Assembly: GCA_030824515.1 (NCBI GenBank)
Contig: JAVBXN010000021.1
Coordinates: 248,001-312,000 of the forward strand
Source of the DNA: Pelobacter sp.
GTDB taxonomy: Bacteria; Desulfobacterota; Desulfuromonadia; Geobacterales; Pseudopelobacteraceae
Direction of reading: 5' to 3'
DNA length: 64,000 nucleotides
Part shown: one piece after another, positions 1 to 64,000 of the stretch
Layout of the letters: each line of letters starts with the position of its first letter
How positions within the stretch are numbered: the first letter of the stretch is position 1
Translations under genes and position numbers: made by a program
Notes under the pieces: generated by a model
What the model saw: the letters and a program-made list of their open reading frames with translations, nothing else
What the model was told of the DNA's origin: nothing
The model's database searches: none

Positions 1-548
1 TTGGCCTCGGGCGGCAGTTTCATGGCCGGATGCCCCCAGTAGCCGGATGAGAAAATCCCCAGGCGACCGGTCTCGACAAACGACTTCAGTTTGGACTGTA
101 CCGCCCTGAATTCGGTTTCGCTGTTGCCGGACCAGTCCGAGATCGATTGGGCCAGCTGGGCGGTCTTCTTCGGATCGGCCTTGAGGGCCGAGACCACATC
201 GACCCAGTCCAGCGCCGAGAGGTGGTAGAAGTGAACGATATGGTCCTGCACCGAATGCTGGGCCATGATGATGTTGCGCATATACTGGGCATTGAGCGGT
301 ACCTCGACCTTCAGGGCGTGCTCGACCGAGCGGATCGACGAGATGGCATGCACGGTCGTGCAGACGCCGCAGAAGCGCTGGGCATAGATCCAGGCATCCT
401 CGGGCGGACGCCCCTGCAGGATCGTCTCGATGCCGCGCCACATCTGGGCCGATGACCAGGCGTTGGTGACCGCGCCACCGTTTACTTCCACATCGATTCT
501 CAGGTGACCTTCGATACGGGTGATCGGGTCAAGTGTAATTCGGGCCAT
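1..548 (-). CDS. hybC: [NiFe] hydrogenase large subunit, Hyb type (N-terminal part; cut by window edge)
   Basis: Catalytic subunit of a group 1 uptake [NiFe] hydrogenase; oxidises H2 at a Ni-Fe(CN)2CO site. Only the first ~182 residues are here and the reading frame runs off the left edge. The protein begins MARITLDPITRIEGHLR, the usual large-subunit start, and carries the L1 metal-binding motif RFCGVCTTVHA (residues ~58-68), whose two cysteines bind Ni and Fe. The start at 548 follows GGAGGTAAC on the minus strand. It is the last gene seen in a small subunit-HybA-HybB-large subunit operon, the E. coli hybOABC order. A palindromic repeat fills the ~140-bp gap to hybB. The C-terminal DPCxxCxxH motif and the maturation genes would lie outside the window. 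Confidence 0.95.
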   Translation of the reverse strand, partial: MARITLDPITRIEGHLRIDVEVNGGAVTNAWSSAQMWRGIETILQGRPPEDAWIYAQRFCGVCTTVHAISSIRSVEHALKVEVPLNAQYMRNIIMAQHSVQDHIVHFYHLSALDWVDVVSALKADPKKTAQLAQSISDWSGNSETEFRAVQSKLKSFVETGRLGIFSSGYWGHPAMKLPPEA

Positions 549-583
549 TATGTTACCTCCGATAGTTTATGGGTCAGCAATTT

Positions 584-676
584 TCCTCCCCTTTCAAGGG
601 GGAGGTTAGGAGGGGGATGGGTGGACTGTTACATCTAACCCATCCCCACCCCGACCCTCCCCTTGAAGGGGAGGGA
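584..676. repeat. C/G-rich palindromic repeat (REP/MITE-like) inside the hyb operon
   Basis: A ~93-bp imperfect inverted repeat. The left half (CTCCCCTTTCAAGGGGGAG and a following G-rich stretch) pairs with the right half (ACCCATCCCC onward to CCCTTGAAGGGGAGGG), and each half also contains its own small hairpin. It lies between the hybB stop and the large-subunit start. It belongs to the same broad type as the repeats at 36256, 36720 and 38475. Known roles of such elements in operons are mRNA protection or attenuation; the role here is inference. Confidence 0.75.
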
Positions 677-686
677 GTTTTTTCTG

Positions 687-2003
687 TTACGCCTTTTCCG
701 CCGCCACATGCTCCGCAGGCGTATCAACATGCACCGCGACCGCGTCCAACTGCTGGCGGGTGTGCAGCTTGGGCAACACCGGCAGGATCTTGACCAGCAC
801 CTGGTAGCCCAGGATTTCGAAGGCGACGATGCCGACCGTGATCAGCAGTTCGGCCAGGGACGGGAAGTAGTGCCAGCCCTTGCCCGGATTGAAACCGATC
901 AGGTAGACGTTGAAACGGTAGAGCGCGCCCCCCAGCACGATCAGCGCCGCCGATGCGAACAGCCAGCGGATCGACTCGCGCTTGCGGCCGCTGAACAGCA
1001 GCAGCGATCCACCCGCCACCAGGCAGAACTCCAGCAGGAAGAAGCGCGAGTAGAAATCGAACGACAGCGCCGCCATCAGCTGCCCGCGCCAGGCCAGGTC
1101 GCCGATCACAACGGTCAGCCAGATCACGGTCAGCCAGGGGACAATCCGGGCAAGACCGGACAACTCCTTGGTTTCGAAGGGGCGTTTGAAGGCATAGCAG
1201 GAGATAACCGACTCCAGGATTGCGATCGAATAGCCGATGAACATGCAGTTGATCAGGAACAACAACGGCAGGAAGCCGGTGTGCCAGAGCGGATGCACTT
1301 TTGTCGATGCGATCAGCAGCAGCGAGCCAAGCGAGGACTGGTGCATGGTCGGCAGCGTGATGCCCAGCACGATCACGAAGATCAGGACCTTGTCCAGGCG
1401 CGGTTTCAGCCAGGCGGCCACCTCCTTGACCGATTCCAGCCGTTCATCCAGACGCTCGGGACGCTTGATGCCGGTGCGCTGGTGCAGCTTGTCCAGCATG
1501 AACTGCAAAGTCTTCCATTCGGTTTTCTCCAGCGTGGTCAGCACCGCCGGCAGAAATTCCAGCAGCAGCACCGTGGTGTAGGCCATGACGCACAGCGCCA
1601 CCTCGAACATGGCCGAGTTGGCCTGCCACTTGGACGGAATGAAGAAGTTGTAGGAATTCCAGGGGCGCCCCACGTCCACCATGACCGAGAAACCGGCCAG
1701 TCCGTAGCCGAACATGCTGGTCAGGATCGCCGAGCGGATCATCGGGTGATAGTGCATGTGGTTGCGGATGTAGATCAGGATCGCCATGGCGTAGCCGCCG
1801 CAGGCTATGGCGGTGCCGGTGGCCACGTCATAGGTGATCCAGATGCCCCAGGGGTAGCCGTCGCTCATGTTGGAGACCGCGCCGATGCCCTTGATGAAGC
1901 GCAGCGCGATCAGACCGAAACCGATCAGGGTCAGCGTCAGCAGCACGATGAACGATGGTGTCAGGATCTTGGCGTCATGCCTTTGGTACTCATCATGCCC
2001 CAT
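687..2003 (-). CDS. hybB: HybB, membrane subunit of Hyb-type hydrogenase (NrfD/PsrC family)
   Basis: Integral membrane quinone-reactive subunit linking the periplasmic hydrogenase to the menaquinone pool through HybA. 438 residues, near the usual ~390-440. Many hydrophobic segments are visible, including PSFIVLLTLTLIGFGLIALR near the N-terminus, AIACGGYAMAILIYI (~residues 60-75), TTVLLLEFLPAVL and VLIFVIVLGITLPTMHQSSLGSLL. The motif around HQSSLGSLLLIA is typical of HybB/NrfD proteins. No haem is expected despite older 'cytochrome b' naming. It overlaps the 3' end of hybA by 11 bp, implying translational coupling. A long antisense reading frame over this gene is a high-GC shadow. Confidence 0.93.
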   Translation of the reverse strand: MGHDEYQRHDAKILTPSFIVLLTLTLIGFGLIALRFIKGIGAVSNMSDGYPWGIWITYDVATGTAIACGGYAMAILIYIRNHMHYHPMIRSAILTSMFGYGLAGFSVMVDVGRPWNSYNFFIPSKWQANSAMFEVALCVMAYTTVLLLEFLPAVLTTLEKTEWKTLQFMLDKLHQRTGIKRPERLDERLESVKEVAAWLKPRLDKVLIFVIVLGITLPTMHQSSLGSLLLIASTKVHPLWHTGFLPLLFLINCMFIGYSIAILESVISCYAFKRPFETKELSGLARIVPWLTVIWLTVVIGDLAWRGQLMAALSFDFYSRFFLLEFCLVAGGSLLLFSGRKRESIRWLFASAALIVLGGALYRFNVYLIGFNPGKGWHYFPSLAELLITVGIVAFEILGYQVLVKILPVLPKLHTRQQLDAVAVHVDTPAEHVAAEKA

Positions 2004-2943
2004 GGTCGGAAGCCCCCTTTTCGTCGGTTTCGGAATGTTTACCGTCTGCCTGGCCGTGCCCCTTTTTGATATTTTTGAGGGCTACGAAGCAGAGAGTGCC
2101 GTAGAGTGCCACCGGAGCGATGAAACCCTTGTAGATCGTATGCTGGATCTTCTCCGAGAACTCGGCCGGCGCGTCATTAGCCAGCACCGGCAATCCCAGC
2201 TTGTTGAACTGCATCGCCGACAGGTAGAGGTGGTTGGTGCCCCCCACCTCCTTCTCGCCGTAGATGTGGTTGATGTATTTGCCAGGATTTTCCCTGAGCC
2301 GCTTGTTGGCCTCTTCCAAAAGATCCTTGCGCTTGCCGAAATTGATCGCCCCCACCGGGCAGACTTCGGCGCAGGCGGTGATGCCCTTTTTGACCAGGTT
2401 GGTGTTCTTGCACAGGTCGCATTTGACGATCTGCGGGATGGCCTTGTCCCACTGGAACTTGGGGATGTTGAAGGCGCAGGCGATCTGGCAGTAGCGGCAG
2501 CCGATGCAGGCGTCCTTGTTGTAATCGACCGTGCCGGTGATCTTGTCGCGGGTCATGGCGCTGACCGGGCAGACCGAGACGCAGGACGGCTTCTGGCAAT
2601 GCATGCAGGAGTATTTGACATAGGACCACTGCTTGTCCGACTCCTTGAAGAGCTTGATCAGCGTGCGGGTGCTGCCGGACAGGTCCTCCGGCGCGTCCCA
2701 CAGGCCGTCGCTGTCGAATTTGGCCCGTTCGAAGGCCAGGCTGCCGTAATCACTGTTGACTTTTTTGCAGGCCGACATGCAGGCCTTGCAGCCGACGCAT
2801 TTGGTGGCGTCGTAGAGCATGCCGAGCGTATCGTTGTTGACCGCGTGCGACTCGGAAGCCTCGGCGCCGGCCCGGCCGGCCAGAAGCGCGGCCCCGCTGG
2901 CGCCCATGATCTTCAGGAAATCGCGCCTACTCGGTTTTTTCAT
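1993..2943 (-). CDS. hybA: HybA, Tat-exported 4Fe-4S ferredoxin subunit of Hyb hydrogenase
   Basis: Periplasmic iron-sulfur protein that passes electrons from the hydrogenase small subunit to HybB. 316 residues from the chosen ATG at 2943 (MKKPSRRDFLKIMG); a longer frame opens at 2967, but the Tat motif SRRDFLK followed by a hydrophobic stretch (GASGAALLAG) supports the inner start. Four cysteine groups are visible: CVGCKACMSAC, CMHCQKPSCVSVCP, CIGCRYCQIAC and CDLC...CAEVCP, enough for four [4Fe-4S] clusters. A C-terminal hydrophobic helix (FIAPVALYGTLCFVAL) probably anchors it. Its start overlaps the end of the small subunit gene and its end overlaps hybB. Confidence 0.95.
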   Translation of the reverse strand: MKKPSRRDFLKIMGASGAALLAGRAGAEASESHAVNNDTLGMLYDATKCVGCKACMSACKKVNSDYGSLAFERAKFDSDGLWDAPEDLSGSTRTLIKLFKESDKQWSYVKYSCMHCQKPSCVSVCPVSAMTRDKITGTVDYNKDACIGCRYCQIACAFNIPKFQWDKAIPQIVKCDLCKNTNLVKKGITACAEVCPVGAINFGKRKDLLEEANKRLRENPGKYINHIYGEKEVGGTNHLYLSAMQFNKLGLPVLANDAPAEFSEKIQHTIYKGFIAPVALYGTLCFVALKNIKKGHGQADGKHSETDEKGASDHGA

Positions 2944-4039
2944 GGTCGTCCCCCTTCTGCGGACCATCCGGCAGTTTCTTGGCCATCATGATGCCCGCGC
3001 CGATGGCAGCGCCGGCGGCCAGGCCGATCACCCCGGTGGTCAGCGGATCAGGGCCCTTGCCCTTGTCCTTCAGATCGACCGGAGCATAGCTGTCGAAAGG
3101 TGTCGGCTCGTGAATCTGGACCTTGTCGGAAATAGCAGTCTTGAAGAGCAGGTCAGGTTCGGTGCAACCGATACAGGGATGGCCGACCGAAACCGGCCAG
3201 ACGCCGATATCGTTGAAGCCCAGCACCGAACAGTTGGCATAGGTGGCCGGTCCCTTGCACCCCAGCTTGTAGAGGCAGTAGCCCAGGCTGTGCCCCTCGT
3301 CGCCAAAGGCCTTGGCAAAGCGGCCGGCGTCAAAATGGGCGCGCCGTTCGCAATGCTCGTGGATCTTGCGGCCGTAGGCGAACATCGGACGCCCCATCTT
3401 GTCCAGCTCGGGCAGTTTTTTGAAGGTGACGTAGTACAGTACCGTGGAGAGAAAGTTGTAGGGACTTGGCGGGCAGCCGGGCAGGTTGATGATCGGCTTG
3501 TCCTTGATGATATCGCCGACCCCCACGGCGCCGGTCGGATTGGGGCCGACCGACTGGATGCCGCCGTAGCTGGCGCAGGTGCCGATCGAGATGATCGCCG
3601 CCGCACCTTCGGCCGCCTTGCGGAGTGATTCCAGCGCGGTTTTGCCCCCGACCTTGCAATAGATGCCGTTGTCCTTGGTCGGGATGCCCCCCTCGACGAC
3701 CAGCACGTATTTGCCCCGGTTGGCCTGCATCGAATCATGCAGCGACTTCTCGGCCTGATGCCCGGAGCCGGCCATCAGAGTTTCGTGATAGTCGAGGGAG
3801 ATCATATCCAGAATCAGGTTGGCAACGGTGGGATGGCTGGAACGGAGCAGCGATTCGGAACAACCGGTACACTCCTGGAAATGCAGCCAGATCACGGCCG
3901 GACGGTTATCGGCCTTCTGGGCGGCGGCCGCCACCTTGCTGACCATGCCGAAGGGCAGACCCAGCATGGCCGAAACGGTCACGCAGGTCTTGATGAAATC
4001 CCGGCGATTGACTCCGGGGAACAGATCGGGCTTACTCAT
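2927..4039 (-). CDS. hybO: [NiFe] hydrogenase small subunit, Hyb type (HybO/HybS)
   Basis: Electron-transfer small subunit with three FeS clusters. 370 residues. Tat signal NRRDFIKTCVTVSAMLG at residues ~12-28. Proximal cluster ligands are in ECTGCSESLL; GTCASYGG and NLPGCPPSPYN are conserved small-subunit motifs; the distal and medial cluster regions are HCERRAHFDAGRF and GHPCIGCTEPDL. A C-terminal hydrophobic stretch (TTGVIGLAAGAAIGAGIMMA) is the expected membrane anchor of group 1 enzymes. First gene of the leftward operon; a -24/-12 sigma-54 promoter lies ~54 bp upstream (4093-4108). Confidence 0.96.
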   Translation of the reverse strand: MSKPDLFPGVNRRDFIKTCVTVSAMLGLPFGMVSKVAAAAQKADNRPAVIWLHFQECTGCSESLLRSSHPTVANLILDMISLDYHETLMAGSGHQAEKSLHDSMQANRGKYVLVVEGGIPTKDNGIYCKVGGKTALESLRKAAEGAAAIISIGTCASYGGIQSVGPNPTGAVGVGDIIKDKPIINLPGCPPSPYNFLSTVLYYVTFKKLPELDKMGRPMFAYGRKIHEHCERRAHFDAGRFAKAFGDEGHSLGYCLYKLGCKGPATYANCSVLGFNDIGVWPVSVGHPCIGCTEPDLLFKTAISDKVQIHEPTPFDSYAPVDLKDKGKGPDPLTTGVIGLAAGAAIGAGIMMAKKLPDGPQKGDDHEKTE

Positions 4040-4092
4040 TTATTCCTCCCATATGCATGTGAATTGTTCACGGTTTTATAATCACGTATACG

Positions 4093-4108
4093 GCAATTGC
4101 TGTGCCAA
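4093..4108 (-). promoter_or_regulatory. sigma-54 (-24/-12) promoter of the hyb operon
   Basis: Minus-strand TTGGCACAGCAATTGC matches the RpoN consensus TTGGCAC-N5-TTGC with GG and GC correctly spaced. It sits ~54 bp upstream of the small-subunit start. The adjacent divergent gene encodes a sigma-54 activator, which strengthens the call. Confidence 0.85.
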
Positions 4109-4210
4109 ATTGCCAATGCCGGGTGTGCAGGAAAAAAATATAACAATTTTATGCTGTTAGATATTTTTTATTATAAAATGCCTATCGTTTTGAAAACAGG
4201 TGTTGATTCT

Positions 4211-4245
4211 TTTTGTCCCGATCTGTATCATTTTGTCCCAATCTG
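4211..4245. promoter_or_regulatory. Tandem 15-bp direct repeats, likely enhancer site for the sigma-54 activator
   Basis: TTTTGTCCCGATCTG (4211-4225) and TTTTGTCCCAATCTG (4231-4245) differ at one base and are spaced 20 bp start to start, about two helical turns. They lie ~105 bp upstream of the -24/-12 element and ~40 bp upstream of the regulator gene, the usual place for enhancer-binding protein sites. Function is inferred. Confidence 0.6.
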
Positions 4246-4284
4246 ATTGTGTAATAATGGATTGAAGTCGGGAGAAAGCTGCAT

Positions 4285-5640
4285 ATGCCAACCATATTTA
4301 TCTGCGACGACGAGGCCGAAATCCTGCGCTATCTGGACAAGCTGCTGCAGGCCAGCGGTTACCGGGTCGAGACCTTCAGCCGGGGGGCCGACCTGCTGAA
4401 ACGGCTTGAATCAGCCGAACCAACGCCTTGCGACATCGTGCTGCAGGATGTGCGCATGCCGGATGTGGACGGGCTGCTGGTATTGAAACAGCTGCATACC
4501 CGGAAACCGGATCTGCCGGTGATCATCATGACCGGCCACGGCACGATCAACGACGCGGTCCAGGCCATCAAGGAAGGGGCCTATGATTACATCACCAAGC
4601 CCTTCCCCAAGGAAAAGCTGCTGGGGGTGCTGGAGCGGGTGCTCGACCATCGCCGGCTGGCCAGCGAAAACCGGCAGCTGCGCAAGGAGCTGCAGCGCGG
4701 CGGCGGACAGGCCGAAACAATGGTCTTCAAGAGCGCCCGCTTCCGCGAGGTGTATGACCTGACCCTGCAGGTGGCCGAGAGCGATGCCAACATCATGATC
4801 CTGGGAGAATCCGGAACCGGCAAGGAGCTGATCGCGGGAACGGTTCACAGCAACAGCCGGCGGGCCGACCAGCCGTTCGTATCGCTGAACTGCGCCGCGC
4901 TGTCGGACACGCTGCTGGAAAGCCAGCTGTTCGGACATGTGCGGGGCGCGTTCACCGGTGCGATCATCAATCAAAAAGGGCTGATCGAGGAGGCCGATGG
5001 CGGCACGCTCTTCCTGGACGAAATCGGCGATGTCAGTCCGGCGGTTCAGGCCAAGCTGTTGCGGGTGATCCAGGAGAAGGATTTCATGGCGGTCGGCTCC
5101 ACCCGTTCCAAAAAGGTCGATGTGCGCTTCGTGGCCGCCACCAACAAGGATCTGCAGCGCGAGGTTCTGGAGGGGCGTTTTCGCGAGGACCTTTACTATC
5201 GCCTGAACGTGATCACGATCGATCTGCCGCCGCTGCGCGAACGGCGCGAGGACATCGAGCCGCTGGCGCAGCATTTTTTGAAGATTTATACCGCCCGGAT
5301 GAAAAAGGAGCTGCGCGGCATCGACGTGGAAGCGCTGCAGCTGATGCAGCAGTACGACTGGCCCGGCAACGTTCGCGAGCTGGAAAACGTCATGGAACGG
5401 GCCGTGATCCTGGCCCGCACGGATACGATCACCCCGGCGCTGCTGCCGATCGGCGCGATCCGCGAACGGGCCGCCGCGATTGCCGAACCGGCCCCGCTGG
5501 TTGCGCTGGAAGAGATCGAGCGCCGGCATATCGAGGCGGTGCTGGCCCGGACCGGTTTTCACAAGAGCCGCAGCGCCGAAATCCTCGGCATCTCCCGCAA
5601 GACACTCGATCGCAAGATCCTGGAGTATGGCCTCTCATGA
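4285..5640 (+). CDS. sigma-54-dependent response regulator (NtrC/ZraR type)
   Basis: Transcription activator for RNA polymerase with sigma-54. 451 residues. Receiver domain 1-~120 (acidic residues in FICDDEAE; phosphoacceptor Asp in VLQDVRMPDVDG). AAA+ domain ~145-370 with Walker A GESGTGKE, the sigma-54 contact loop GAFTGA, Walker B TLFLDEIGDV and the WPGNVREL motif. Fis-type HTH at the C-terminus (KSRSAEILGISRKTLDRKI). The start codon follows GGGAGAAAGC. Its stop overlaps the next kinase gene by 4 bp (ATGA), so they form a cognate pair. Divergence from the hyb operon with its -24/-12 promoter suggests it controls hydrogenase expression; that target is inferred. Confidence 0.93.
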   Translation: MPTIFICDDEAEILRYLDKLLQASGYRVETFSRGADLLKRLESAEPTPCDIVLQDVRMPDVDGLLVLKQLHTRKPDLPVIIMTGHGTINDAVQAIKEGAYDYITKPFPKEKLLGVLERVLDHRRLASENRQLRKELQRGGGQAETMVFKSARFREVYDLTLQVAESDANIMILGESGTGKELIAGTVHSNSRRADQPFVSLNCAALSDTLLESQLFGHVRGAFTGAIINQKGLIEEADGGTLFLDEIGDVSPAVQAKLLRVIQEKDFMAVGSTRSKKVDVRFVAATNKDLQREVLEGRFREDLYYRLNVITIDLPPLRERREDIEPLAQHFLKIYTARMKKELRGIDVEALQLMQQYDWPGNVRELENVMERAVILARTDTITPALLPIGAIRERAAAIAEPAPLVALEEIERRHIEAVLARTGFHKSRSAEILGISRKTLDRKILEYGLS

Positions 5641-7646
5641 GGATCAGGCGCCTGCGCTCTTCGATCCGTTTCAAGCTGACGGTGGCCACACTGGTGCCGC
5701 TGGTCTCAGCGATTACGGTCTGCTGGCTGCTGGGTGTCTCGCTGATCACGACCCGCTTTTATGCCCAGGCGCAACAGACCGTTGAAACCAATCTCTATTC
5801 CGCCCGGGAAATACTGCTGGGCGAAACAGCCAGGCTCTCGGACATCATCCGCCTGACCGGGCAGACCGCCGAGCTGTCGCTGGCCATGGACGCCAACGCA
5901 AAAGCATCCCACTCCCCGCCACTCCAGCTGATTTTGCACAATGAACGCCTGAGCTTTCTGACCATGGTCGATCGATACGGCTTTGTGCGCTACCGGGCCG
6001 GAAATCCTGGCGTCACCGGTGACTCCAAACAGAAGGAAAAACTGATTGCCGATGCGCTGAAAGGGGTTGTCGCCAGCGGGATCATGCTGCTTTCCTCGGA
6101 ACAGGCCGCGCGGGAAAATCCGCAGCTGCCGCAGCTGATCAATATCCCGACCAGGCAGACCCCCCATGCCAGGCCTTACAGCAGGCAGGCCGAGAATCGC
6201 GGCATGTTCCTGGTGGCGGCCGCGCCGGTCATGGCCCATGACGGAACCGTGGCCGGGGTGCTGTACGGCGGGGTGCTGATGAACGGCGACAACCGGCTGG
6301 TGGACCGTATTTCGAAAGTTGTCTTCCAGCATGGCGAGAACCTGGAACCGGGCCATACTACCGGAACCGCCACGCTGTTTCTCGACGACATCCGCATCGC
6401 CACGACCGTGCTGGACAGCAGCGGCCAACGCGCCATCGGCAGCATGATGTCGGCCGATGTGTACGATCTGATCAGCCTCGGCCGGAAATGGGTCGGCAAG
6501 GCCTTTGTGCTGGACCATCAGAACATTGCCGCCTACGAACCTCTGCGGGATTACCGCGGCAGTGTCGTTGGCGCGCTGTACGTCGGCGTGCCGGAGCTGC
6601 CCTACCGGCAGCTGCGCTTCCAGATCAACCTGGTATTTTCCGGAGTGCTGGTCTTTGTCACGCTGATCGGAGTCGTGCTTTCGGCCTGGTTCAGCCGGCG
6701 CCTGTCACTGCCGGTCAAGGCGCTGGAAGAGGAGGTCCGCAGAATCGCCGCCGGCGAGAAGCTGCCGGATATCTCCGTTGACAGCAACGACGAAATCGCC
6801 TCACTGGCCGATGAATTCAACATCATGAAACACCGCCTGGCGGAACGGGAGCAGGAGAACCTGACCCTCAACCGGACCCTGGAGGAGAAGGTGCTGGAGC
6901 GCACCAGGCAGCTGGAGGAAACCAGCCAGGAGCTGTTGAACGCGCAGAAGGAACTGGCCCAGGCCGAAAGGCTGGCGGGCATCGGCATGCTGGCCTCAGG
7001 CGTAGCGCACGAGATCAACAACCCGCTGGCCATCATCCGCGGCAACGCCGAACTGCTGCAGTTGGCGGTGAAAACCGGCGAAGCGGAGCCGGATGAACTG
7101 GAAACGATCCTGCGCCAGGTAGGGCGCATCGAGCGCATCGTCAGGAATCTGCGTTCCTTTTCCAGGGGCGGCCTGCAACTGGTCAGCCGTTTTTCTCTGG
7201 CGCAGGTGCTGGACGACATTCTGGGCCAGATCGGCCACCAGATTCCCTTGGAACAGTATCGGATAGTGCGGGAATACCGCGACGAAGGTGATTTTGAAAT
7301 CGAAGGTGATGAGGACCAGTTGCGGCAGGTTTTTACCAACCTGGTGCTGAACGGCCTGCAAGCCATGCCCGGCGGCGGGGTGCTGACACTGGATATGACC
7401 GGCAGCGAATCCGAACGTAACGTCTGCGTAAAGATAGCGGATAGCGGCTGTGGCATCCCCGCTGATCTGCTGGAGAAGCTCTTCACTCCGTTTTTTACCA
7501 CCAAGCCGGGCGGCACCGGTTTGGGACTGGCGGTGTCCTACGGCATAATCAAGGACCACGGCGGGGAGATCCGGGTCACCAGCCAGGAGGGACATGGAAG
7601 CGTTTTTATCGTGGAGTTGCCGCTATGGCAGGACGAGGCGAGGTAA
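5637..7646 (+). CDS. Membrane sensor histidine kinase with periplasmic Cache domain
   Basis: Cognate kinase of the preceding sigma-54 regulator. 669 residues. TM1 ~15-38 (VATLVPLVSAITVCWLLGVSLI), a ~280-residue periplasmic region that looks like a double Cache sensor (contains MVDRYGFVRYRAGNPG and VLYGGVLM), TM2 ~325-347 (LVFSGVLVFVTLIGVVLSAWF), HAMP ~350-400, a coiled coil with LEEKVLERTRQLEE, then HisKA with phosphoacceptor His in GVAHEINNPLAII, and an HATPase with N box NLVLNGLQAMPGG, G1 DSGCGIP and G2 GGTGLGLAVSYGI. The ligand cannot be read from the sequence. A role in hydrogenase regulation is suggested by context only. Confidence 0.9.
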   Translation: MRIRRLRSSIRFKLTVATLVPLVSAITVCWLLGVSLITTRFYAQAQQTVETNLYSAREILLGETARLSDIIRLTGQTAELSLAMDANAKASHSPPLQLILHNERLSFLTMVDRYGFVRYRAGNPGVTGDSKQKEKLIADALKGVVASGIMLLSSEQAARENPQLPQLINIPTRQTPHARPYSRQAENRGMFLVAAAPVMAHDGTVAGVLYGGVLMNGDNRLVDRISKVVFQHGENLEPGHTTGTATLFLDDIRIATTVLDSSGQRAIGSMMSADVYDLISLGRKWVGKAFVLDHQNIAAYEPLRDYRGSVVGALYVGVPELPYRQLRFQINLVFSGVLVFVTLIGVVLSAWFSRRLSLPVKALEEEVRRIAAGEKLPDISVDSNDEIASLADEFNIMKHRLAEREQENLTLNRTLEEKVLERTRQLEETSQELLNAQKELAQAERLAGIGMLASGVAHEINNPLAIIRGNAELLQLAVKTGEAEPDELETILRQVGRIERIVRNLRSFSRGGLQLVSRFSLAQVLDDILGQIGHQIPLEQYRIVREYRDEGDFEIEGDEDQLRQVFTNLVLNGLQAMPGGGVLTLDMTGSESERNVCVKIADSGCGIPADLLEKLFTPFFTTKPGGTGLGLAVSYGIIKDHGGEIRVTSQEGHGSVFIVELPLWQDEAR

Positions 7647-7769
7647 TCCGCGGTTGCTGTTTCCGCCGGATACCAGCCTACGGCACTTGACGGTGTTTCC
7701 GTTTTTTGAGAGATGCCATAAATAATGCTTGCAATATCACAACGGGGATGATAAAAGGGCAGCTCACTT

Positions 7770-7856
7770 GCCGAAGTGGTGGAATTGGTAGACACGCAAG
7801 ATTCAGGTTCTTGTGCTCGCAAGGGTGTGCTGGTTCGAGTCCAGTCTTCGGCACCA
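7770..7856 (+). tRNA. tRNA-Leu (anticodon CAG)
   Basis: 87 nt including encoded CCA. Acceptor stem GCCGAAG (7770-7776) pairs with CTTCGGC (7846-7852). Anticodon arm CAAGA-TTCAGGT-TCTTG gives anticodon CAG (reads CUG). A long variable arm (type II) and the T arm CTGGTTCGAGTCCAG are present. A weak promoter, TTGCAA (7729-7734) and TAAAAG (7752-7757) with 17-bp spacing, lies just upstream. Confidence 0.97.
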
Positions 7857-7898
7857 CTTAGAAATAAGATTTAAGTTAGTTTCTTAAATCATCAAAAT

Positions 7899-7948
7899 AA
7901 AAAATCCTTTGCCTGAACCACATATGTGGAACGCGCAGAGGATTTTTT
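7899..7948 (+). terminator. Rho-independent terminator after tRNA-Leu
   Basis: AAAAAATCCTTTGC pairs with GCAGAGGATTTTTT (one mismatch), enclosing a smaller CCACATATGTGG hairpin. The run of T at 7943-7948 marks the plus-strand terminator. Confidence 0.7.
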
Positions 7949-7996
7949 GTATGCAGGGGATGCATCGATAATAATTTGCAACAGGGGAGCACGAAC

Positions 7997-8527
7997 ATGA
8001 TCCGTCCGTTCCAGGGCATCCAGCCCAGCATCGATCCAAGCGCCTTTGTCGCCGAGACCGCGGTCATCATCGGCGATGTCCAGATGGGACCGCAGTCCAG
8101 CATCTGGTACAACTGCGTGGCCCGCGGCGATGTCAACTCGATCCGCATCGGCGCCCGCAGCAATGTACAGGACCTGTCCATGCTGCACGTAACCCACAAG
8201 AAACACGCAGACGACCCCGGTGCGCCACTGATCATAGGCGACGACGTGACCATCGGCCACAGCGTAACGCTGCATGGCTGCACCCTGCATGACGGCTGTT
8301 TCATCGGCATGCAGGCCATGGTGATGGATCATGCCGTGGTCGGTGCCGGCGCGCTGATCGGCGCGCGAGCGCTGGTGACCGAAGGCACCATTGTTCCCCC
8401 GCATACGCTCTGGGTCGGCGCTCCGGCCAAGTATAAACGCGATCTGACCCCGGACGAGATCGCCTGGCTGAAAAAATCGGCCGGCAACTACGTCAAATAC
8501 GCACTGCAGTACATCAATGATTACTGA
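7997..8527 (+). CDS. gamma-class carbonic anhydrase family protein (YrdA/PaaY-like hexapeptide repeat)
   Basis: Left-handed beta-helix protein of the gamma-carbonic anhydrase superfamily, 176 residues from the ATG at 7997 (MIRPFQGIQPSID), chosen because AGGGGAG lies 6 bp upstream; a longer frame from 7976 lacks an RBS. Conserved features are FVAETAVIIGDVQMGPQSSIWYN, the GDVNSIRIGARSNVQD segment, and metal-ligand histidines in MLHVTH and IGHSVTLHGC. Many members have no proven carbonic anhydrase activity, so a trimeric metal-binding protein of unknown substrate is the safe reading. It is convergent with the next gene and appears monocistronic. Confidence 0.88.
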   Translation: MIRPFQGIQPSIDPSAFVAETAVIIGDVQMGPQSSIWYNCVARGDVNSIRIGARSNVQDLSMLHVTHKKHADDPGAPLIIGDDVTIGHSVTLHGCTLHDGCFIGMQAMVMDHAVVGAGALIGARALVTEGTIVPPHTLWVGAPAKYKRDLTPDEIAWLKKSAGNYVKYALQYINDY

Positions 8528-8551
8528 AAAAGTCTGAATTGAGCCCGGCTG

Positions 8552-10015
8552 CTACTTGGCGGCGGCTACCGTGGAACCGGCCGGCTCAACGGTAAAGTCC
8601 TTGCCGTTTTTGGGTGGTTTGGGGATCACGATCGTAAACTGCACCGCCTTCCCGGCGGGCACTTCCAGGTTGGTCAGCGAATCGCCGAACTGATTGGCCA
8701 TGGCCGCCTCGATCTTGTCCAGCGGCATGCTGGCAAGCTGCTCATTGGTGAGTGTATTTCCGCCGTAGGCGGTCTTGCTGGCCAGCACCTGCCCGGCCGC
8801 ATCCAGAATCGACCCTTTCACCTGAAGCGCTGCCCGCGGATCAGGATACTGGTTAAGCGCCTCGCCTGATATTACCAACAGGGTTCCGGCTGACGCATTC
8901 TCCACATAAGCGGCCTTGACCGCCTGCACACTGATACTGCCGGCTTCTTTTACAGCCGCCCCCTTGTCTGGCGAAAACAGCGAGAAGCCCATATACCCCA
9001 ACACGCCGACACCCACAACCACCACGGATGCTATCAGCCACGTAAAGAGCGGGCTCTGCTTGCGGCGGGATGTTATCGAGAGCGGTGGCAGCTCTTCCTG
9101 AACAGCGGAAAAATCAGCCGGAGTAAACTGGTTGTCAGCCACCGGCTTCTCCAGGGCTTCCATCAGGGGGGAAAAAAGCAGCTCCTGTGAGGTCTTGAGT
9201 TCGTCCGGGTTGACCTGTTGAACCGCAACCGAGGTAAGCTCATCGCCAAAGTCGATCTCGCCCAGACTGAAGGGCGCTTCTCCACCCGCATCCTGCGAAC
9301 TGCTTGAACTTTTATGCGCCGAGTCAGAACTGCCCATATCCATCGAATCCGCAAAACTGTCGCTTCCAAAGTCGAAGGAGATCGCCTCCTCCTGCTCATC
9401 GGCAGCCGGAGGCACCACGGTTCCGAACATGTCATCGTCGGAGAAGTCGAGGCCTTGGGGAATCTCCCTGGACTCCTTTGGCGGCTGGATCATGGTCTTG
9501 TCGGCAAAATCGGCGGCAAGCGGCGTGGGAGCAGCTGTGACCTCGACTCCCGACTCACTGTCGCTGAAATCAAACTCATCGAAGCTTACCTCATCCTGGG
9601 AGGATGATAGCGCGGGCTCGATCTCGAAGCCCTTGTCGTCAGCCAGCGAGGACAGGCTGAAATCGTCCTCTCCGGCGGGAGCAGCTGCGGAATCGGTCAA
9701 GAATGAATCCACCTGGAACGACTCCATCCGGACCGTGCTGTCGGCGGTATTGTCGATGGCCACATCCCCGAATGAAAACGCGGGTGACGGCTCTTCATCT
9801 TCGGGCTCCGGTTGTTTGACCGCGTCCTGGAACATGCTCGGGGCCGGGGCGGGCTCAGGCGAAAAAGCCTGTTCCTCCGCTTCGGGCTCGGGCTGTTGTT
9901 TATGTACGGTGAAAACATGCTTGCATTTTGTGCAGCGGACTTTGGCACCTTTGTCGGTAACCTTTGAGTCGTCAAGCCGAAACTTGGTTTGACACTGTTC
10001 GCACTTAATTATCAT
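8552..10015 (-). CDS. Zinc-ribbon / DUF3426 membrane protein
   Basis: 487 residues from the ATG at 10015 (MIIKCEQCQTKFRLDD), supported by GAGGAG 7 bp upstream. The N-terminal MJ0042-type zinc ribbon has two CxxC pairs (CEQCQTKF and CTKCKHVF). A ~270-residue acidic, Ser/Asp-rich linker of low complexity follows, with repeated FDFSD/FSDDDMF-like blocks. One TM helix comes next (FTWLIASVVVVGVGVLGYMGFSLF, ~residues 325-348), then a C-terminal DUF3426 domain (VISGEALNQYPDPRAALQVKGSILDA). The ribbon is probably cytoplasmic and DUF3426 outside. Function is unknown. It may end the leftward operon that starts near 18904, but there is a ~107-bp gap to the next gene upstream. Confidence 0.85.
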   Translation of the reverse strand: MIIKCEQCQTKFRLDDSKVTDKGAKVRCTKCKHVFTVHKQQPEPEAEEQAFSPEPAPAPSMFQDAVKQPEPEDEEPSPAFSFGDVAIDNTADSTVRMESFQVDSFLTDSAAAPAGEDDFSLSSLADDKGFEIEPALSSSQDEVSFDEFDFSDSESGVEVTAAPTPLAADFADKTMIQPPKESREIPQGLDFSDDDMFGTVVPPAADEQEEAISFDFGSDSFADSMDMGSSDSAHKSSSSSQDAGGEAPFSLGEIDFGDELTSVAVQQVNPDELKTSQELLFSPLMEALEKPVADNQFTPADFSAVQEELPPLSITSRRKQSPLFTWLIASVVVVGVGVLGYMGFSLFSPDKGAAVKEAGSISVQAVKAAYVENASAGTLLVISGEALNQYPDPRAALQVKGSILDAAGQVLASKTAYGGNTLTNEQLASMPLDKIEAAMANQFGDSLTNLEVPAGKAVQFTIVIPKPPKNGKDFTVEPAGSTVAAAK

Positions 10016-10122
10016 CCGCGACTCCTCGGTGAGGATTGTGATGCTACCATTGTGTAACAATTGATGAAACTGACTGAAACAACGCTAGTCCTATAACAGA
10101 AAGGTTGCAGCGTGTCAAATTA

Positions 10123-11001
10123 TTAGACCCCGGTTTTGCCCCTATTGGCGCGGAGTTGCGGGCATATTTCCGAAACCGGGCAGCCCCGGCAATGCAGGCT
10201 GTCCTTTCCGTCGCAGCCGTCGCTGATGCCGATATGTGCGATCGAAAAGTCATATTTGACCGGATCGAGCGGGTCCAGCATACGCAGCGAAGCGGTTATT
10301 TCACACGCCATGCGCCAGTCGGCGGACTTCCGGCTGGTGAGACCGAGATAGCGGCAGATGCGGCTGATATGGGTATCGACCGGAATCACCAGTTGTGCCG
10401 GCGAGATACCTCGCCACAACCCCAGATCGATGCCGTCGTCCGGCCGCACCATCCAGCGCAGGAACATGCAGAGGCGTTTGCAGGCGCTGCCGCCCGCAGG
10501 TGCGGGGAACAGGAAAGGGAAATAGGAATCGGCCGGGATTTTCCCGCCGAATACGGGTTCGTAGTCGAGCGCCAGCACGGCAGCGGAATAACCGTTCAAC
10601 GCAGAGGAAACATCGGCGGCGGCCCGATCGTGGGCACGCAGGAAAAAGGCCTCGACACTACCGGCTTCCGCGATCATCACGCGAATCGCCCATAGAAGCG
10701 CGCACAGGTCGCGGCCGTCGTTGAAGCGGTGCTTGAAGCCGGAGAAGGCCTTCAGCCCGGCTTGCGGATCGAAATTTTCCACGTAGCGGCGCGGCGACGC
10801 CCCCAGCACGGCAAAAATCGATTCCAGGGTTCGCAGAATGATCGCAACATTGCCGTAGGCAAAGGCGGAAGCGATCACCGCAACTGTTTCCCGGTCGGCG
10901 GGATCTGTGTAGCGGTGGCAGAACGAAAGCGGGTCATTGGCCAGATGCTGCGGCGAGCGCGATTCGTACAGTGCGTCCAGGGTCTGCCGCAGGCTAGACA
11001 T
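10123..11001 (-). CDS. TIGR02757 family protein (endonuclease III-like, Fe-S loop)
   Basis: 292 residues from the ATG at 11001 (MSSLRQTLDALYE), overlapping the galT stop. It matches TIGR02757 by overall sequence. Visible motifs point to the HhH-GPD DNA glycosylase fold: KRLCMFLRWMVR, then IPVDTHISRICRYLGL, which parallels the catalytic-Asp VDTH segment of endonuclease III, and a C-terminal cysteine loop C-x7-C-x2-C-x5-C in CDGKDSLHCRGCPVSEIC, close to the [4Fe-4S] loop of Nth/MutY. A DNA repair role is inference. The neighbours are sugar-metabolism genes, which say nothing about repair. Confidence 0.82.
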   Translation of the reverse strand: MSSLRQTLDALYESRSPQHLANDPLSFCHRYTDPADRETVAVIASAFAYGNVAIILRTLESIFAVLGASPRRYVENFDPQAGLKAFSGFKHRFNDGRDLCALLWAIRVMIAEAGSVEAFFLRAHDRAAADVSSALNGYSAAVLALDYEPVFGGKIPADSYFPFLFPAPAGGSACKRLCMFLRWMVRPDDGIDLGLWRGISPAQLVIPVDTHISRICRYLGLTSRKSADWRMACEITASLRMLDPLDPVKYDFSIAHIGISDGCDGKDSLHCRGCPVSEICPQLRANRGKTGV

Positions 11002-12019
11002 CCGCGTCTCGCAGAAACTGGGCCGCATCCTCGGGCGAGGTCGGGTTGATATAGAACCCGGTGCCCCACTCGAAACCGGCCACCTGGGTCAAACGCGGCA
11101 CCAGTTCGATGTGCCAGTGGTAATCATGCTCCAGCGAACTCCAGTGACCGGGCTTGCCGGGGCGGCGATGCATCGGCGGTGCCGTGTAGAGGATGAAGTT
11201 GTAGGGGGCGTCCCGCAGCACGGTTTTGATCCGCAGCAGCATATCCTTCATCGCCACCGCCAGTTCCGCCAGCTGTGAATCGTTCATCAGCGCAAAGTCG
11301 TGACTGTGGCGTTTGGGGAACAGGCGCAATTCGAAGGGTGAACTCGACGCATAAGGGGTGATGGTGACGAAGTTCGAGAACTCCTTTACCACGCGGATTC
11401 CTTCGCGCAGTTCGAAATCTATCACATCACAGAAGATGCAGCGCTCCTTGGTGCTGAAATAGTTGCGGGCCACCTTGAGCTGGGTGCTGGCCACCGGCGG
11501 CAGCAGCGGAACCGCGATCAGCTGGCTGTGCGAGTGCTGCAGCGTGGCGCCGGCGCGGGTGCCATGGTTTTTGAACAGCACCATGTAACGGAAACGGAAG
11601 TCCTTGCGCAGGTCCAGGTAACGGTGGCGGTAGGCGGTCAGCACATCGGTGATTTCATTGGATGTCAGATCCGCCAGGGTGCGGTTATGGTCGGGAGTCT
11701 CGATGATCACCTCGTGGGCGCCGATCCCGTTCATCACGTCGTACATGCCGTAGCCGCGATTGTCCAGGTCTCCCTCCACCCGCAAGGCCGGGTATTTGTT
11801 GGGAATCACCCGCACGCGCCAGTTGGCGGCATTAGGCAGGCCGCTGGAACGGATCGCAAAAATTTCCGGTGGTGTCTTGTCCTCGTTGCCATAGCAGAAA
11901 GGGCAGGCGGTCATTCCGCTGCGCTCGTCCTCGACCTGAAAATCGCGCGGACGGCGACCCCGCTCTGTGGCGATTATTACCCAGTGAAGCTTTATCGGAT
12001 CCCAGCGCAGCTCTGACAT
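10994..12019 (-). CDS. galT: Galactose-1-phosphate uridylyltransferase
   Basis: Transfers UMP between UDP-glucose and galactose-1-phosphate (Leloir pathway). 341 residues from the ATG at 12019 (MSELRWDPIKLHWVII), which has GGAGG upstream. Visible motifs: CPFCYGNEDKTPPE (zinc-type CxxC), GAHEVIIETPDHN, the HSHSQLIA active site with the uridylylated His in the H-x-H-x-Q pattern, a second CIFC pair and SSPFELRLFPKRHSHDF. The next gene upstream is a GH57 glycosidase, and a sugar-nucleotidyltransferase follows in the same direction, suggesting a polysaccharide or sugar-nucleotide cluster. Related ADP-sugar phosphorylases exist, so substrate is likely but not certain. Confidence 0.9.
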   Translation of the reverse strand: MSELRWDPIKLHWVIIATERGRRPRDFQVEDERSGMTACPFCYGNEDKTPPEIFAIRSSGLPNAANWRVRVIPNKYPALRVEGDLDNRGYGMYDVMNGIGAHEVIIETPDHNRTLADLTSNEITDVLTAYRHRYLDLRKDFRFRYMVLFKNHGTRAGATLQHSHSQLIAVPLLPPVASTQLKVARNYFSTKERCIFCDVIDFELREGIRVVKEFSNFVTITPYASSSPFELRLFPKRHSHDFALMNDSQLAELAVAMKDMLLRIKTVLRDAPYNFILYTAPPMHRRPGKPGHWSSLEHDYHWHIELVPRLTQVAGFEWGTGFYINPTSPEDAAQFLRDADV

Positions 12020-12100
12020 TCTACCTCCAAGTGGCATGAATACAGCGTACAGAGAATAATAAAACCAGATTTTTCTGTTCACTGTCCACTGTCTTCTACT

Positions 12101-14290
12101 TTATATCAGCCAGTTATCCAGCTCGATCTCCGGCCCGGCATAGTACATCATCAGCGGCGCATCGGTCGGCCAGCGGCCGATCTCCTCGTTATCCCTGACC
12201 AGCGAGATCGTGGCAAACAGCTTGCTGCCCGCCGACGGCCTGATGATGTCGAGCGGGACACTTATCTCGCAGGTCTTGGCGATCTTCCAGCTGCAGTAGC
12301 CCCTGGTTGGCGTCCAGACTCCGTTCTCCTTGACCAGCAGCAACCCTTCTTCGTTTTTCATCTGCAGCGGCAGTCGGTACTCGCGGTCGTAAATCAGGTG
12401 CAGGTTAAGCACGTCGATCTCCTTCAACAGGCGGGAGAGATCCTGAACGCCATCGATCCTGAAAAACAGCGAGGTCTTGTTGTAGCCGTAGTAAAAGCTC
12501 TGCAGCATCCGGTCGGAGGAGTGCATGGCCGAGCCCTGCCTGGTCAGATCGTACAGCCCGGCCGCCAGCCATTCGAAGTAATCGCTGATCCGTCCATTGA
12601 TATCCGGGTCGATAAAAGCCGCCGGTTCACGGATCAGACCGGCCGGATTCTTCTTCTTGATCGGCTCCAGCAGTCCTCGGGGCGGATCCTGGCCGATCAG
12701 GTGGTAAACGTTCATCAGATGCTGCCGGAAAAGCCGGTCGAAACGGTCGCTGTGCGGTGAGAAGTGGTCATCGCCGTACCACCAGAACCAGTCGCTCCCC
12801 TCGGCGGCATACAGTGAACGGCAGATCAGCTCGGCGGTGGCATCGGAAGACATGGAGCCGCTCTCCAGCACAGCCGCGACCAGCGGATTGGCGGACACCG
12901 CTGCCTGGCGGGCCTCCGCCAGCAGATCCCAGGCCAGGTTTTCCTCGGGATGGCCGATCCAGATGCCGTAGTTGCCGTTGATCCAGGAACCGGGATGGAT
13001 GTGGTGCAGACGACCGTCAAAACGGTTATGCTTGAGCACCTGCGAACAGGTGGTCAGGTTGAAGCTTGGGGAAGCGGCGATACTGCGGTACATCCTCTGC
13101 AGAAAATCGTAGGCGTTGTTGGGATAATATTCCCAGGCGTTCTCCCCGTCCAGGATGATCGGAACCACCCGTCCTTCTCCGCCGACACGTCCCTTGATCG
13201 TGTTCAGGCGGGCGCACAGGTCGCCCACGGCCCGGCCAGCGTCCCACTGGGAGTAGGTGAAGCCGATCAGGTCGGAAAGCTGGTGGTCACGGAAGAACAT
13301 GCCCAGTTCGCCCTGGCTTCCGGAAAAACGCCAGGGACGGTAGAGCCGCTCCTTGTGGCTTCCCAGGCCGCCATCAATGCTTTTCGCCAGGATCTCCTCG
13401 TCGGTCGCAACCCAGCCGATACCGCACTCGCTGATGATGCCCAGCGACTCGTCGCTGACCGAGCCTTCCGACGGCCACATACCCGAGGGAGCAAAGCCGA
13501 ATATTTCGCGGAAATAGGCGATACCCCGACGGATCTGGGCCCGGGCATCCTCGGCATGGCGGAAAGCGGCCGTGGGCAGCGTGACGCGCGGCATCGCGGT
13601 CTTGGCAGCACGCAGATCGCACAAAAGCGGCAGGATCGGGTGGTAGTAGGGGGTCACCGACAACTCGATGCGCCCCTCTTCATGCAGTCGCTTGTACAGC
13701 GGAATGATAGCCTGCAGCACTTCCCGCTGGGTGGCAAACAGCAGATCCTTGTCGGCGGCGGTAAATTTTTCTCCCTTGGCAACCAGCTCGGCAAAAACCG
13801 GATAGCGGCGACGGGCGGCTTCGCCGGTCCAGGCCAGGAAGAACCATACCTGCAGATCCAGCAGGTCCTGATTGCTGAAATGCCGCACCCGTTCTCCGGC
13901 ACTGCCCGGTTTTCCCTCTCCGGCCATGTAGAGCAGCTCAAGGTAGCGGCGGGAAGGTTCGATCATGTGCTGGCGATTGGCCGAGAAGAAGTTCTCCAGC
14001 AGGAAGACGCGGTCGTCCTGGGACAGGTCGGCCGGATCGGCCATGCCCCTCTGCAGAAACGGATCAACGGCACTTCCCGACGCATAGTCCAGGATCTGCT
14101 CGATCAGCGACGGCACCAGGTTGAAGACCGCCTGGGCTCCGGGAGTGTCCTCGACGATGGCCGGCATGTCGAAATAGTCCTTGATGCCGTGCAGGTAGGT
14201 CCAGGGCAGCGCGTATTCGTTCTTAAGCGGGTCCTTGTAGTAGGGCTGATGCATGTGCCATACGATGACCACGTCGAGAGGGGTTGGCAT
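12101..14290 (-). CDS. Glycoside hydrolase family 57 protein (amylase/amylopullulanase-like)
   Basis: 729 residues; retaining alpha-glucan-active family. GH57 motif 1 HMHQPYYKDP at residues ~12-21; the nucleophile region GMWPSEGSVSDESLG at ~270-284 (Glu in PSEGSV); acid/base region IILDGENAWEYYP at ~375-388 (Asp in LDGENAW). No signal peptide is evident, so it is probably cytoplasmic and acts on glycogen-like glucan. A C-terminal beta-rich part follows the catalytic core. It lies between galT and the nucleotidyltransferase fusion, all leftward with short gaps, which suggests storage-glucan or surface-sugar metabolism. Exact specificity cannot be read. Confidence 0.88.
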   Translation of the reverse strand: MPTPLDVVIVWHMHQPYYKDPLKNEYALPWTYLHGIKDYFDMPAIVEDTPGAQAVFNLVPSLIEQILDYASGSAVDPFLQRGMADPADLSQDDRVFLLENFFSANRQHMIEPSRRYLELLYMAGEGKPGSAGERVRHFSNQDLLDLQVWFFLAWTGEAARRRYPVFAELVAKGEKFTAADKDLLFATQREVLQAIIPLYKRLHEEGRIELSVTPYYHPILPLLCDLRAAKTAMPRVTLPTAAFRHAEDARAQIRRGIAYFREIFGFAPSGMWPSEGSVSDESLGIISECGIGWVATDEEILAKSIDGGLGSHKERLYRPWRFSGSQGELGMFFRDHQLSDLIGFTYSQWDAGRAVGDLCARLNTIKGRVGGEGRVVPIILDGENAWEYYPNNAYDFLQRMYRSIAASPSFNLTTCSQVLKHNRFDGRLHHIHPGSWINGNYGIWIGHPEENLAWDLLAEARQAAVSANPLVAAVLESGSMSSDATAELICRSLYAAEGSDWFWWYGDDHFSPHSDRFDRLFRQHLMNVYHLIGQDPPRGLLEPIKKKNPAGLIREPAAFIDPDINGRISDYFEWLAAGLYDLTRQGSAMHSSDRMLQSFYYGYNKTSLFFRIDGVQDLSRLLKEIDVLNLHLIYDREYRLPLQMKNEEGLLLVKENGVWTPTRGYCSWKIAKTCEISVPLDIIRPSAGSKLFATISLVRDNEEIGRWPTDAPLMMYYAGPEIELDNWLI

Positions 14291-14353
14291 GGGGCAATGA
14301 TTCCTTGGTCTGTGACCCGAAGGTGACGGTAAACAGCCTGTACCCGGTTTACG

Positions 14354-16858
14354 CTACATCAGCTCTTTCTTCCAGCCCTCCAGCTTCTTCTGGTACTCGG
14401 TCAACAGCTTCTGGGCCGCTTTATGGTCCTTGGCCTCGGCTATGACATGCACAACCGGGATGTACTGGTCCGGCAGCACCAACACCCAGTCGTCGCCGAA
14501 ATGCACCTTGATGCCGTCGATGAAGGAGGCCTCCTTCTCCAGGCTGTCTTCGCTCATCTTGCGCATGATGCCCCCCTTCATCTCCCAGGGGCAGGCCAGG
14601 CTGGTCTGCAGAAAGGCGCGGGCCGGAACGGTGGACAGCCCCTGCGAAAGCGACATGCCGCAGAAGGCCGCCAGCTCCATCAGCTTGGCGATCGCAAACA
14701 TGCCGTCAAAGGCGGCCTGGAAGCGGGGGAAGGCAAAACGTCCATCGGTGGTGCCGGTCAGCACTATTTCCGACGAGGTGGCGGCTTCAAGCATGGCGCG
14801 ATCGGAACTCTTGGTGCGGGTCACCTGGCAACGCTTCAGCCCGGCCATCTGCTCGATTGTCGAAGGGGCCTGCACCGGAACTGCTATCGTGCCCTTCTGT
14901 CCGGCCTTCATCAACATCGCCACCACCAGTGAAAGCAACTCCACGCCATTGTAAATCCGGCCGGTTTCATCAACCAGCGTGATCGCCTCGGCGGTCGGGT
15001 CGAGCCAGAAACCGGACTGGGCCCCCAGCGACGAAACAATCGTCGCCAGCTGTCTGAGCGCTTCGTTCTTTTCCTTCAACTGCACCCCGCGCCCTTCGTC
15101 AACATAGGCATTCAACGCAATAACCGAGAAACCGAGTTCGTTCAACAACTGCGGAAGGGTCTGGCTGGCAGGAGAGAAGTTGAAGTCAACCACGACTGTA
15201 CAGGCGGCCTTTTTCAACACATCACGGTCCAGCGCCCTCAGGAATCCCTCGCGGTAGAAATCGCCGACGTTGTTGATCTCCACCAGCACGCCCGGTTCGG
15301 TATGGTGCGCTCGTCGGAAATTTTCCTTGAAAAATGTGCGCTCGACGTTCTTGCCCATGTTGCTGGAAAAATCGAGACCGTCGCCATCCAGAAAGACGAT
15401 CTCAAGCAGGGCCGGGTCGTCCTGGGACTGACGGAAGTGCACCCCGCCCACCTCTCCGAATGTTTTCAGCTTGTAACGCAGAAGCGGCAGCGAGGTCATC
15501 TTCATGTCGCGGACGTTGACGCCGGCCGACAGCAGTCCACCGACAAAGCAGCGCTTCAGCATGCGTGAGGATGGTGACGAATCACGTCCGCCCAGCACGA
15601 AGCTGCCCTTGGGAAGCGAAGTGCCGTAGGCGCAGCCCAGCTTGGCGACAAACTCGGGTGTCAGTTCCACATTGGAAAGCCCCTTGATGATCGCTCCCTC
15701 GAAAAGCGCTTTCTTCCATTTTTCACCCCAGATCATGTTGGATGTTACGGTGGCGCCGGCCTCGATCGTCTTTTTGGGCCAGATCTTGACGTCAGCCTTG
15801 ATTACCGCCTCGTCGCCGATCGAGGTATCCTCGGCCACAATGACACCCTCTTCCAGCACGGCGCCCTGCCCGACACGGACGTTGGAACAGATCACGCTGT
15901 CGGTGATCTTGGCCCCTTTCTTGATATAGGAGTTATCCCAGATGATGCAGCGGCTGAGCCTGACCCCGGCCTCGATCGTGCAGTTGCGTCCGATGACCGA
16001 ATCCTTGATGCGCACATCACCCAACACCTGGCTGTTGTCGCCGATTACTACGGTTCCCTCCAGACCGCTGGCATGCTCCAGCTTTACATCCGCTCCGAGC
16101 CGCAAATCCTTGCCGACGAAATCCTGCTTGGGTTCGTCGATTTTCAGGTTCACCTTGCCCCTGAAGATGTCATGGAACGCTTCGCGGTAGGAATCGGTGT
16201 TGCCGATGTCACGCCAATAGCCCTTGGCGGTTACGCCGAACAGCGCGTCATTTTTCTTCAGCATCAGCGGAAACAGATCCTGGGAAAAATCGAAGTTTTC
16301 ACCCTCGGGGATGTATTTGAGCACTTCCGGCTCCAGCACGTAGATGCCGGTGTTGATCGTATCCGAGATCACTTCGCCCCAGCCCGGCTTTTCCAGGAAC
16401 TGGGTGATGCGCTTCTCCTTGTCGGTGATCACGACCCCGAACTGGAGCGGGTCCTTGACCGAGGTCAGGGTTATGGTGGCCTTGGCCTTGTTGTCGGCGT
16501 GGAAATCCATGATTTTTTTCAGGTTGAAGTCCGTCAGCAGGTCACCGCTGATGACCATGAAGCGCTTGTCCAGATATTTCTCGGCCGCCTTGACCGCCCC
16601 GGCCGTTCCCATGTCCTGCAGCGGGGTGACATAGGTAATCTTGACGCCGAAATCGGCGCCGTCACGGAAGAAGTTTTTTATGAAGAACGGCTGATGGTAC
16701 AGCAACATCACCAGTTCGGTGATATCGTGTTTTTTCAGCAACTCGACGATATGCAGCATGATCGGACGATTGAAAAGCGGGATCATCGGCTTGGGAATGC
16801 TGCCGGTCAGCGGCTGAATACGGGTGCCGAAGCCACCCGCCATGATTACGGCTTTCAT
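14354..16858 (-). CDS. Mannose-1-phosphate guanylyltransferase-like / degenerate phosphomannomutase fusion
   Basis: 834 residues with three parts. 1-~235 is a nucleotidyltransferase (GGFGTRIQPLTGSIPKPM, DLLTDFNL). ~250-385 is a left-handed beta-helix of hexapeptide repeats. ~390-834 is a phosphohexomutase-like region. In the last part the GRDSSPSSR opening motif is present (~422), but the phosphoserine loop TASHNP is replaced by FRQSQDDP (~475), the metal loop DGDxDR by LDPTAEAI (~617) and the GExSGH sugar loop by GTTDGR (~700). The mutase half therefore looks catalytically dead, possibly regulatory. Similar fusions are known in cyanobacteria and Geobacter. Substrate (Man-1-P or Glc-1-P) is uncertain. 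Confidence 0.88.
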   Translation of the reverse strand: MKAVIMAGGFGTRIQPLTGSIPKPMIPLFNRPIMLHIVELLKKHDITELVMLLYHQPFFIKNFFRDGADFGVKITYVTPLQDMGTAGAVKAAEKYLDKRFMVISGDLLTDFNLKKIMDFHADNKAKATITLTSVKDPLQFGVVITDKEKRITQFLEKPGWGEVISDTINTGIYVLEPEVLKYIPEGENFDFSQDLFPLMLKKNDALFGVTAKGYWRDIGNTDSYREAFHDIFRGKVNLKIDEPKQDFVGKDLRLGADVKLEHASGLEGTVVIGDNSQVLGDVRIKDSVIGRNCTIEAGVRLSRCIIWDNSYIKKGAKITDSVICSNVRVGQGAVLEEGVIVAEDTSIGDEAVIKADVKIWPKKTIEAGATVTSNMIWGEKWKKALFEGAIIKGLSNVELTPEFVAKLGCAYGTSLPKGSFVLGGRDSSPSSRMLKRCFVGGLLSAGVNVRDMKMTSLPLLRYKLKTFGEVGGVHFRQSQDDPALLEIVFLDGDGLDFSSNMGKNVERTFFKENFRRAHHTEPGVLVEINNVGDFYREGFLRALDRDVLKKAACTVVVDFNFSPASQTLPQLLNELGFSVIALNAYVDEGRGVQLKEKNEALRQLATIVSSLGAQSGFWLDPTAEAITLVDETGRIYNGVELLSLVVAMLMKAGQKGTIAVPVQAPSTIEQMAGLKRCQVTRTKSSDRAMLEAATSSEIVLTGTTDGRFAFPRFQAAFDGMFAIAKLMELAAFCGMSLSQGLSTVPARAFLQTSLACPWEMKGGIMRKMSEDSLEKEASFIDGIKVHFGDDWVLVLPDQYIPVVHVIAEAKDHKAAQKLLTEYQKKLEGWKKELM

Positions 16859-16901
16859 AAATACTCCTTGAGGATGGAATTAAATATCAGAGTCAGTGGA
16901 A

Positions 16902-17282
16902 TTAAAGCCCCGCCTTGACTTTTTGCGCCTTTTTGGCCAATACCCGCGCAATTTCGTGTTTCAATTCGGTCAGATCGCCCGATTTCACAACATAACCATC
17001 GGCCAGCCAGGCCGAAAAATCATCCTTGTAGCAGGAAAACGCAGAACAGAGAATTACCGGCATATCATGGCGTTCCTTGACCAGCTGCTGCAATAGCTCG
17101 ATACCGCTCTCATTTTTAAGCTTGATATCCAGCACCGCCAGGTCAAAAGTGTTAAGCTGCAGTTTTTCGGTCGCTTCGGCGATATTGGCCGCGGTAACCA
17201 CCTCATACCCCTCATCGGCCAGCTCTTCCGAATAAAGCAAGCGGATGTTTGCTTCGTCGTCAACAACCAATAATTTACTCAT
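16902..17282 (-). CDS. Single-domain response regulator (CheY-like receiver)
   Basis: 126 residues, receiver domain only. Acidic pocket in LLVVDDEANIR, phosphoacceptor Asp in LAVLDIKLKNESG (~residue 53), a Ser in the conserved Thr/Ser position (VILCSAFSCYKDD), and a Lys in VVKSGDLTELK. No output domain, so it probably works by protein contact or phosphorelay. Its start overlaps the stop of the upstream kinase gene by 4 bp (ATGA), making the two a cognate pair. Confidence 0.9.
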   Translation of the reverse strand: MSKLLVVDDEANIRLLYSEELADEGYEVVTAANIAEATEKLQLNTFDLAVLDIKLKNESGIELLQQLVKERHDMPVILCSAFSCYKDDFSAWLADGYVVKSGDLTELKHEIARVLAKKAQKVKAGL

Positions 17283-18904
17283 TGCTGCTCCTCCTTATGG
17301 GTGGGAAGTTTGATGGTGTAGATAATGCCAGATTCTGGAACCGCCAGCGCCACAAAAGGTATGCCCTGCTTTTCCATCATCGTCTTGCATAGCGCCAGCC
17401 CCAGGCCGGCTCCCAGGTCTCGGGTTTCCGAAAAAGGCACCAGGATGTGATCCAGTTCGGCCTGTGTCACGTTTCGACTGCGATCCTCGATACGGATAAC
17501 CACCGCATTTTCGTCGCGGTAGGAGCGGACAGCAATCGTCCGGTCGTCCCCCATGCCGTTTATGTCGCTCTGCAGCACGGTGCGAAGGCAGTAGGAGATC
17601 TGTTTGAAATCGATATATACCGCCGGCAGATCATTCTCCGACGAGTATCCGCTGGCATAACCGCGAGTCATCAACACCTCGGCGGTATCCCGAAGCGCGC
17701 TTTCCACCAGCTGGCCGACATCCCAGAAATCCCTGGTGGGATAAAGGGAATCGGAATAGTTGAGGATTTCGTCCAGCACCCCTTCCAGCTGGTGGGTTTC
17801 GGCGACAATCGACTCGATGAAATCCCGTTTGGGGTCGGAAGATGGAGTGTTTTTCAGCATCGAACGGGCAAACCCGCCGATTATCATCAGCGGGTTGCGC
17901 ACCGAATGGGCGATGCTGGATGTAATACGCCCCACCAGAGCCATGTTTTCCATCCTGACGATCAGCTCCTGCTGTTCCTTGAGCTTCTTCCCGGCCTCGG
18001 TGACACGGTTCAGCTCAATCTGCAGCTTGTCGTACAGCGAGGCGCGTTCCATGGCGAAAGCCACCGGAAAGCTGAAGGTCTCGAGCGAATGCATATCTTC
18101 ATCGGTAATGCGGCGATGGGTAATGCAGTTGTCCGCGATGATCAGCCCGACCCGGCGGTTACGCGATATCAGCGGCATCAGCAGAAAAGTATCGACCCCC
18201 AGCAGGGCCGCGAAATTCGGATTGACCTCCGGGTGATGAAAGGCATCCTCTATCAGCATCGGATGTTTGCTGTCCAGCGCCTTGATGGTGATGTGATCGT
18301 GGGATGAAAGCGGAATCGTGAGCTGTTCCAGGATGTCGTGAAATTTGGCTCTTTCGGAGGAAAGCTTGTTCTGGCGGAAGTTCATCGCCAGTGTCTTCAG
18401 GTCCATGTCGTTGCCCAGAATCTCATTCCAGGTATGACTGGCCTCTTCAAGATTCCGGGGACCGATTGCCAGATACCCCTTCAGCATGCCGGCTTCCCGG
18501 TCGGCCAGCAGCAGAAAGGCGCGATTCATGCCGAAACCCTTGCCTGCGGTAATCGCGGTCAGGGCAACCGACAGCACCTCTTCCAGATCGACCGAGCTTT
18601 GCAATACAAAACCCAGTTCGTGCATGAAGCGAATTTCAAGGGTTTTGTTGTCGAGGAAGCTCACCAGTGACTGTATCTGGGTTTTTTGCCGCTGATATTC
18701 ACTGTGGACGAGATAAAAGACCGGGGCCAATGGATGGGAACTGTCGCTGAAGCGCTCCAGGTCGCGCTTGAAATTCTCGCATTCGCTGCATTTTTCCAGG
18801 ATACGCCGACGTTTTGAGGTGAGCAGATCCTCGTCACCCTCGTGGATGTTGGGGCAATCCCCCATCACGATAACGTCCCTGTCCCAACAGCACTCCCAAT
18901 CCAC
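17279..18904 (-). CDS. Soluble GAF-domain histidine kinase with N-terminal cysteine cluster
   Basis: 541 residues; the start is GTG at 18904 with GAGG 6 bp upstream. The N-terminus holds a cysteine-rich segment (WECCWDRD, GDCPNIHEG, EKCSECENFKRDL), resembling the small CW/CPxx Cys domains found in delta-proteobacterial signalling proteins; metal or redox sensing is a guess. Then a GAF domain (~90-290, with VALTAITAGKGFGMNRAFLLLADRE and LLMPLISRNRRVGLIIADN), HisKA with His in ITSSIAHSVRNPLMIIGG (~340), and HATPase with G2 GAGLGLALCKTMME. No TM helices, so cytoplasmic. Paired with the receiver protein encoded just downstream. Confidence 0.87.
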   Translation of the reverse strand: MDWECCWDRDVIVMGDCPNIHEGDEDLLTSKRRRILEKCSECENFKRDLERFSDSSHPLAPVFYLVHSEYQRQKTQIQSLVSFLDNKTLEIRFMHELGFVLQSSVDLEEVLSVALTAITAGKGFGMNRAFLLLADREAGMLKGYLAIGPRNLEEASHTWNEILGNDMDLKTLAMNFRQNKLSSERAKFHDILEQLTIPLSSHDHITIKALDSKHPMLIEDAFHHPEVNPNFAALLGVDTFLLMPLISRNRRVGLIIADNCITHRRITDEDMHSLETFSFPVAFAMERASLYDKLQIELNRVTEAGKKLKEQQELIVRMENMALVGRITSSIAHSVRNPLMIIGGFARSMLKNTPSSDPKRDFIESIVAETHQLEGVLDEILNYSDSLYPTRDFWDVGQLVESALRDTAEVLMTRGYASGYSSENDLPAVYIDFKQISYCLRTVLQSDINGMGDDRTIAVRSYRDENAVVIRIEDRSRNVTQAELDHILVPFSETRDLGAGLGLALCKTMMEKQGIPFVALAVPESGIIYTIKLPTHKEEQQ

Positions 18905-18983
18905 GAAGAACCTCGCCAGATGTAGTAGTTTTCAATTATAACAGTCAAACACCCTTATGCAACCGGGCCATTTAAGCACCCGC

Positions 18984-19036
18984 CCTTCGGCTCCGCTCAG
19001 GGAACGGGGAGACCGGTGGCTGAGCGGAGTCGAAGG
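18984..19036. repeat. REP-like palindrome abutting the cysS stop codon
   Basis: CCTTCGGCTCCGCTCA (18984-18999) is inverted at TGAGCGGAGTCGAAGG (19021-19036), with 15 of 16 positions pairing around a ~21-bp loop. The sequence type is a widespread intergenic palindrome in bacteria. It ends one base before the cysS stop codon and could also act as a 3' mRNA hairpin. Confidence 0.7.
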
Positions 19037-19037
19037 A

Positions 19038-20519
19038 CTATTTCACATTCCAAGTAGTCCCCTGCGCGGAATCCAGCAGCTGAATCCCCTTGTCCAGCAG
19101 CAGATCTCGAATTTCGTCGCCACGTTTGAAATTTTTAGCGGCGCGCGCTTCGGCGCGTTCGACGATCAGGCGCTCGATGTCAGCCGGAGTGATGTCGATC
19201 TGGCCGGCTTTGGCGCTTTTAATTCCTTCAAGCCATAGCGCCGGTTTTGTAGAGAACAGCCCCAACACCGCGCCGGCTTCATCGAACAGGTGCCGGACAC
19301 GGGCGATCAGTGAAATAGCCACCGCCGAAGGTTCTTTCGATTCGGCCAGAAACCGGTTGCTGGCCCGCACCGTCTCAAACAGCACTCCCAAGGCCTGGGC
19401 GGTGTTGAAATCATCGTCCATCGCCTCGACGAAACGGGAGGTAAACTGTTCCACCTTTTCCTGCAGTTCCTGTCCGATCGGAGACAGGCTTTCCACGGCA
19501 GGGAGTTCGGACGAGGTCGGGAGTCTGTTCAAAGCTTCGTCGATTACCGCCAGACAGGAGAAAATCCTCTCCAGGCCGGTACGTGCCTCATCCAGGTTCT
19601 GGTCGGAAAAATCGATCGGTGAACGGTAATGGGCCGACAGGATGAAGAAGCGCAAAGTTTCCGGATCGAATTTATCCAGCACCTCGCGGATCGTGAAAAA
19701 ATTGCCCAGCGACTTGCTCATCTTCTCCGAGTTGATATTGACGAAACCGTTGTGCAGCCAGTAGCGCACAAAGCGGCAGCCGTTGGCCGCTTCCGACTGG
19801 GCAATTTCATTTTCATGGTGCGGAAAGATCAGGTCCTTGCCGCCGCCATGGAAATCAAATGTTTTTCCCAGAAACTCCATGCTCATGGCGGAACACTCGA
19901 TATGCCAGCCGGGACGTCCTTCTCCCCAGGGGGACTCCCACCAGGGTTCACCGGGTTTGGATCCTTTCCAGAGCGCGAAATCCATCGGGTTGCGCTTCTT
20001 GTCGCCTACCTCGACCCTGGCTCCGGCTTGCATCTCTTCCAGGTTGCGCCCGGATAGTTTGAGGTAATCGGGGAAGGTTTCAACGGCAAAGTAAACATCG
20101 CCATCGGAGGCATAGGCGTGCCCCTTGGCGACAAGCGCTTCAATAATTGCGATTATGCCGCCGATATGATCGGTGGCTTTCGGTTCCACGGTCGGCTTGG
20201 CCAACCCCAGCCGCGCCATGTCCTCGTCGAAGGCCTGGATGTAGCGATCGGCGATGGTGCGGTAATCACACCCCTCCTGGTTGGCCCGGTTGATGATCTT
20301 GTCGTCGATGTCGGTGTAGTTGCGGATATAGGTCACATCGTAACCGGAATATTTCAGGTAGCGGAAGATGATGTCAAAAACCACGTTGGCGCGGGCATGA
20401 CCGATATGGCAATAATCGTAGACCGTTACCCCGCAGACGTACATGCCGGCCTTGCCTGGCAGCAGCGGAACAAAGATCTCCTTTTCACCCGAGAGGGTAT
20501 TGTAGACACGTAATGGCAT
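19038..20519 (-). CDS. cysS: Cysteinyl-tRNA synthetase
   Basis: Class I aminoacyl-tRNA synthetase, charges tRNA-Cys. 493 residues, standard length. Begins [20 protein letters not shown] motif in [16 protein letters not shown]; the zinc-site Cys in [10 protein letters not shown] and in [14 protein letters not shown], followed by [20 protein letters not shown] motif in [13 protein letters not shown]. The C-terminal helical domain ends with the usual [20 protein letters not shown]. It stands alone; a palindromic repeat directly follows the stop. Confidence 0.98.
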
Positions 20520-20612
20520 GAATCAGGCTCCCATCATAAAATTGATGCATTATGCCTGCTTGTGCCCGGTATGGCAAGTGGGGAAATGATGGGGGAAGCC
20601 GGTGATAACCTT

Positions 20613-21434
20613 TTAAAAACGGCCGGTCAGGGCCAGGCCGCCACCGCCGTCCAGCGCGGTCGGAACAACCGCATAGGAGCGGAAGCTGTCATGCCGGCCG
20701 ACAGCCACCCGAGCGGCCAGCTCGCCGATAGCCGCAGCCAGCAGTACATCACTGGCCCAGTGTTTGTTCTGATGCATGCGCGAAAAACCGACAAAAGCCG
20801 CGGCGCAGTAGGATGCCGCAGCAACCGGCAGGCTTTCGGAGGTATGGGCGATGACCGAGGCAACGGCAAAGGAGCTGGCGGTATGCATCGAGGGAAAGCT
20901 GTCATAGTTTGATCTGAAACCGAAAGGGCGAAAATCCCCCTTGCCGTTGGTGGCCAGTGGCCGGCCGCGACCGGTGGCCTCCTTTAAAATCAGTGTCGCT
21001 CCGTCAGCCAGGATCAACGCCTCGCCCAGTATTTCCCCGACCTCCTTCAGGCGCGGGGAATCGGCCAGAACACCCCCGCCATAGAGCAACGCGGCCGCGC
21101 CCAGATGCAGGTAGGGATCACCGATAATGGCGCCGGCATCGGCGGCCCGGTCGCTTCCGCCGGACCGGTTGCGCTGCGTCATATCCCTGATTTCACCGTC
21201 AAAGACATAGGTCGCTCCCACCGCTCCGGCCACGCCAAGAGTCAGCAGCAAATTACCGTTATCAGGCTGAAAGGGAGTAGTGACAAACTCTCTTGATTCT
21301 TCAAGCAGTCGAGCACCGGTTTTAGCGGCTTCATCCACGATCGAAAATCGCTCCGTTTCCCCGGCAAGGGCGTCAACAGAACAAACTACCGACATCCAGC
21401 AGGCCAGCATTAAAAATAACCTACGCATTTTCAT
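20613..21434 (-). CDS. PAP2-family phosphatase (exported)
   Basis: 273 residues from the ATG at 21434, which overlaps the VanZ stop by 4 bp (ATGA). N-terminal signal peptide (RRLFLMLACWMSVVCSVDALAG). The acid-phosphatase signature is present in three parts: KEATGRGRPL, PSMHTASSFAVASV (the PSGH element as PSMH) and SRMHQNKHWASDVLLAA. Probably a lipid phosphatase such as an undecaprenyl- or phosphatidyl-phosphate phosphatase, or a vanadium chloroperoxidase relative. Unlike typical six-TM PAP2 proteins, most of it is soluble, so a periplasmic location is likely. Confidence 0.85.
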   Translation of the reverse strand: MKMRRLFLMLACWMSVVCSVDALAGETERFSIVDEAAKTGARLLEESREFVTTPFQPDNGNLLLTLGVAGAVGATYVFDGEIRDMTQRNRSGGSDRAADAGAIIGDPYLHLGAAALLYGGGVLADSPRLKEVGEILGEALILADGATLILKEATGRGRPLATNGKGDFRPFGFRSNYDSFPSMHTASSFAVASVIAHTSESLPVAAASYCAAAFVGFSRMHQNKHWASDVLLAAAIGELAARVAVGRHDSFRSYAVVPTALDGGGGLALTGRF

Positions 21435-21805
21435 GATTGATCCCGCTTTCGTTGAATAAAAAATATCAGGCACCAGACAAACCCGGCGCCGATCAGGTCG
21501 GCCAGCAGGTCGCCCCACTCCGCGCTGCGGGTTGTTGTAAAGATCGCCTGGAGAAGCTCGATCAGCCCCCCCAGGAGAATACCGTACAAAAAGGCTGTCT
21601 GTAATGCCCATCGGTAAGGCTTGAGGGCAAGAAAGGCAGCAAAAGTTACGGCGGCAATCGCAGCGGCATGATTCAGCTTGTCCCAGTCCAGGCCAACCGC
21701 AGGAACCGCATCGGCCGGTATCAGTGACAGCCAGAGCACCAAAACAGTAAGGCCGGCACACAGGGCCGGCCAGACGATGGAAGAATTCAGGTTTTCAGGT
21801 TTCAA
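21431..21805 (-). CDS. VanZ family membrane protein
   Basis: 124 residues with four predicted TM helices: IVWPALCAGLTVLVLWLSLI, LNHAAAIAAVTFAAFLAL, AFLYGILLGGLIELLQAIF and LIGAGFVWCLIFFI. The VanZ-like motif DKLNHAAA (here WDKLNHA) and GxxIELLQ...RSAEWGDLLADLIG are visible. VanZ proteins affect teicoplanin resistance in Enterococcus; in Geobacter-type bacteria the role is unknown. Coupled by a 4-bp overlap to the PAP2 gene, which fits an envelope lipid role. Confidence 0.85.
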   Translation of the reverse strand: MKPENLNSSIVWPALCAGLTVLVLWLSLIPADAVPAVGLDWDKLNHAAAIAAVTFAAFLALKPYRWALQTAFLYGILLGGLIELLQAIFTTTRSAEWGDLLADLIGAGFVWCLIFFIQRKRDQS

Positions 21806-21814
21806 GCTGGCTGT

Positions 21815-22816
21815 TCACTTGCCCAGCAGCGGGCTCAGGACCTGGTAGGTCAGGTAGGCCACCAGCGCCGAGGCCGGAATGGTAAGAACCCAGGCGATCA
21901 GAATGCGCTTGGCCACATTCCAGTTGACAGCATTGAGCCGTTTGGAAAGGCCGACACCCAGAATGGTGGAGGTAATCACATGTGTGGTACTGGTCGGCAT
22001 GCCGAAGGCCGAGGCCCCCAGGATGACGCCAGCTGAAGCGGTCTCAACGCAAAAACCGTGCACCGGCTGAAGCTTGACAAAATCGCTGCCGACGGTCTTG
22101 ATGATGCGCCAGCCACCGGCGGCGGTTCCCAGAGCCATGGCGGTGGCGCAGGCCACCATTACCTCCCAGGGCACGGCAAAGGTTTTCAGTGTGCCATAGC
22201 TGACCAGCGCCAGCGTGATGACACCCATCGACTTCTGCGCATCCGCGGTTCCATGGGAAAAAGCCATCAGGGCCGCCGAGAGGACCTGCAACCGGCGGAA
22301 ATTCTTGTTGAGCCCGCTGGGCGCCTTGTTACGGAAGACCCAGTAGATCAGCACCATGAATATGAAACCTATGGCCGTCCCCAGTATCGGCGATAGCACC
22401 AGCGCCATCACGATTTTTTTGAGGCCGGCCCACTTGATTGCGTCGAGGCCGGCATGGGCGAATACAGCCCCGATTATGCCGCCGATGATGGCGTGGGAGG
22501 ATGAAGAGGGCAGTCCGTAGTACCAGGTGACCAGGTCCCAGACAATTGCGCCGATAATGCCGGCCAGCACCACCATCTGGGTTATGTTGGCGCCATCCAC
22601 GATGCCCTTGCCGATCGTGGCGGCCACTTTGGTGGAAATCATCGCTCCGGCAAAATTGAGCGTGGCGGCCATGATAATCGCCGCCCTTACCGAGAGCGCA
22701 CGGGTCGAAACACAGGTTGCAATGGCATTGGCGGTATCGTGAAATCCGTTGATGTAATCGAAGACCAGCGCCGCCAGGATCACCAGGCAGAGCATGATAA
22801 AAGCCGCATCAAGCAT
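21815..22816 (-). CDS. pit: Inorganic phosphate transporter, PiT family
   Basis: 333 residues, the short bacterial PiT form. Both copies of the PHO4 signature are visible: DYINGFHDTANAIATCVSTRA near the N-terminus and LMAFSHGTADAQKSMGVITLAL in the second half. About ten hydrophobic helices. Its start overlaps the DUF47 gene end by 8 bp. The DUF47-PiT pairing is standard for low-affinity phosphate uptake with a PhoU-like accessory protein. A Pho-box-like site lies upstream of the pair. Confidence 0.93.
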   Translation of the reverse strand: MLDAAFIMLCLVILAALVFDYINGFHDTANAIATCVSTRALSVRAAIIMAATLNFAGAMISTKVAATIGKGIVDGANITQMVVLAGIIGAIVWDLVTWYYGLPSSSSHAIIGGIIGAVFAHAGLDAIKWAGLKKIVMALVLSPILGTAIGFIFMVLIYWVFRNKAPSGLNKNFRRLQVLSAALMAFSHGTADAQKSMGVITLALVSYGTLKTFAVPWEVMVACATAMALGTAAGGWRIIKTVGSDFVKLQPVHGFCVETASAGVILGASAFGMPTSTTHVITSTILGVGLSKRLNAVNWNVAKRILIAWVLTIPASALVAYLTYQVLSPLLGK

Positions 22817-23429
22817 TTTTTACCACCACGCTCTCCAGAATATTGGCCGCGTCCTCGCACTTGTCGGTAGCCCTTTCGAGCGTCTCGTAGATCTCCTTCC
22901 ACTTGATCAGCTGGATCGGATCCTTCTCCTCGTCAAAAAGGCGGCTGATCGCTTCACGGGAGACGCGATCGGCTTCGTTCTCCAACGCATTGATCTCGAC
23001 GCAGGCCGCGAAGATCTGTTCGTTGGTTTTCTTGCCCAGCATTGCAACCGCCTTGTCAACCGCATAACAGCACTGCAGGATGATGAAACCGAGTGATTTG
23101 GCCTCGGGGGGGATGCTGTCCACGTTGTACATGATCACCCGCTGAGATGAGGCGTCGATCAGGTCGAGAATATCGTCCAGCTTGGAGGCCAGGGAATAGA
23201 TGTCCTCGCGATCCAGCGGGGTTACGAAAGTCTTGTTCAGCATCTGGATGATGTCGTGGGTAATCGAATCCCCCTTGTGCTCCACATCCTTGATCTTGCG
23301 CTGACTTTCATTGGGATTGTCAAAATTGTCGAGCATGTCCTTGAGCAGCTTGGCGCCTTCGATGATATTCTCGGTCATATCCTTGAACATTTTGAAGAAT
23401 TTTTCTTCCTTGGGAATCAGTCCGAACAT
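22809..23429 (-). CDS. DUF47 family (PhoU-like) protein, TIGR00153
   Basis: 206 residues from the ATG at 23429 (MFGLIPKEEKFFKMF), chosen for GGAGG 9 bp upstream and because the family starts there; a longer frame to 23489 has no RBS. All-helical protein with PhoU-like metal-binding pattern: EHKGDSITHDIIQMLNKTFVTPLDREDI and NALENEADRVSREAISRLFDEEKDP. It is thought to control the partner PiT transporter, encoded directly downstream with an 8-bp overlap. Confidence 0.92.
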   Translation of the reverse strand: MFGLIPKEEKFFKMFKDMTENIIEGAKLLKDMLDNFDNPNESQRKIKDVEHKGDSITHDIIQMLNKTFVTPLDREDIYSLASKLDDILDLIDASSQRVIMYNVDSIPPEAKSLGFIILQCCYAVDKAVAMLGKKTNEQIFAACVEINALENEADRVSREAISRLFDEEKDPIQLIKWKEIYETLERATDKCEDAANILESVVVKNA

Positions 23430-23515
23430 TTGTGCATGCCTCCAGGTGGCTTTATTAACGGTGAAATGAAAACCTGCCATTAATAGCATATTTTTTTGTA
23501 GCTGCCCACATTAAA

Positions 23516-23532
23516 TGTAACCCGTTTGTAAC
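23516..23532 (-). promoter_or_regulatory. Pho-box-like direct repeat upstream of the DUF47-pit operon
   Basis: Plus-strand TGTAACCCGTTTGTAAC (minus strand GTTACA-AACGG-GTTACA) is two hexamers with an 11-bp period, the spacing used by PhoB/PhoP tandem half sites. It lies ~87 bp upstream of the DUF47 start. Assignment rests on spacing, position and gene function, not on a full match to the E. coli Pho box. Confidence 0.4.
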
Positions 23533-23618
23533 AAGCCGGAATCCGGGCAGCTCTGCGCGGTTGCCTTTACATTAATCTTGCGGTATCCTTCCCGCTCCCA
23601 ACCAGAAAGGAATCATTC

Positions 23619-24440
23619 ATGAATCTTCTTCACGCCCTGATTCTCGGCGCCCTGCAGGGCTTCACCGAGGTGCTTCCGATCAGCAGCTCCGCCCACCTGA
23701 TAATGGTGCCATGGCTGCTGAAATGGCCCGAATCGGGGCTCACCTTCGATGTGGCCCTGCACCTGGGAACCTTTATTGCGCTGACGGTTTATTTCCGCCA
23801 TGACATCATCGAGCTGATCTTCAACACCTTCGACGCAATCTCCAGCCGCTCGCTGGATACGCCTGCCAAACGGCTCCCCTTTCTGATCGTGGCGGCCACG
23901 GTCCCGGCCGCGGTGGTCGGCAAGCTCTTCGAAGATCAGGTCGAAGCGATTTTCCGTTCCAACCAGCTGCTGATCGTATCGTTCATGGTCGCGTTCGGAC
24001 TGCTGCTGGGCCTGGTCGATATGCTTGGACGCAAACGGCGCCTACTGGAAGAGATCAACACCGGCAATGCGCTGCTGATCGGCCTGATGCAGTGCCTGGC
24101 GCTGATTCCGGGAGTGTCCCGTTCGGGCATTACGATCACGGCCGGTCTGATGCTGGGCTTCAGCCGGGAAACCGCCGCACGCTTCTCCTTCCTGATATCA
24201 TTGCCGATCGTGGCCGGAGCGGCACTGCTTAAAACAGTCGAGATCTACAAACTCGGCATACCCGCCGGCGAAGGCGCTCCGATGCTGATCGGCATTGCCG
24301 CCTCCGCGGTCACAGGGTACATCAGCGTCGCTTTCCTGCTCCGCTTTGTGCAGAAGCAGAGCCTGTCTCCATTCGTCTGGTACCGCGTGATTGTCGGTGG
24401 CGGACTGATAATCGCCCTGTTGTCCGGATTCAAGCCTTAA
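23619..24440 (+). CDS. uppP: Undecaprenyl-diphosphatase
   Basis: Recycles undecaprenyl pyrophosphate for peptidoglycan and O-antigen synthesis (BacA family). 273 residues. Two inverted-topology signature regions are visible: LQGFTEVLPISSSAHLIMVPWLL near the N-terminus (E and S/H of the (E/Q)xxxE-type and PGxSRSxxT sites) and LALIPGVSRSGITITAGLMLGFSRETAARFSFL. About seven to eight TM helices. AGAAAGGAATC before ATG is a good RBS. Followed within ~40 bp by radC in the same direction. Confidence 0.97.
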   Translation: MNLLHALILGALQGFTEVLPISSSAHLIMVPWLLKWPESGLTFDVALHLGTFIALTVYFRHDIIELIFNTFDAISSRSLDTPAKRLPFLIVAATVPAAVVGKLFEDQVEAIFRSNQLLIVSFMVAFGLLLGLVDMLGRKRRLLEEINTGNALLIGLMQCLALIPGVSRSGITITAGLMLGFSRETAARFSFLISLPIVAGAALLKTVEIYKLGIPAGEGAPMLIGIAASAVTGYISVAFLLRFVQKQSLSPFVWYRVIVGGGLIIALLSGFKP

Positions 24441-24478
24441 GACCTCGCCCTTGCCAAAGGGAAACAGGAGGGAATTTG

Positions 24479-25168
24479 ATGAGCGGTGGAATCAAGGAAT
24501 GGCCGGCTGACGAACGCCCACGTGAGAAAATGCAGAAGAGCGGCGCCGCTACTCTTTCTGATGCGGAACTGCTGGCGCTGATCATCAGAAGCGGCGATCC
24601 GAGCACCAAACAGAGCGCCATCGACCTGGGACGCGAACTTATCAAACATTTCGGCGGCAACCTGCGCGAACTGGGCAGCGCCGACATCGGCGAAATCTGC
24701 GCCATCAAGGGCATGGGCCTGGCCAAGGCCAGCAGTGTCAAGGCCGCCTTCTCGCTGGCAACACGTTTTCAGGCCAGAAAGCTGGAACGCTTCGATCGCT
24801 TCACCTCTCCCCGGCAGGTTTTCGACTACTTCCACCACGAATTTCGCGACAGCCGCAAGGAATATTTCCTGACCCTGCTTCTGGACGGCAAGAATCGTAT
24901 CATCCGCAGGGTGCAGGTCTCCGAGGGAAGCCTCAACCAGAGCGTCGTACATCCGCGGGAGGTATTCATCCCGGCGGTCAAGGAATCCGCGGCAGCCGTG
25001 ATCCTGGTCCATAACCACCCCACCGGTGACCCGGCTCCCAGCAGCGAGGACATCGCCATCACCCGACGTTTGAAGGAAGCGGGCGAGATCATCGGTATCA
25101 AAGTGCTTGACCATATCATCATCGGGGACGGGGAATACCTGAGTTTCGTCGAACGCGGCTTGCTGTAG
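24479..25168 (+). CDS. radC: RadC family JAB-domain protein
   Basis: 229 residues; ATG at 24479 with GGAGGG 5 bp upstream. The N-terminal UPF0758 helical part begins IKEWPADERPREKM. A helix-hairpin-helix region (GSADIGEICAIKGMGLAKASSVKAA) is followed by the JAB/MPN metalloprotease-like domain with Glu in VSEGSLNQSVVHPREVF and the metal motif HNHPTGDPAPSSEDIAITRRL (HxH-x10-D). Named for DNA repair, but that role was withdrawn in E. coli; the molecular function is unknown. Confidence 0.95.
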   Translation: MSGGIKEWPADERPREKMQKSGAATLSDAELLALIIRSGDPSTKQSAIDLGRELIKHFGGNLRELGSADIGEICAIKGMGLAKASSVKAAFSLATRFQARKLERFDRFTSPRQVFDYFHHEFRDSRKEYFLTLLLDGKNRIIRRVQVSEGSLNQSVVHPREVFIPAVKESAAAVILVHNHPTGDPAPSSEDIAITRRLKEAGEIIGIKVLDHIIIGDGEYLSFVERGLL

Positions 25169-25289
25169 CCAATGCCGGCTTGCGATAGCAACATAATCCA
25201 ACTTGACACCACCCCATATGCTGATAAAAATGTATAAAACCCGCTGATTGTACTGAATAAATTATGATTTCCCGACTGCCGGAGCATTA

Positions 25290-28200
25290 GTGAAACAAAT
25301 GGGCACCGAACGGAACAGCTTGCACTGGTGGCAATCCCCCTGGATAGTCGCGGGGATTACACTGTTGCTCGGCATCATGATCAGTGCCAAAGTCTCCCTG
25401 ATTGACGCTGAACAGCGCCAGTTCGCCGACCGCAGTCGTGCCGTCAGCGAACTGGCCACAGTGCGCGCCCGCCTGGAAGCGGTTGTCAATTCTGTCTTCA
25501 GCGCCACCTCCGGACTGGTCAACGTGATCAATCATCAGGGGGGCATCTCCCCTGATCTGTTCAGCTCCCTGGCGGCCCAGGCCATCAAGGCCCACCCGCA
25601 CATCCGCAATATCGCAATCGCTCCCGACAACACCATCACCATGGTCTACCCGCTGGCCGGAAACGAACAGGCCCTGGGCCTGCGTTACGAGACACTTCCG
25701 GAGCAGTACAAAACGGTTCAGCAAGCGATGCTTACCAAAAATCCGGTACTTGGAGGACCATTCCGACTGGTGCAGGGTGGAGAAGGCTTTATCCTGCGCG
25801 CACCGGTCTACTCCCAGCGCGGCACATCCGCAAACAACGTAGCGCGTTACTGGGGGGTTGTCTCAATCGTTGCCGGTATCGATGCGATACTCGATGCGGG
25901 CGGCGTCCGTTCGGCAAGCGATCTGGAGCTTGTGTTACGGCGTAACGATGAGTACGGCCGGCCGGGAGCTCTGATTTGGGGCAATGAAGAGCTGTTCAGC
26001 CGGCAGCCGGTCAGCATGCTGATCACAATCCCCGGCGGCGAATGGCGACTGGCCGCTGTCCGCAAAGGAGGCTGGCCACCGGTTACGGCATGGGAGTCTC
26101 CGATCTTCTACGCCGGGCTGCTCAATAGCCTGCTTCTGGCTGCATTTGCCTGGGTGCTTTCATCTCGGCACCACAGGATGAAAAGCGAGAACCTGCGCTT
26201 GCAGATGGAGATACGGGAACGTACCCGGGCCGAAGAGCAGCAGAGACTTTCACAACAGAAGTATTTGAACCTTTTTCACCTGGTACCGGACATGATCGGC
26301 ATTACCCGACTGTCGGACGGCAAGCTGATCGAGGTCAACGCCGGCTTCGAAGACTGGACCGGCTGGAAATCCGCTGAAGTGATCGGCCGCTCCACCCTTG
26401 AACTTGGTTTGTGGGATGGGGAAACCCGCGCCAGAGCCGTTGCAATCGTCAGGGAAAACGGACGGCTGGAAAATTTCGAATTTGTGCTGGTCACCAGATC
26501 GGGTGAAAAGCGCAATGCTGTGATGTACCTGACACCGATCGAGGTTGATGGCGAAGAATGCCTCTACTTCATGGCCCATGACATCAGCGAGCTGAAGCAG
26601 GCCCAGATCAATATCGAGAACGAACGCAGCCGGTTGCGGATCCTGATCCAGACCATCCCGGCCCTGGTATGGATGAAAGACGCCGACGGCATCTACCTGG
26701 TATGCAACTCCCGCTTCGAACGCTTCTTCGGCGCGGGTGAATCGGAAATCATCGGTAAAACCGACTACGACTTCGTGGATAGCGAACTGGCCGATTTTTT
26801 CCGGGCAAACGACCGCAAAGCGATTGCCGCCGGGAGTTCCTCAATCAACGAAGAGTGGGTCACCTATGCCGATGACGGTCATCGTGAACTGCTTGAGACT
26901 ATAAAAACTCCGGTTCAGGATGCCGGGGGGGAGCTGATCGGAGTTCTGGGAATCGCCCGCGACATCACCGAACAGCGCAAGGCCGAGGACGAGCTGAAAA
27001 ACGAGCGGCTCCGCTTCAAGAACCTGGTCGATTCGGTGGACGGCATCGTCTGGGAGGCTGAAGCAGCAACCGTTACCTTCACCTATGTCAGCCGCCAGGC
27101 CGAACGGCTTCTGGGTTATCCGCTGGAGGAGTGGTGTCGGCCCGGCTTCTGGAGAAACCACCTGCACCCGGACGACAGGGATTGGGCTTTTGGTTACTGT
27201 ACCGACCATGCCGCCAGACAGGAAGACCATGACTTCGAGTACCGCTTCATCGCGCAGGATGGCCGCACGGTCTGGCTGCACGACATCGTGACCGTTGTCG
27301 GCGAGGAGGGGCAACCCCGCTGGCTACGCGGTATCATGGTCGATACCACCGGCAAAAAACTGGAAGAAACGGAAAAACAGAAGCTGGAGGCCCAACTGCG
27401 CCAGGCCCAGAAGATGGAGGCCATCGGCCGCCTGGCCGGAGGAGTGGCCCACGACTTCAACAACAAGCTGGCTGTAATTTTGGGATATGTTGAAATGGCC
27501 CAGAGGGCCGGGATCGCCTCGGAACGCTACCGGACCTACCTCGGGCAGGTGATGAAGGCCGCCGGACAGGCGCGGGATATCACCCGGCAGCTTCTGGCCT
27601 TCTCCCGTCAAGAGATGATCACACCCCGTGTGCTGGATCTTAACGATGTCGTAAGGGATTCCCAGCAGGGGTTATGCCGCTTCATCGGCGAGGATATACG
27701 CTTCGAAATCAGTTTGGCTGAGAAACTCTGGCCGATCAACATGGATCCCGGCCAGGTCGATCAGGTGATCATGAACCTGGTGGTCAATGCCCGCGACGCA
27801 ATGGCCGATGGCGGACTGTTGACGATCGAAACCGCCAACGTCACCGTTGACAAGGCCAACACACAGGCGAATCCGGACGTCACTGACGGAGAATACGTAC
27901 AACTGACGGTAAGCGACACCGGCTGCGGCATGGATCACGAGACACAGCAGCACATCTTCGAGCCGTTCTACACAACCAAGGAAGCCGGCAAAGGCACCGG
28001 ACTGGGTCTGGCAACGATCTACGGCATTGTGATCCAGAACAGGGGCTTTGTCAGCGTACACAGCCAGCCGGGAATCGGCACAACCTTCAGAATCTGCTTT
28101 CCGCGCTGCGACGAGCCGCAATTGCAGAATGAAACGCCCGAGCCGTCCATTCACCTGGATCGGCCGGCCACGGTCCTGCTGGTTGAAGACGATATTTCGG

Positions 28201-28538
28201 TGCGGGACATGACCGCCGAGATACTGAATGAAATCGGATACAATACCCTGATTGCGGCCACTCCCGGGGAAGCGCTCGATATCTGCTCTAATGCCCGGAA
28301 CAAGCCGGACCTGATGCTTACCGATGTGATCATGCCGGAAATGAACGGCAGGGAGCTGGCTCAGAGGATCGAAGCGATGATTCCCGGAATCAGGGTGCTG
28401 TTCATGTCCGGATATACCGCCGATATTATCGATCAGAAGGGGGTATTGGGCGAAGGAATGAACTTCATCCACAAACCTTTCGGGTGGTCGGACCTGCACA
28501 GCCGGATCCAGCAGATACTGAGTGAGCAGCAGAAATGA
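25290..28538 (+). CDS. CHASE-PAS-PAS-PAS hybrid histidine kinase with C-terminal receiver
   Basis: 1082 residues. The start is GTG at 25290, with GGAG five bases upstream. TM1 ~17-36 (PWIVAGITLLLGIMISAKVSL), periplasmic CHASE domain ~75-230 (HIRNIAIAPDNTITMVYPLAG), TM2 ~272-290 (FYAGLLNSLLLAAFAWVLS), three PAS/PAC units ~320-700 (GWKSAEVIGRSTLELGLW, DGIYLVCNSRFERFFGAGE, RFKNLVDSVDGIVWEAEAA). HisKA has His in GGVAHDFNNKLAVILGYVE (~730), the HATPase has DTGCGMDHETQQHIFEPFYTT, and the receiver (~965-1082) has phosphoacceptor Asp in LMLTDVIMPEMNG. No HTH, so the phosphate partner is elsewhere. Signal unknown. A lone gene between radC and the convergent hemG. Confidence 0.92.
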   Translation: MKQMGTERNSLHWWQSPWIVAGITLLLGIMISAKVSLIDAEQRQFADRSRAVSELATVRARLEAVVNSVFSATSGLVNVINHQGGISPDLFSSLAAQAIKAHPHIRNIAIAPDNTITMVYPLAGNEQALGLRYETLPEQYKTVQQAMLTKNPVLGGPFRLVQGGEGFILRAPVYSQRGTSANNVARYWGVVSIVAGIDAILDAGGVRSASDLELVLRRNDEYGRPGALIWGNEELFSRQPVSMLITIPGGEWRLAAVRKGGWPPVTAWESPIFYAGLLNSLLLAAFAWVLSSRHHRMKSENLRLQMEIRERTRAEEQQRLSQQKYLNLFHLVPDMIGITRLSDGKLIEVNAGFEDWTGWKSAEVIGRSTLELGLWDGETRARAVAIVRENGRLENFEFVLVTRSGEKRNAVMYLTPIEVDGEECLYFMAHDISELKQAQINIENERSRLRILIQTIPALVWMKDADGIYLVCNSRFERFFGAGESEIIGKTDYDFVDSELADFFRANDRKAIAAGSSSINEEWVTYADDGHRELLETIKTPVQDAGGELIGVLGIARDITEQRKAEDELKNERLRFKNLVDSVDGIVWEAEAATVTFTYVSRQAERLLGYPLEEWCRPGFWRNHLHPDDRDWAFGYCTDHAARQEDHDFEYRFIAQDGRTVWLHDIVTVVGEEGQPRWLRGIMVDTTGKKLEETEKQKLEAQLRQAQKMEAIGRLAGGVAHDFNNKLAVILGYVEMAQRAGIASERYRTYLGQVMKAAGQARDITRQLLAFSRQEMITPRVLDLNDVVRDSQQGLCRFIGEDIRFEISLAEKLWPINMDPGQVDQVIMNLVVNARDAMADGGLLTIETANVTVDKANTQANPDVTDGEYVQLTVSDTGCGMDHETQQHIFEPFYTTKEAGKGTGLGLATIYGIVIQNRGFVSVHSQPGIGTTFRICFPRCDEPQLQNETPEPSIHLDRPATVLLVEDDISVRDMTAEILNEIGYNTLIAATPGEALDICSNARNKPDLMLTDVIMPEMNGRELAQRIEAMIPGIRVLFMSGYTADIIDQKGVLGEGMNFIHKPFGWSDLHSRIQQILSEQQK

Positions 28539-28602
28539 TGATCACCATCAAGTCCTGATAGATACGGTCACTCTTCCAATTTGAAATAAGGCTGATAAAA
28601 AC

Positions 28603-28631
28603 AGGAAAGGCTCCCGCTGGGGAGCCTTTCC
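28603..28631 (-). terminator. Rho-independent terminator of hemG
   Basis: Perfect 11-bp stem GGAAAGGCTCC / GGAGCCTTTCC with a 7-nt loop. On the minus strand it is followed by TGTTTTTAT, giving the U tract for the leftward hemG; the stem may also stop the convergent kinase transcript. Confidence 0.8.
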
Positions 28632-28648
28632 GTTGTCCGGGGCCAAAA

Positions 28649-30058
28649 TCAGCCGGCCAGCGCCAGGGCCTCATCAGCGGCCCGCTGGGCCGCAGCCACG
28701 CAGTCGTTCAGACCGATGCCGCGATAGGAATTACCGGTCAGGATCAGGCCGGGGTGGGCTTTCAGCCGTTCCTCCAGCGCCTCCAGGCGCTGGCCGTGCC
28801 CGACCGTGTACTGGGGAATCGCCTGCGGATGCCTGAAGATCCTGACGAAGGAAGGCTCGGCATCTATATTCATGGTCGCTTTCAGGTCCTTTTTGACCCG
28901 CGCGGTAACCTCGTCGTCGCTCAACTTGACGTATTCGGGAAAACAGGCCCCCCCCATCATGCTGCGCAAAAGCACCTTGCCGTCGGGAGCGCGGTTCTCG
29001 AACATGCTGGAATCCCAGAGCGTCCCCAGCGTGCTGCGCCCCTCCTTCTTGGGGATCAGATAACCGAAGCCATCCAGCGGATGGGTGATACGGTCGCGCT
29101 CGTAGCCGAAACAGATCACGGTCATGCTGGCGTAGGGAATCTGGCGCAGGACACCGGAAACAGCGCCATCCAGCCCGGCCAGCATCTCGGCGGCGGCAAA
29201 GGCCGGCGAGGCGACGATGACCAGATCGGCCTCCTGCTCCGAGCCATCGGAACATTTCACCCGATAGCGGGCGCTCTGACCCTTTTCGATCGCGGTGACC
29301 GCAATCCCCGGCTTGACAATACCACCCAGTGAATCGGTGAGAGCATCCGCAAGGTACTGGATGCCTTCGCGGAACGAGGTCAGCACCCCGCCCGGCCCGG
29401 CGGCGCTGGAAACCACCTTTCCTTCGGCGATATCCTTCTTCTTCTTTTTGGCCAGCAGGATCATGGCTCGGATCAGGCCGCCGTATTCCCGCTCCAGCTC
29501 GGCGATGCGGGGAAAACAGGAAACCAGCGACATGGTTTCCGGGTCACCGGCAAAGATGCCCGATACCATCGGAGCGATCAGCTTGTCCAGCGCCTCCTGC
29601 CCCAGCCGGCGGCGGCCGAAATCGGCCAGAGTTTCGTCGGTTCCCCTGGGAGCCGCGGCGATAAAGGGGGTCGGTTCCAGCGCCAGGCGCAACTTGCCCG
29701 GCCATGAAATCAGCTTGCTCTTTAAAAAAGAGGGCCCCCCCTCCGGCAGGCGGTGTAGCTCTCCGCCCGAAAAGATGAAGCGCTTGCGGGCGTTGTCGTT
29801 GCTGCGGTGCAGATTCTGTTCAACTCCGATCGCCCGGCACAACTCCAGCGTCTGCGGCTTGCTGTCCAGAAAACCGTTCGGCCCCCATTCGCAGGTATAG
29901 CCGTCGCTCTTGATGCTCCAGATCTTGCCCCCCAGCCGCTGTTCCTTTTCCAGCAGGGTGATTTCCAGCTCTTTTCCGGCGGCCAGGGCCTTGGAGCGCA
30001 GCAGCCAGGCCGTGGAGAGTCCCGAGATGCCGCCGCCGATGATGATCGCTTTTTTCAT
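28649..30058 (-). CDS. hemG: Protoporphyrinogen oxidase, HemY/HemG (FAD-dependent)
   Basis: Oxidises (copro)protoporphyrinogen IX in haem synthesis, needed for the many c-type cytochromes of such bacteria. 469 residues from the ATG at 30058 ([20 protein letters not shown]), with GAGGGATT upstream; the longer frame to 30133 lacks support. FAD-binding [11 protein letters not shown]-x-E motif at residues 8-~38 ([16 protein letters not shown]), the PPO motif [16 protein letters not shown], and C-terminal [24 protein letters not shown]. The symbol follows NCBI use for this oxygen-dependent-type (HemY) family. Confidence 0.93.
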
Positions 30059-30204
30059 GGGTAATCCCTCGAATGCCATTAAATTTATCTGGTGAATACT
30101 ACGTCCGGCTCCGTCTGCTGTCAAGGTATACACCTCCGCCGGAGTTGACAGCCCGGCATTCAGAGCTTACATTGTGGTCAAATAGAATGGAAATGGTGAT
30201 ATAT

Positions 30205-31116
30205 ATGGCACAAACCGATTATTACAAGGCGCTGGGGATCGAAAAGGGAGCCTCGGCCGATGAAATCAAGAAGGCTTTCCGCAAGCTGGCGGTCAAGTAC
30301 CACCCCGACCGCAACCCGGATAACAAGGCCGCCGAAGACAAGTTCAAGGAGATCAACGAAGCCTACGCGGTACTTTCCGATCCCAAGAAGAAGGAGCAGT
30401 ACGACACCTTCGGCTCCAGCGGCTTCCACCAGCAGTACAGCCAGGAGGACATCTTCCGCGGGTTCGACTTCGGCAACGCCTACAAGGATATGGGAGGCGG
30501 TTTCGGGGGCGGCGGAGCCGAGGACATCTTCTCGCGACTGTTCGGCGGCTCGTTCAGCCGTGGCGGAGGGCGGGGCGGCTTCCGCGCCGGTCCACAGCGG
30601 GGCGGGGACCACGAGATGGAGATCAACGTCAGCTTCCGGGATGCCGCCCTGGGAGCCGAAAAACAGATCGCCTTCAGACGCGACGGCCAACGCGAGGAAC
30701 TGAAGGTAAAGATTCCGGCCGGCGTTGACAACGGCAGCAAGATCCGTATTACCGGCAAAGGCGCCCAGGGGGAGGGGGGCGGTCCGGCCGGCGACCTGTT
30801 CCTGATCCTGCGGGTGCTGCCCGATCCGGTCTTCACCCGCGACGGTGGCGACCTGCTGGTTGATCGGCCGATTTCTTTCAGCGCCGCCTGCCTGGGCATA
30901 TCGCTGGATGTGCCGACCCTGGACGGCGACAAGCGCATCAAGGTTCCGGCCGGCATCCAGCCCGGCACCAAGATCCGTCTGAAGGGGTGCGGCATCAAGC
31001 CGCTCGGCTCAAATTACAAGGGCGACCTGTATGTGAAAATCAGCGTGCATGTGCCGGAAAACCTGAATGGCGAACAGAAGAAGCTGGTGGAAGAGATGGC
31101 CGCGAAGGGATTATAA
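30205..31116 (+). CDS. cbpA: DnaJ C-terminal-domain co-chaperone, CbpA type
   Basis: 303 residues from the ATG at 30205 ([15 protein letters not shown]). J domain ~1-70 with the HPD motif in [15 protein letters not shown]; Gly/Phe-rich linker ([21 protein letters not shown]); two C-terminal substrate-binding domains ([16 protein letters not shown] onward). The cysteine-rich zinc finger of DnaJ is absent, so it is CbpA-like. It would stimulate DnaK ATPase. It is divergent from hemG, and a terminator follows the stop. Confidence 0.92.
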
Positions 31117-31136
31117 ATAATTCGGCATTGATGGAT

Positions 31137-31177
31137 AAAAAACCTCCGGGAAGGAAAAACCCCGGAGGTTTTTTTGT
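31137..31177. terminator. Bidirectional Rho-independent terminator between cbpA and ispF
   Basis: AAAAAACCTCCGGG and CCCGGAGGTTTTTTT pair across a short A-rich loop. Runs of T follow the stem in both directions, fitting its place between two convergent genes. Confidence 0.85.
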
Positions 31178-31179
31178 CT

Positions 31180-31656
31180 TTATTTCGCGGCGGTCATCAG
31201 CACCACCGCATGGGCCGCAATGCCCTCGCCGCTGCCGGTGAAGCCCAGCCCCTCTTCGGTGGTGGCCTTGACGTTGACCTGTCCAACTTCGGCATCCAGC
31301 ACACGGGCGATGTTCTCGCGCATGGTAGCGATGTGGGGCGCCATTTTCGGTTTCTGGGCGATGATGGTCGCATCCAGGTTGCCGAGACAATAGCCGAGTT
31401 TGGCGGCCAGCTTGCCCACGTGCTCCAGCAGCTTCAGGCTGTCGGCCCCCTTGAAGGCCGGGTCGGTATCGGGGAAGTGCCTGCCGATGTCCCCCTCGCC
31501 GATCGCCCCCAGAATGGCGTCGGCTATGGCATGCAGCAGCACATCGGCATCGGAATGCCCCAAAAGCCCCTTCTCCCAGGGGATATCCACCCCGCCCATG
31601 ATCAGTTTCCTGCCCTCCACCAGCCGGTGGACGTCGTAGCCGTGTCCTATGCGCAT
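31180..31656 (-). CDS. ispF: 2-C-methyl-D-erythritol 2,4-cyclodiphosphate synthase
   Basis: Fifth step of the non-mevalonate isoprenoid pathway; homotrimer with a zinc site. 158 residues, standard. [22 protein letters not shown] contains the Asp/His zinc ligands; [33 protein letters not shown] is the family signature; the C-terminal [24 protein letters not shown] is typical. The type I restriction gene hsdR begins upstream, with no other isoprenoid genes nearby. Confidence 0.97.
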
Positions 31657-31679
31657 ATTATTTCCCTTCTTATGATTGA

Positions 31680-34600
31680 TTAGTTAACTGTTGTATAAAC
31701 GCTACGCCCTTGGCCAACATAAGCATCATAGACATGCTGATAGACCCGGTCGCATTTCATATCAAAGATCTCTTTTGTATAGGGGGTCGGCAGAAAATCG
31801 TCCAATGCCATCTCGATCATCTGGCGTACCGCAGCGCGGGTCTGCTCCCGTTTGCGCCAATCGATCACCAGCTTTTCCTGTTTCAGACGTTCAAGAAGAT
31901 TTTGTGCCCCCTTCTTGACCTGATCGCGCTCGTTATTGGACAGCTCCATATCCGGCTTGGTCAACAGGTCGAACAACGCCAGTTCTTCTTCGGTCAAATT
32001 TTCAACCATGTGGCGGCGTTCTTCTGCATTCAGCTCATCGGCAAACCTGACCAGCTCGTCAAACATGGCCTCCATGTTATGCGCACCGCTGTTGTAGGCT
32101 GCAATCAATTGCTGAAAGCGTTCCAGATAATCCAATCGGGTCCGGTTGAAGGTCGCCAGAGCGCGCACCTTGCGCTCCAATGCTGATCGCAGCCGCTCAA
32201 TCTCGGTCCGCTTGAGCCCGGACTCAAACCGTTTACGCAAGACATCGAAATCAATTTTGGAGAGGTCGTACTGTCGTTCCCAGCCCGATTTATGGGCCTC
32301 ATGGATGACATACGCCTCGGCAGCCACCGCCCGGTCGAGCAGCGCTTCAACGCCGGCCATTACTTCGGAGATGTCAACCTCCGGGTCGAGTGAACGGATC
32401 TTTTCGGCAAGCACCGCAATCAGTCTGCGACGGGGAGCATATTCGGTGGCCGAGGGATCGGGCAGAATTGCCTTGAACAATCGCTCCACCATGCTTGACA
32501 GCGCAAGATACGTCCGCTTGGATTCATCGTTGACGAGAATCGCCTCTACCGCGTCATCGAGCCGTTTTACCAGCTCAAATCCCGCGACCTCTTGAGTAGC
32601 AGTCAACGGCACTCCCTGTCGGGTGCAAAATTCTTCAGTCTCGGCAATCTTTTTCCGCAGACTCTCTACCAGAAAGGCCTTGGCCTGTACCGGGCACTCG
32701 CCCTCGGCCACCCCTCCGCCGGAACCGGAGCCATACACCGCCAACGCCCGCTGGAGGTTGCGGAACACACCGACGTAATCGACGATCAGGCCATTGACCT
32801 TGTCGCCGAAGACCCGGTTGGCGCGGGCAATGGTCTGCATCAAGGTATGGTTCTTCATCGGCTTGTCGAGATAGATGGTGTTGCAGCTCGGCACATCAAA
32901 ACCGGTGATCCACATGGCGCAGACAAACACCAGGCAGAAGGGATCATCCGGGGCTTTGAACTTTTTCTCCAGATCCTCCCGGATCATACGCTGGCGATGG
33001 GGTTTAAAATCGATTCCCTTGTCGCTGAAAAATTCCAGTTCATTCTGGGACTGGGACACCACCACCGCCATGTCGGCCTGCTCCATCCAGTCCAGACGGG
33101 CCTTGATCTGCTGGCTCAGCTCACCCTCCGCCGTCACCAGTTCATCCTGCAGGTGTAGGATCTCCCGCTGCCAGTAGGCACGCACCTTCTCGTACATCCG
33201 CACAGCAGTCAGCTTGTCGATGGCAATGAACATCCCCTTGCCCATCTCGCCCCGGCCGAGGAAATGGCTGACCACATCCTGCGCCACCCGCTCCAACCGC
33301 TCGTCGCGGGTAACCAGGTGATACTCCCGGGCAAACTCCCGCTCCAGCCGCCGTTCCTGAGCCTCGTCCAACTCGGCTTCTTCCAGCAGCGCCTCCATCT
33401 CCTCATTCAGGTTTTCGTTGGTCAGCTGCAATTCCGGAATGCGGTTCTCGTAGAAGAGCGGTACCGTGGCGCCGTCGTCCACCGATTGGCGGAAGTTGTA
33501 GATGCTGACGTAATCGCCAAATACCTTGCGGGTCAGCTCCTCGCCGGACATGAGCGGGGTTCCGGTAAAACCGATAAAAGCGGCGTTGGGAAGGGCGTTG
33601 CGCATGTTGAGAGCGAAGGTGTCATACTGGCTGCGATGGGCCTCATCAGTAATGACAATGATGTCCGAACGTTCCGAAAGGAGCGGGTAGGCCTCACCCT
33701 TGTCTGTGCGGAACTTCTGGATCAGGGTGAAGACGTAGCGGTGATCTTCCTGAAGCAACTCGCGCAAATGCTCGCCGCTCTGAGCGTGGATGCGCTTTTC
33801 TTCCTCGGTAACCACCCCGCATCCGGCAAAGTTCTTGTATATCTGGCCGTCCAGTTCCTGCCGGTCGGTGACGATAAGGAAGGTCCAGTTACCCGGCATG
33901 GTGCGCATTACCTTCTGAGCGAAGAACACCATGGAGTAGCTTTTGCCGCTCCCCTGGGTATGCCAGAAAACCCCGAGCCGCCCCTGATTCTCTCGGATAT
34001 TGCCGACCGCTTGAACGGCGCTGTTGACACCCAGATACTGGTGATTTTTACCCAACAGCTTTTGCGTTCCCCCCTGGGTGTCTGCAAAGAGGATGAAGTT
34101 TTCCACCAGATCCAGCAGGCGAGCCTTGTCACACGTCCCCCGGATCATGGTCTCCAGGCTGACGACTCCCTCCTCGCCTTCGCCATTGATTTTTTTCCAG
34201 TCGGCAAAATGCTCCCAGTTGGCGGTCAGGCTGCCGATGCGGCTCTGACTGCCGTTACTGAGGATGATGAGGGCGTTGTACCAGAAGAGCTGCGGAATGG
34301 TTGACTTGTAGTCGCGCAGGTTGTCGCGGAAGGCGTTTTCTAATTTACGGTGACTGGCCTTCAGCTCGACGAACACAAGCGGCAGACCGTTGACGAACCC
34401 CACCAGGTCGCAGCGGCGCTTGTACATCTCGCCGGTCACCCACAACTGAGAAGTGAGGAGGAAGTTGTTATTCCCGGCATGCTGCCAATCGATGACCTTC
34501 ACCGTCTCGGTGATAAGTTCACCCTTGGTGTTTTCAAAGGTAACCTTGACGCCGTTTTTCAGCAGGGTATGAACCTCACGATTGGCCTGCACCGGCGTCA

Positions 34601-34850
34601 TCAGGCCACGGTCACGGCTCAGCTCATCGATAGCCAGGGCAAGCGCCTCGGCGGGCAGGGCAGGATTCAGCCGCTCAAGCGCCGGGCGCAGCCGGGCCGT
34701 CAGCACTACCTCGCCGCTGGTCTGGCGACCAAGTTGCCCCGAATCGCCAAAGGTCTCACGGTAACAGTTCACCGTCTCCCATTCGAGCGTCTCGAAAAGG
34801 GCAATGGTCGGCTGTTCGATGAGTATGTCTTCGGAGTAGGTGTTGGTCAT
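31680..34850 (-). CDS. hsdR: Type I restriction endonuclease R subunit
   Basis: Restriction and DNA-translocating subunit. 1056 residues, full length. The N-terminal nuclease domain (PD-(D/E)xK type) has Asp in [11 protein letters not shown] and E-x-K in VFVELKASH. The SF2 helicase motor has Walker A in [22 protein letters not shown] box in [13 protein letters not shown], motif [12 protein letters not shown] and motif [13 protein letters not shown]. The C-terminal helical part contacts HsdM/HsdS. It starts [13 protein letters not shown] and has no N-terminal DUF4145 part, so it differs from the R-subunit relics at 53 and 55.5 kb. It is separated from hsdS-hsdM by three small genes and a 313-bp repeat-bearing gap. 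Confidence 0.95.
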
Positions 34851-34983
34851 TTATTACCTGTATGCTTCTATGATCCCTTAAGGATACTGTATTCTACGTT
34901 TCTGTTGATTCTGCTTCGTTTCGTCCATAGAGACCGGGTATGGCGTGCCTCTGTACAGCTAATGTACGGAGTCCGACTCATAT

Positions 34984-35040
34984 TGTTCGAAGCTTACGGT
35001 TGTAATGTTCGGAGCTTACAACGAATTGTTCGGAGCTTCG
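34984..35040. repeat. Three tandem 14-bp repeats, possible IS21-type terminal repeats
   Basis: TGTTCGAAGCTTAC (34984), TGTTCGGAGCTTAC (35006) and TGTTCGGAGCTTCG (35027) recur every 21-22 bp upstream of hsdR. Multiple subterminal repeats with this period are known at the ends of IS21-family elements. No transposase gene is present, so this would be a solo end or scar. The rest of the 34851-35163 gap holds the hairpin at 35100 and nothing else that I recognise. Confidence 0.45.
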
Positions 35041-35099
35041 AGCTATTTTGTTGACAGATAGCCAACGTTTGCTATACACAGGAAATAGATACCATAAAG

Positions 35100-35157
35100 G
35101 TCCCCCCCTGATGATAAGAGCCCATGGGGCTCTCCCGCAAGGGTAGTCAGGGGGGTC
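35100..35157. repeat. Long imperfect hairpin downstream of the DUF3800 gene
   Basis: CCCCCCTGA near the left end pairs with TCAGGGGGG near the right end; a nested AGAGCCCATGGGGCTCT hairpin fills the centre. It lies seven bases past the DUF3800 stop (leftward) and may act as its terminator or be a mobile-element hairpin. Confidence 0.55.
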
Positions 35158-35163
35158 AAATTT

Positions 35164-35826
35164 TTAGTAGTACTTCCTCGTTCCCGTCCTAAAAATCTCG
35201 AATTCACTCTTCACTCTCGACCTAATCAAATCATACGACCGCGTATCTCCTCGTTCCCACTTCCTGAAAATAGCCCAATTGCAGTAATCCGCCACTTGAA
35301 GGCCGAAGCTCGATTTCGAGGCATGATGCAGTACCCGGTATTTTATCTGGTCAGGAAGCATCTCGGTCAATGTTTCCTTTACGGCCTTTTCAACCGCCTT
35401 TGCTTTCTTTTTTACCGGAATGGTATCAGTGATGACGATCACTTCTTCCACATCCCGCAATAAATGGTCTTTCAACAGATATTTCAGCAAATATCCCAAC
35501 ATCTTCGGATAAAACTGCAACTCATCCCGCAATGCCGGACCAGCTTTGCTCTTTTCTACAATCAGGCTGTCAACACGGAGAGTCCCCATATGTCGTTGAA
35601 TGGCATTAAACACCCGATCGCGTACAGCTTGGCGGTCTTCTGTTGCGTGAAAATATTCAAAATCAAGACCGGTCTCAATAAGGTCATACTTGAGATGATC
35701 CAGAATTGGCGCTATCTGAAATGGACGAGCCTTGGTTACACTCGTCAGAGTAAAATACTTCGTACCGGTTGGGGAAAAATCGAAGTTCCCACCCTCATCA
35801 AGAAAAACGTACAGATAATGGCCCAC
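35164..35826 (-). CDS. DUF3800 domain-containing protein
   Basis: 220 residues from a GTG at 35826 (VGHYLYVFLDEGG), chosen for GGAG 7 bp upstream; the frame is open further to 36045 but that part overlaps the DUF3024 gene. DUF3800 marks: YLYVFLDEGGNFDF (the FxDESG-type start), VIVITDTIPVKKKAKAVEKAVKETL, and the closing KSSFGLQVADYCNWAIFRKWERGD (S-x-x-x-x-Q-x-A-D). The family has an RNase H-like fold and often sits near phage-defence genes; its biochemical role is unknown. Here it lies inside the type I restriction locus. Confidence 0.82.
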   Translation of the reverse strand: MGHYLYVFLDEGGNFDFSPTGTKYFTLTSVTKARPFQIAPILDHLKYDLIETGLDFEYFHATEDRQAVRDRVFNAIQRHMGTLRVDSLIVEKSKAGPALRDELQFYPKMLGYLLKYLLKDHLLRDVEEVIVITDTIPVKKKAKAVEKAVKETLTEMLPDQIKYRVLHHASKSSFGLQVADYCNWAIFRKWERGDTRSYDLIRSRVKSEFEIFRTGTRKYY

Positions 35827-35884
35827 TAACGTGCTCCATTGAATTGGATTCTGATTTGTCCGACACAGTTCCTTCCCAATATAT

Positions 35885-36229
35885 TCACCCCCAGAACGCC
35901 CCGTTTCCATTCTTTTCCACCTCATCAAGCAGCTTTTCGATACGGGCATGGAACGGTAATGGTGGATACTCGCGCCATTTATTGTTTCGGTCAGCCCAAG
36001 ACAATAGCCATGTTTCGGTTTTGGAGTCTTTCTTGAACCGCGCAATTTTCATGCGTGTCCACTCACCTTCGCCACGCCAGGGTGAACGGCACTCAAGTAA
36101 ATAAACCTCGTTGCCTTTAATCTCAAACTCCACCCGCAGCTCGTTGTGATACTGGGATGGAACCTTCTTGGCGCAATAATCGCCGAACAGTTTTTCGATT
36201 CGTTTCTTTTCAAGTTCAGTCAGGGCCAT
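35885..36229 (-). CDS. DUF3024 domain-containing protein
   Basis: 114 residues, MALTELEKKRIEKLFGDYCAKKVP. Recognised as DUF3024 by its short length and pattern (PSQYHNELRVEFEIKGNEVYLLECRSPWRGEGEWTRMKIARFK...TWLLSWADRNNKW). Function unknown; such genes often occur with defence or mobile regions. It is transcribed leftward between the DUF559 and DUF3800 genes. A palindromic repeat (36256-36348) lies directly upstream of the start region. Base composition looks lower in GC than the flanking housekeeping genes. Confidence 0.8.
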   Translation of the reverse strand: MALTELEKKRIEKLFGDYCAKKVPSQYHNELRVEFEIKGNEVYLLECRSPWRGEGEWTRMKIARFKKDSKTETWLLSWADRNNKWREYPPLPFHARIEKLLDEVEKNGNGAFWG

Positions 36230-36255
36230 GGTTTACTCCTTCTAACTGCAACGGC

Positions 36256-36348
36256 AAATCCCCCTAAATCCCCCTTTCGTAAAGGGGGACTTGAAAATCA
36301 TCCCCGTTTTAGCTCCCTCCTTTAAGAAAGGGGGGCTGGGGGGGATTT
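36256..36348. repeat. C-rich palindromic repeat, copy B
   Basis: Begins AAATCCCCCTAAATCCCCC and ends GGCTGGGGGGGATTT, with internal hairpins CCCCCTTTCGTAAAGGGGG and CCTCCTTTAAGAAAGG. Nearly the same as copy C (36720-36811) and related to copy D inside hsdM. It runs into the 3' end of the DUF559 gene and supplies its stop codon region. Confidence 0.9.
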
Positions 36349-36705
36349 CTTCCTCCGCACTATCTCTTCCGCAATCCGTTCCAGCACCGCTTCCATCTCC
36401 AGCAAAACTTCTCGGTTGTTGAAACGCAGCACCAGTAATCCTTCATCAGCCAGGCATTGGTCACGCTGACGGTCCCGTTCGAGATGTTCTGCCTTATAGT
36501 GCTGACCGCCGTCAACTTCAATGACCAGTCCCGCTGCCGGGGCAAAGAAGTCCACAATAAACGGGCCAAGCGGTTTCTGCCGGTAGAACTGGACACCGTG
36601 CAACTGTTTGCGGCGCAGGCGCTGCCACAACACCTGCTCGGCATCGGTCATGTTGCCGCGCAATTCGCGGGACGGCGTTTTCAGGTTGTTGCGATAGTCA
36701 CGCAT
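36322..36705 (-). CDS. DUF559 endonuclease-like protein
   Basis: 127 residues. DUF559 (very-short-patch-repair-like, PD-(D/E)xK fold) marks: LRGNMTDAEQVLWQRLRRKQLHGVQFYRQKPLGPFIVDFFAPAAGLVIEVDGGQH, in which the Asp of FIVDFF and the Glu/Asp of IEVDGGQH form the putative active site. A helix with DRQRDQCLADEGLLVLRFNN follows. The last ~9 residues (KKSPPAPLS) are encoded by the palindromic repeat copy B, so the native C-terminus was replaced or extended by repeat insertion. It sits between hsdS and DUF3024, within the restriction locus. Confidence 0.88.
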   Translation of the reverse strand: MRDYRNNLKTPSRELRGNMTDAEQVLWQRLRRKQLHGVQFYRQKPLGPFIVDFFAPAAGLVIEVDGGQHYKAEHLERDRQRDQCLADEGLLVLRFNNREVLLEMEAVLERIAEEIVRRKKSPPAPLS

Positions 36706-36719
36706 AAATTCCTAAAGGC

Positions 36720-36811
36720 AAATCCCCCTAAATCCCCCTTTCGTAAAGGGGGACTTGGAAACACTCCGCTTTACACACCCCCCTTTATGAAAGGGGGGCT
36801 GGGGGGGATTT
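36720..36811. repeat. C-rich palindromic repeat, copy C
   Basis: Same element as copy B: begins AAATCCCCCTAAATCCCCC, contains CCCCCTTTCGTAAAGGGGG and CCCCTTTATGAAAGGGG, ends GGCTGGGGGGGATTT. It fills the gap between the hsdS stop and the DUF559 start. Confidence 0.9.
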
Positions 36812-37989
36812 CACACCGCAATCTCCCCCGAAATCAGTTTCGGCAGCAGCAGGTCGCGGGTTTGGCGGAGGTTTTGGTTTTTGAGTAATAACGTATCAAT
36901 CTCTGAAGACATCGGCGAAACCAAATGTTCAAATTTATCTATGATTTTTTGTGAAGGCAAAACAACTTCCATACCCTCTATTTGAGAACCACTCATGTTG
37001 GGTTGCGCCGCTCCATCTGCTAAATTGAATAGCAGTTTTTGGTACTCCTCACTCGTTATGATATTCCAAATATACTCGCTAACTCCTTTTATTGGCTCTA
37101 TCTTCGCAACTCGTTGATTAAGCAATACCTGTGATTTGTACCGTAGTTTTCCGACTTTGCCAGCGGTAGCGCCGGTCATCGCAATAAGAAAATCACCATT
37201 TTTCAGCAAATATTTTTCTACCTTCGAGGTTAAGATTTCGAGCGGTACACAATCTATCTCCTGCAAATTAACAGTTGAGTCGGAAGATATATTTTTGATC
37301 TTGATCACAGGTATACCGGAGAGTTGCCAATCTTTACTTTTAAAAGCATATCCAGGAAGAACTTTACAAACTTCCCCAAGCGCTTTCACCTCCCACCCCT
37401 CCGGAATCAAACCAAGCGGCGAATCAACCATCCGCACCTGCTCATGCCCCGGAAAACGGAAATTGACGAACCACTCGCGGTAGACCAACCGCGCCATCTC
37501 TTCCAGGATTTTGATACGACGGGTGTTGTTTTCGATCAGGTCGTCGTAGGCGGAGAGGATGGAGGCGATGGTATGTTGTGTTTCGAGAGGGGGGTATTCG
37601 ACTTCAAGACTCTTTAGAAGGGCGAGAGTCAGAAATTTTGTTGCAGCGCCGGTTGATATACTCTTCAAATGATCGAGCTTCGGCCTCATTGCAAAATACA
37701 GAAAGCGATTTGAAAGCCTTGCTTCATCAACAGATTGAATTACATAAGTTCTCTGATAAGCGTCAAATTTCCCAGTGAAATATTTTAGAGGATAAATACC
37801 TGCAGCATTGTTACCCGCCAAAAGGACACACTCACAATCGAACGAGCATGTATCAGTTCGATATGTTTCTTGAGCACATGTGAAAAAGGGATATTTGCCA
37901 GTTGGTGTGGACGCATTTGAGTCCAGCTTCCCAGTTTTGAAAGACACTAATTCGCCAAGTGTTATTGAGGAAAACCTTTTTGCCATTAC
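36811..37989 (-). CDS. hsdS: Type I restriction-modification specificity subunit S
   Basis: DNA target-recognition subunit. 392 residues from the ATG at 37989 (MAKRFSSITLGELV), preferred because GAAGGGG lies 5 bp upstream; an ATG at 38013 is also in frame. Two target recognition domains (~10-150, beginning LGELVSFKTGKLDSN; ~205-350, beginning ALGEVCKVLPGYAFKSKDW) and two conserved spacer helices (TQHTIASILSAYDDLIENNTRRI; and LLLKNQNLRQTRDLLLPKLISGEI). The target sequence cannot be predicted. GC is visibly lower than in hsdM, common for horizontally exchanged S genes. The start region carries a partial palindromic repeat. Confidence 0.93.
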   Translation of the reverse strand, partial: VMAKRFSSITLGELVSFKTGKLDSNASTPTGKYPFFTCAQETYRTDTCSFDCECVLLAGNNAAGIYPLKYFTGKFDAYQRTYVIQSVDEARLSNRFLYFAMRPKLDHLKSISTGAATKFLTLALLKSLEVEYPPLETQHTIASILSAYDDLIENNTRRIKILEEMARLVYREWFVNFRFPGHEQVRMVDSPLGLIPEGWEVKALGEVCKVLPGYAFKSKDWQLSGIPVIKIKNISSDSTVNLQEIDCVPLEILTSKVEKYLLKNGDFLIAMTGATAGKVGKLRYKSQVLLNQRVAKIEPIKGVSEYIWNIITSEEYQKLLFNLADGAAQPNMSGSQIEGMEVVLPSQKIIDKFEHLVSPMSSEIDTLLLKNQNLRQTRDLLLPKLISGEIAV

Positions 37990-38011
37990 ATCCCCTTCAA
38001 CCAAACTATTC

Positions 38012-38037
38012 ATCCCCCTTTCGTAAAGAGGGACTTA
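38012..38037. repeat. Partial C-rich palindromic repeat, fragment E
   Basis: CATCCCCCTTTCGTAAAGAG and the following GGACTTA match the core hairpin of copies B and C. It lies between the hsdM stop and the hsdS start and appears truncated. Confidence 0.65.
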
Positions 38038-38041
38038 AAAA

Positions 38042-39697
38042 CTAACTTTCCAAAATCCGCGCCACATTCTCCCCAATCCGCTCCTCCAACTCCCGCGCCT
38101 CGGCGTTGAGCACTTCCAGCTCCTCGTTCAACTCCTCCAGCCGTTCGGCAAAGACAAAATCATCCGCCTCCCGCTCGGCCACGCCGACATAACGCCCAGG
38201 ATTAAGACTCCACCCCTGCGCCTCTATCTCCGCAATTGTCGCCACCTTGCACAGGCCGGGAACGTCCGTATAGCGGCCATATGGGAACTTTTCCTCCAGC
38301 ATGACGGCACTACCGTGAACTGTTTCCGGCTCTTCCCCCCGATACAGCCGGGCGATGTTGGCGAGGAATTCGATCTGTTCCGGCGTAAAGTCACGATGGG
38401 CTCTATCAATCTGGCGGTAGATGTGGCGGGCGTCTATGAACAAGACGGCGTCTTTCGAGCTGACAGCTAGGGGCAAATCCGCCCCAGCCCCCCTTTCATA
38501 AAGGGGGGAGCTATCTAAGTCCCCCTTTACGAAAGGGGGACTTAGGGGGATTTGCTTTTCGGATTTAAGGAGATTTGCCTTCCCCTTGTCGAAAAACCAA
38601 AGGGTACAAGGCAATGTAACATTAGAAAAGAAGTTCGACCCGATGGCAACCATCACATCCACCACCCCGCTCTGAACCAGCTGGCGGCGAATCTCCATCT
38701 CGCTGCCGCGCGCATCAGAGGCCGAGTTGGCCATGACGAACCCGGCCCGACCGGAGTCATTCAGGGTGCTGGCAAAGAGCTGAATCCATACGTAGTTGCC
38801 GTTGTCGGTCTTGGGCATGCCGTAGGGGAAACGGGGATCGTCCTTGATCCGCTCCCGGTCGATGCCGTTGACATTGAACGGTGGATTGGCCATGACGAAA
38901 TCGAAACGGCCCAGGCTTTCGTGGATATCCTCGTAGTAGCTGTTCCCCTGCTTAACGTCGCCGGAGAGGCCATGTACTGCCAGGTTCATACGGCAGAGGC
39001 GCACCGTTTCGGCCACCCTTTCCTCGCCGTAGACGCTGATCTCGCTGCCGGGGTTCTTCTGATGCCCGGCAACAAAGGCGGCGCTCTGGACGAACATGCC
39101 GCCACTGCCGCAGGCCGGGTCGTAGATGCGGCCATGGTACGGCTCGATGATCTCCACGATCAGCTTGACCAGAGATGTTGGGGTGAAAAATTCGCCCCCT
39201 TTTTGCCCCTCGGCCTTGGCGAATTCGCCCAGGAAATATTCGTAAATCCTGCCGAAGGCATCACCCTCGATATCCATGGGGATTGAGTTGAAGGTTTTAA
39301 GCAGTGTCACCAGCGAGTCGTTGCCAACCTTCTGGAAATTCCGGGGGAGAACTCCCTTCAGCTCAGGGTTCTCGGCCTCGACAAGCGCAAAGGCCTCGTT
39401 GATCTCCTTGCCAATATCCTTCCCCTCTGGAAGATGCAGCAGATAGTTGAAACGCGCCGCCTCGGGGAGATAAAGCACACCACGTGCGTGATAGTCGGTC
39501 TTGCCGACCGTGCGGCGGCCGCTTCCCTTCCCCTCCAGTTCCTTTTTGGCCTGGGAGAATTTCACATCGGCATATTTGAGGAAGATCAGCCCCAGCACCG
39601 GGACCGAATACTCCGATGATTTCAACTCGGAGTTGGCACGCAGTTCGTCGGCGGCAGACCAGAGTTTTTTTTCAAGTTCAAGCAGGGTGGCATACAT
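38042..39697 (-). CDS. hsdM: Type I restriction-modification methyltransferase subunit M, with in-frame repeat insertion
   Basis: N6-adenine methyltransferase subunit. 551 residues. SAM-binding motif [12 protein letters not shown], catalytic motif [12 protein letters not shown], and the N-terminal helical HsdM_N region ([32 protein letters not shown]). Between [11 protein letters not shown] and [11 protein letters not shown], normally close together, about 27 extra residues (~382-408, including [18 protein letters not shown]) are encoded by a palindromic repeat copy (38475-38553). The frame stays open, so the protein may still work. Upstream of hsdS in the same direction. Confidence 0.94.
38475..38553. 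repeat. C-rich palindromic repeat, copy D, inserted in frame in hsdM
   Basis: AAATCCGCCCCAGCCCCCC at the left and GACTTAGGGGGATTT at the right flank hairpins CCCCTTTCATAAAGGGG and CCCCCTTTACGAAAGGGGG. It is translated as part of HsdM. Confidence 0.9.
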
Positions 39698-39733
39698 CGG
39701 CTTCAGCCTCGTTTCACTACAGATTTATATGCA

Positions 39734-39764
39734 AAGACCCCGATGTACGGCATATCGGGGTCTT
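39734..39764 (-). terminator. Rho-independent-like terminator downstream of gpsA
   Basis: AAGACCCCGATGTAC/GGCATATCGGGGTCTT forms a stem of at least 9 bp. It lies between the gpsA stop and the hsdM start; on the minus strand it is followed by TGCATATAAAT, so the U tract is weak. Confidence 0.65.
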
Positions 39765-39793
39765 GATTAATTGCAAACTTTTTACTGGAAATT

Positions 39794-40813
39794 CTACCCT
39801 TCCGCCTTCAAATCCCGCGCCATCAGTTCCGTTACCGCCTGGCGGGCCGGTTTGTCCTCGTGCAGGATCTGGTAGGTCTTCTCGACGATCGGCATCTCGA
39901 CCCCCAGGCGGCGGGAGAGATGGTAGATCGATTCGGCGCTCTTGACCCCTTCTGCCACCATGCGCATCTCGGCCAGGATATCGGCCAGCTTCATCCCCTG
40001 TCCCAGCTTGAAACCGACGGTACGGTTGCGGGATAGATCGCCGGTGCAGGTCAGCACCAGGTCGCCCATGCCGGCCAGACCGGAGAAGGTGGCGGCCTGG
40101 GCCTGCATGGCCTGCCCCAGCCGGTTCATCTCGGCCAGACCACGCGTGATCAGCGCCGCCCGGGCATTGTGGCCGAAGCCTAGGCCGTCGCAGATGCCGG
40201 CGGCGATCGCGATCACGTTCTTTACCGCGCCCCCCAGTTCCACCCCGATCACGTCACTGTTGGTGTAGACCCTCAGGGCCGGGCAGCTGAACGCGGCCTG
40301 GACGCGCCGGGCACTGGCCTCGCTGCGCGAGGCGGCCACAATCAATGAGGGCAGCCCCTCGGCAACCTCGCGGGCGAAGGTCGGACCGGACAGCGCCACA
40401 TAGCGGGAAAGTGTGTTGTCACCCAATAGTTCCGTGCATACCTGGGACACGGTCAGAAGCGTCTCCAGCTCGATCCCCTTGGAAGCATTGGCAATTATCG
40501 CATCGGTCGGGATAATCGGCGCCAGCTGCTTCAGCACGCCGCGCAGCACCTGGACCGGTGTCACCAGCAGGATCAGGCCGCGACCGCTGACCGCCTCCTG
40601 GAGATTGGAGGTACAGACCAGATCCGGATGCAGATTAATGCCGGGAAGAAACAGCGAGTTGGTGTGGCTGGCGTTTATTTCCTCAGCCAGCTCCACTTCG
40701 TAAGCCCACAGCAGCGTGTCATGACCGTTGGCCGCCAGGCGCGACGCCAGAGCAGTACCCCAGCTGCCGCCGCCGATAACCGCAACCCGTTCCCGATTAT
40801 TCATCATACTCAT
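39794..40813 (-). CDS. gpsA: Glycerol-3-phosphate dehydrogenase [NAD(P)+]
   Basis: Reduces dihydroxyacetone phosphate to sn-glycerol-3-phosphate for phospholipid synthesis; cytoplasmic. 339 residues from the ATG at 40813; four in-frame ATGs (40819, 40813, 40807, 40804) make the exact start uncertain, and AGAGGAAG sits best for 40813. Rossmann motif VAVIGGGSWGTALA; GPTFAREVAEGLPS; catalytic Lys region VELGGAVKNVIAIAAGICDGLGFG; GLAGMGDLVLTCTGDLSRNRTVG. It overlaps the end of the HEAT-like gene, suggesting coupling. Confidence 0.96.
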   Translation of the reverse strand: MSMMNNRERVAVIGGGSWGTALASRLAANGHDTLLWAYEVELAEEINASHTNSLFLPGINLHPDLVCTSNLQEAVSGRGLILLVTPVQVLRGVLKQLAPIIPTDAIIANASKGIELETLLTVSQVCTELLGDNTLSRYVALSGPTFAREVAEGLPSLIVAASRSEASARRVQAAFSCPALRVYTNSDVIGVELGGAVKNVIAIAAGICDGLGFGHNARAALITRGLAEMNRLGQAMQAQAATFSGLAGMGDLVLTCTGDLSRNRTVGFKLGQGMKLADILAEMRMVAEGVKSAESIYHLSRRLGVEMPIVEKTYQILHEDKPARQAVTELMARDLKAEG

Positions 40814-42389
40814 CGTCATATGCTTCCTCTAGTCGCGGATCATAACCTTCCGCCAGTGTCTGGCGGGCAGCGTCGATGCTGTCCAGCAAAAGCCGCCTGA
40901 TGAACGGATGCCGGCAGTCCGGGAGAAACCCGCCTACCAGGCTGAGTGCGGTCGCCAGGGTCTGCTGAACCGTGGTTTCGTCACTGTCCATCTGCTGCAG
41001 GTAGTCAGCTGTCAGCAGCAGGTTTTTGATGATTTCCGCCCGGCGGGGACTGATCAGATCCTCGCAGCAGCGGGCTATTTCGCTCTCCAGCGCCTCCGAA
41101 GTTACCGCGTCGGGGCCCCCTTCAGCCTCCAGAACTATAAACCTGTCCGCCACATCATAGATCGCCATCTCGGTCAGGACCCACCCCTCCAACCCCGGAT
41201 CATCCAGCAGGTTATTGCTGCTGGCGACATAACCCGGTATCTTGTCCACGATTCCCTCCAGGTTTGCCAGGCTGAATCGTGGCACGTAAAGCTCCGGTTT
41301 GAGGGTATCGGGACGGAAGAGCCGCATGTCCACATAGAAATCGGGAGGGAGGTAAAATTCCTTTTCGTTGCTGCGGTGGAGCGCATCGCGCAGCGAGGCC
41401 ATGGCGTAGGCCGGATCAACCGGCACCAGCATCTCGCCGCCGGCCACGTCTTTCAGCACATGGTTGTACTCTTTGTCGTCCTTCATCCGGTAGCTTACAG
41501 CATTCAGCAAGCCATCGCTCTCGCCTGTCAACAGCAGTATCGCGGCATAGGCTTTTTCGTCGAGCCGCCAGGAGAACCAGAGCGAACGGGAGCCGTAGAA
41601 ATCGATTGGTCCGGCGTAGACCTGATGGAAGGGGAGCGGGTGTTGAAAGGAGTGTGGCAGTTCAATCGGCTCACGGATGCCTACAAATGAGAGTCTGCGG
41701 ATGCTGCGCTGGATCAGCGCCGACATATCCCCGTTATGGCGGGATCCGGCCCGTTCCAGCACATCCAGGGCAAAGCCGCTTTTGGCGCGCCCCAGGGCCA
41801 GGATCGCTTCCCTGACTATTTCAGGCTTGTCGAACGAAAGCAGGATTTCCAAAAGGGCCATCGCTTCCGGAGAACTGTTCTCCGAGAGCCGGCGCATCAT
41901 CTTCAGCCGGAACTCGTCGGTCACATCCAGAAAGCTGTCGATAAAGCGCACCAGGCCGCGCTCTCCGTCCTTGAGGCAATCGTCGATGAATCCTTCCAGC
42001 GTGGAGGAACCGTAGCCGGTCATGACGGCAAAGGGTGGGGCGGTGACATCGATGCCGCTGTCGTGCAGCACGTCCAGCAGGGCCAGCTTGCCGTCCTCCT
42101 CCAGGTCCTTGCGTTTGAGCGTGATCTGGATAAGTTGATCCATCCAGGCCGAGGCATCAAAGAAGTCCAGCATGCAGGTATAGCGGTATATGGCCGTTCC
42201 GTTCCGCTCCTGCCACAGCTTGCGCACCAGCGGCTTCAGCGCCCGTTTGCCGGACTTCTGCAGCCGTCGCCCGATGCGCTCCATCTGTTCGCCGGTCAGG
42301 TCATCCCTTTTCAGGAAATCCAGCAACCGCATGATCCGCCGGCGCTCGCGCAGGGAGTTGTCAATTTTCAGCGTGAAGGCACGATTCAT
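40797..42389 (-). CDS. HEAT-repeat-like conserved hypothetical protein
   Basis: 530 residues, not tied to a named function. The N-terminal half is built of repeated helical units (for example GKRALKPLVRKLWQER, DGKLALLDVLHDSG, SPEAMALLEILLSFDKPEIVREAILALGRAKS), typical of HEAT/ARM repeats. The C-terminal half is globular, with an acidic end (EEAYDDEYDE). Its ATG directly follows the gyrA stop, with GAGG inside the gyrA end as RBS, and its own end overlaps gpsA, so gyrA-HEAT-gpsA are probably cotranscribed. No signal peptide or TM helices. Confidence 0.75.
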   Translation of the reverse strand: MNRAFTLKIDNSLRERRRIMRLLDFLKRDDLTGEQMERIGRRLQKSGKRALKPLVRKLWQERNGTAIYRYTCMLDFFDASAWMDQLIQITLKRKDLEEDGKLALLDVLHDSGIDVTAPPFAVMTGYGSSTLEGFIDDCLKDGERGLVRFIDSFLDVTDEFRLKMMRRLSENSSPEAMALLEILLSFDKPEIVREAILALGRAKSGFALDVLERAGSRHNGDMSALIQRSIRRLSFVGIREPIELPHSFQHPLPFHQVYAGPIDFYGSRSLWFSWRLDEKAYAAILLLTGESDGLLNAVSYRMKDDKEYNHVLKDVAGGEMLVPVDPAYAMASLRDALHRSNEKEFYLPPDFYVDMRLFRPDTLKPELYVPRFSLANLEGIVDKIPGYVASSNNLLDDPGLEGWVLTEMAIYDVADRFIVLEAEGGPDAVTSEALESEIARCCEDLISPRRAEIIKNLLLTADYLQQMDSDETTVQQTLATALSLVGGFLPDCRHPFIRRLLLDSIDAARQTLAEGYDPRLEEAYDDEYDE

Positions 42390-44966
42390 CTAGGCCTCGG
42401 TTTCTTCAACCCCTTCAGTTCCTTCAACGCCATCTTCACCGTCCAGCTCGTCCTCATCCTTCTCGGCCAGGCGGGCGACCGCGACAACCTTCTCGTTTCC
42501 TTCGGTGTTCATCAGCGTGACACCCTGGGTATTGCGGCCGATCACCGAGAAACCGGAAACCGGCACCCTCAGGATCTTGCCCTGGTCGGTAATCACCATC
42601 AGATCGTGATCGTCGGCGACCTGCATCACGTTGACCACGCAGCCGTTGCGCTCGGTGGTCTTGATCGTGATGATGCCCTTGCCGCCGCGCGACTGGTCGC
42701 GGTATTCGTCCAGGTCGGTACGCTTGCCGTAGCCGTTCTCGCAGACCGTGAAGATGGTCGAGCCGACCGCGGCATTGTCCACGATCTCCATGCCGATCAC
42801 CCGGTCATCATCGGCAAGGTTCATGCCGCGGACACCACGGGTGACGCGCCCCATCGGGCGGGCATCCTCTTCGTTGAAGCGGATGGCCTTGCCGTTGCGC
42901 GACGCCAGGAAAATGTCCTTGGTGCCGTCGGTCAGCGCCACCGAGATCAGCTTGTCGCCATCGTCCAGGTTGACGGCGATGATGCCGCCACTGCGCACGT
43001 TGGAATAATCCACCAGAGGGGTCTTTTTGACGACGCCGTTCTGGGTCGCCATGAACAGGTAGGTGTTCTCGCTGAACTCCTTGACCGGCAGGATGGTGGT
43101 GATCTTCTCGCCGGCCGAGACGTTTACCAGGTTGACCACCGCCTTGCCCTTGGTGGTGCGGTTGCCTTCGGGGATTTCATAGACTTTGAGCCAGTACATG
43201 CGTCCGGCATCGGTGAAGCAGAGCAGGTAGTCCTTGGTGGAGGCGATGAAGAGCTGTTCGACGAAATCCTCGTCCTTGGTCTTCATACCGGTCTTGCCCT
43301 TGCCCCCACGTCGCTGTGAACGGTACAGGTCCACCGCGCTGCGCTTGATGTAGCCGGTGTGGGAAATGGTCACGACCATCTCCTCGTCCTCGATAGTGTC
43401 CTCCAGCGTGATGTCGGCACTCTTGTCGGCTATTTCCGAGCGGCGCTTGTCGCCGAAACGGTCACGGATCTCTCCCAGTTCACCGACGATGATCTTGAGG
43501 ATCTCGGTGTCGGACGCCAGAATTTCCCGCAGGCGGGCGATCAATTTCATGATCTCTTCGTATTCGGCGATGATCTTGTCGCGCTCCAGTCCGGTCAGGC
43601 GCTGCAGGCGCATCTCCAGAATCGCCTGGGCCTGGATATCGGACAACTGCACCGCGTTTTCAAAACCGGCCGGACGCGGAAGGCTGAGCCGCGCCAGGAA
43701 TTCGGCATCGGCAAATTTGCCTTCCATCAGTCCCAGTTTGGCTTCGGGCGGGGTCTTGGATTCGCGGATCAGCTCGATCACCGCATCCAGCCAGTCCAGC
43801 GCGATCTTGAGACCTTCCAGGATATGGGCGCGGGCCAGCGCTTTTTTCAGTTCGAAGTTGGTGCGGCGGGTGACTACCTCGCAGCGGTGCTCGATGAAAC
43901 AGTCCATCATCTCGCGCAGCGTCAGCACCCGCGGACGGTTGTGGACGATCGCCAGCATGATGATGCCGAACGAGGTCTGCAGCTGGCTCTGCTTGTAGAG
44001 CTGGTTCAGCAGCACCTCGGCGTTTTCGTCGCGCTTGACCTCGATTACGATGCGCATCCCCTGGCGGTCGGATTCGTCGCGGATCTCGGTGATCCCTTCG
44101 ACCTTCTTCTCCTTGACCAGTTCGGCTATTTTCTCGATCAGGCGGGCCTTGTTGACCTGATATGGAAGCTCTGTGACAATAATCGCCTGGCGCTCCGAGC
44201 GCTTGGAGGCCTCGACATGAGCCTTGGCGCGCACCTGGATGATGCCGCGCCCGGTGGCATAGGCATCCCGGATTCCCTGGCGACCATAGATCGTGGCACC
44301 GGTGGGAAAGTCCGGCCCGGGAACCATCGTCAGCAACTCCTCGAAGGTCATCTCCGGATTGTTGATAATGGCTATGATGCCGTCAATTATTTCACCCAGG
44401 TTGTGGGGCGGTATGTTGGTGGCCATGCCGACCGCGATACCGGTTGAACCGTTGACCAGCAGGTTGGGAAACTTGGACGGCAGAACCGTCGGCTCCAGCA
44501 TTTCGTCGTTGTAGTTGGGCGCCATGTTGACGGTTTCTTTGTCCAGATCGGCCAACAGCTCGTGGGAGAGATGGCGCAGGCGGATTTCGGTGTAACGCAT
44601 GGCGGCCGGCCGGTCGCCGTCCACCGATCCGAAGTTTCCCTGTCCGTCAACCAGCATGTAGCGCAGTGAAAAATCCTGGGCCATGCGCACGATCGTATCG
44701 TAGGCCGCGGTGTCGCCATGGGGATGGTACTTACCGATAACATCACCGACCACACGGGCCGATTTCTTGTAGGGCTTGTTGTAGTCGTTGCCCATGTCGT
44801 ACATGGCGTACAGGCAGCGGCGATGAACCGGCTTGAGTCCGTCGCGCACGTCCGGCAGCGCCCGGCCGATGATGACCGACATGGCGTAATCCATGTACGA
44901 GCGCTTCATCTCGTCTTCGATGTTGACAGATATCTTGTTGATTGGGGTTTCTGATGGGGTCTGCAT
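42390..44966 (-). CDS. gyrA: DNA gyrase subunit A
   Basis: DNA-cleaving subunit of gyrase. 858 residues from the ATG at 44966 ([20 protein letters not shown]), with GAGG upstream. Quinolone-pocket region [13 protein letters not shown] has Thr at the position of E. coli Ser83. Catalytic Tyr in [11 protein letters not shown]. GyrA box [10 protein letters not shown] and a C-terminal beta-pinwheel (six repeats) are present. An acidic tail ([18 protein letters not shown]) closes the protein. gyrB is ~11 kb away at 56192-58594; the two are commonly adjacent in related genomes. Confidence 0.98.
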
Positions 44967-45269
44967 TGATACCTCGTGTGTGCTGTTCAAATCAGATCTA
45001 TTGCTTTATTTCCGCATGCCGGATCAAGGCGGCAGTCCTGAGATTTTTCAGAGAGATAGCTCCTGGAAAAATAGACGGAGACTTTATCACATTTTCTCGG
45101 CCAAGAGAACCCTATTTAACGATCTGCCGAAATGAGCGGAAATTCGCCGGGATCGATACAGCAGCCCGTTTTATTCCAGTTACCCTCACTTTCGGATTTG
45201 CCGGATTCGTTCTGATCCGGGAGATCTTCACGGTTGCACGCCGTACCACACATAATTCATATTTCCTGT

Positions 45270-45275
45270 TATAAT
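45270..45275 (+). promoter_or_regulatory. Possible -10 element for the DUF3300 gene
   Basis: A TATAAT hexamer lies ~54 bp before the start codon. I see no good -35 at 16-18 bp. The rest of the 44967-45328 gap, between divergent gyrA and this gene, shows no repeat, RNA or gene that I can support; it should also hold the gyrA promoter. Confidence 0.3.
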
Positions 45276-45328
45276 TTCAATGTCTGACAGATGTGCAAAA
45301 AAGCCGCAAACGCGACAAAGGAGAACGT

Positions 45329-46693
45329 ATGAGAACAGTTAAGCTAGTTTTGTGCGGAATGGCATGGCTGATTGCCGCCCTGCTCGCGATGCCGGCCGGG
45401 ATAATGGCACAGGAGGCGGAGGCTTCCGATCAATCCTACAAATTCTCCAAGGAAGAGCTGACGCAGATGCTTGCGCCGATTGCGCTCTACCCCGATGCAT
45501 TGACCGCCCAGATCCTGATGGCTTCCACCTACCCGCTGGAAGTGGTGGAGGCCGATCGCTGGAAGAACAAGAACAGAAACCTGAAAGGGGACGACCTGGA
45601 CAGCGCCCTGCAGGATAAAACCTGGGATCCCAGCGTCAAATCACTATGCCATTTTCCTGACATTCTGGCGGCCATGAGCGACAAACTCGACCAGACCCGG
45701 AAACTGGGCGACGCCTTCCTGAGCCAGGAAGAAGAGGTGATGGCCACCATCCAGGATCTGCGCCGCAAGGCCAGTGAACAGGGCAACCTCAAAACTACCT
45801 CTGAACAGAAGGTGATCGTCGAGCAGGACAACATCCGCATCGAGCCGGCCGAACCGCAGGTCATCCATGTGCCGGTCTACGATCCCGCCTATGTGTACGG
45901 ACCCTGGTGGTATCCCGCCTATCCCCCCTATTACTGGTACTATCCCTACGGCTATGTCAGCGGCGCCTACATCGGCTTCGCCCCCGGCATTTACTTCGGG
46001 TTCAACGCCTTCTCATGGGCCTGGTTCGACTGGCCGGTCCATCGTGTTTACATCGATATCAACAGGACCAGCAGGTTTCATCGACACTACGACAGGCGGG
46101 ACGTGTACGGGCCGGTCTGGCAGCATAACCCGGGACATCGGCGGGGGGTTGCCTACCGGGACCGGATAACCAGTGAACGCTTCGGTTCGCGGCCGCCGCG
46201 CGTATCTGCACCAAACCAGGAAAGGCGCGGATATCCCGGAGGACGCATCGAACGCCAGGGAGGTAGTCCGTCCCAGGTTCCCCGGCAACGCGGCGACCGG
46301 CAGGTTGTGCCACAGGTGCCACAGGTGCGGCAGGAGCCGACCGGAACAGTAACGCCCGGGATACGCCGGGACAATATCGACAAGCCGCGGCCGCAGCCCG
46401 ATCGTGAAAAAATTAAGCGCATGGAGATACGTGATACTCCCTTCAGGGGCATCGGCGAAGGCAGTTTCGAGCGCAGGGCGGGCGAGCGCGGCGGAATCAG
46501 CAACCGCGGCAATGAGATCAGGGGTGGCGGCAATAGCTTCCGTGGTGGCGAGATGCGCGGCTATGATGGTGGCGGCTCACGCGGGATGCAGATGCAGCGC
46601 CAGGACGGCGGCGGTTCCTACGGTGGCCAGATACAGCAGCAGAGAGGTGACGGCTCGCGTGGCGGCGGACAGGGCGGAGGCTCACGCAGATAA
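45329..46693 (+). CDS. DUF3300 domain-containing exported protein
   Basis: 454 residues from the ATG at 45329, supported by AAAGGAG. Signal peptide (KLVLCGMAWLIAALLAMPAGIMAQ). DUF3300 domain ~45-230 (LTQMLAPIALYPDALTAQIL, STYPLEVVEADRW, KTWDPSVKSLCHFPDILAAM, VIHVPVYDPAYVYGPWWYPAYPPYY). The Tyr/Trp/Pro-rich segment is typical of the family. The C-terminal ~150 residues are low-complexity, Arg/Gly-rich (GNEIRGGGNSFRGGEMRG, GGGQGGGSRR). Function unknown; probably periplasmic or outer-membrane-associated. The following DUF2950 gene is a common partner of DUF3300. Confidence 0.85.
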   Translation: MRTVKLVLCGMAWLIAALLAMPAGIMAQEAEASDQSYKFSKEELTQMLAPIALYPDALTAQILMASTYPLEVVEADRWKNKNRNLKGDDLDSALQDKTWDPSVKSLCHFPDILAAMSDKLDQTRKLGDAFLSQEEEVMATIQDLRRKASEQGNLKTTSEQKVIVEQDNIRIEPAEPQVIHVPVYDPAYVYGPWWYPAYPPYYWYYPYGYVSGAYIGFAPGIYFGFNAFSWAWFDWPVHRVYIDINRTSRFHRHYDRRDVYGPVWQHNPGHRRGVAYRDRITSERFGSRPPRVSAPNQERRGYPGGRIERQGGSPSQVPRQRGDRQVVPQVPQVRQEPTGTVTPGIRRDNIDKPRPQPDREKIKRMEIRDTPFRGIGEGSFERRAGERGGISNRGNEIRGGGNSFRGGEMRGYDGGGSRGMQMQRQDGGGSYGGQIQQQRGDGSRGGGQGGGSRR

Positions 46694-46727
46694 ACGGGCG
46701 ATTCTTTTGGGTTAAAGACAAAAAAAT

Positions 46728-46846
46728 CCGATTTTAAATCAAAGATGCAGTCAAGGCGGCGAGGATTGAGGCGACGGAGGCATACCTTCAGTATGTTGAG
46801 GAGCCGCAGACGAGCCAACGCAGATGGCGCTTTGATTTCGAATTGG
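46728..46846. mobile_element. MITE-like element with ~17-bp terminal inverted repeats
   Basis: CCGATTTTAAATCAAAG at the left is inverted, with a few mismatches, at CTTTGATTTCGAATTGG on the right. The ~120-bp element carries no protein gene. Internal sequence such as GGCGGCGAGGATTGAGGCG is of a type I recall as dispersed in related genomes; copy number needs a genome search. It sits between the DUF3300 stop and the DUF2950 RBS. Confidence 0.6.
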
Positions 46847-46864
46847 AATAACAGGGGAGGAACC

Positions 46865-47875
46865 ATGAGTTTACCATTATTGCACGTGAATATAGCAAGA
46901 AGAAGCGCTGTTATGCCGGCCGCCCTGGTCATCGCACTGCTGTTGATCACCGCCTTGGCCTCGACCTGCCTGGCCGCCGATATACGGCAGAAAAGTTTCC
47001 GCTCGCCGGATGAGGCGGTACAGGCGCTCGTCACAGCGATCCGTGGCGATGATGAAAAAGCGCTGCTGGCGATTCTCGGTCCCGGCAGCAGGGAGCTGAT
47101 ATCCTCCGGCGACAGCGTGGCCGACAATAATGGCCGCGACAGATTTGTCGCCGCCTATGAACAGAAGCATTCGCTGAAGGCCAAGACGGCCTCTGCCATG
47201 ATACTGCAGATCGGCGACGACGAGTGGTCCCTGCCGATTCCGATCGTCAAAAAGGGGAGAGAGTGGGTTTTCGACAGCGCAAAGGGAAAAAGGGAACTGA
47301 TGAACCGCAGAATCGGCCGCAACGAGCTTCAGGTTATCGAGGTGATCGATGCCTATGTGGATGCACAGCAGGAATACGCCAGCAAGGATTGCCGCGGCAC
47401 CGGTAAAGTCGAATTTGCCCAGCGGCTGATCAGCACACCCGGCAATCATGACGGGTTGTTCTGGGAGGCGAAAGCGGGCGAGCAGGAGAGTCCTCTCGGG
47501 CCGTTGATCGCACGGGCGGCAAAGGAAGGATACGCAACAGAGGGCAATCTGTCACCGTTCCACGGCTATTATTTCAAGATCCTCAAGGGGCAGGGCAAAC
47601 ACGCCAATGGAGGAACCTACAATTACGTGGTCAAGGACAAGATGATCCTCGGCTTCGCACTGGTGGCCTACCCAGCCGAGTACGGGAATTCCGGGGTGAT
47701 GACCTTTCTGGTCAATCAGGACGGTGTCATTTACGAGAAGAACCTGGGCAAAGGCACCCGGTGCATTGCCGAAGCGATCACGGTATTCAATCCGGACCGG
47801 AGCTGGAAAAAGGTCAAACACCCGGAAACGCCAGTAGCCGGGAATACCGGCCCCACCGGCACCAAGCAGCCATGA
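46865..47875 (+). CDS. DUF2950 domain-containing exported protein
   Basis: 336 residues from the ATG at 46865 (MSLPLLHVNIARR) with GGGGAGGAACC upstream; the longer frame from 46745 runs through the MITE and is not used. Signal peptide/TM ~17-38 (PAALVIALLLITALASTCLAADI). DUF2950 pattern: FRSPDEAVQALVTAIRGDDEKALLAILGPGSRELISSGDSVAD, then GREWVFDSAKGKRELMNRRIGRNELQVIEVIDAYVDAQQEYA and FHGYYFKILKGQGKHANGGTYNYVVKDKMILGFALVAYPAEYG. Function unknown; often next to DUF3300. A terminator follows. Confidence 0.88.
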   Translation: MSLPLLHVNIARRSAVMPAALVIALLLITALASTCLAADIRQKSFRSPDEAVQALVTAIRGDDEKALLAILGPGSRELISSGDSVADNNGRDRFVAAYEQKHSLKAKTASAMILQIGDDEWSLPIPIVKKGREWVFDSAKGKRELMNRRIGRNELQVIEVIDAYVDAQQEYASKDCRGTGKVEFAQRLISTPGNHDGLFWEAKAGEQESPLGPLIARAAKEGYATEGNLSPFHGYYFKILKGQGKHANGGTYNYVVKDKMILGFALVAYPAEYGNSGVMTFLVNQDGVIYEKNLGKGTRCIAEAITVFNPDRSWKKVKHPETPVAGNTGPTGTKQP

Positions 47876-47910
47876 CGGCAGAGTAAAGCACTGGGGGTGT
47901 AATTATTGAG

Positions 47911-47937
47911 AAAGGGCGGCCGCAACGACCGCCCTTT
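47911..47937 (+). terminator. Rho-independent terminator after the DUF2950 gene
   Basis: AAAGGGCGG pairs with CCGCCCTTT (9 bp) and is followed by ATTATTATTCT on the plus strand. Confidence 0.75.
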
Positions 47938-47957
47938 ATTATTCTAAAAAAGCAGTT

Positions 47958-48077
47958 TCACGCAACGACGCAACGTAAAATCAGCCAGTTAAACGATAAT
48001 ATCATTCACCAGATTGGTGAGGTTACAAAACTTCTTAAGTATGTGAATTTCGTCGCGTTCGTTGCGTCGTTGCGTGA
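47958..48077. repeat. 120-bp inverted-repeat element with perfect 18-bp ends
   Basis: TCACGCAACGACGCAACG (47958-47975) and its exact reverse complement CGTTGCGTCGTTGCGTGA (48060-48077) bound ~84 bp of AT-rich sequence that contains a small TCACCAGATTGGTGA hairpin. The ends themselves are built from a CGCAACGA-type tandem unit. It has no coding capacity and lies between convergent DUF2950 and pepA genes. Confidence 0.8.
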
Positions 48078-48096
48078 GTAAATGCCTTTTTTAGGA

Positions 48097-49575
48097 TTAT
48101 TTGCCGCGCAGGTATTCGATCAGCAAGCGCACCCCGACCCCGGTGGCTCCCTTCGGGCTGCAGGGGCGGGCCTTGTCACCCCAGGCCGTGCCGGCGATGT
48201 CCAGGTGAGCCCAGCGGGTTGTGCCGACGAACTGTTTCAGGAACCAACCGGCGGTGATGCTGCCGCCGTCCCGGCTGCCGGCGTTCTTCAGGTCGGCGAT
48301 ATCACTCTTCATCGCCTCGCCGTACTCGTCCCACAGCGGCAATTGCCAGAGCCGTTCGCCGCAGCGTTCGCCGGCCGCCTTGAGCGCCTCCAGCAAGCGC
48401 TGGTCCGTGCCCATCAGGCCGCTGGCCTCATGCCCCAACGCCACGACACAGGCGCCGGTCAGCGTCGCCAGATCGATCATCGCCGCCGGTTTGTACTTCA
48501 GCGCGAAATGCAGTGCGTCGCACAGGATCAGGCGCCCCTCGGCGTCGGTGTTGGTGATTTCGATGGTGGTGCCGGACAGTGAGGTAACCACGTCGCCCGG
48601 CTTGTAGGCCTTGCCGTCGGGCATGTTCTCGGCAGTGGGGATGATAGCGACCAGGTTGAGCGGCAGCCCCAGTCCGGCCACGGCCTGCATCGCCCCCAGC
48701 ACCGCCGCTCCGCCGGCCATGTCGGTCTTCATCTCCTCCATTCCGGCACCCGGCTTGATCGAGATGCCGCCGGAATCGAAGGTGATCCCCTTGCCGACCA
48801 GCACCACCGGACGGCTCCGGTCTCCGGCGCCGCGGTACTCCAGCACGATCAGCCGCGGCGCTTCGTTTGAGCCCTTGCCCACCGCCAGCAGCGCGTTCAT
48901 GCCCAGTTTTTCCAGCTCTTCATACTCGTAGACCCGGCACTCCAGCTTGTGGCGTGCCGCCAGATCCCGCGCCGTGCCGGCCAGAAAGGCCGGTGTGACG
49001 ACGTTGCCGGGCTGCGACACCAGGTCGCGCGCCAGCCGTACTCCCGCGCAGACAACCGATACCCGTTCGATACCGGCTCCGGCCTCTTTTTTGGTAAGCC
49101 CTTTCGGCAAAAGCAGGGTCATGCCCTCGAAGCTGAAGCGCTCATCCCTGTCCCTGGTTTTGTACAATTCAAAGGCGTAGCTCCCCAGCAGCGTTCCCTC
49201 GGTAACCGCTTCCAGCGCCTGCGGCAGCCCGCCCGCCAGCTGCAGGGCGCTGCTGAAAGTGGCGATCCGGGCGCTCCGCAACGCCTGCACCGCGTTACCA
49301 GCGGCCTGGCGCATGCATTCGCTGCTGAACTCACCCTTCTTGCCGAGCCCCACCAGCAGTAGCCGCCCGGCCGGCAGGCGGCCGAGGGTGTGCAAAAGGT
49401 GGCTGGTTTTTAGCTTGCCGCAGAACTCCCGGCTGGCTGCCAGACGGCTCAGGCAACCGTCCAGCGCGGCGTCGCAGGCGCTGAACAGCTCATCTTTCGC
49501 GTCCTCGAAACAACCGATAACCAGGGCCGGGGTTTCATGTTTAAGCGGGTTGGCAGTACTCACATCTATTTTCAT
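48097..49575 (-). CDS. pepA: Leucyl (cytosol) aminopeptidase, M17 family
   Basis: Two-metal aminopeptidase, hexameric and cytoplasmic; PepA of E. coli also binds DNA at cer sites. 492 residues, standard. The M17 signature NTDAEGRLILCDAL is present; metal ligands lie in VLVGKGITFDSGGISIKP (K and D), KTDMAGGAAVLGA (D) and the NTDAEGR motif (D, E). The start at 49575 follows GAGGCGACAA. Transcribed alone; the 120-bp inverted-repeat element follows its stop. Confidence 0.97.
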   Translation of the reverse strand: MKIDVSTANPLKHETPALVIGCFEDAKDELFSACDAALDGCLSRLAASREFCGKLKTSHLLHTLGRLPAGRLLLVGLGKKGEFSSECMRQAAGNAVQALRSARIATFSSALQLAGGLPQALEAVTEGTLLGSYAFELYKTRDRDERFSFEGMTLLLPKGLTKKEAGAGIERVSVVCAGVRLARDLVSQPGNVVTPAFLAGTARDLAARHKLECRVYEYEELEKLGMNALLAVGKGSNEAPRLIVLEYRGAGDRSRPVVLVGKGITFDSGGISIKPGAGMEEMKTDMAGGAAVLGAMQAVAGLGLPLNLVAIIPTAENMPDGKAYKPGDVVTSLSGTTIEITNTDAEGRLILCDALHFALKYKPAAMIDLATLTGACVVALGHEASGLMGTDQRLLEALKAAGERCGERLWQLPLWDEYGEAMKSDIADLKNAGSRDGGSITAGWFLKQFVGTTRWAHLDIAGTAWGDKARPCSPKGATGVGVRLLIEYLRGK

Positions 49576-49611
49576 TTGTCGCCTCGAATAGCAAGTGAAG
49601 TTTAGCTCTAT

Positions 49612-49695
49612 TTACCGTTCTTTTATCAGGACATCAAGCGGAACCTGCAACGCCGCGGCAAAATCCAGCAGCGCTATTGTAATCGGCTTGTTCAT
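49612..49695 (-). pseudogene. Relic of an XRE-type antitoxin C-terminus
   Basis: A 27-codon frame ending ALQVPLDVLIKER matches the end of the intact XRE protein encoded at 52498-52884 (ALQVPLDVLIKEQK). At DNA level ~38 bp (TTTTATCAGGACATCAAGCG and the next ~15 bases) are almost identical. The HTH part is absent, so it is a fragment left by duplication or recombination. Confidence 0.7.
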
Positions 49696-49710
49696 CGCTT
49701 TTTCAGTGTG

Positions 49711-50640
49711 TCAGCTCGCCTTGAGGGTCTCAAGAAACTCCCGGATGAACAGATCGATGTACTCCCGGCTGATGGCGCTGGAATGCGGCGTGATCAGAAC
49801 GTCAGGCTGCTCCCAGAGCGGTGAGGAGGGGGGCAGCGGTTCGTTTGCAAAGACGTCCAGGCCGGCGCCGGCCAGCGTTCCGTTGCCGAGTGCCGCCAAC
49901 AGGTCTTCCTCCCGGTAACAGTTGCCGCGACCCAGGTTATACAGACAGGCGCCCGGTTTCATGGCATTGAAGTGGCGGGCGGTGAAGATTCCCTCGGTAC
50001 CGCTCCCGCCCGGCAGCACGAAGACCACGTGATCAGCGGATGGGAGCTCCTCTTCCAGGCTGTCAAAGGTGATCATCCTGTCAACATTGGGGTTGGCCGC
50101 GAATCCGGCCAGGTTGCGCCTGACGCCGGTAACAGTGGCCCCGAATGCCTTCAAAAGCTCGGCCATGGACCGGCCCAGCGAGCCGCATCCGACTATCAGT
50201 ACCTTCTGGCTGAAGAGCCCCACGCACTCATTATAATCAAGGCGTCCCCATACCCGCTTGTTGCGGTCTTCCAGCGACTTGCCGATCTTCCGGTTGAAGT
50301 ACAGCATCATCGAGAGCAGACTCTCGCGCATGATGCGCCCGTGAAAACTGCCGTAAACAGTTCTGACCCGGCCGGACGGATCCGCGGAAACCCAGTCGTG
50401 CCCGGCAGCGGGCGTAAACAGCAGCTTGAGCTTTGCGGCCCTTTCATACCAGGCGGATTTGAAGACCCAGACCAGGGCAGTTTCTGCTTCGGGGAGTTTA
50501 TCCATAAAATCGCTGTTCCCCACGGCCACGGTAATATGAGTGTCCGGAAGAACCTTGCGGATCTGATCGATGTGGCGTGGTTTAAGCGAGAAGGCATCAA
50601 TGCTGTTTTCAAGGTGGACAAGCAGATTGTTGATTTTCAT
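49711..50640 (-). CDS. D-2-hydroxyacid dehydrogenase family protein
   Basis: 309 residues. NAD-binding domain with VLIVGCGSLGRSMAELLKAFGATVTGVRR (GxGxxG-type), and the catalytic region shows NLGRGNCYREEDLLAALGNGTLAGAGLDVFANEPLPPSSPLWEQPDVLITPHSS, with Glu in ANEP and catalytic His in TPHSS. The Arg position expected near VFVLPGG is not clear. Substrate unknown; glyoxylate/hydroxypyruvate reductase-like proteins share this form. Flanked by the antitoxin relic and srkA. Confidence 0.87.
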   Translation of the reverse strand: MKINNLLVHLENSIDAFSLKPRHIDQIRKVLPDTHITVAVGNSDFMDKLPEAETALVWVFKSAWYERAAKLKLLFTPAAGHDWVSADPSGRVRTVYGSFHGRIMRESLLSMMLYFNRKIGKSLEDRNKRVWGRLDYNECVGLFSQKVLIVGCGSLGRSMAELLKAFGATVTGVRRNLAGFAANPNVDRMITFDSLEEELPSADHVVFVLPGGSGTEGIFTARHFNAMKPGACLYNLGRGNCYREEDLLAALGNGTLAGAGLDVFANEPLPPSSPLWEQPDVLITPHSSAISREYIDLFIREFLETLKAS

Positions 50641-50711
50641 GGCGTACTCTTCGCTTTCAGTGACCGATATAAAGAGGGGCTCACAAAATGTCAGCCCTTC
50701 TCTGAATGATG

Positions 50712-51698
50712 CTAATTCAGCTCCAGCGGCGCTTCTTCAAGCTCCGCCAGCTGCTCTCGCAATTGCAGTATGTGCTCTCCCCAATAGTTCACGGTGTTGA
50801 ACCAGGGAAAGGTGTGGGGAAATAGAGGATCCTGCCATCGTCTGGCAAGCCACGCGCTGTAGTGCAACATGCGCAGGGTGCGCAAAACCTCGACCAGGCG
50901 GAGTTCGGCCGGGTTGAAATCGCAGAATTCGCGATACCCCTTGATCAAGGCTTCCAACTGAGCCATCTGACGCGGGCGCTCACCTGAAAGCATCATCCAG
51001 AGGTCCTGGACCGCCGGCGCCATGCGGGCATCGTCAAAATCCACAAAGTGTGGGGCGTTGTCCCGCCAGAGGATGTTGCCGGCATGACAGTCACCATGGG
51101 TTCTGATGAAATTGACAGGTCCGATTCCAGCCATGATTCCATCGATGGCTTGCAGCAGTTGACCTGTGACGGCCTCGTAGCTCGGCCGGTAATCCGGGGG
51201 TATGAAGCTCTCCATGATCAAGGCCACACTATCATATCCGAAGCTCCTGCTATCCAGGGTTGGACGGTGACTGAACGGCTGAACCGAACCGATACTGTGA
51301 ATGCGGCCGAGCATACGACCGAGTATGAGCAGGTTGTCCAGATTATCGAACTCGGGAGCATGGCCGCCCTGTCTCGGATAAAGCGCAAAACTGAATCCCT
51401 TGTAACTGAAAAGGCTCTCGCCAAGGCTGTTCCTGATGGGTGCAACCACCGGCAGTTCATGCTCGGCCAGTTCAAAGCAGAAGCGGTGTTCCTCCAGAAT
51501 CTGCTCGTTGCTCCAGCGCTCCGGGCGATAGAACTTGCTTATGAGGGGACTCCCGTCTTCGATCCCGATCTGGTAGACCCGATTCTCATAGCTGTTAAGA
51601 ACCAGATTGCGGCAATCGCAGCAAAAACCCTGGCTTTCCACTGCGTCGATAATGAAGTTGGGGGTAAGTGCTTGAAAAGGATGTGAACTCTTGGTCAT
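50712..51698 (-). CDS. srkA: Stress response serine/threonine protein kinase SrkA (YihE/RdoA)
   Basis: 328 residues, the usual length. Phosphotransferase (APH-like) fold. LNSYENRVYQIGIEDGSPLISKFYRPERW (P-loop and Lys), EEHRFCFELAEHELPVVAP, catalytic loop IRTHGDCHAGNILWRDN (HGDxHxxN), and metal-binding FVDFDDARMAPAVQDLWMM (DFD). Protects E. coli against stress-induced death. Alone between the dehydrogenase and the toxin-antitoxin island. 51699-51791 holds nothing that I recognise. Confidence 0.94.
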   Translation of the reverse strand: MTKSSHPFQALTPNFIIDAVESQGFCCDCRNLVLNSYENRVYQIGIEDGSPLISKFYRPERWSNEQILEEHRFCFELAEHELPVVAPIRNSLGESLFSYKGFSFALYPRQGGHAPEFDNLDNLLILGRMLGRIHSIGSVQPFSHRPTLDSRSFGYDSVALIMESFIPPDYRPSYEAVTGQLLQAIDGIMAGIGPVNFIRTHGDCHAGNILWRDNAPHFVDFDDARMAPAVQDLWMMLSGERPRQMAQLEALIKGYREFCDFNPAELRLVEVLRTLRMLHYSAWLARRWQDPLFPHTFPWFNTVNYWGEHILQLREQLAELEEAPLELN

Positions 51699-51791
51699 AT
51701 ATATTTATCCTGTTTATCAGGGTTAGGACGGACATGCTCAGCATCCATTGGCGGTAAGGTGCTCCAACTCTATTTCAATTACCCTCAATCA

Positions 51792-52073
51792 TTACTTCGC
51801 CCCGTGGTGCGCTTCTTCCAGTTTTTCATTCAACCAGACCTTGATGAGAGACTGATACGGCACATCCTGGCGGTTGGCGGTAGTTTTGATGGATTCCAGC
51901 ATCCAGAGCGGCAGCCGTAGAGAGATGGATTGGGTAGTCAGTTTCAGATTAGGGAACATGACTTTTTTGGCTTTTGACCAGTCAACATAATCGGTCGTGT
52001 CGTGGGCCAGCCAGAACTCACGTTCTTCAGTCTCGTTGGCGAACTTTGGTATCTCTTTAAGTTTCTTGCTCAT
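51792..52073 (-). CDS. brnA: BrnA-type CopG/RHH antitoxin
   Basis: 93 residues, MSKKLKEIPKFANETEEREFWLAHDTTDYVDW. The BrnA pattern FANETEEREFWLAHD is followed by a ribbon-helix-helix segment (QSISLRLPLWMLESIKTTANRQDVPYQSLIKVWLNEKL). It neutralises BrnT and represses the operon together with it in known systems. The gene overlaps brnT by 17 bp and lies downstream of it, the standard brnTA order. Confidence 0.9.
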   Translation of the reverse strand: MSKKLKEIPKFANETEEREFWLAHDTTDYVDWSKAKKVMFPNLKLTTQSISLRLPLWMLESIKTTANRQDVPYQSLIKVWLNEKLEEAHHGAK

Positions 52074-52350
52074 AAATTGCTCGCTCCTTTCGGTGCATAT
52101 TCCGGGCAGAAATTACCCGAATCATATTGGTGCGAATGGTAAAGGTGATATGCAGCAACCGCCCTTCACCGGTTTGTCCCAACGCGTGAAAACGTTGCTC
52201 CGCATCACTGTGCTTCAGGTCATCCAGAACAACGAGCGGCTCATTCAGAAAGACCTGCTCAGCTTCAGCTGGCGTAACGCCGTGTTTGACGTTTTTCTGC
52301 TCATTGCCCTTGTCCCATTCAAAACCGGTTATCTTTTCAAATGGCCCCAT
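52057..52350 (-). CDS. brnT: BrnT family ribonuclease toxin
   Basis: 97 residues. BrnT hallmarks: FEWDKGNEQKNVKHGVTPAEAEQVF at the N-terminus, then DAEQRFHALGQTGEGRLLHITFTIRTNMIRVISARNMHRKERAIYEQ. RelE-like fold RNase; the conserved Glu/Arg/Lys residues are in RVISARNMHRKE. It overlaps brnA. AAGGAG gives the RBS, and a perfect palindrome lies 11 bp upstream of the start. Confidence 0.92.
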   Translation of the reverse strand: MGPFEKITGFEWDKGNEQKNVKHGVTPAEAEQVFLNEPLVVLDDLKHSDAEQRFHALGQTGEGRLLHITFTIRTNMIRVISARNMHRKERAIYEQET

Positions 52351-52360
52351 TACGGCTCCT

Positions 52361-52381
52361 TGTATATGGATAAGATATACA
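52361..52381. promoter_or_regulatory. Palindromic operator upstream of brnTA
   Basis: TGTATAT-GGATAAG-ATATACA: perfect 7-bp arms around a 7-bp spacer, just upstream of the brnT RBS. Fits autorepression by the BrnTA complex, as known for this system. In the remaining gap (52382-52497) I see only a GGTCCCCGGAATTCCC segment of unknown meaning at ~52454. Confidence 0.6.
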
Positions 52382-52497
52382 CCAGATCAAAATCATAGGC
52401 AAGCAGGTACTTCAATCATAACGTGGCGTATTGGGCGCAATAATTAAGTATGCGGTCCCCGGAATTCCCGATCCCATCCTTTCGATGAATCTGGACA

Positions 52498-52884
52498 CTA
52501 TTTCTGCTCTTTTATCAGGACATCAAGCGGAACCTGCAGCGCCACAGCCAGCGCTTTGAGTGTTTTAGCCGTCCCCTGGCGTTTGCCGTTTTCTATTTGA
52601 GAAAGGAACGCCTTGGAGATACCCGCCTGTTCGGCCAGTGCCTCCACTGTCAACTTGCGTTCTTCGCGCCATAGTTTTACGGGGTGCTCGCCACCGATGA
52701 GTTCACGCTGGACGATGGCATGGGGAATACGGAAACCATCGTCCTCGGCATGGAAGCGTTCAAGGGCCGTAATATCCTCCCGGTCTTCCATGGCTTCCAC
52801 CATGCGCTGATAGAGGGGGAACGGCACAATGGCATATTCGTGTTTGCCGTGTTTTTCTATAAACTGGATTCCTGTTGTTGTCAT
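52498..52884 (-). CDS. XRE-family HTH antitoxin (HigA/HipB-like) with N-terminal extension
   Basis: 128 residues. ~1-60 resembles a Phd/YefM-like N-terminal region (FIEKHGKHEYAIVPFPLYQRMVEAMED). ~70-125 is a Cro/C1-type HTH (VKLWREERKLTVEALAEQAGISKAFLSQIENGKRQGTAKTLKALAVALQVPLDVL). It overlaps the upstream RelE/ParE-type toxin gene by 4 bp, so it is its antitoxin and probable autorepressor. A fragment of a paralogue lies at 49612. Confidence 0.88.
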   Translation of the reverse strand: MTTTGIQFIEKHGKHEYAIVPFPLYQRMVEAMEDREDITALERFHAEDDGFRIPHAIVQRELIGGEHPVKLWREERKLTVEALAEQAGISKAFLSQIENGKRQGTAKTLKALAVALQVPLDVLIKEQK

Positions 52885-53138
52885 TGGTATGCACCTCCCC
52901 GTGGGGCTATTCGTATCACCTCTATTACCAGCTTGCCTTCATGTACCGCATAAAGAATCCGCCAGTCACCCACCCGCAAACGGCACTCCGGTCTGTTGAC
53001 CAGTTTCTTCACGTTATTGTTAGGCGCGAAAGGATCAACGGCAAGTGCAGAGACTTTCTTCATGATGAGCATGGCAGTAGTTTTCGGCATGCTTTTCAGG
53101 GCCTTGGCTGCGTCTCTGGTATATTCGATGGTGAACAT
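52881..53138 (-). CDS. RelE/ParE-family toxin
   Basis: 85 residues, MFTIEYTRDAAKALKSMPKTTAMLIMKKV. RelE/ParE fold pattern: basic helices, then RPECRLRVGDWRILYAVHEGKLVIEVIRIAPRGGAYQ (R-x-R-x-G-x-x-R). Probably a translation-dependent mRNase or gyrase-directed toxin; which one cannot be told. Toxin-first order, with the XRE antitoxin overlapping downstream. A palindromic operator lies 9 bp upstream. Confidence 0.9.
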   Translation of the reverse strand: MFTIEYTRDAAKALKSMPKTTAMLIMKKVSALAVDPFAPNNNVKKLVNRPECRLRVGDWRILYAVHEGKLVIEVIRIAPRGGAYQ

Positions 53139-53146
53139 GGATAAAA

Positions 53147-53163
53147 GTTAGCAGAGTGCTAAC
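53147..53163. promoter_or_regulatory. Palindromic operator upstream of the RelE/ParE-XRE pair
   Basis: GTTAGCA-GAG-TGCTAAC: perfect 7-bp arms with a 3-bp spacer, centred ~17 bp before the toxin start. Position fits autoregulation by the XRE antitoxin. Confidence 0.6.
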
Positions 53164-53311
53164 AAGGTGTCAAGTGGTTGGTGCAGGTTTTCCCTGAAGA
53201 TTTGGGGGCTGAGCTGCAGGGTGGGCTGGTCGAAGCCACGTTCCGCTCGGCTTCGCGGGCGGTTTCGTAGAGATCGGGCCAGTCGGTTTTCAGGAAGGTG
53301 AAGTTGGACAT
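53164..53311 (-). pseudogene. Relic of a type I restriction R subunit N-terminus (copy 1)
   Basis: From the ATG at 53311 the frame reads MSNFTFLKTDWPDLYETARE and on to about AERNV, nearly the same as the start of copy 2 (55526-55858), then loses homology; a second short match (FRENL) occurs in another frame, showing deletion and frameshift. The first ~70 bp are highly similar to copy 2 at DNA level. Not functional. The gap 53312-53467 holds nothing else that I recognise. Confidence 0.65.
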
Positions 53312-53467
53312 TACATTTCCATTCAAGGGTCAATACCCATCTTGATTTTCTAAAGCTTCATTCTAAAGCACAAAAAGCTCAGTGCATGCTATATAACAAG
53401 CTGATTTATCAAGTAATTTATAATACAAAGTAGCCAATTGTACTTTTGGGCTTTAGAAATGCGCTCA

Positions 53468-54808
53468 CTATGTCAGCACTTCCCAGCGTCCAGCCTTCCT
53501 GCCACCAATACGCAACAAAACACCTTTGGCTCTGAGCTTGGTTACATGATAATAGATGCCATCCTTAGTCAGATTCATCTGTTCAGCCATCTCTTTTTGA
53601 GTAATTGATGGATTAGCTGCAATCATTTTAAGGATTGAATTTTCGGCAGGGCTCAATTCCTTAATCGTAGTTTTAATCGTAGTTTTAATCGTAGTTTCTT
53701 CCGTAGTACCCCCAGTTTCTTCTTCCACCACAAATGAAGGCCGGTCAAAGCTGGCGATGAAGAGGTGGGATATTTCAAGGAAATTGACATTCGGGGCGTT
53801 TTTCAGAATAAGCGGCATCCCACGCCCCCATGCCTCTACCATCTGGATACGACGCAACAGATTGGCGATAAGCGGATTACGGCGTTTGGAGACATTGCCG
53901 TGCAGCATTTTTTCGATGGTCATGTCGTCATACAAGCCACCGGGACTGCGAATTTCGACACGATTTTTAAAAACAGCAATCTGTACATAGTCCGGGTCGC
54001 GGTAGTCGCGATGACAGAAGGCGTTGATGATGGCCTCGCGCATGGCTTCGCTGGATATTTCCGGGATATCTTCCCGGTAGAGCCCCTTCAGACGCATGCC
54101 GATGTGGATGTTCTTGAGGATGTATTTCTGGGCTTCCTCGATCAGTTCAAGAATATCGCCGTCGAAGTCGTGGCGGTCAATGATGGTGGCGCTATCGGTG
54201 GTGGCAAAGACGGCGCAGCGCAGCTGCATGGGGGTGGTTTTGGCAAAAAATAGCGGTGCAGCATTGAGCAGCCGTCCCTCCTTTGTCAGACCAAGTTTTT
54301 CCAAGGCATTTGCCGGAGAGTCCCACGTAAGCCCGGCACGTTCCACAAAGCGTTTGATCTTGGCGTCATCCAGATCGTCAAACCCGGCAGTGCCGATTTC
54401 GCTATCCCAGTGGAGCAGATCACGGTTCTTGGCAAGGATCAGGTTTTCAAGTTCTTTGGCGCTGATCTGCCGGTCTTCGTCGGCAACTCGAATATAGGCT
54501 CTGCCGTAGGCGAAATAGGGGGCTTCCTTACCCTTGAAGGTTACCTTTATGCAGGCTGCTCCGTCGCGGATGGCAATTTCAACAGTGGGGTAGATTCTGG
54601 GTTCGATGTGCGCGGCGATGGACTGGGAAATGTCCCGCAGGGTCTTTTCGTTGGCCTCAACGCCGACCGCCTTGCCGTCGTTGCGTATCCCGAACCACAG
54701 CTCGCCATGCTTGTGCTTGTTCAAGATGGCTACAATGGAAAAGAGCCCTTCTTTCAACTCGGCAAGGCTCTTTTTGTATTCGATTGTTTCGGTTTCGGTT
54801 TTGGTCAT
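53468..54808 (-). CDS. AlbA_2 (Schlafen-like) / HATPase / winged-helix protein
   Basis: 446 residues. AlbA_2 domain ~1-130 (ETIEYKKSLAELKEGLFSIVAILNKHKHGELWFGIRNDGKAVGV, then KVTFKGKEAPYFAYGRAYIRVADEDRQ). A RecG-like C-terminal HATPase region ~235-365 (SSEAMREAIINAFCHRDYRDPDYVQIAVF and NPLIANLLRRIQMVEAWGRGMPLI). A linker has three TTIK units encoded by an exact 12-bp tandem repeat, then a winged helix ~385-446 (ENSILKMIAANPSITQKEMAEQMNLTKDGIYYHVTKLR). Annotated elsewhere as ATP-binding or transcriptional regulator. It starts 6 bp after the wHTH gene stop, so it likely belongs to the DUF6516 operon. Confidence 0.87.
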   Translation of the reverse strand: MTKTETETIEYKKSLAELKEGLFSIVAILNKHKHGELWFGIRNDGKAVGVEANEKTLRDISQSIAAHIEPRIYPTVEIAIRDGAACIKVTFKGKEAPYFAYGRAYIRVADEDRQISAKELENLILAKNRDLLHWDSEIGTAGFDDLDDAKIKRFVERAGLTWDSPANALEKLGLTKEGRLLNAAPLFFAKTTPMQLRCAVFATTDSATIIDRHDFDGDILELIEEAQKYILKNIHIGMRLKGLYREDIPEISSEAMREAIINAFCHRDYRDPDYVQIAVFKNRVEIRSPGGLYDDMTIEKMLHGNVSKRRNPLIANLLRRIQMVEAWGRGMPLILKNAPNVNFLEISHLFIASFDRPSFVVEEETGGTTEETTIKTTIKTTIKELSPAENSILKMIAANPSITQKEMAEQMNLTKDGIYYHVTKLRAKGVLLRIGGRKAGRWEVLT

Positions 54809-54814
54809 CAGGAT

Positions 54815-55183
54815 TTACGCAGCCAACCTGAACGTTGCATCAATTTCATCCCATGGCACATAGAAATGACCGCTGGTATCCTTTTCCACCAGCCCCAGCC
54901 GTTCCATGGTTTTAACATCGTCAAAAACGTTGCGGTATTGACGGTGCAGATGTTTTGCCAGTGCGTTTATGCTGGCGTGCCCCATACGGCGCAGTTCGGC
55001 CAACAGTTCAAAGCGTTTGGGGGTCAGGTGCTTGAGAAGCGAGGGAAGGTCGTCGAAATAGAGGCGCTCTACCGGTTTATCCGGCAACCAGCCGTCATCA
55101 ATCCGGCCGGTCAGTTCTTTCAGTTCGTCAAAGAATTCCTTATCACTCTTGATCCCGATTTTAAGGTCCCGTTTTTCTTTCAT
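54815..55183 (-). CDS. HVO_A0114-type winged-helix DNA-binding protein (putative antitoxin)
   Basis: 122 residues from the ATG at 55183 (MKEKRDLKIGIKSD), preferred for AAAGGA ~10 bp upstream; a GTG at 55192 overlapping the previous stop is also possible. C-terminal winged helix: PKRFELLAELRRMGHASINALAKHLHRQYRNVFDDVKTMERLGLVEKDTSGHFYVPWDEIDATFRL. Proteins of this type pair with DUF6516 proteins as probable antitoxin and repressor. It directly follows the DUF6516 gene and precedes the AlbA_2 gene. Confidence 0.82.
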   Translation of the reverse strand: MKEKRDLKIGIKSDKEFFDELKELTGRIDDGWLPDKPVERLYFDDLPSLLKHLTPKRFELLAELRRMGHASINALAKHLHRQYRNVFDDVKTMERLGLVEKDTSGHFYVPWDEIDATFRLAA

Positions 55184-55188
55184 GTCGA

Positions 55189-55467
55189 TCACATCCTTTC
55201 GATGTCAGTTTCAAAGTCTTCGATAAGTTTGCGCAAGGTAGAAAAGGTGTAGAGCTCTTCACTGTCGGCAACATGCCGATGATCCCCTTTGCCGCGCTCG
55301 TTGTCGTACCGGACTATGCAGCTTCCATCTGGCTGGCCGTAGAACAGGCGGTATTTATAGGGGTGCGTACTGCCGCGAAGCGGTTCGGACAGATGCCAGA
55401 TAACCACCTCGATAATCCGGCCGCCCCGTTCCTTCTTGTATCTGATGATTTCCCGCGCCGTCCCCAT
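55189..55467 (-). CDS. DUF6516 (TumE-like) putative toxin
   Basis: 92 residues from the ATG at 55467 (MGTAREIIRYKKERGGRIIEVVIWHL), with GAGGTGGCA upstream. Family pattern: YKYRLFYGQPDGSCIVRYDNERGKGDHRH followed by a helix (LYTFSTLRKLIEDFETDIERM). Considered the toxin of a two-gene system with a wHTH partner; the biochemical activity is not known to me. First gene of the leftward operon; a long palindrome lies just upstream. Confidence 0.82.
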   Translation of the reverse strand: MGTAREIIRYKKERGGRIIEVVIWHLSEPLRGSTHPYKYRLFYGQPDGSCIVRYDNERGKGDHRHVADSEELYTFSTLRKLIEDFETDIERM

Positions 55468-55477
55468 TGCCACCTCT

Positions 55478-55511
55478 CACGCTATATGTTTTTAGATAAC
55501 ATATGTCGTGA
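55478..55511. promoter_or_regulatory. Extended palindromic operator upstream of the DUF6516 operon
   Basis: Core ATATGTT-TTTAGAT-AACATAT (55484-55504) has perfect 7-bp arms; outward it extends to TCACG on the left and CGTGA on the right, so ~12 of 14 arm positions pair. It begins ~10 bp before the DUF6516 start, over the RBS/promoter zone. Confidence 0.6.
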
Positions 55512-55525
55512 TAGTTTTCAAACAA

Positions 55526-55858
55526 TCATTTTGAGGTGTGCAGGGAGTCGCTGCTGCTGATCGGTTTATCGCTATGGACGGCCAGGTTGCCGATTTTCTG
55601 GATGGTGAGGATCTTGGGAAAGAGGCAGGGTTCCAGGTTCTCCCGGAAGGTCGGTTCGTGGATCATGGCGGCCAGGTTGTCGGCATAGGGTTGCTTGAGG
55701 TAAGAGTCGTTGACGCAGAACCACTTCACGGCCCGCTCCAGTGAGCGCCGGGCGTAGAAACAGCTGGTCCGCGGGGCACTATTGACGTTCTGCTCGGCCT
55801 CGCGGGCGGTCTCGTAGAGTTCGGGCCAGCCGGATTTTAGGAAGGTGAAGTTGGACAT
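55526..55858 (-). pseudogene. Truncated type I restriction R subunit N-terminus (DUF4145-like, copy 2)
   Basis: 110 residues, MSNFTFLKSGWPELYETARE onward, then RTSCFYARRSLERAVKWFCVNDSYLKQPYADNLAAMIHEPTFRENLEP and LTIQKIGNLAVHSDKPIS. This is the N-terminal DUF4145-type domain of a class of HsdR proteins (normally ~1,000 residues); homology stops after ~100 residues and the frame soon ends. It may still be expressed as a small protein, but is most likely a remnant. The intact hsdR at 31680 belongs to a different subclass. Confidence 0.75.
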
Positions 55859-55860
55859 TG

Positions 55861-56076
55861 CTACTCCGGTAAACTAGCACTCTGTGTCTCTGAAACCAGT
55901 GAGGACCGTACCTTACGACGAGCTGCTCGAACTTTCCATTTCGCTTCCGACCAAGTTTCATATGACGGCATGTTCAAGTATAGTTGCTGTGTCAAGTTGG
56001 CAAGTACCCGCAGATTAACCGCTGTATTCTGATATTTAAAAACGTCTCTAAACTTTTTTTGCTGAGTTTGATTCAA
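55861..56076 (-). CDS. Short hypothetical open frame downstream of gyrB
   Basis: 71 codons from a TTG, or 36 codons from an inner ATG (MPSYETWSEAKWKVRAARRK). No family is recognised and the RBS is weak. It fills the gap between the gyrB terminator hairpin and the R-subunit relic; its basic C-terminal half (KWKVRAARRKVRSSL) is the only distinctive feature. It may be chance. Confidence 0.25.
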   Translation of the reverse strand: MNQTQQKKFRDVFKYQNTAVNLRVLANLTQQLYLNMPSYETWSEAKWKVRAARRKVRSSLVSETQSASLPE

Positions 56077-56080
56077 AACT

Positions 56081-56114
56081 CAAAAGGGGCTAACTCGAAA
56101 GTCAGCCCCTTTTG
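56081..56114 (-). terminator. Rho-independent terminator of gyrB
   Basis: CAAAAGGGGCT and AGCCCCTTTTG form a perfect 11-bp stem with a 12-nt loop, ~78 bp past the gyrB stop; on the minus strand AGTTTTGAATC follows. Confidence 0.75.
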
Positions 56115-56191
56115 AATTTCTAATGTTTATAGGATAAAAGCATATTATGAGGCCGAAAAAACACTAATTGGGGCCCCCTACAACCTACCCC

Positions 56192-59699
<3,508 letters not shown>

Positions 59700-59708
59700 C
59701 GACCGTTT

Positions 59709-60830
59709 TTAAAGCCTCATCGGCATGATAACCGCCAGAAAACTTTCCGAATTTTCAGGGACTATTATGGAGGGCGACAATTCATCCTTGAATTTCATAT
59801 CAACCCTTTCCGTTTCTGCAACGGAGAGGACGTCAAGCAGGTAGCGGGCGTTAAAACGTACCGAAATAGGACTACCTTCGTAGTCAACATCGATCTCTTC
59901 CATCGCATCACCCAATTCCGGGTTACTGGAAGAAATCTTGATGCCGCCCGAGGATATTTCCAGCATGATGCCTTTGAATTTTTCGCTGGACAGAATTGCC
60001 ATGCGACGCACCGAATGGCTGAAATTTTCCTTGTTTACGGTAACAACCTGATTATTAGCCGTTGGTATTACACGGTTGTAATCTGGAAATTCACCATCCA
60101 CAAGCCGCATGACCATGTAGGAATCACCGCGCTTGATAACCGCACTGTTATCCATGAAACCGAACAACAGCGTCCCGCCCTCTTCATCGGTAATTTTCTT
60201 CATCTCGTAGATGCCCTTTTTAGGCAAAATAACACCTTTTAAAAGCTCGGGACCCGCGGTTCCTTTGAAGTTTCCGGAAGATATGGAAAGTCGGTGACCG
60301 TCTGTGGAAACCATTTTAAGGCAGTTGACTCCGTCCTGGTTAGCTTCCACCTTTGCAAATATGCCGTTGAGGTTATATTTGGTTTCATCGGTGCAGATGG
60401 CATAGGAGGTTTTTTCGATCATGCTTTTCAGCAAAGCGCTCTCTATTTCGAAGAGATTTTCTTCCTTTACATCCGGGAAATACGGGAATTCATCCGGTGA
60501 GAGTCCGACAATGTTGAACTGAACCTTCCCGCACCTTATTTCAACCCAGTCGTTTTCTTTTGTGGAAAAAATAATCTGCTGGTTTGGCAGTTCCTTGACT
60601 ATTTCATAAAGCTTCTTGGCTGAAACGGTAATTTTACCGGTGGAAGCCACTTCAGCCGAATAACTGCTCTTCATTCCCACTTCCAGGTCGGTTGCAGTGA
60701 CCAGCAATGATGATTCAGTAGCTTCAAGCAGGACATTTGATAAAATCGGCATCGAAGTCCGTTTTTCAACAATTCCCTGTATTTTCTGAAGTGCCTTGAG
60801 GAACTGCTCTTTTTCTATTCTGAATTCCAT
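59709..60830 (-). CDS. dnaN: DNA polymerase III beta subunit (sliding clamp)
   Basis: 373 residues. MEFRIEKEQFLKALQKIQGIVEKRTSMPILSNVLLEA is the classic start; three clamp domains; ends ESFLAVIMPMRL, the usual PMRL-type terminus. RBS AAGGAG lies 6 bp before the ATG, and a minus-strand TATAAT at 60855-60860 is a likely -10. The gap to dnaA (60831-61051) holds DnaA boxes. Confidence 0.98.
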   Translation of the reverse strand: MEFRIEKEQFLKALQKIQGIVEKRTSMPILSNVLLEATESSLLVTATDLEVGMKSSYSAEVASTGKITVSAKKLYEIVKELPNQQIIFSTKENDWVEIRCGKVQFNIVGLSPDEFPYFPDVKEENLFEIESALLKSMIEKTSYAICTDETKYNLNGIFAKVEANQDGVNCLKMVSTDGHRLSISSGNFKGTAGPELLKGVILPKKGIYEMKKITDEEGGTLLFGFMDNSAVIKRGDSYMVMRLVDGEFPDYNRVIPTANNQVVTVNKENFSHSVRRMAILSSEKFKGIMLEISSGGIKISSSNPELGDAMEEIDVDYEGSPISVRFNARYLLDVLSVAETERVDMKFKDELSPSIIVPENSESFLAVIMPMRL

Positions 60831-60899
60831 ACGTCACTCCTTATGACTGCTAGTATTATAGTTATATAAAATAATTAAAAGACTGGTAGTACTTTGTAG

Positions 60900-61050
60900 G
60901 TGCTGTGGAAACAGGTAACAATCGTTTAAAGTACTGAATTAGTTATAAAATGTGTTGTGCAATCCCTGTTGATATCATTTTGTTCAAATCATTTTTTTAA
61001 ACAGGCTAAAACTTTATCAACAGTTATCCACACCGGATCAACAGCTTTTA
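60900..61050. other. DnaA-box cluster between dnaA and dnaN (oriC sub-region)
   Basis: TTATCAACA (61014-61022) and the perfect E. coli-type box TTATCCACA (61024-61032) lie one base apart; a near match TGTTGATAT is at 60967-60975. The surrounding sequence is AT-rich. With the cluster upstream of dnaA it could form a bipartite origin. Confidence 0.6.
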
Positions 61051-61051
61051 C

Positions 61052-62398
61052 TTACTTCAACAGGATATACTTAATTTCATCAAGGATTTTAGCTAGTTTT
61101 GTATCATCAGCGATTGCCTTGTCTATCTTCTTGAAAGAATGAATTATCGTGGAGTGGTCTTTGCCGCCAAACTTCAAACCTATGTCAGGGTAGGATGCTT
61201 TTGTCATATCCCTGCAAAGCCAGATTGCAACCTGTCTGGCCAGGACAATATTTTTAAGCCGCTTTTCCGATTTCAGGTCGGCCAGTTTCATGTCGAAGTA
61301 GTCGACAACAGTTTTCTGTATCAGTTCGACTGTTACTTCCTTGCGTCGGTCGCCAAGTATATCCTTGAGGTTTTCCTTGGCCATCTCCAAAGTTATGGGA
61401 ATATTCTGAAGACTGCTGAATGCTCCCAATCTGATAAGCATTCCTTCCAGTTCACGAATATTCCTTGTATCACTAGAAGCCAGAAAATAATAAACATCAT
61501 CGGGAAGTTTGATTCTTGTTATTTCCGATTTCTTTTTCAGTATAGCTATTTTTGTTTCCACATCCGGAGGTTGAATATCCGCGATCAGCCCCCATTCGAA
61601 TCTGGACCTGAGGCGTTCTTCAAGATCGGATATTTCACGTGGAAACTTGTCTGAGGTGATTACGATCTGTTTGTGTGCATCATGAAGAGCGTTGAATGTG
61701 TAAAAGAATTCTTCCTGCGTACCTGTTTTACCTGAAATAAACTGGATATCATCAATCAACAAGACGTCCACATTTCTGAAACGATTCCTGAAAAGATCCA
61801 TCTTTTTCAATCTTAGATGGTTAACCATCTCATACATGAATTTTTCTGCCGAACAGTAGCAGACATTGGATTCAGGAGAATTTGCACGGATTGTGTGACC
61901 TATGGAATTAAGCAGATGGCTTTTTCCAAGTCCGACACCGCCATATATGAAGAGTGGATTGTATGTGTCAGCCGGGTTGTTGGCTACTGCCATTGCGGCG
62001 GCATGCGCAAACTGATTGCCGGTACCGCTTACAAACAGGTCGAACGTATATTTGGGATTGAGATTTGTGAATACAGGTTCGGGAAGTGTAACCTGAGTTG
62101 CGGCTGGTTCATTGCTGCTCTGTATTAACAAATTTTCCGATATTGGCTGCTGATCTTCATCATTCCTGATGATGAAATCAAGCGTTACGGTTTGTCCGGA
62201 CGCGGCTGAAAGAGCGTCAGTAACAATTTTCAGATAATGGTCTTCCAACCACTCTTTAACAAAAGAGTTCGGTACCGACAAATAAACGGATGAACCTTGA
62301 TGGTGACTGTATCTAACCGGTTTGATCCAGGTTACATAATCACCTTCGGATAACAAATTTTCGATATTTTCGGTAGCCTGTTGCCATGCTTCAAACAT
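61052..62398 (-). CDS. dnaA: Chromosomal replication initiator protein DnaA
   Basis: 448 residues. Domain I starts MFEAWQQATENIENLLSEGDYVTWIKPVRY; AAA+ domain with Walker A GGVGLGKSHLLNSIG and Walker B VDVLLIDDIQFISGK; domain IV HTH with the signature FGGKDHSTIIHSFKKI at the C-terminus. Followed by dnaN, recF and gyrB, the classic origin arrangement. Boxes on both sides may also autoregulate it. Confidence 0.98.
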   Translation of the reverse strand: MFEAWQQATENIENLLSEGDYVTWIKPVRYSHHQGSSVYLSVPNSFVKEWLEDHYLKIVTDALSAASGQTVTLDFIIRNDEDQQPISENLLIQSSNEPAATQVTLPEPVFTNLNPKYTFDLFVSGTGNQFAHAAAMAVANNPADTYNPLFIYGGVGLGKSHLLNSIGHTIRANSPESNVCYCSAEKFMYEMVNHLRLKKMDLFRNRFRNVDVLLIDDIQFISGKTGTQEEFFYTFNALHDAHKQIVITSDKFPREISDLEERLRSRFEWGLIADIQPPDVETKIAILKKKSEITRIKLPDDVYYFLASSDTRNIRELEGMLIRLGAFSSLQNIPITLEMAKENLKDILGDRRKEVTVELIQKTVVDYFDMKLADLKSEKRLKNIVLARQVAIWLCRDMTKASYPDIGLKFGGKDHSTIIHSFKKIDKAIADDTKLAKILDEIKYILLK

Positions 62399-62409
62399 TT
62401 TGGTCTATA

Positions 62410-62600
62410 TCACAATCGCGTTAAAATAGTGGTTATCAACAGCTTCGATTCGGGTATAAGCGCTAGTGGATTAAATTATTTAGAAATATGATCCACTATT
62501 TTCCGTGAGAGTTATCAACAAATTTTTCAACAGCTGTTGATAACTTAATTTATCAATAATAACAGTAATATAAGAGTTAAATATAAGAAGGAAGGGTTTA
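62410..62600. other. DnaA-box cluster and AT-rich segment upstream of dnaA (probable oriC)
   Basis: TTATCAACA occurs at 62433-62441 and 62512-62520 and inverted at 62535-62543. The last is part of the palindrome TCAACAGCTGTTGA, and a near match TTATCAATA follows at about 62551. An AT-rich tract (62540-62595) could be the unwinding element. AGTGGAT...ATCCACT forms an extra inverted repeat at ~62465-62498. Location between divergent dnaA and rpmH is the usual oriC place. Confidence 0.75.
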
Positions 62601-62686
62601 TTCCAGGCTGGCAGGTTACCAGAGCCGCCATTGTTTTTCAAGTCAAATCACTTTTTCACAAACATGGCAACGGTATAATAAAAACC

Positions 62687-62714
62687 TTGACACTGACAGG
62701 CACTTGTGTTTAAT
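62687..62714 (+). promoter_or_regulatory. sigma-70-type promoter of the rpmH operon
   Basis: -35 TTGACA (62687-62692) and -10 TTTAAT (62709-62714) at 16-bp spacing (TTAATA at 17), ~42 bp before the rpmH start. A second -10-like TATAAT lies at 62674-62679. Confidence 0.6.
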
Positions 62715-62755
62715 AACCCATTTCCTGAAAAATATTTGACTAGAGGTAAACAAAG

Positions 62756-62905
62756 ATGAAAAGAACTTTCCAGCCAAGTAATATTTGTCGTAAACGCACC
62801 CATGGTTTTCTGGTTAGAATGGCCACCAAGAATGGTCGTCTGGTTATCAAGCGCAGAAGGGCCAAAGGCCGCAAAAATCTGTCCGTAAGAATTGCATCCA
62901 AGTAA
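62756..62905 (+). CDS. rpmH: 50S ribosomal protein L34
   Basis: 49 residues, [20 protein letters not shown] through [11 protein letters not shown], the full L34 pattern with the conserved KRTxQPS start and THGF. Very basic. RBS GAGG ~9 bp upstream. First gene of rpmH-rnpA-yidD-yidC, divergent from dnaA, as in most bacteria. Confidence 0.97.
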
Positions 62906-63299
62906 TCTTATTGCTGTGTCTTTAGGAACCGGAGGCTCCGCATTTCCGAAAACATTACGTTTACGGAAGCGGACCGAGTTTTTGTCTCTTTCCAATGCAC
63001 AATCTAAAACCACTGTAAAGGGTTTCCTGATTGTGTGGCGAGAAAACAGCGGTCCGTCAGTGCGAATGGGTATTACGGTGAGCAGGAAGATTGGTTGCGC
63101 CGTTGTTCGTAATCGCGTAAAACGGTATCTTCGTGAAGTATTCAGGCAAGATCGCATGCTGCTTCCGCCCGTCGATGTTAACATCATTGCCCGCCGAGAA
63201 TCAGCACAGATGGATTACTCTCATGTTCGGCGGGAAATTACAAAGGCCTTCAGGCTTATAGGCACAACTACATGTTCAAGAGCATCATGCTCCTTGTAA
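62892..63299 (+). CDS. rnpA: Ribonuclease P protein component
   Basis: Protein subunit of RNase P, matures tRNA 5' ends. 135 residues from an ATG that overlaps the rpmH end; a GTG at 62916 is an alternative closer to the usual start. Family marks: [18 protein letters not shown] and the RNR motif in [24 protein letters not shown]. The last ~28 bp overlap yidD. A translated overlap of rpmH and rnpA is known in some bacteria. Confidence 0.95.
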
Positions 63300-63484
63300 T
63301 CAGGGTCTATCAGAAGCTGCTATCTCCGCTTCTTCCCCGGGCCTGTCGTTTTTACCCCTCCTGTTCAGAGTATTCCCGAGAATCAATAACCAGGTATGGT
63401 GTCATCAAGGGTTCACTGCTTACCATAATCCGCGTCGGTAAGTGCCATCCGTTTCATCCGGGTGGCTATGATCCGGTTCCATGA
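63272..63484 (+). CDS. yidD: Membrane protein insertion efficiency factor YidD
   Basis: 70 residues. [21 protein letters not shown] (amphipathic/hydrophobic start), [19 protein letters not shown] (the conserved C-x-F-x-P-x-C-S-x-Y), and [13 protein letters not shown] at the end. Starts inside rnpA (28-bp overlap), as is common, and precedes yidC. Confidence 0.97.
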
Positions 63485-63592
63485 GCGTGTAAAGGAACCG
63501 AATGTGGTGATGAGGCTTCTATCTGCCTTGCTGTTCCAGCACGGATAGCAGCATTAAAGCATGCTAAATAAATAGTACAACCAGGAGCTTTC

Positions 63593-64000
63593 ATGGAAAA
63601 GCGCGCGTTTATTGCCGTCGGTCTTTCAATAGCAGTATTTTATATATTCTCGATGATGTTTGCCCCGGAGAAGAAGCCGCTTGATAACGTTGCAAAGCCG
63701 GCCGCCAACTCCATTTTGGACAGCGCCAAACCTGTGCCGTCCCCGGCTCAGGTTGCGCAAAACCAGCCAACCGCGTCCGACCAGTCATTGCCGACCAACG
63801 TTCTCCAGAAAAACATCACTGTTGAAACGGATCTCTATTCAGCTGTCTTTTCATCTAAAGGCGGCAGCCTCAAGAGTATGACCCTGAAAAAATATCGGGA
63901 GCAGAATTCACCGACAGCCAAACCGGTCACGCTCGGCAACGATGCCGATCCCAATGTTCTGTCATTTTCAACCCGCGCCGCCGGTATTGCTCTAACGGAC
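63593..64000 (+). CDS. yidC: Membrane protein insertase YidC (N-terminal part; cut by window edge)
   Basis: The first 136 codons are here and the frame is open to the right edge. MEKRAFIAVGLSIAVFYIFSMMF is the N-terminal TM segment typical of Gram-negative YidC; next come a Pro/Ala/Gln linker and the start of the periplasmic domain (ITVETDLYSAVFSSKGGSLKSMTLKKYRE). CAGGAGCTTTC gives the RBS. Position after rpmH-rnpA-yidD confirms identity. Confidence 0.96.
   Translation, partial: MEKRAFIAVGLSIAVFYIFSMMFAPEKKPLDNVAKPAANSILDSAKPVPSPAQVAQNQPTASDQSLPTNVLQKNITVETDLYSAVFSSKGGSLKSMTLKKYREQNSPTAKPVTLGNDADPNVLSFSTRAAGIALTD

Follow-up and report, generated by a model that had tools for sequence, protein, structure and literature searches.

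The type I restriction locus in this stretch of a Pelobacter sp. genome (hereafter the window, the whole 64 kb of DNA analysed) raises the question of what three small genes are doing between its hsdR and hsdS, and whether they belong together. An earlier note had described leftward DUF3800, DUF3024 and DUF559 genes placed between hsdR and hsdS, with hsdM beyond hsdS, and this description is borne out: the three ORFs are present in that position and match the families as named. Repeats surrounding the DUF559 gene had been overlooked. The features of the locus are as follows.

31680..34850, reverse strand: hsdR (HSDR_N, SWI2_SNF2, T1RH-like_C)
35164..35826, reverse strand: DUF3800 gene (PF12686, 46 bits), probable GTG start
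35885..36229, reverse strand: DUF3024 gene (PF11225, 106 bits), candidate defence cargo, common to the locus L217 of a relative
36256..36348, no strand: triplex-motif REPIN on the downstream side of the DUF559 gene, hairpins at 36269-36289 and 36315-36335, repeat family D3
36322..36705, reverse strand: DUF559 gene, 127 aa (PF04480, 115 bits), proposed mobility enzyme, predicted Vsr/EDxHD-type PD-(D/E)XK nuclease
36720..36811, no strand: triplex-motif REPIN on the upstream side of the DUF559 gene, hairpins at 36733-36753 and 36778-36798, repeat families D1/D3/I5, folding z -5.2
36811..38013, reverse strand: hsdS (Methylase_S)
38012..38041, no strand: lone hairpin of this family (D1, 1 mismatch) in the gap from hsdS to hsdM
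38042..39697, reverse strand: hsdM (N6_Mtase), containing a REPIN insert
38473..38560, no strand: further REPIN of this family, lying in frame within hsdM and adding a net 108 bp (36 residues)

The start of the DUF3800 gene, read by eye, is more probably the GTG near 35826, because the ORF called as DUF3800 (35164-36045) runs into DUF3024.

A repeat-bracketed gene in a variable cargo site

Seven CCCCCTTT-NNN-AAAGGGGG hairpins (at most 2 mismatches) are present between 36.27 and 38.54 kb, compared with a shuffle mean of 0.01, and none of this type was found at the same tolerance in the remainder of the 64-kb window. The genome as a whole holds 43 perfect copies of the hairpin and one DUF559 match in total. 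The two REPINs that bracket the DUF559 gene are direct repeats of each other, with units of ~93 bp that are 77% alike, each unit being an inverted hairpin pair with outward tags, and the C-terminal residues SPPAPLS of the DUF559 protein are encoded by the downstream repeat. Rfam gave no match in 34900-39000. The REPIN inside hsdM is missing in both hsdM copies (L217, L218) of the relative G078, to which the window's gene aligns at 94% over residues 1-374 and 93% over residues 1-378, the alignments resuming at 411 and 412; at the DNA level, the difference is a net insert of 108 bp in the window.

The syntenic type I locus of this relative, L217, retains hsdR, DUF3024, hsdS and hsdM. DUF3800 is absent from it, with ~85 bp in its place, and the place of the window's DUF559 unit is occupied by AbiE, a GmrSD nuclease and the PADLOC candidate PDC-M36A; none of the cargo ORFs tested in L217 is a DUF559. 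Because the contents differ between window and L217, the gap between hsdR and hsdS is understood as a cargo site, which sustains the suggestion of the earlier note that accessory genes accumulate there, the cargo being variable. The part of that suggestion which finds no support is DUF559 as one of the defence genes so accumulated. The idea of a conserved trio, acting as a defence module or as defence cargo of the type I locus, gains from the use of the gap in the relative and from PADLOC, in which DUF3024 matches the candidate PDC-S43 (2.5e-23) and DUF3800 gives a DUF3800_VII match; the DUF559 matches in PADLOC are partial (DpdF, 33.5 bits; mREase_II, 17.9 bits). Across the 141 genomes of the order, profile matches were obtained for DUF559 in 104, for DUF3800 in 32 and for DUF3024 in 42; all three occur together, among the matches listed, in just one, the window's own, and absence of the trio elsewhere is an outcome that the earlier note had itself named as refuting its reading. 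DUF3800 and DUF3024 adjoin in one further genome (G083), which is without a DUF559 match. In most loci examined DUF559 has repeat ends of its own, and the genes it adjoins elsewhere are varied (sapF/fabI, nirK, carA/dnaG, paa genes). We have rejected the defence-trio reading on co-occurrence among the matches listed and regard it as highly improbable; for DUF559 the better explanation is the arrival of an independent mobile element in the type I site.

Purine-tagged hairpins at DUF559 genes

The association was scored by a rule that requires a perfect stem of at least 8, a loop of 3-8 and a pyrimidine-rich 5' arm within 200 bp of the gene. The sample comprised the best 80 of 550 DUF559 loci in named genomes, mostly alpha-, beta- and gammaproteobacteria with few Desulfobacterota and single Chloroflexi and Planctomycetes; the planctomycete locus was left out of scoring, and 77 loci were scorable. 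A hairpin was present upstream of DUF559 in 55/77, downstream in 50/77, on both sides in 38/77 and on at least one side in 67/77, compared to 16/732 upstream, 18/732 downstream and 0/732 on both sides for control ORFs in the same loci. When hairpins of any composition are admitted, both sides are occupied at 45/77 DUF559 genes and 13/732 control ORFs. Read by eye, the ten DUF559 loci that fail the rule have palindromes of the same kind that are imperfect or displaced. The top-scoring DUF559 loci of the window's order have hairpins on either side in 25/27 and on both sides in 18/27, and the same rule finds them at 0/27 DUF3800 and 1/28 DUF3024 genes (0/25 and 1/28 with the reach widened to 350 bp). 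Among twenty lower-scoring DUF559 loci, 19 of them scored, the counts are 18/19 for either side and 13/19 for both. The sole failure here, at L268, concerns an intein of a DNA methyltransferase (N6_N4_Mtase) that has the DUF559 domain inside it, with an in-frame triplex-type REPIN upstream of that domain; the intein is identified by NCBIfam intein_Cterm (26.7 bits, cut-off 15.6), with Pfam Intein_splicing below its own cut-off. Nine DUF559 loci from a plasmid collection (Azospirillum, Sphingomonas, Pseudanabaena, Deinococcus, Synechocystis, Sinorhizobium, Photobacterium, Neisseria, Methylobacterium) each have a Y/R hairpin within ~180 bp on at least one side (stem 7, by eye). That the DUF559 gene and the triplex repeats form one unit is strongly supported.

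The hairpins carry a purine tag that mirrors the purine arm of their own stem, and the complete repeat would be laid out as pyrimidine arm, loop, purine arm, a linker of 2-3 nt and the purine tag folding back as a third strand. Read inward, the tag starts 3 nt (85 cases) or 2 nt (18 cases) past the hairpin in 103/130 strong matches, and the mirror-tag match is 0.90 inward as opposed to 0.63 outward. When each tag is compared with its own arm and with the mean of other arms, its own arm is the better fit in 88.6% of 166 hairpins and the worse in 10.8%; for asymmetric arms, the mirror is the better description in 83 and a direct copy in 25, with 36 ties. In an enlarged set, we used a filter on G alone (offset 2-3), which leaves the positions opposite arm A out of account. 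It was passed inward by 137/197 hairpins and outward by 29/197, some outward passes being expected where units come in pairs; the 60/197 that do not pass at offset 2-3 include some with longer linkers. In the 137 filtered hairpins, 988/1006 arm G positions face a G in the inward tag, and 234/252 arm A positions face A (121) or T (113), the rest facing G (7) and C (11). The 29 outward cases follow the same pattern (G in 201/209; opposite A: A 28, T 22, G 6, C 4). Linkers are of 2-3 nt, often YTR, and include TT, CTG, TTG, TTA, TCG, CTA, CCG, TCA, CCA and others; a long linker may form a small hairpin of its own, as gcccggcagggc in Sinorhizobium. The tag triads G*G:C, A*A:T and T*A:T are those of an antiparallel purine triplex code, and triplex folding is predicted from them. 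Alternatives to the triplex are base pairing between the two tags of one REPIN, which is feasible, and conceivably a G-quadruplex; that tags replace A by T favours the triplex code. Because the tags obey this code, the repeats are identified with the published "intrastrand triplex motifs" (TM, TM_ECO, PIT), which we take to be boxC as well.

Holder et al. (2015, PMC4666352) described one G/C-rich kind of these motifs from over 260 genomes. The E. coli form, TM_ECO, was reported with 23 copies in K-12, second loops of TTA or CCG, and A+B pairs in inverted orientation, and the motifs were linked to genome instability; as given in the parts of the report drawn on here, the single strand is stable as a triplex in vitro, there is no support in vivo, and the surroundings of TM_ECO sites yielded no remnants of a transposase or integrase (PMC4666352). 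The main text of that report makes no mention of endonuclease, DUF or Vsr, and a literature search, with subscription papers outside its reach, had among the papers listed none that ties DUF559 or YcjD to triplex repeats; of 14 papers that name DUF559, none has repeats as its subject, judged by title and opening of the abstract. The repeats themselves are already known; DUF559 as their proposed partner is, as far as that search goes, new. The DUF559 gene of K-12 is ycjD, between sapF and fabI, and a 37-nt TTA-type motif is located 166 bp past its stop (motif at 2415-2451 of L123, stop at 2248); in E. coli KE47 a nearly intact motif follows directly after the DUF559 domain. A single ycjD exists alongside the 23 published motifs of K-12, which counts against DUF559 as mobiliser, and copy number looks similar with and without ycjD among the matches listed. 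The ycjD region is present in 3361/5426 E. coli genomes (80% coverage). No clean empty ycjD site was found in E. coli, both ycjD-minus loci examined holding efflux genes; an eef operon has been reported at the place of ycjD (PMC12817139).

Within the window's order, copies per genome of two hairpin patterns have a median of 8 with DUF559 (n=104) and 1 without (n=37; p 1.4e-6, Spearman 0.38, statistics that ignore phylogeny), and zero copies are recorded in 11/104 and 13/37 genomes, respectively. Copies are still held by 24/37 genomes without a DUF559 match, five of these with at least 10. Hairpin class follows the DUF559 tree: over 116 rows it changes 25 times, and none of 200 shuffles has fewer than 56 changes. 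The corresponding figures are 9 and a minimum of 20 for the 45 rows of the order, and 16 and a minimum of 21 for the 66 rows of the named-genome set. Such agreement is also expected for any linked flank. The flank type predicts the dispersed type weakly (p 0.019, 12 vs 8 loci).

Element copies, ends and duplicated palindromes

Mobility is suggested by element copies at different sites. The genome G115 has an element family with 13-bp inverted ends, CTGGAGTTTGGAC...GTCCAAACTCCAG, followed inward by triplex hairpins and then by DUF559; the defined inverted ends described here are those of this G115 family. A 601-bp stretch with one copy of the element gives 65 matches within G115. Two of the copies, on contigs C98 (L226) and C134 (L228), have an identical internal deletion of DUF559 and share the 258-bp element, with otherwise hairpin-sized matches of 22-35 bp only, in a flank comparison limited on the right of L226 by the end of the contig. 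In another copy (C30) the deletion differs, and DUF559-deleted copies also occur in the genomes G089 and G065. Among DUF559 paralogs within one genome, the copies compared in G119, G103, G075 and G100 have no common stretch above 60 bp, and those in G082 and G094 share only ~110 bp at 70-71%.

Fourteen elements with both ends were examined for target duplication, counting direct flanking repeats that score at least 30. Such repeats flank 7/14 elements compared with 8/182 cross pairs (4.4%, maximum 46). The seven come from G115 (4), G089 (2) and G065 (1); the clean cases represent one TIR family in three genomes, and two of the seven (L190 and L225) have homologous flanks, 133 bp on the right, and may not be independent; the independent contexts are therefore at most six. 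What is duplicated is mostly a clear palindrome, ~19-28 bp long and unrelated in sequence from one element to another, for example CCCCCTCCC-TTTAC-GGGAGGGGG, CCTGAGCC-TTT-GGCTCAGG, GTTCCCCGCCTC-TGTT-GAGGCGGGGAAC and GGGCGCAGCATGCTGCGCCC. A stem of at least 7 is present on at least one side in 6/7 duplicated elements (the stem at L333 is 6); it occurs at one or more flanks in 11/14 elements and in 4.2% of random 36-mers from the same loci. The other seven of the 14 elements lack a strong target duplication and may reflect decay or chance end pairs.

A candidate mobility nuclease, its rivals and its relatives

The AF2 model of the window's DUF559 protein (pLDDT 84) matches three structures in fold: 3hrl, a DUF559 protein of Neisseria (4.4e-7), I-Bth0305I, a homing endonuclease (2.0e-4), and Vsr of E. 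coli (1.6e-2). A profile search agrees for the first two (3hrl, 2.8e-41; I-Bth0305I, 7.5e-5). All 35 sequences of an alignment retain E23, D52, H69 and D78. By modelled fold and by these E, D, H and D residues the protein is a Vsr/EDxHD-type nuclease with predicted activity, in keeping with the assignment of YcjD to the PD-(D/E)XK superfamily with Vsr as profile match (PMC1189080).

Based on the collective evidence, DUF559 and its flanking triplex repeats are understood, with good though not full confidence, as a mobile unit for which DUF559 is the proposed mobility enzyme; the gene is probably the engine of a tiny mobile element and not defence cargo. What has been observed in its favour is that hairpins accompany DUF559, that their tags follow the triplex code, that elements end in inverted repeats and have deleted derivatives at different sites, that palindromic duplications flank half of them, that the relative's hsdM has an empty site and that the protein model has a Vsr-like fold. 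By analogy, the best explanation is that DUF559 serves as a putative mobility enzyme of triplex repeats, as RAYT does for GTAG REPs. To proceed, the reaction would require recognition of triplex hairpin structures by DUF559, which would then make the breaks that let the unit and its gene-less derivatives (solo hairpins, REPINs and internal-deletion MITEs) copy to new places. We infer both the cutting by DUF559 and the position of the cut: given that palindromes are what is duplicated, staggered nicking at both feet of a hairpin or cruciform in the target is likely, and fill-in would duplicate the palindrome. In the window, the element would have come to rest next to DUF3024 and DUF3800, within the cargo site of the type I locus. 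The wider claim, that DUF559 represents a new class of transposable element in which a lone Vsr-like nuclease recognises triplex hairpins, inserts into palindromes by nicking both their feet and is the source of triplex repeats from E. coli to cyanobacteria, we hold with more reserve, as somewhat favoured by the evidence.

Apart from the defence module already set aside, two explanations compete with the mobile unit. DUF559 might be a passenger or a host repair nuclease beside which the repeats gather, or which they regulate, while they spread otherwise, by RAYT, replication slippage or recombination. The hairpin copies in 24/37 genomes without a DUF559 match are in line with this, as are the Y1 transposase genes found in 35/39 genomes of the genus and the Caulobacter VsrA, a DUF559 protein with a reported role in mismatch repair and a link to cytosine methylation (PMC12907096). 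It does not readily account for the bracketing of 38/77 DUF559 genes and 0/732 neighbouring ORFs, nor for elements with defined ends, deleted derivatives and target duplications. RAYT in particular was considered as mobiliser of the triplex repeats and dropped: Y1_Tnp (PF01797) loci have Y/R hairpins in just 6/29 cases, all of another sequence with CCCCCACC ends, which looks like one IS family. We think the passenger or repair role improbable.

Closer to the preferred reading, with which it overlaps, is a free-standing homing endonuclease that cuts palindromes, the element being copied by break repair through repeat homology and not by transposition. The closest enzyme of known mode is I-Bth0305I, a DUF559 domain is found inside the intein at L268, and no further domain was found in the 127 aa of the window's protein. 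Staggered-cut insertion provides the better fit to targets that are unrelated palindromes and to duplications as long as the palindrome, and a homing mode appears to us rather unlikely, though it has more to recommend it than a passenger role.

If the mobile-unit reading is true, it explains the spread of a widespread class of bacterial repeats, constitutes a second, independently evolved solution to the task of RAYT and provides a mobile element recognised by the shape of its DNA no less than by its sequence. A partner nuclease makes these long-described odd repeats a testable genetic system, and a role is suggested for a widespread nuclease family of "unknown function" that includes YcjD of E. 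coli K-12. Where a DUF559 gene sits in a defence island, it may be there as a passenger, without a part in defence.

Lastly, the system invites comparison with several that are known. With RAYT/REPIN it shares short tagged palindromes, often in inverted pairs, that are dispersed and bracket one dedicated nuclease gene (PMC3733652). It is not filed there because enzyme and tag both fail: DUF559 is, by predicted fold, a PD-(D/E)XK Vsr-like nuclease where RAYT is a Y1 HUH transposase, and its repeats have as tag a purine mirror of the stem in place of GTAG. The CGTC-tagged REPs are likewise a palindromic super-family without known mobiliser, in the portions of the survey used (Di Nocera et al. 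2013, PMC3733652); they have an A/T stem base, a CGTC tag and a CCA tail, and they were rejected as DUF559 partner, since the stems and tags listed for DUF559 loci, read against that survey, differ. No link to them is claimed, as the inner hairpins are of another kind. The intrastrand triplex motifs are the same motif, with a TTA or CCG second loop, a class II purine triplex and inverted pairs; TM_ECO, in the parts of the report drawn on, has no linked mobility gene (PMC4666352), whereas here DUF559 is linked, with elements, ends and duplications. I-Bth0305I and Vsr share the modelled fold and the invariant E, D, H and D residues, but the known EDxHD enzymes ride introns or repair T:G mismatches, whereas DUF559 is bracketed by structured repeats. 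Internal deletion, terminal inverted repeats and target duplication recall MITEs, with the differences that the parent would be a lone Vsr-like nuclease and that the duplication is a palindrome of the length given above. To our knowledge, an element consisting of a lone Vsr-like nuclease and triplex ends fits no known class of transposable element; on a stricter reading, the DUF559 system could be placed as a variant of REP systems.

The hsdR-hsdS interval

Beside hsdR, the window and L217, the syntenic locus of relative G078, share a short stretch; the cargo carried by the relative is given below.

Window 35096-35161: structured stretch of 66 bp that separates hsdR from the cargo; by eye it contains nested palindromes
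L217 5180-12271: hsdR-hsdS interval of the relative, with DUF3024, AbiE-type pair, GmrSD-type nuclease, two ORFs and PDC-M36A

The structured stretch is 88% conserved between the window and L217 5028-5093, and it is without match in an Rfam search. Within the relative's interval, the AbiE-type pair comprises proteins of 474 and 279 aa and the GmrSD-type nuclease one of 695 aa; the two ORFs are without match.

DUF559 genes and triplex-type hairpins

L123 1895-2451: ycjD (DUF559) of E. coli K-12, with the published triplex motif TM_ECO on its 3' side
L268 of genome G135, minus strand, over its full 1.5 kb: intein in a DNA methyltransferase gene, with a DPTC / GSGTT split and an intein_Cterm match

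In two E. coli strains without ycjD, efflux genes occupy the interval after sapF. The G135 intein contains both a DUF559 domain and, in frame, a triplex-type REPIN. Two DUF559 elements of genome G115 (L190 and L225) have homologous flanks, extending over 133 bp on the right, which themselves carry triplex-type hairpins; these elements look as if they were nested in copies of another repeat.

Comparison with Y1_Tnp loci

Hairpins of the form CCCCCACC-NNN-GGTGGGGG flank both sides of six Y1_Tnp transposase loci (L273, L274, L275, L277, L278 and L283), their palindrome being different from the triplex motifs.
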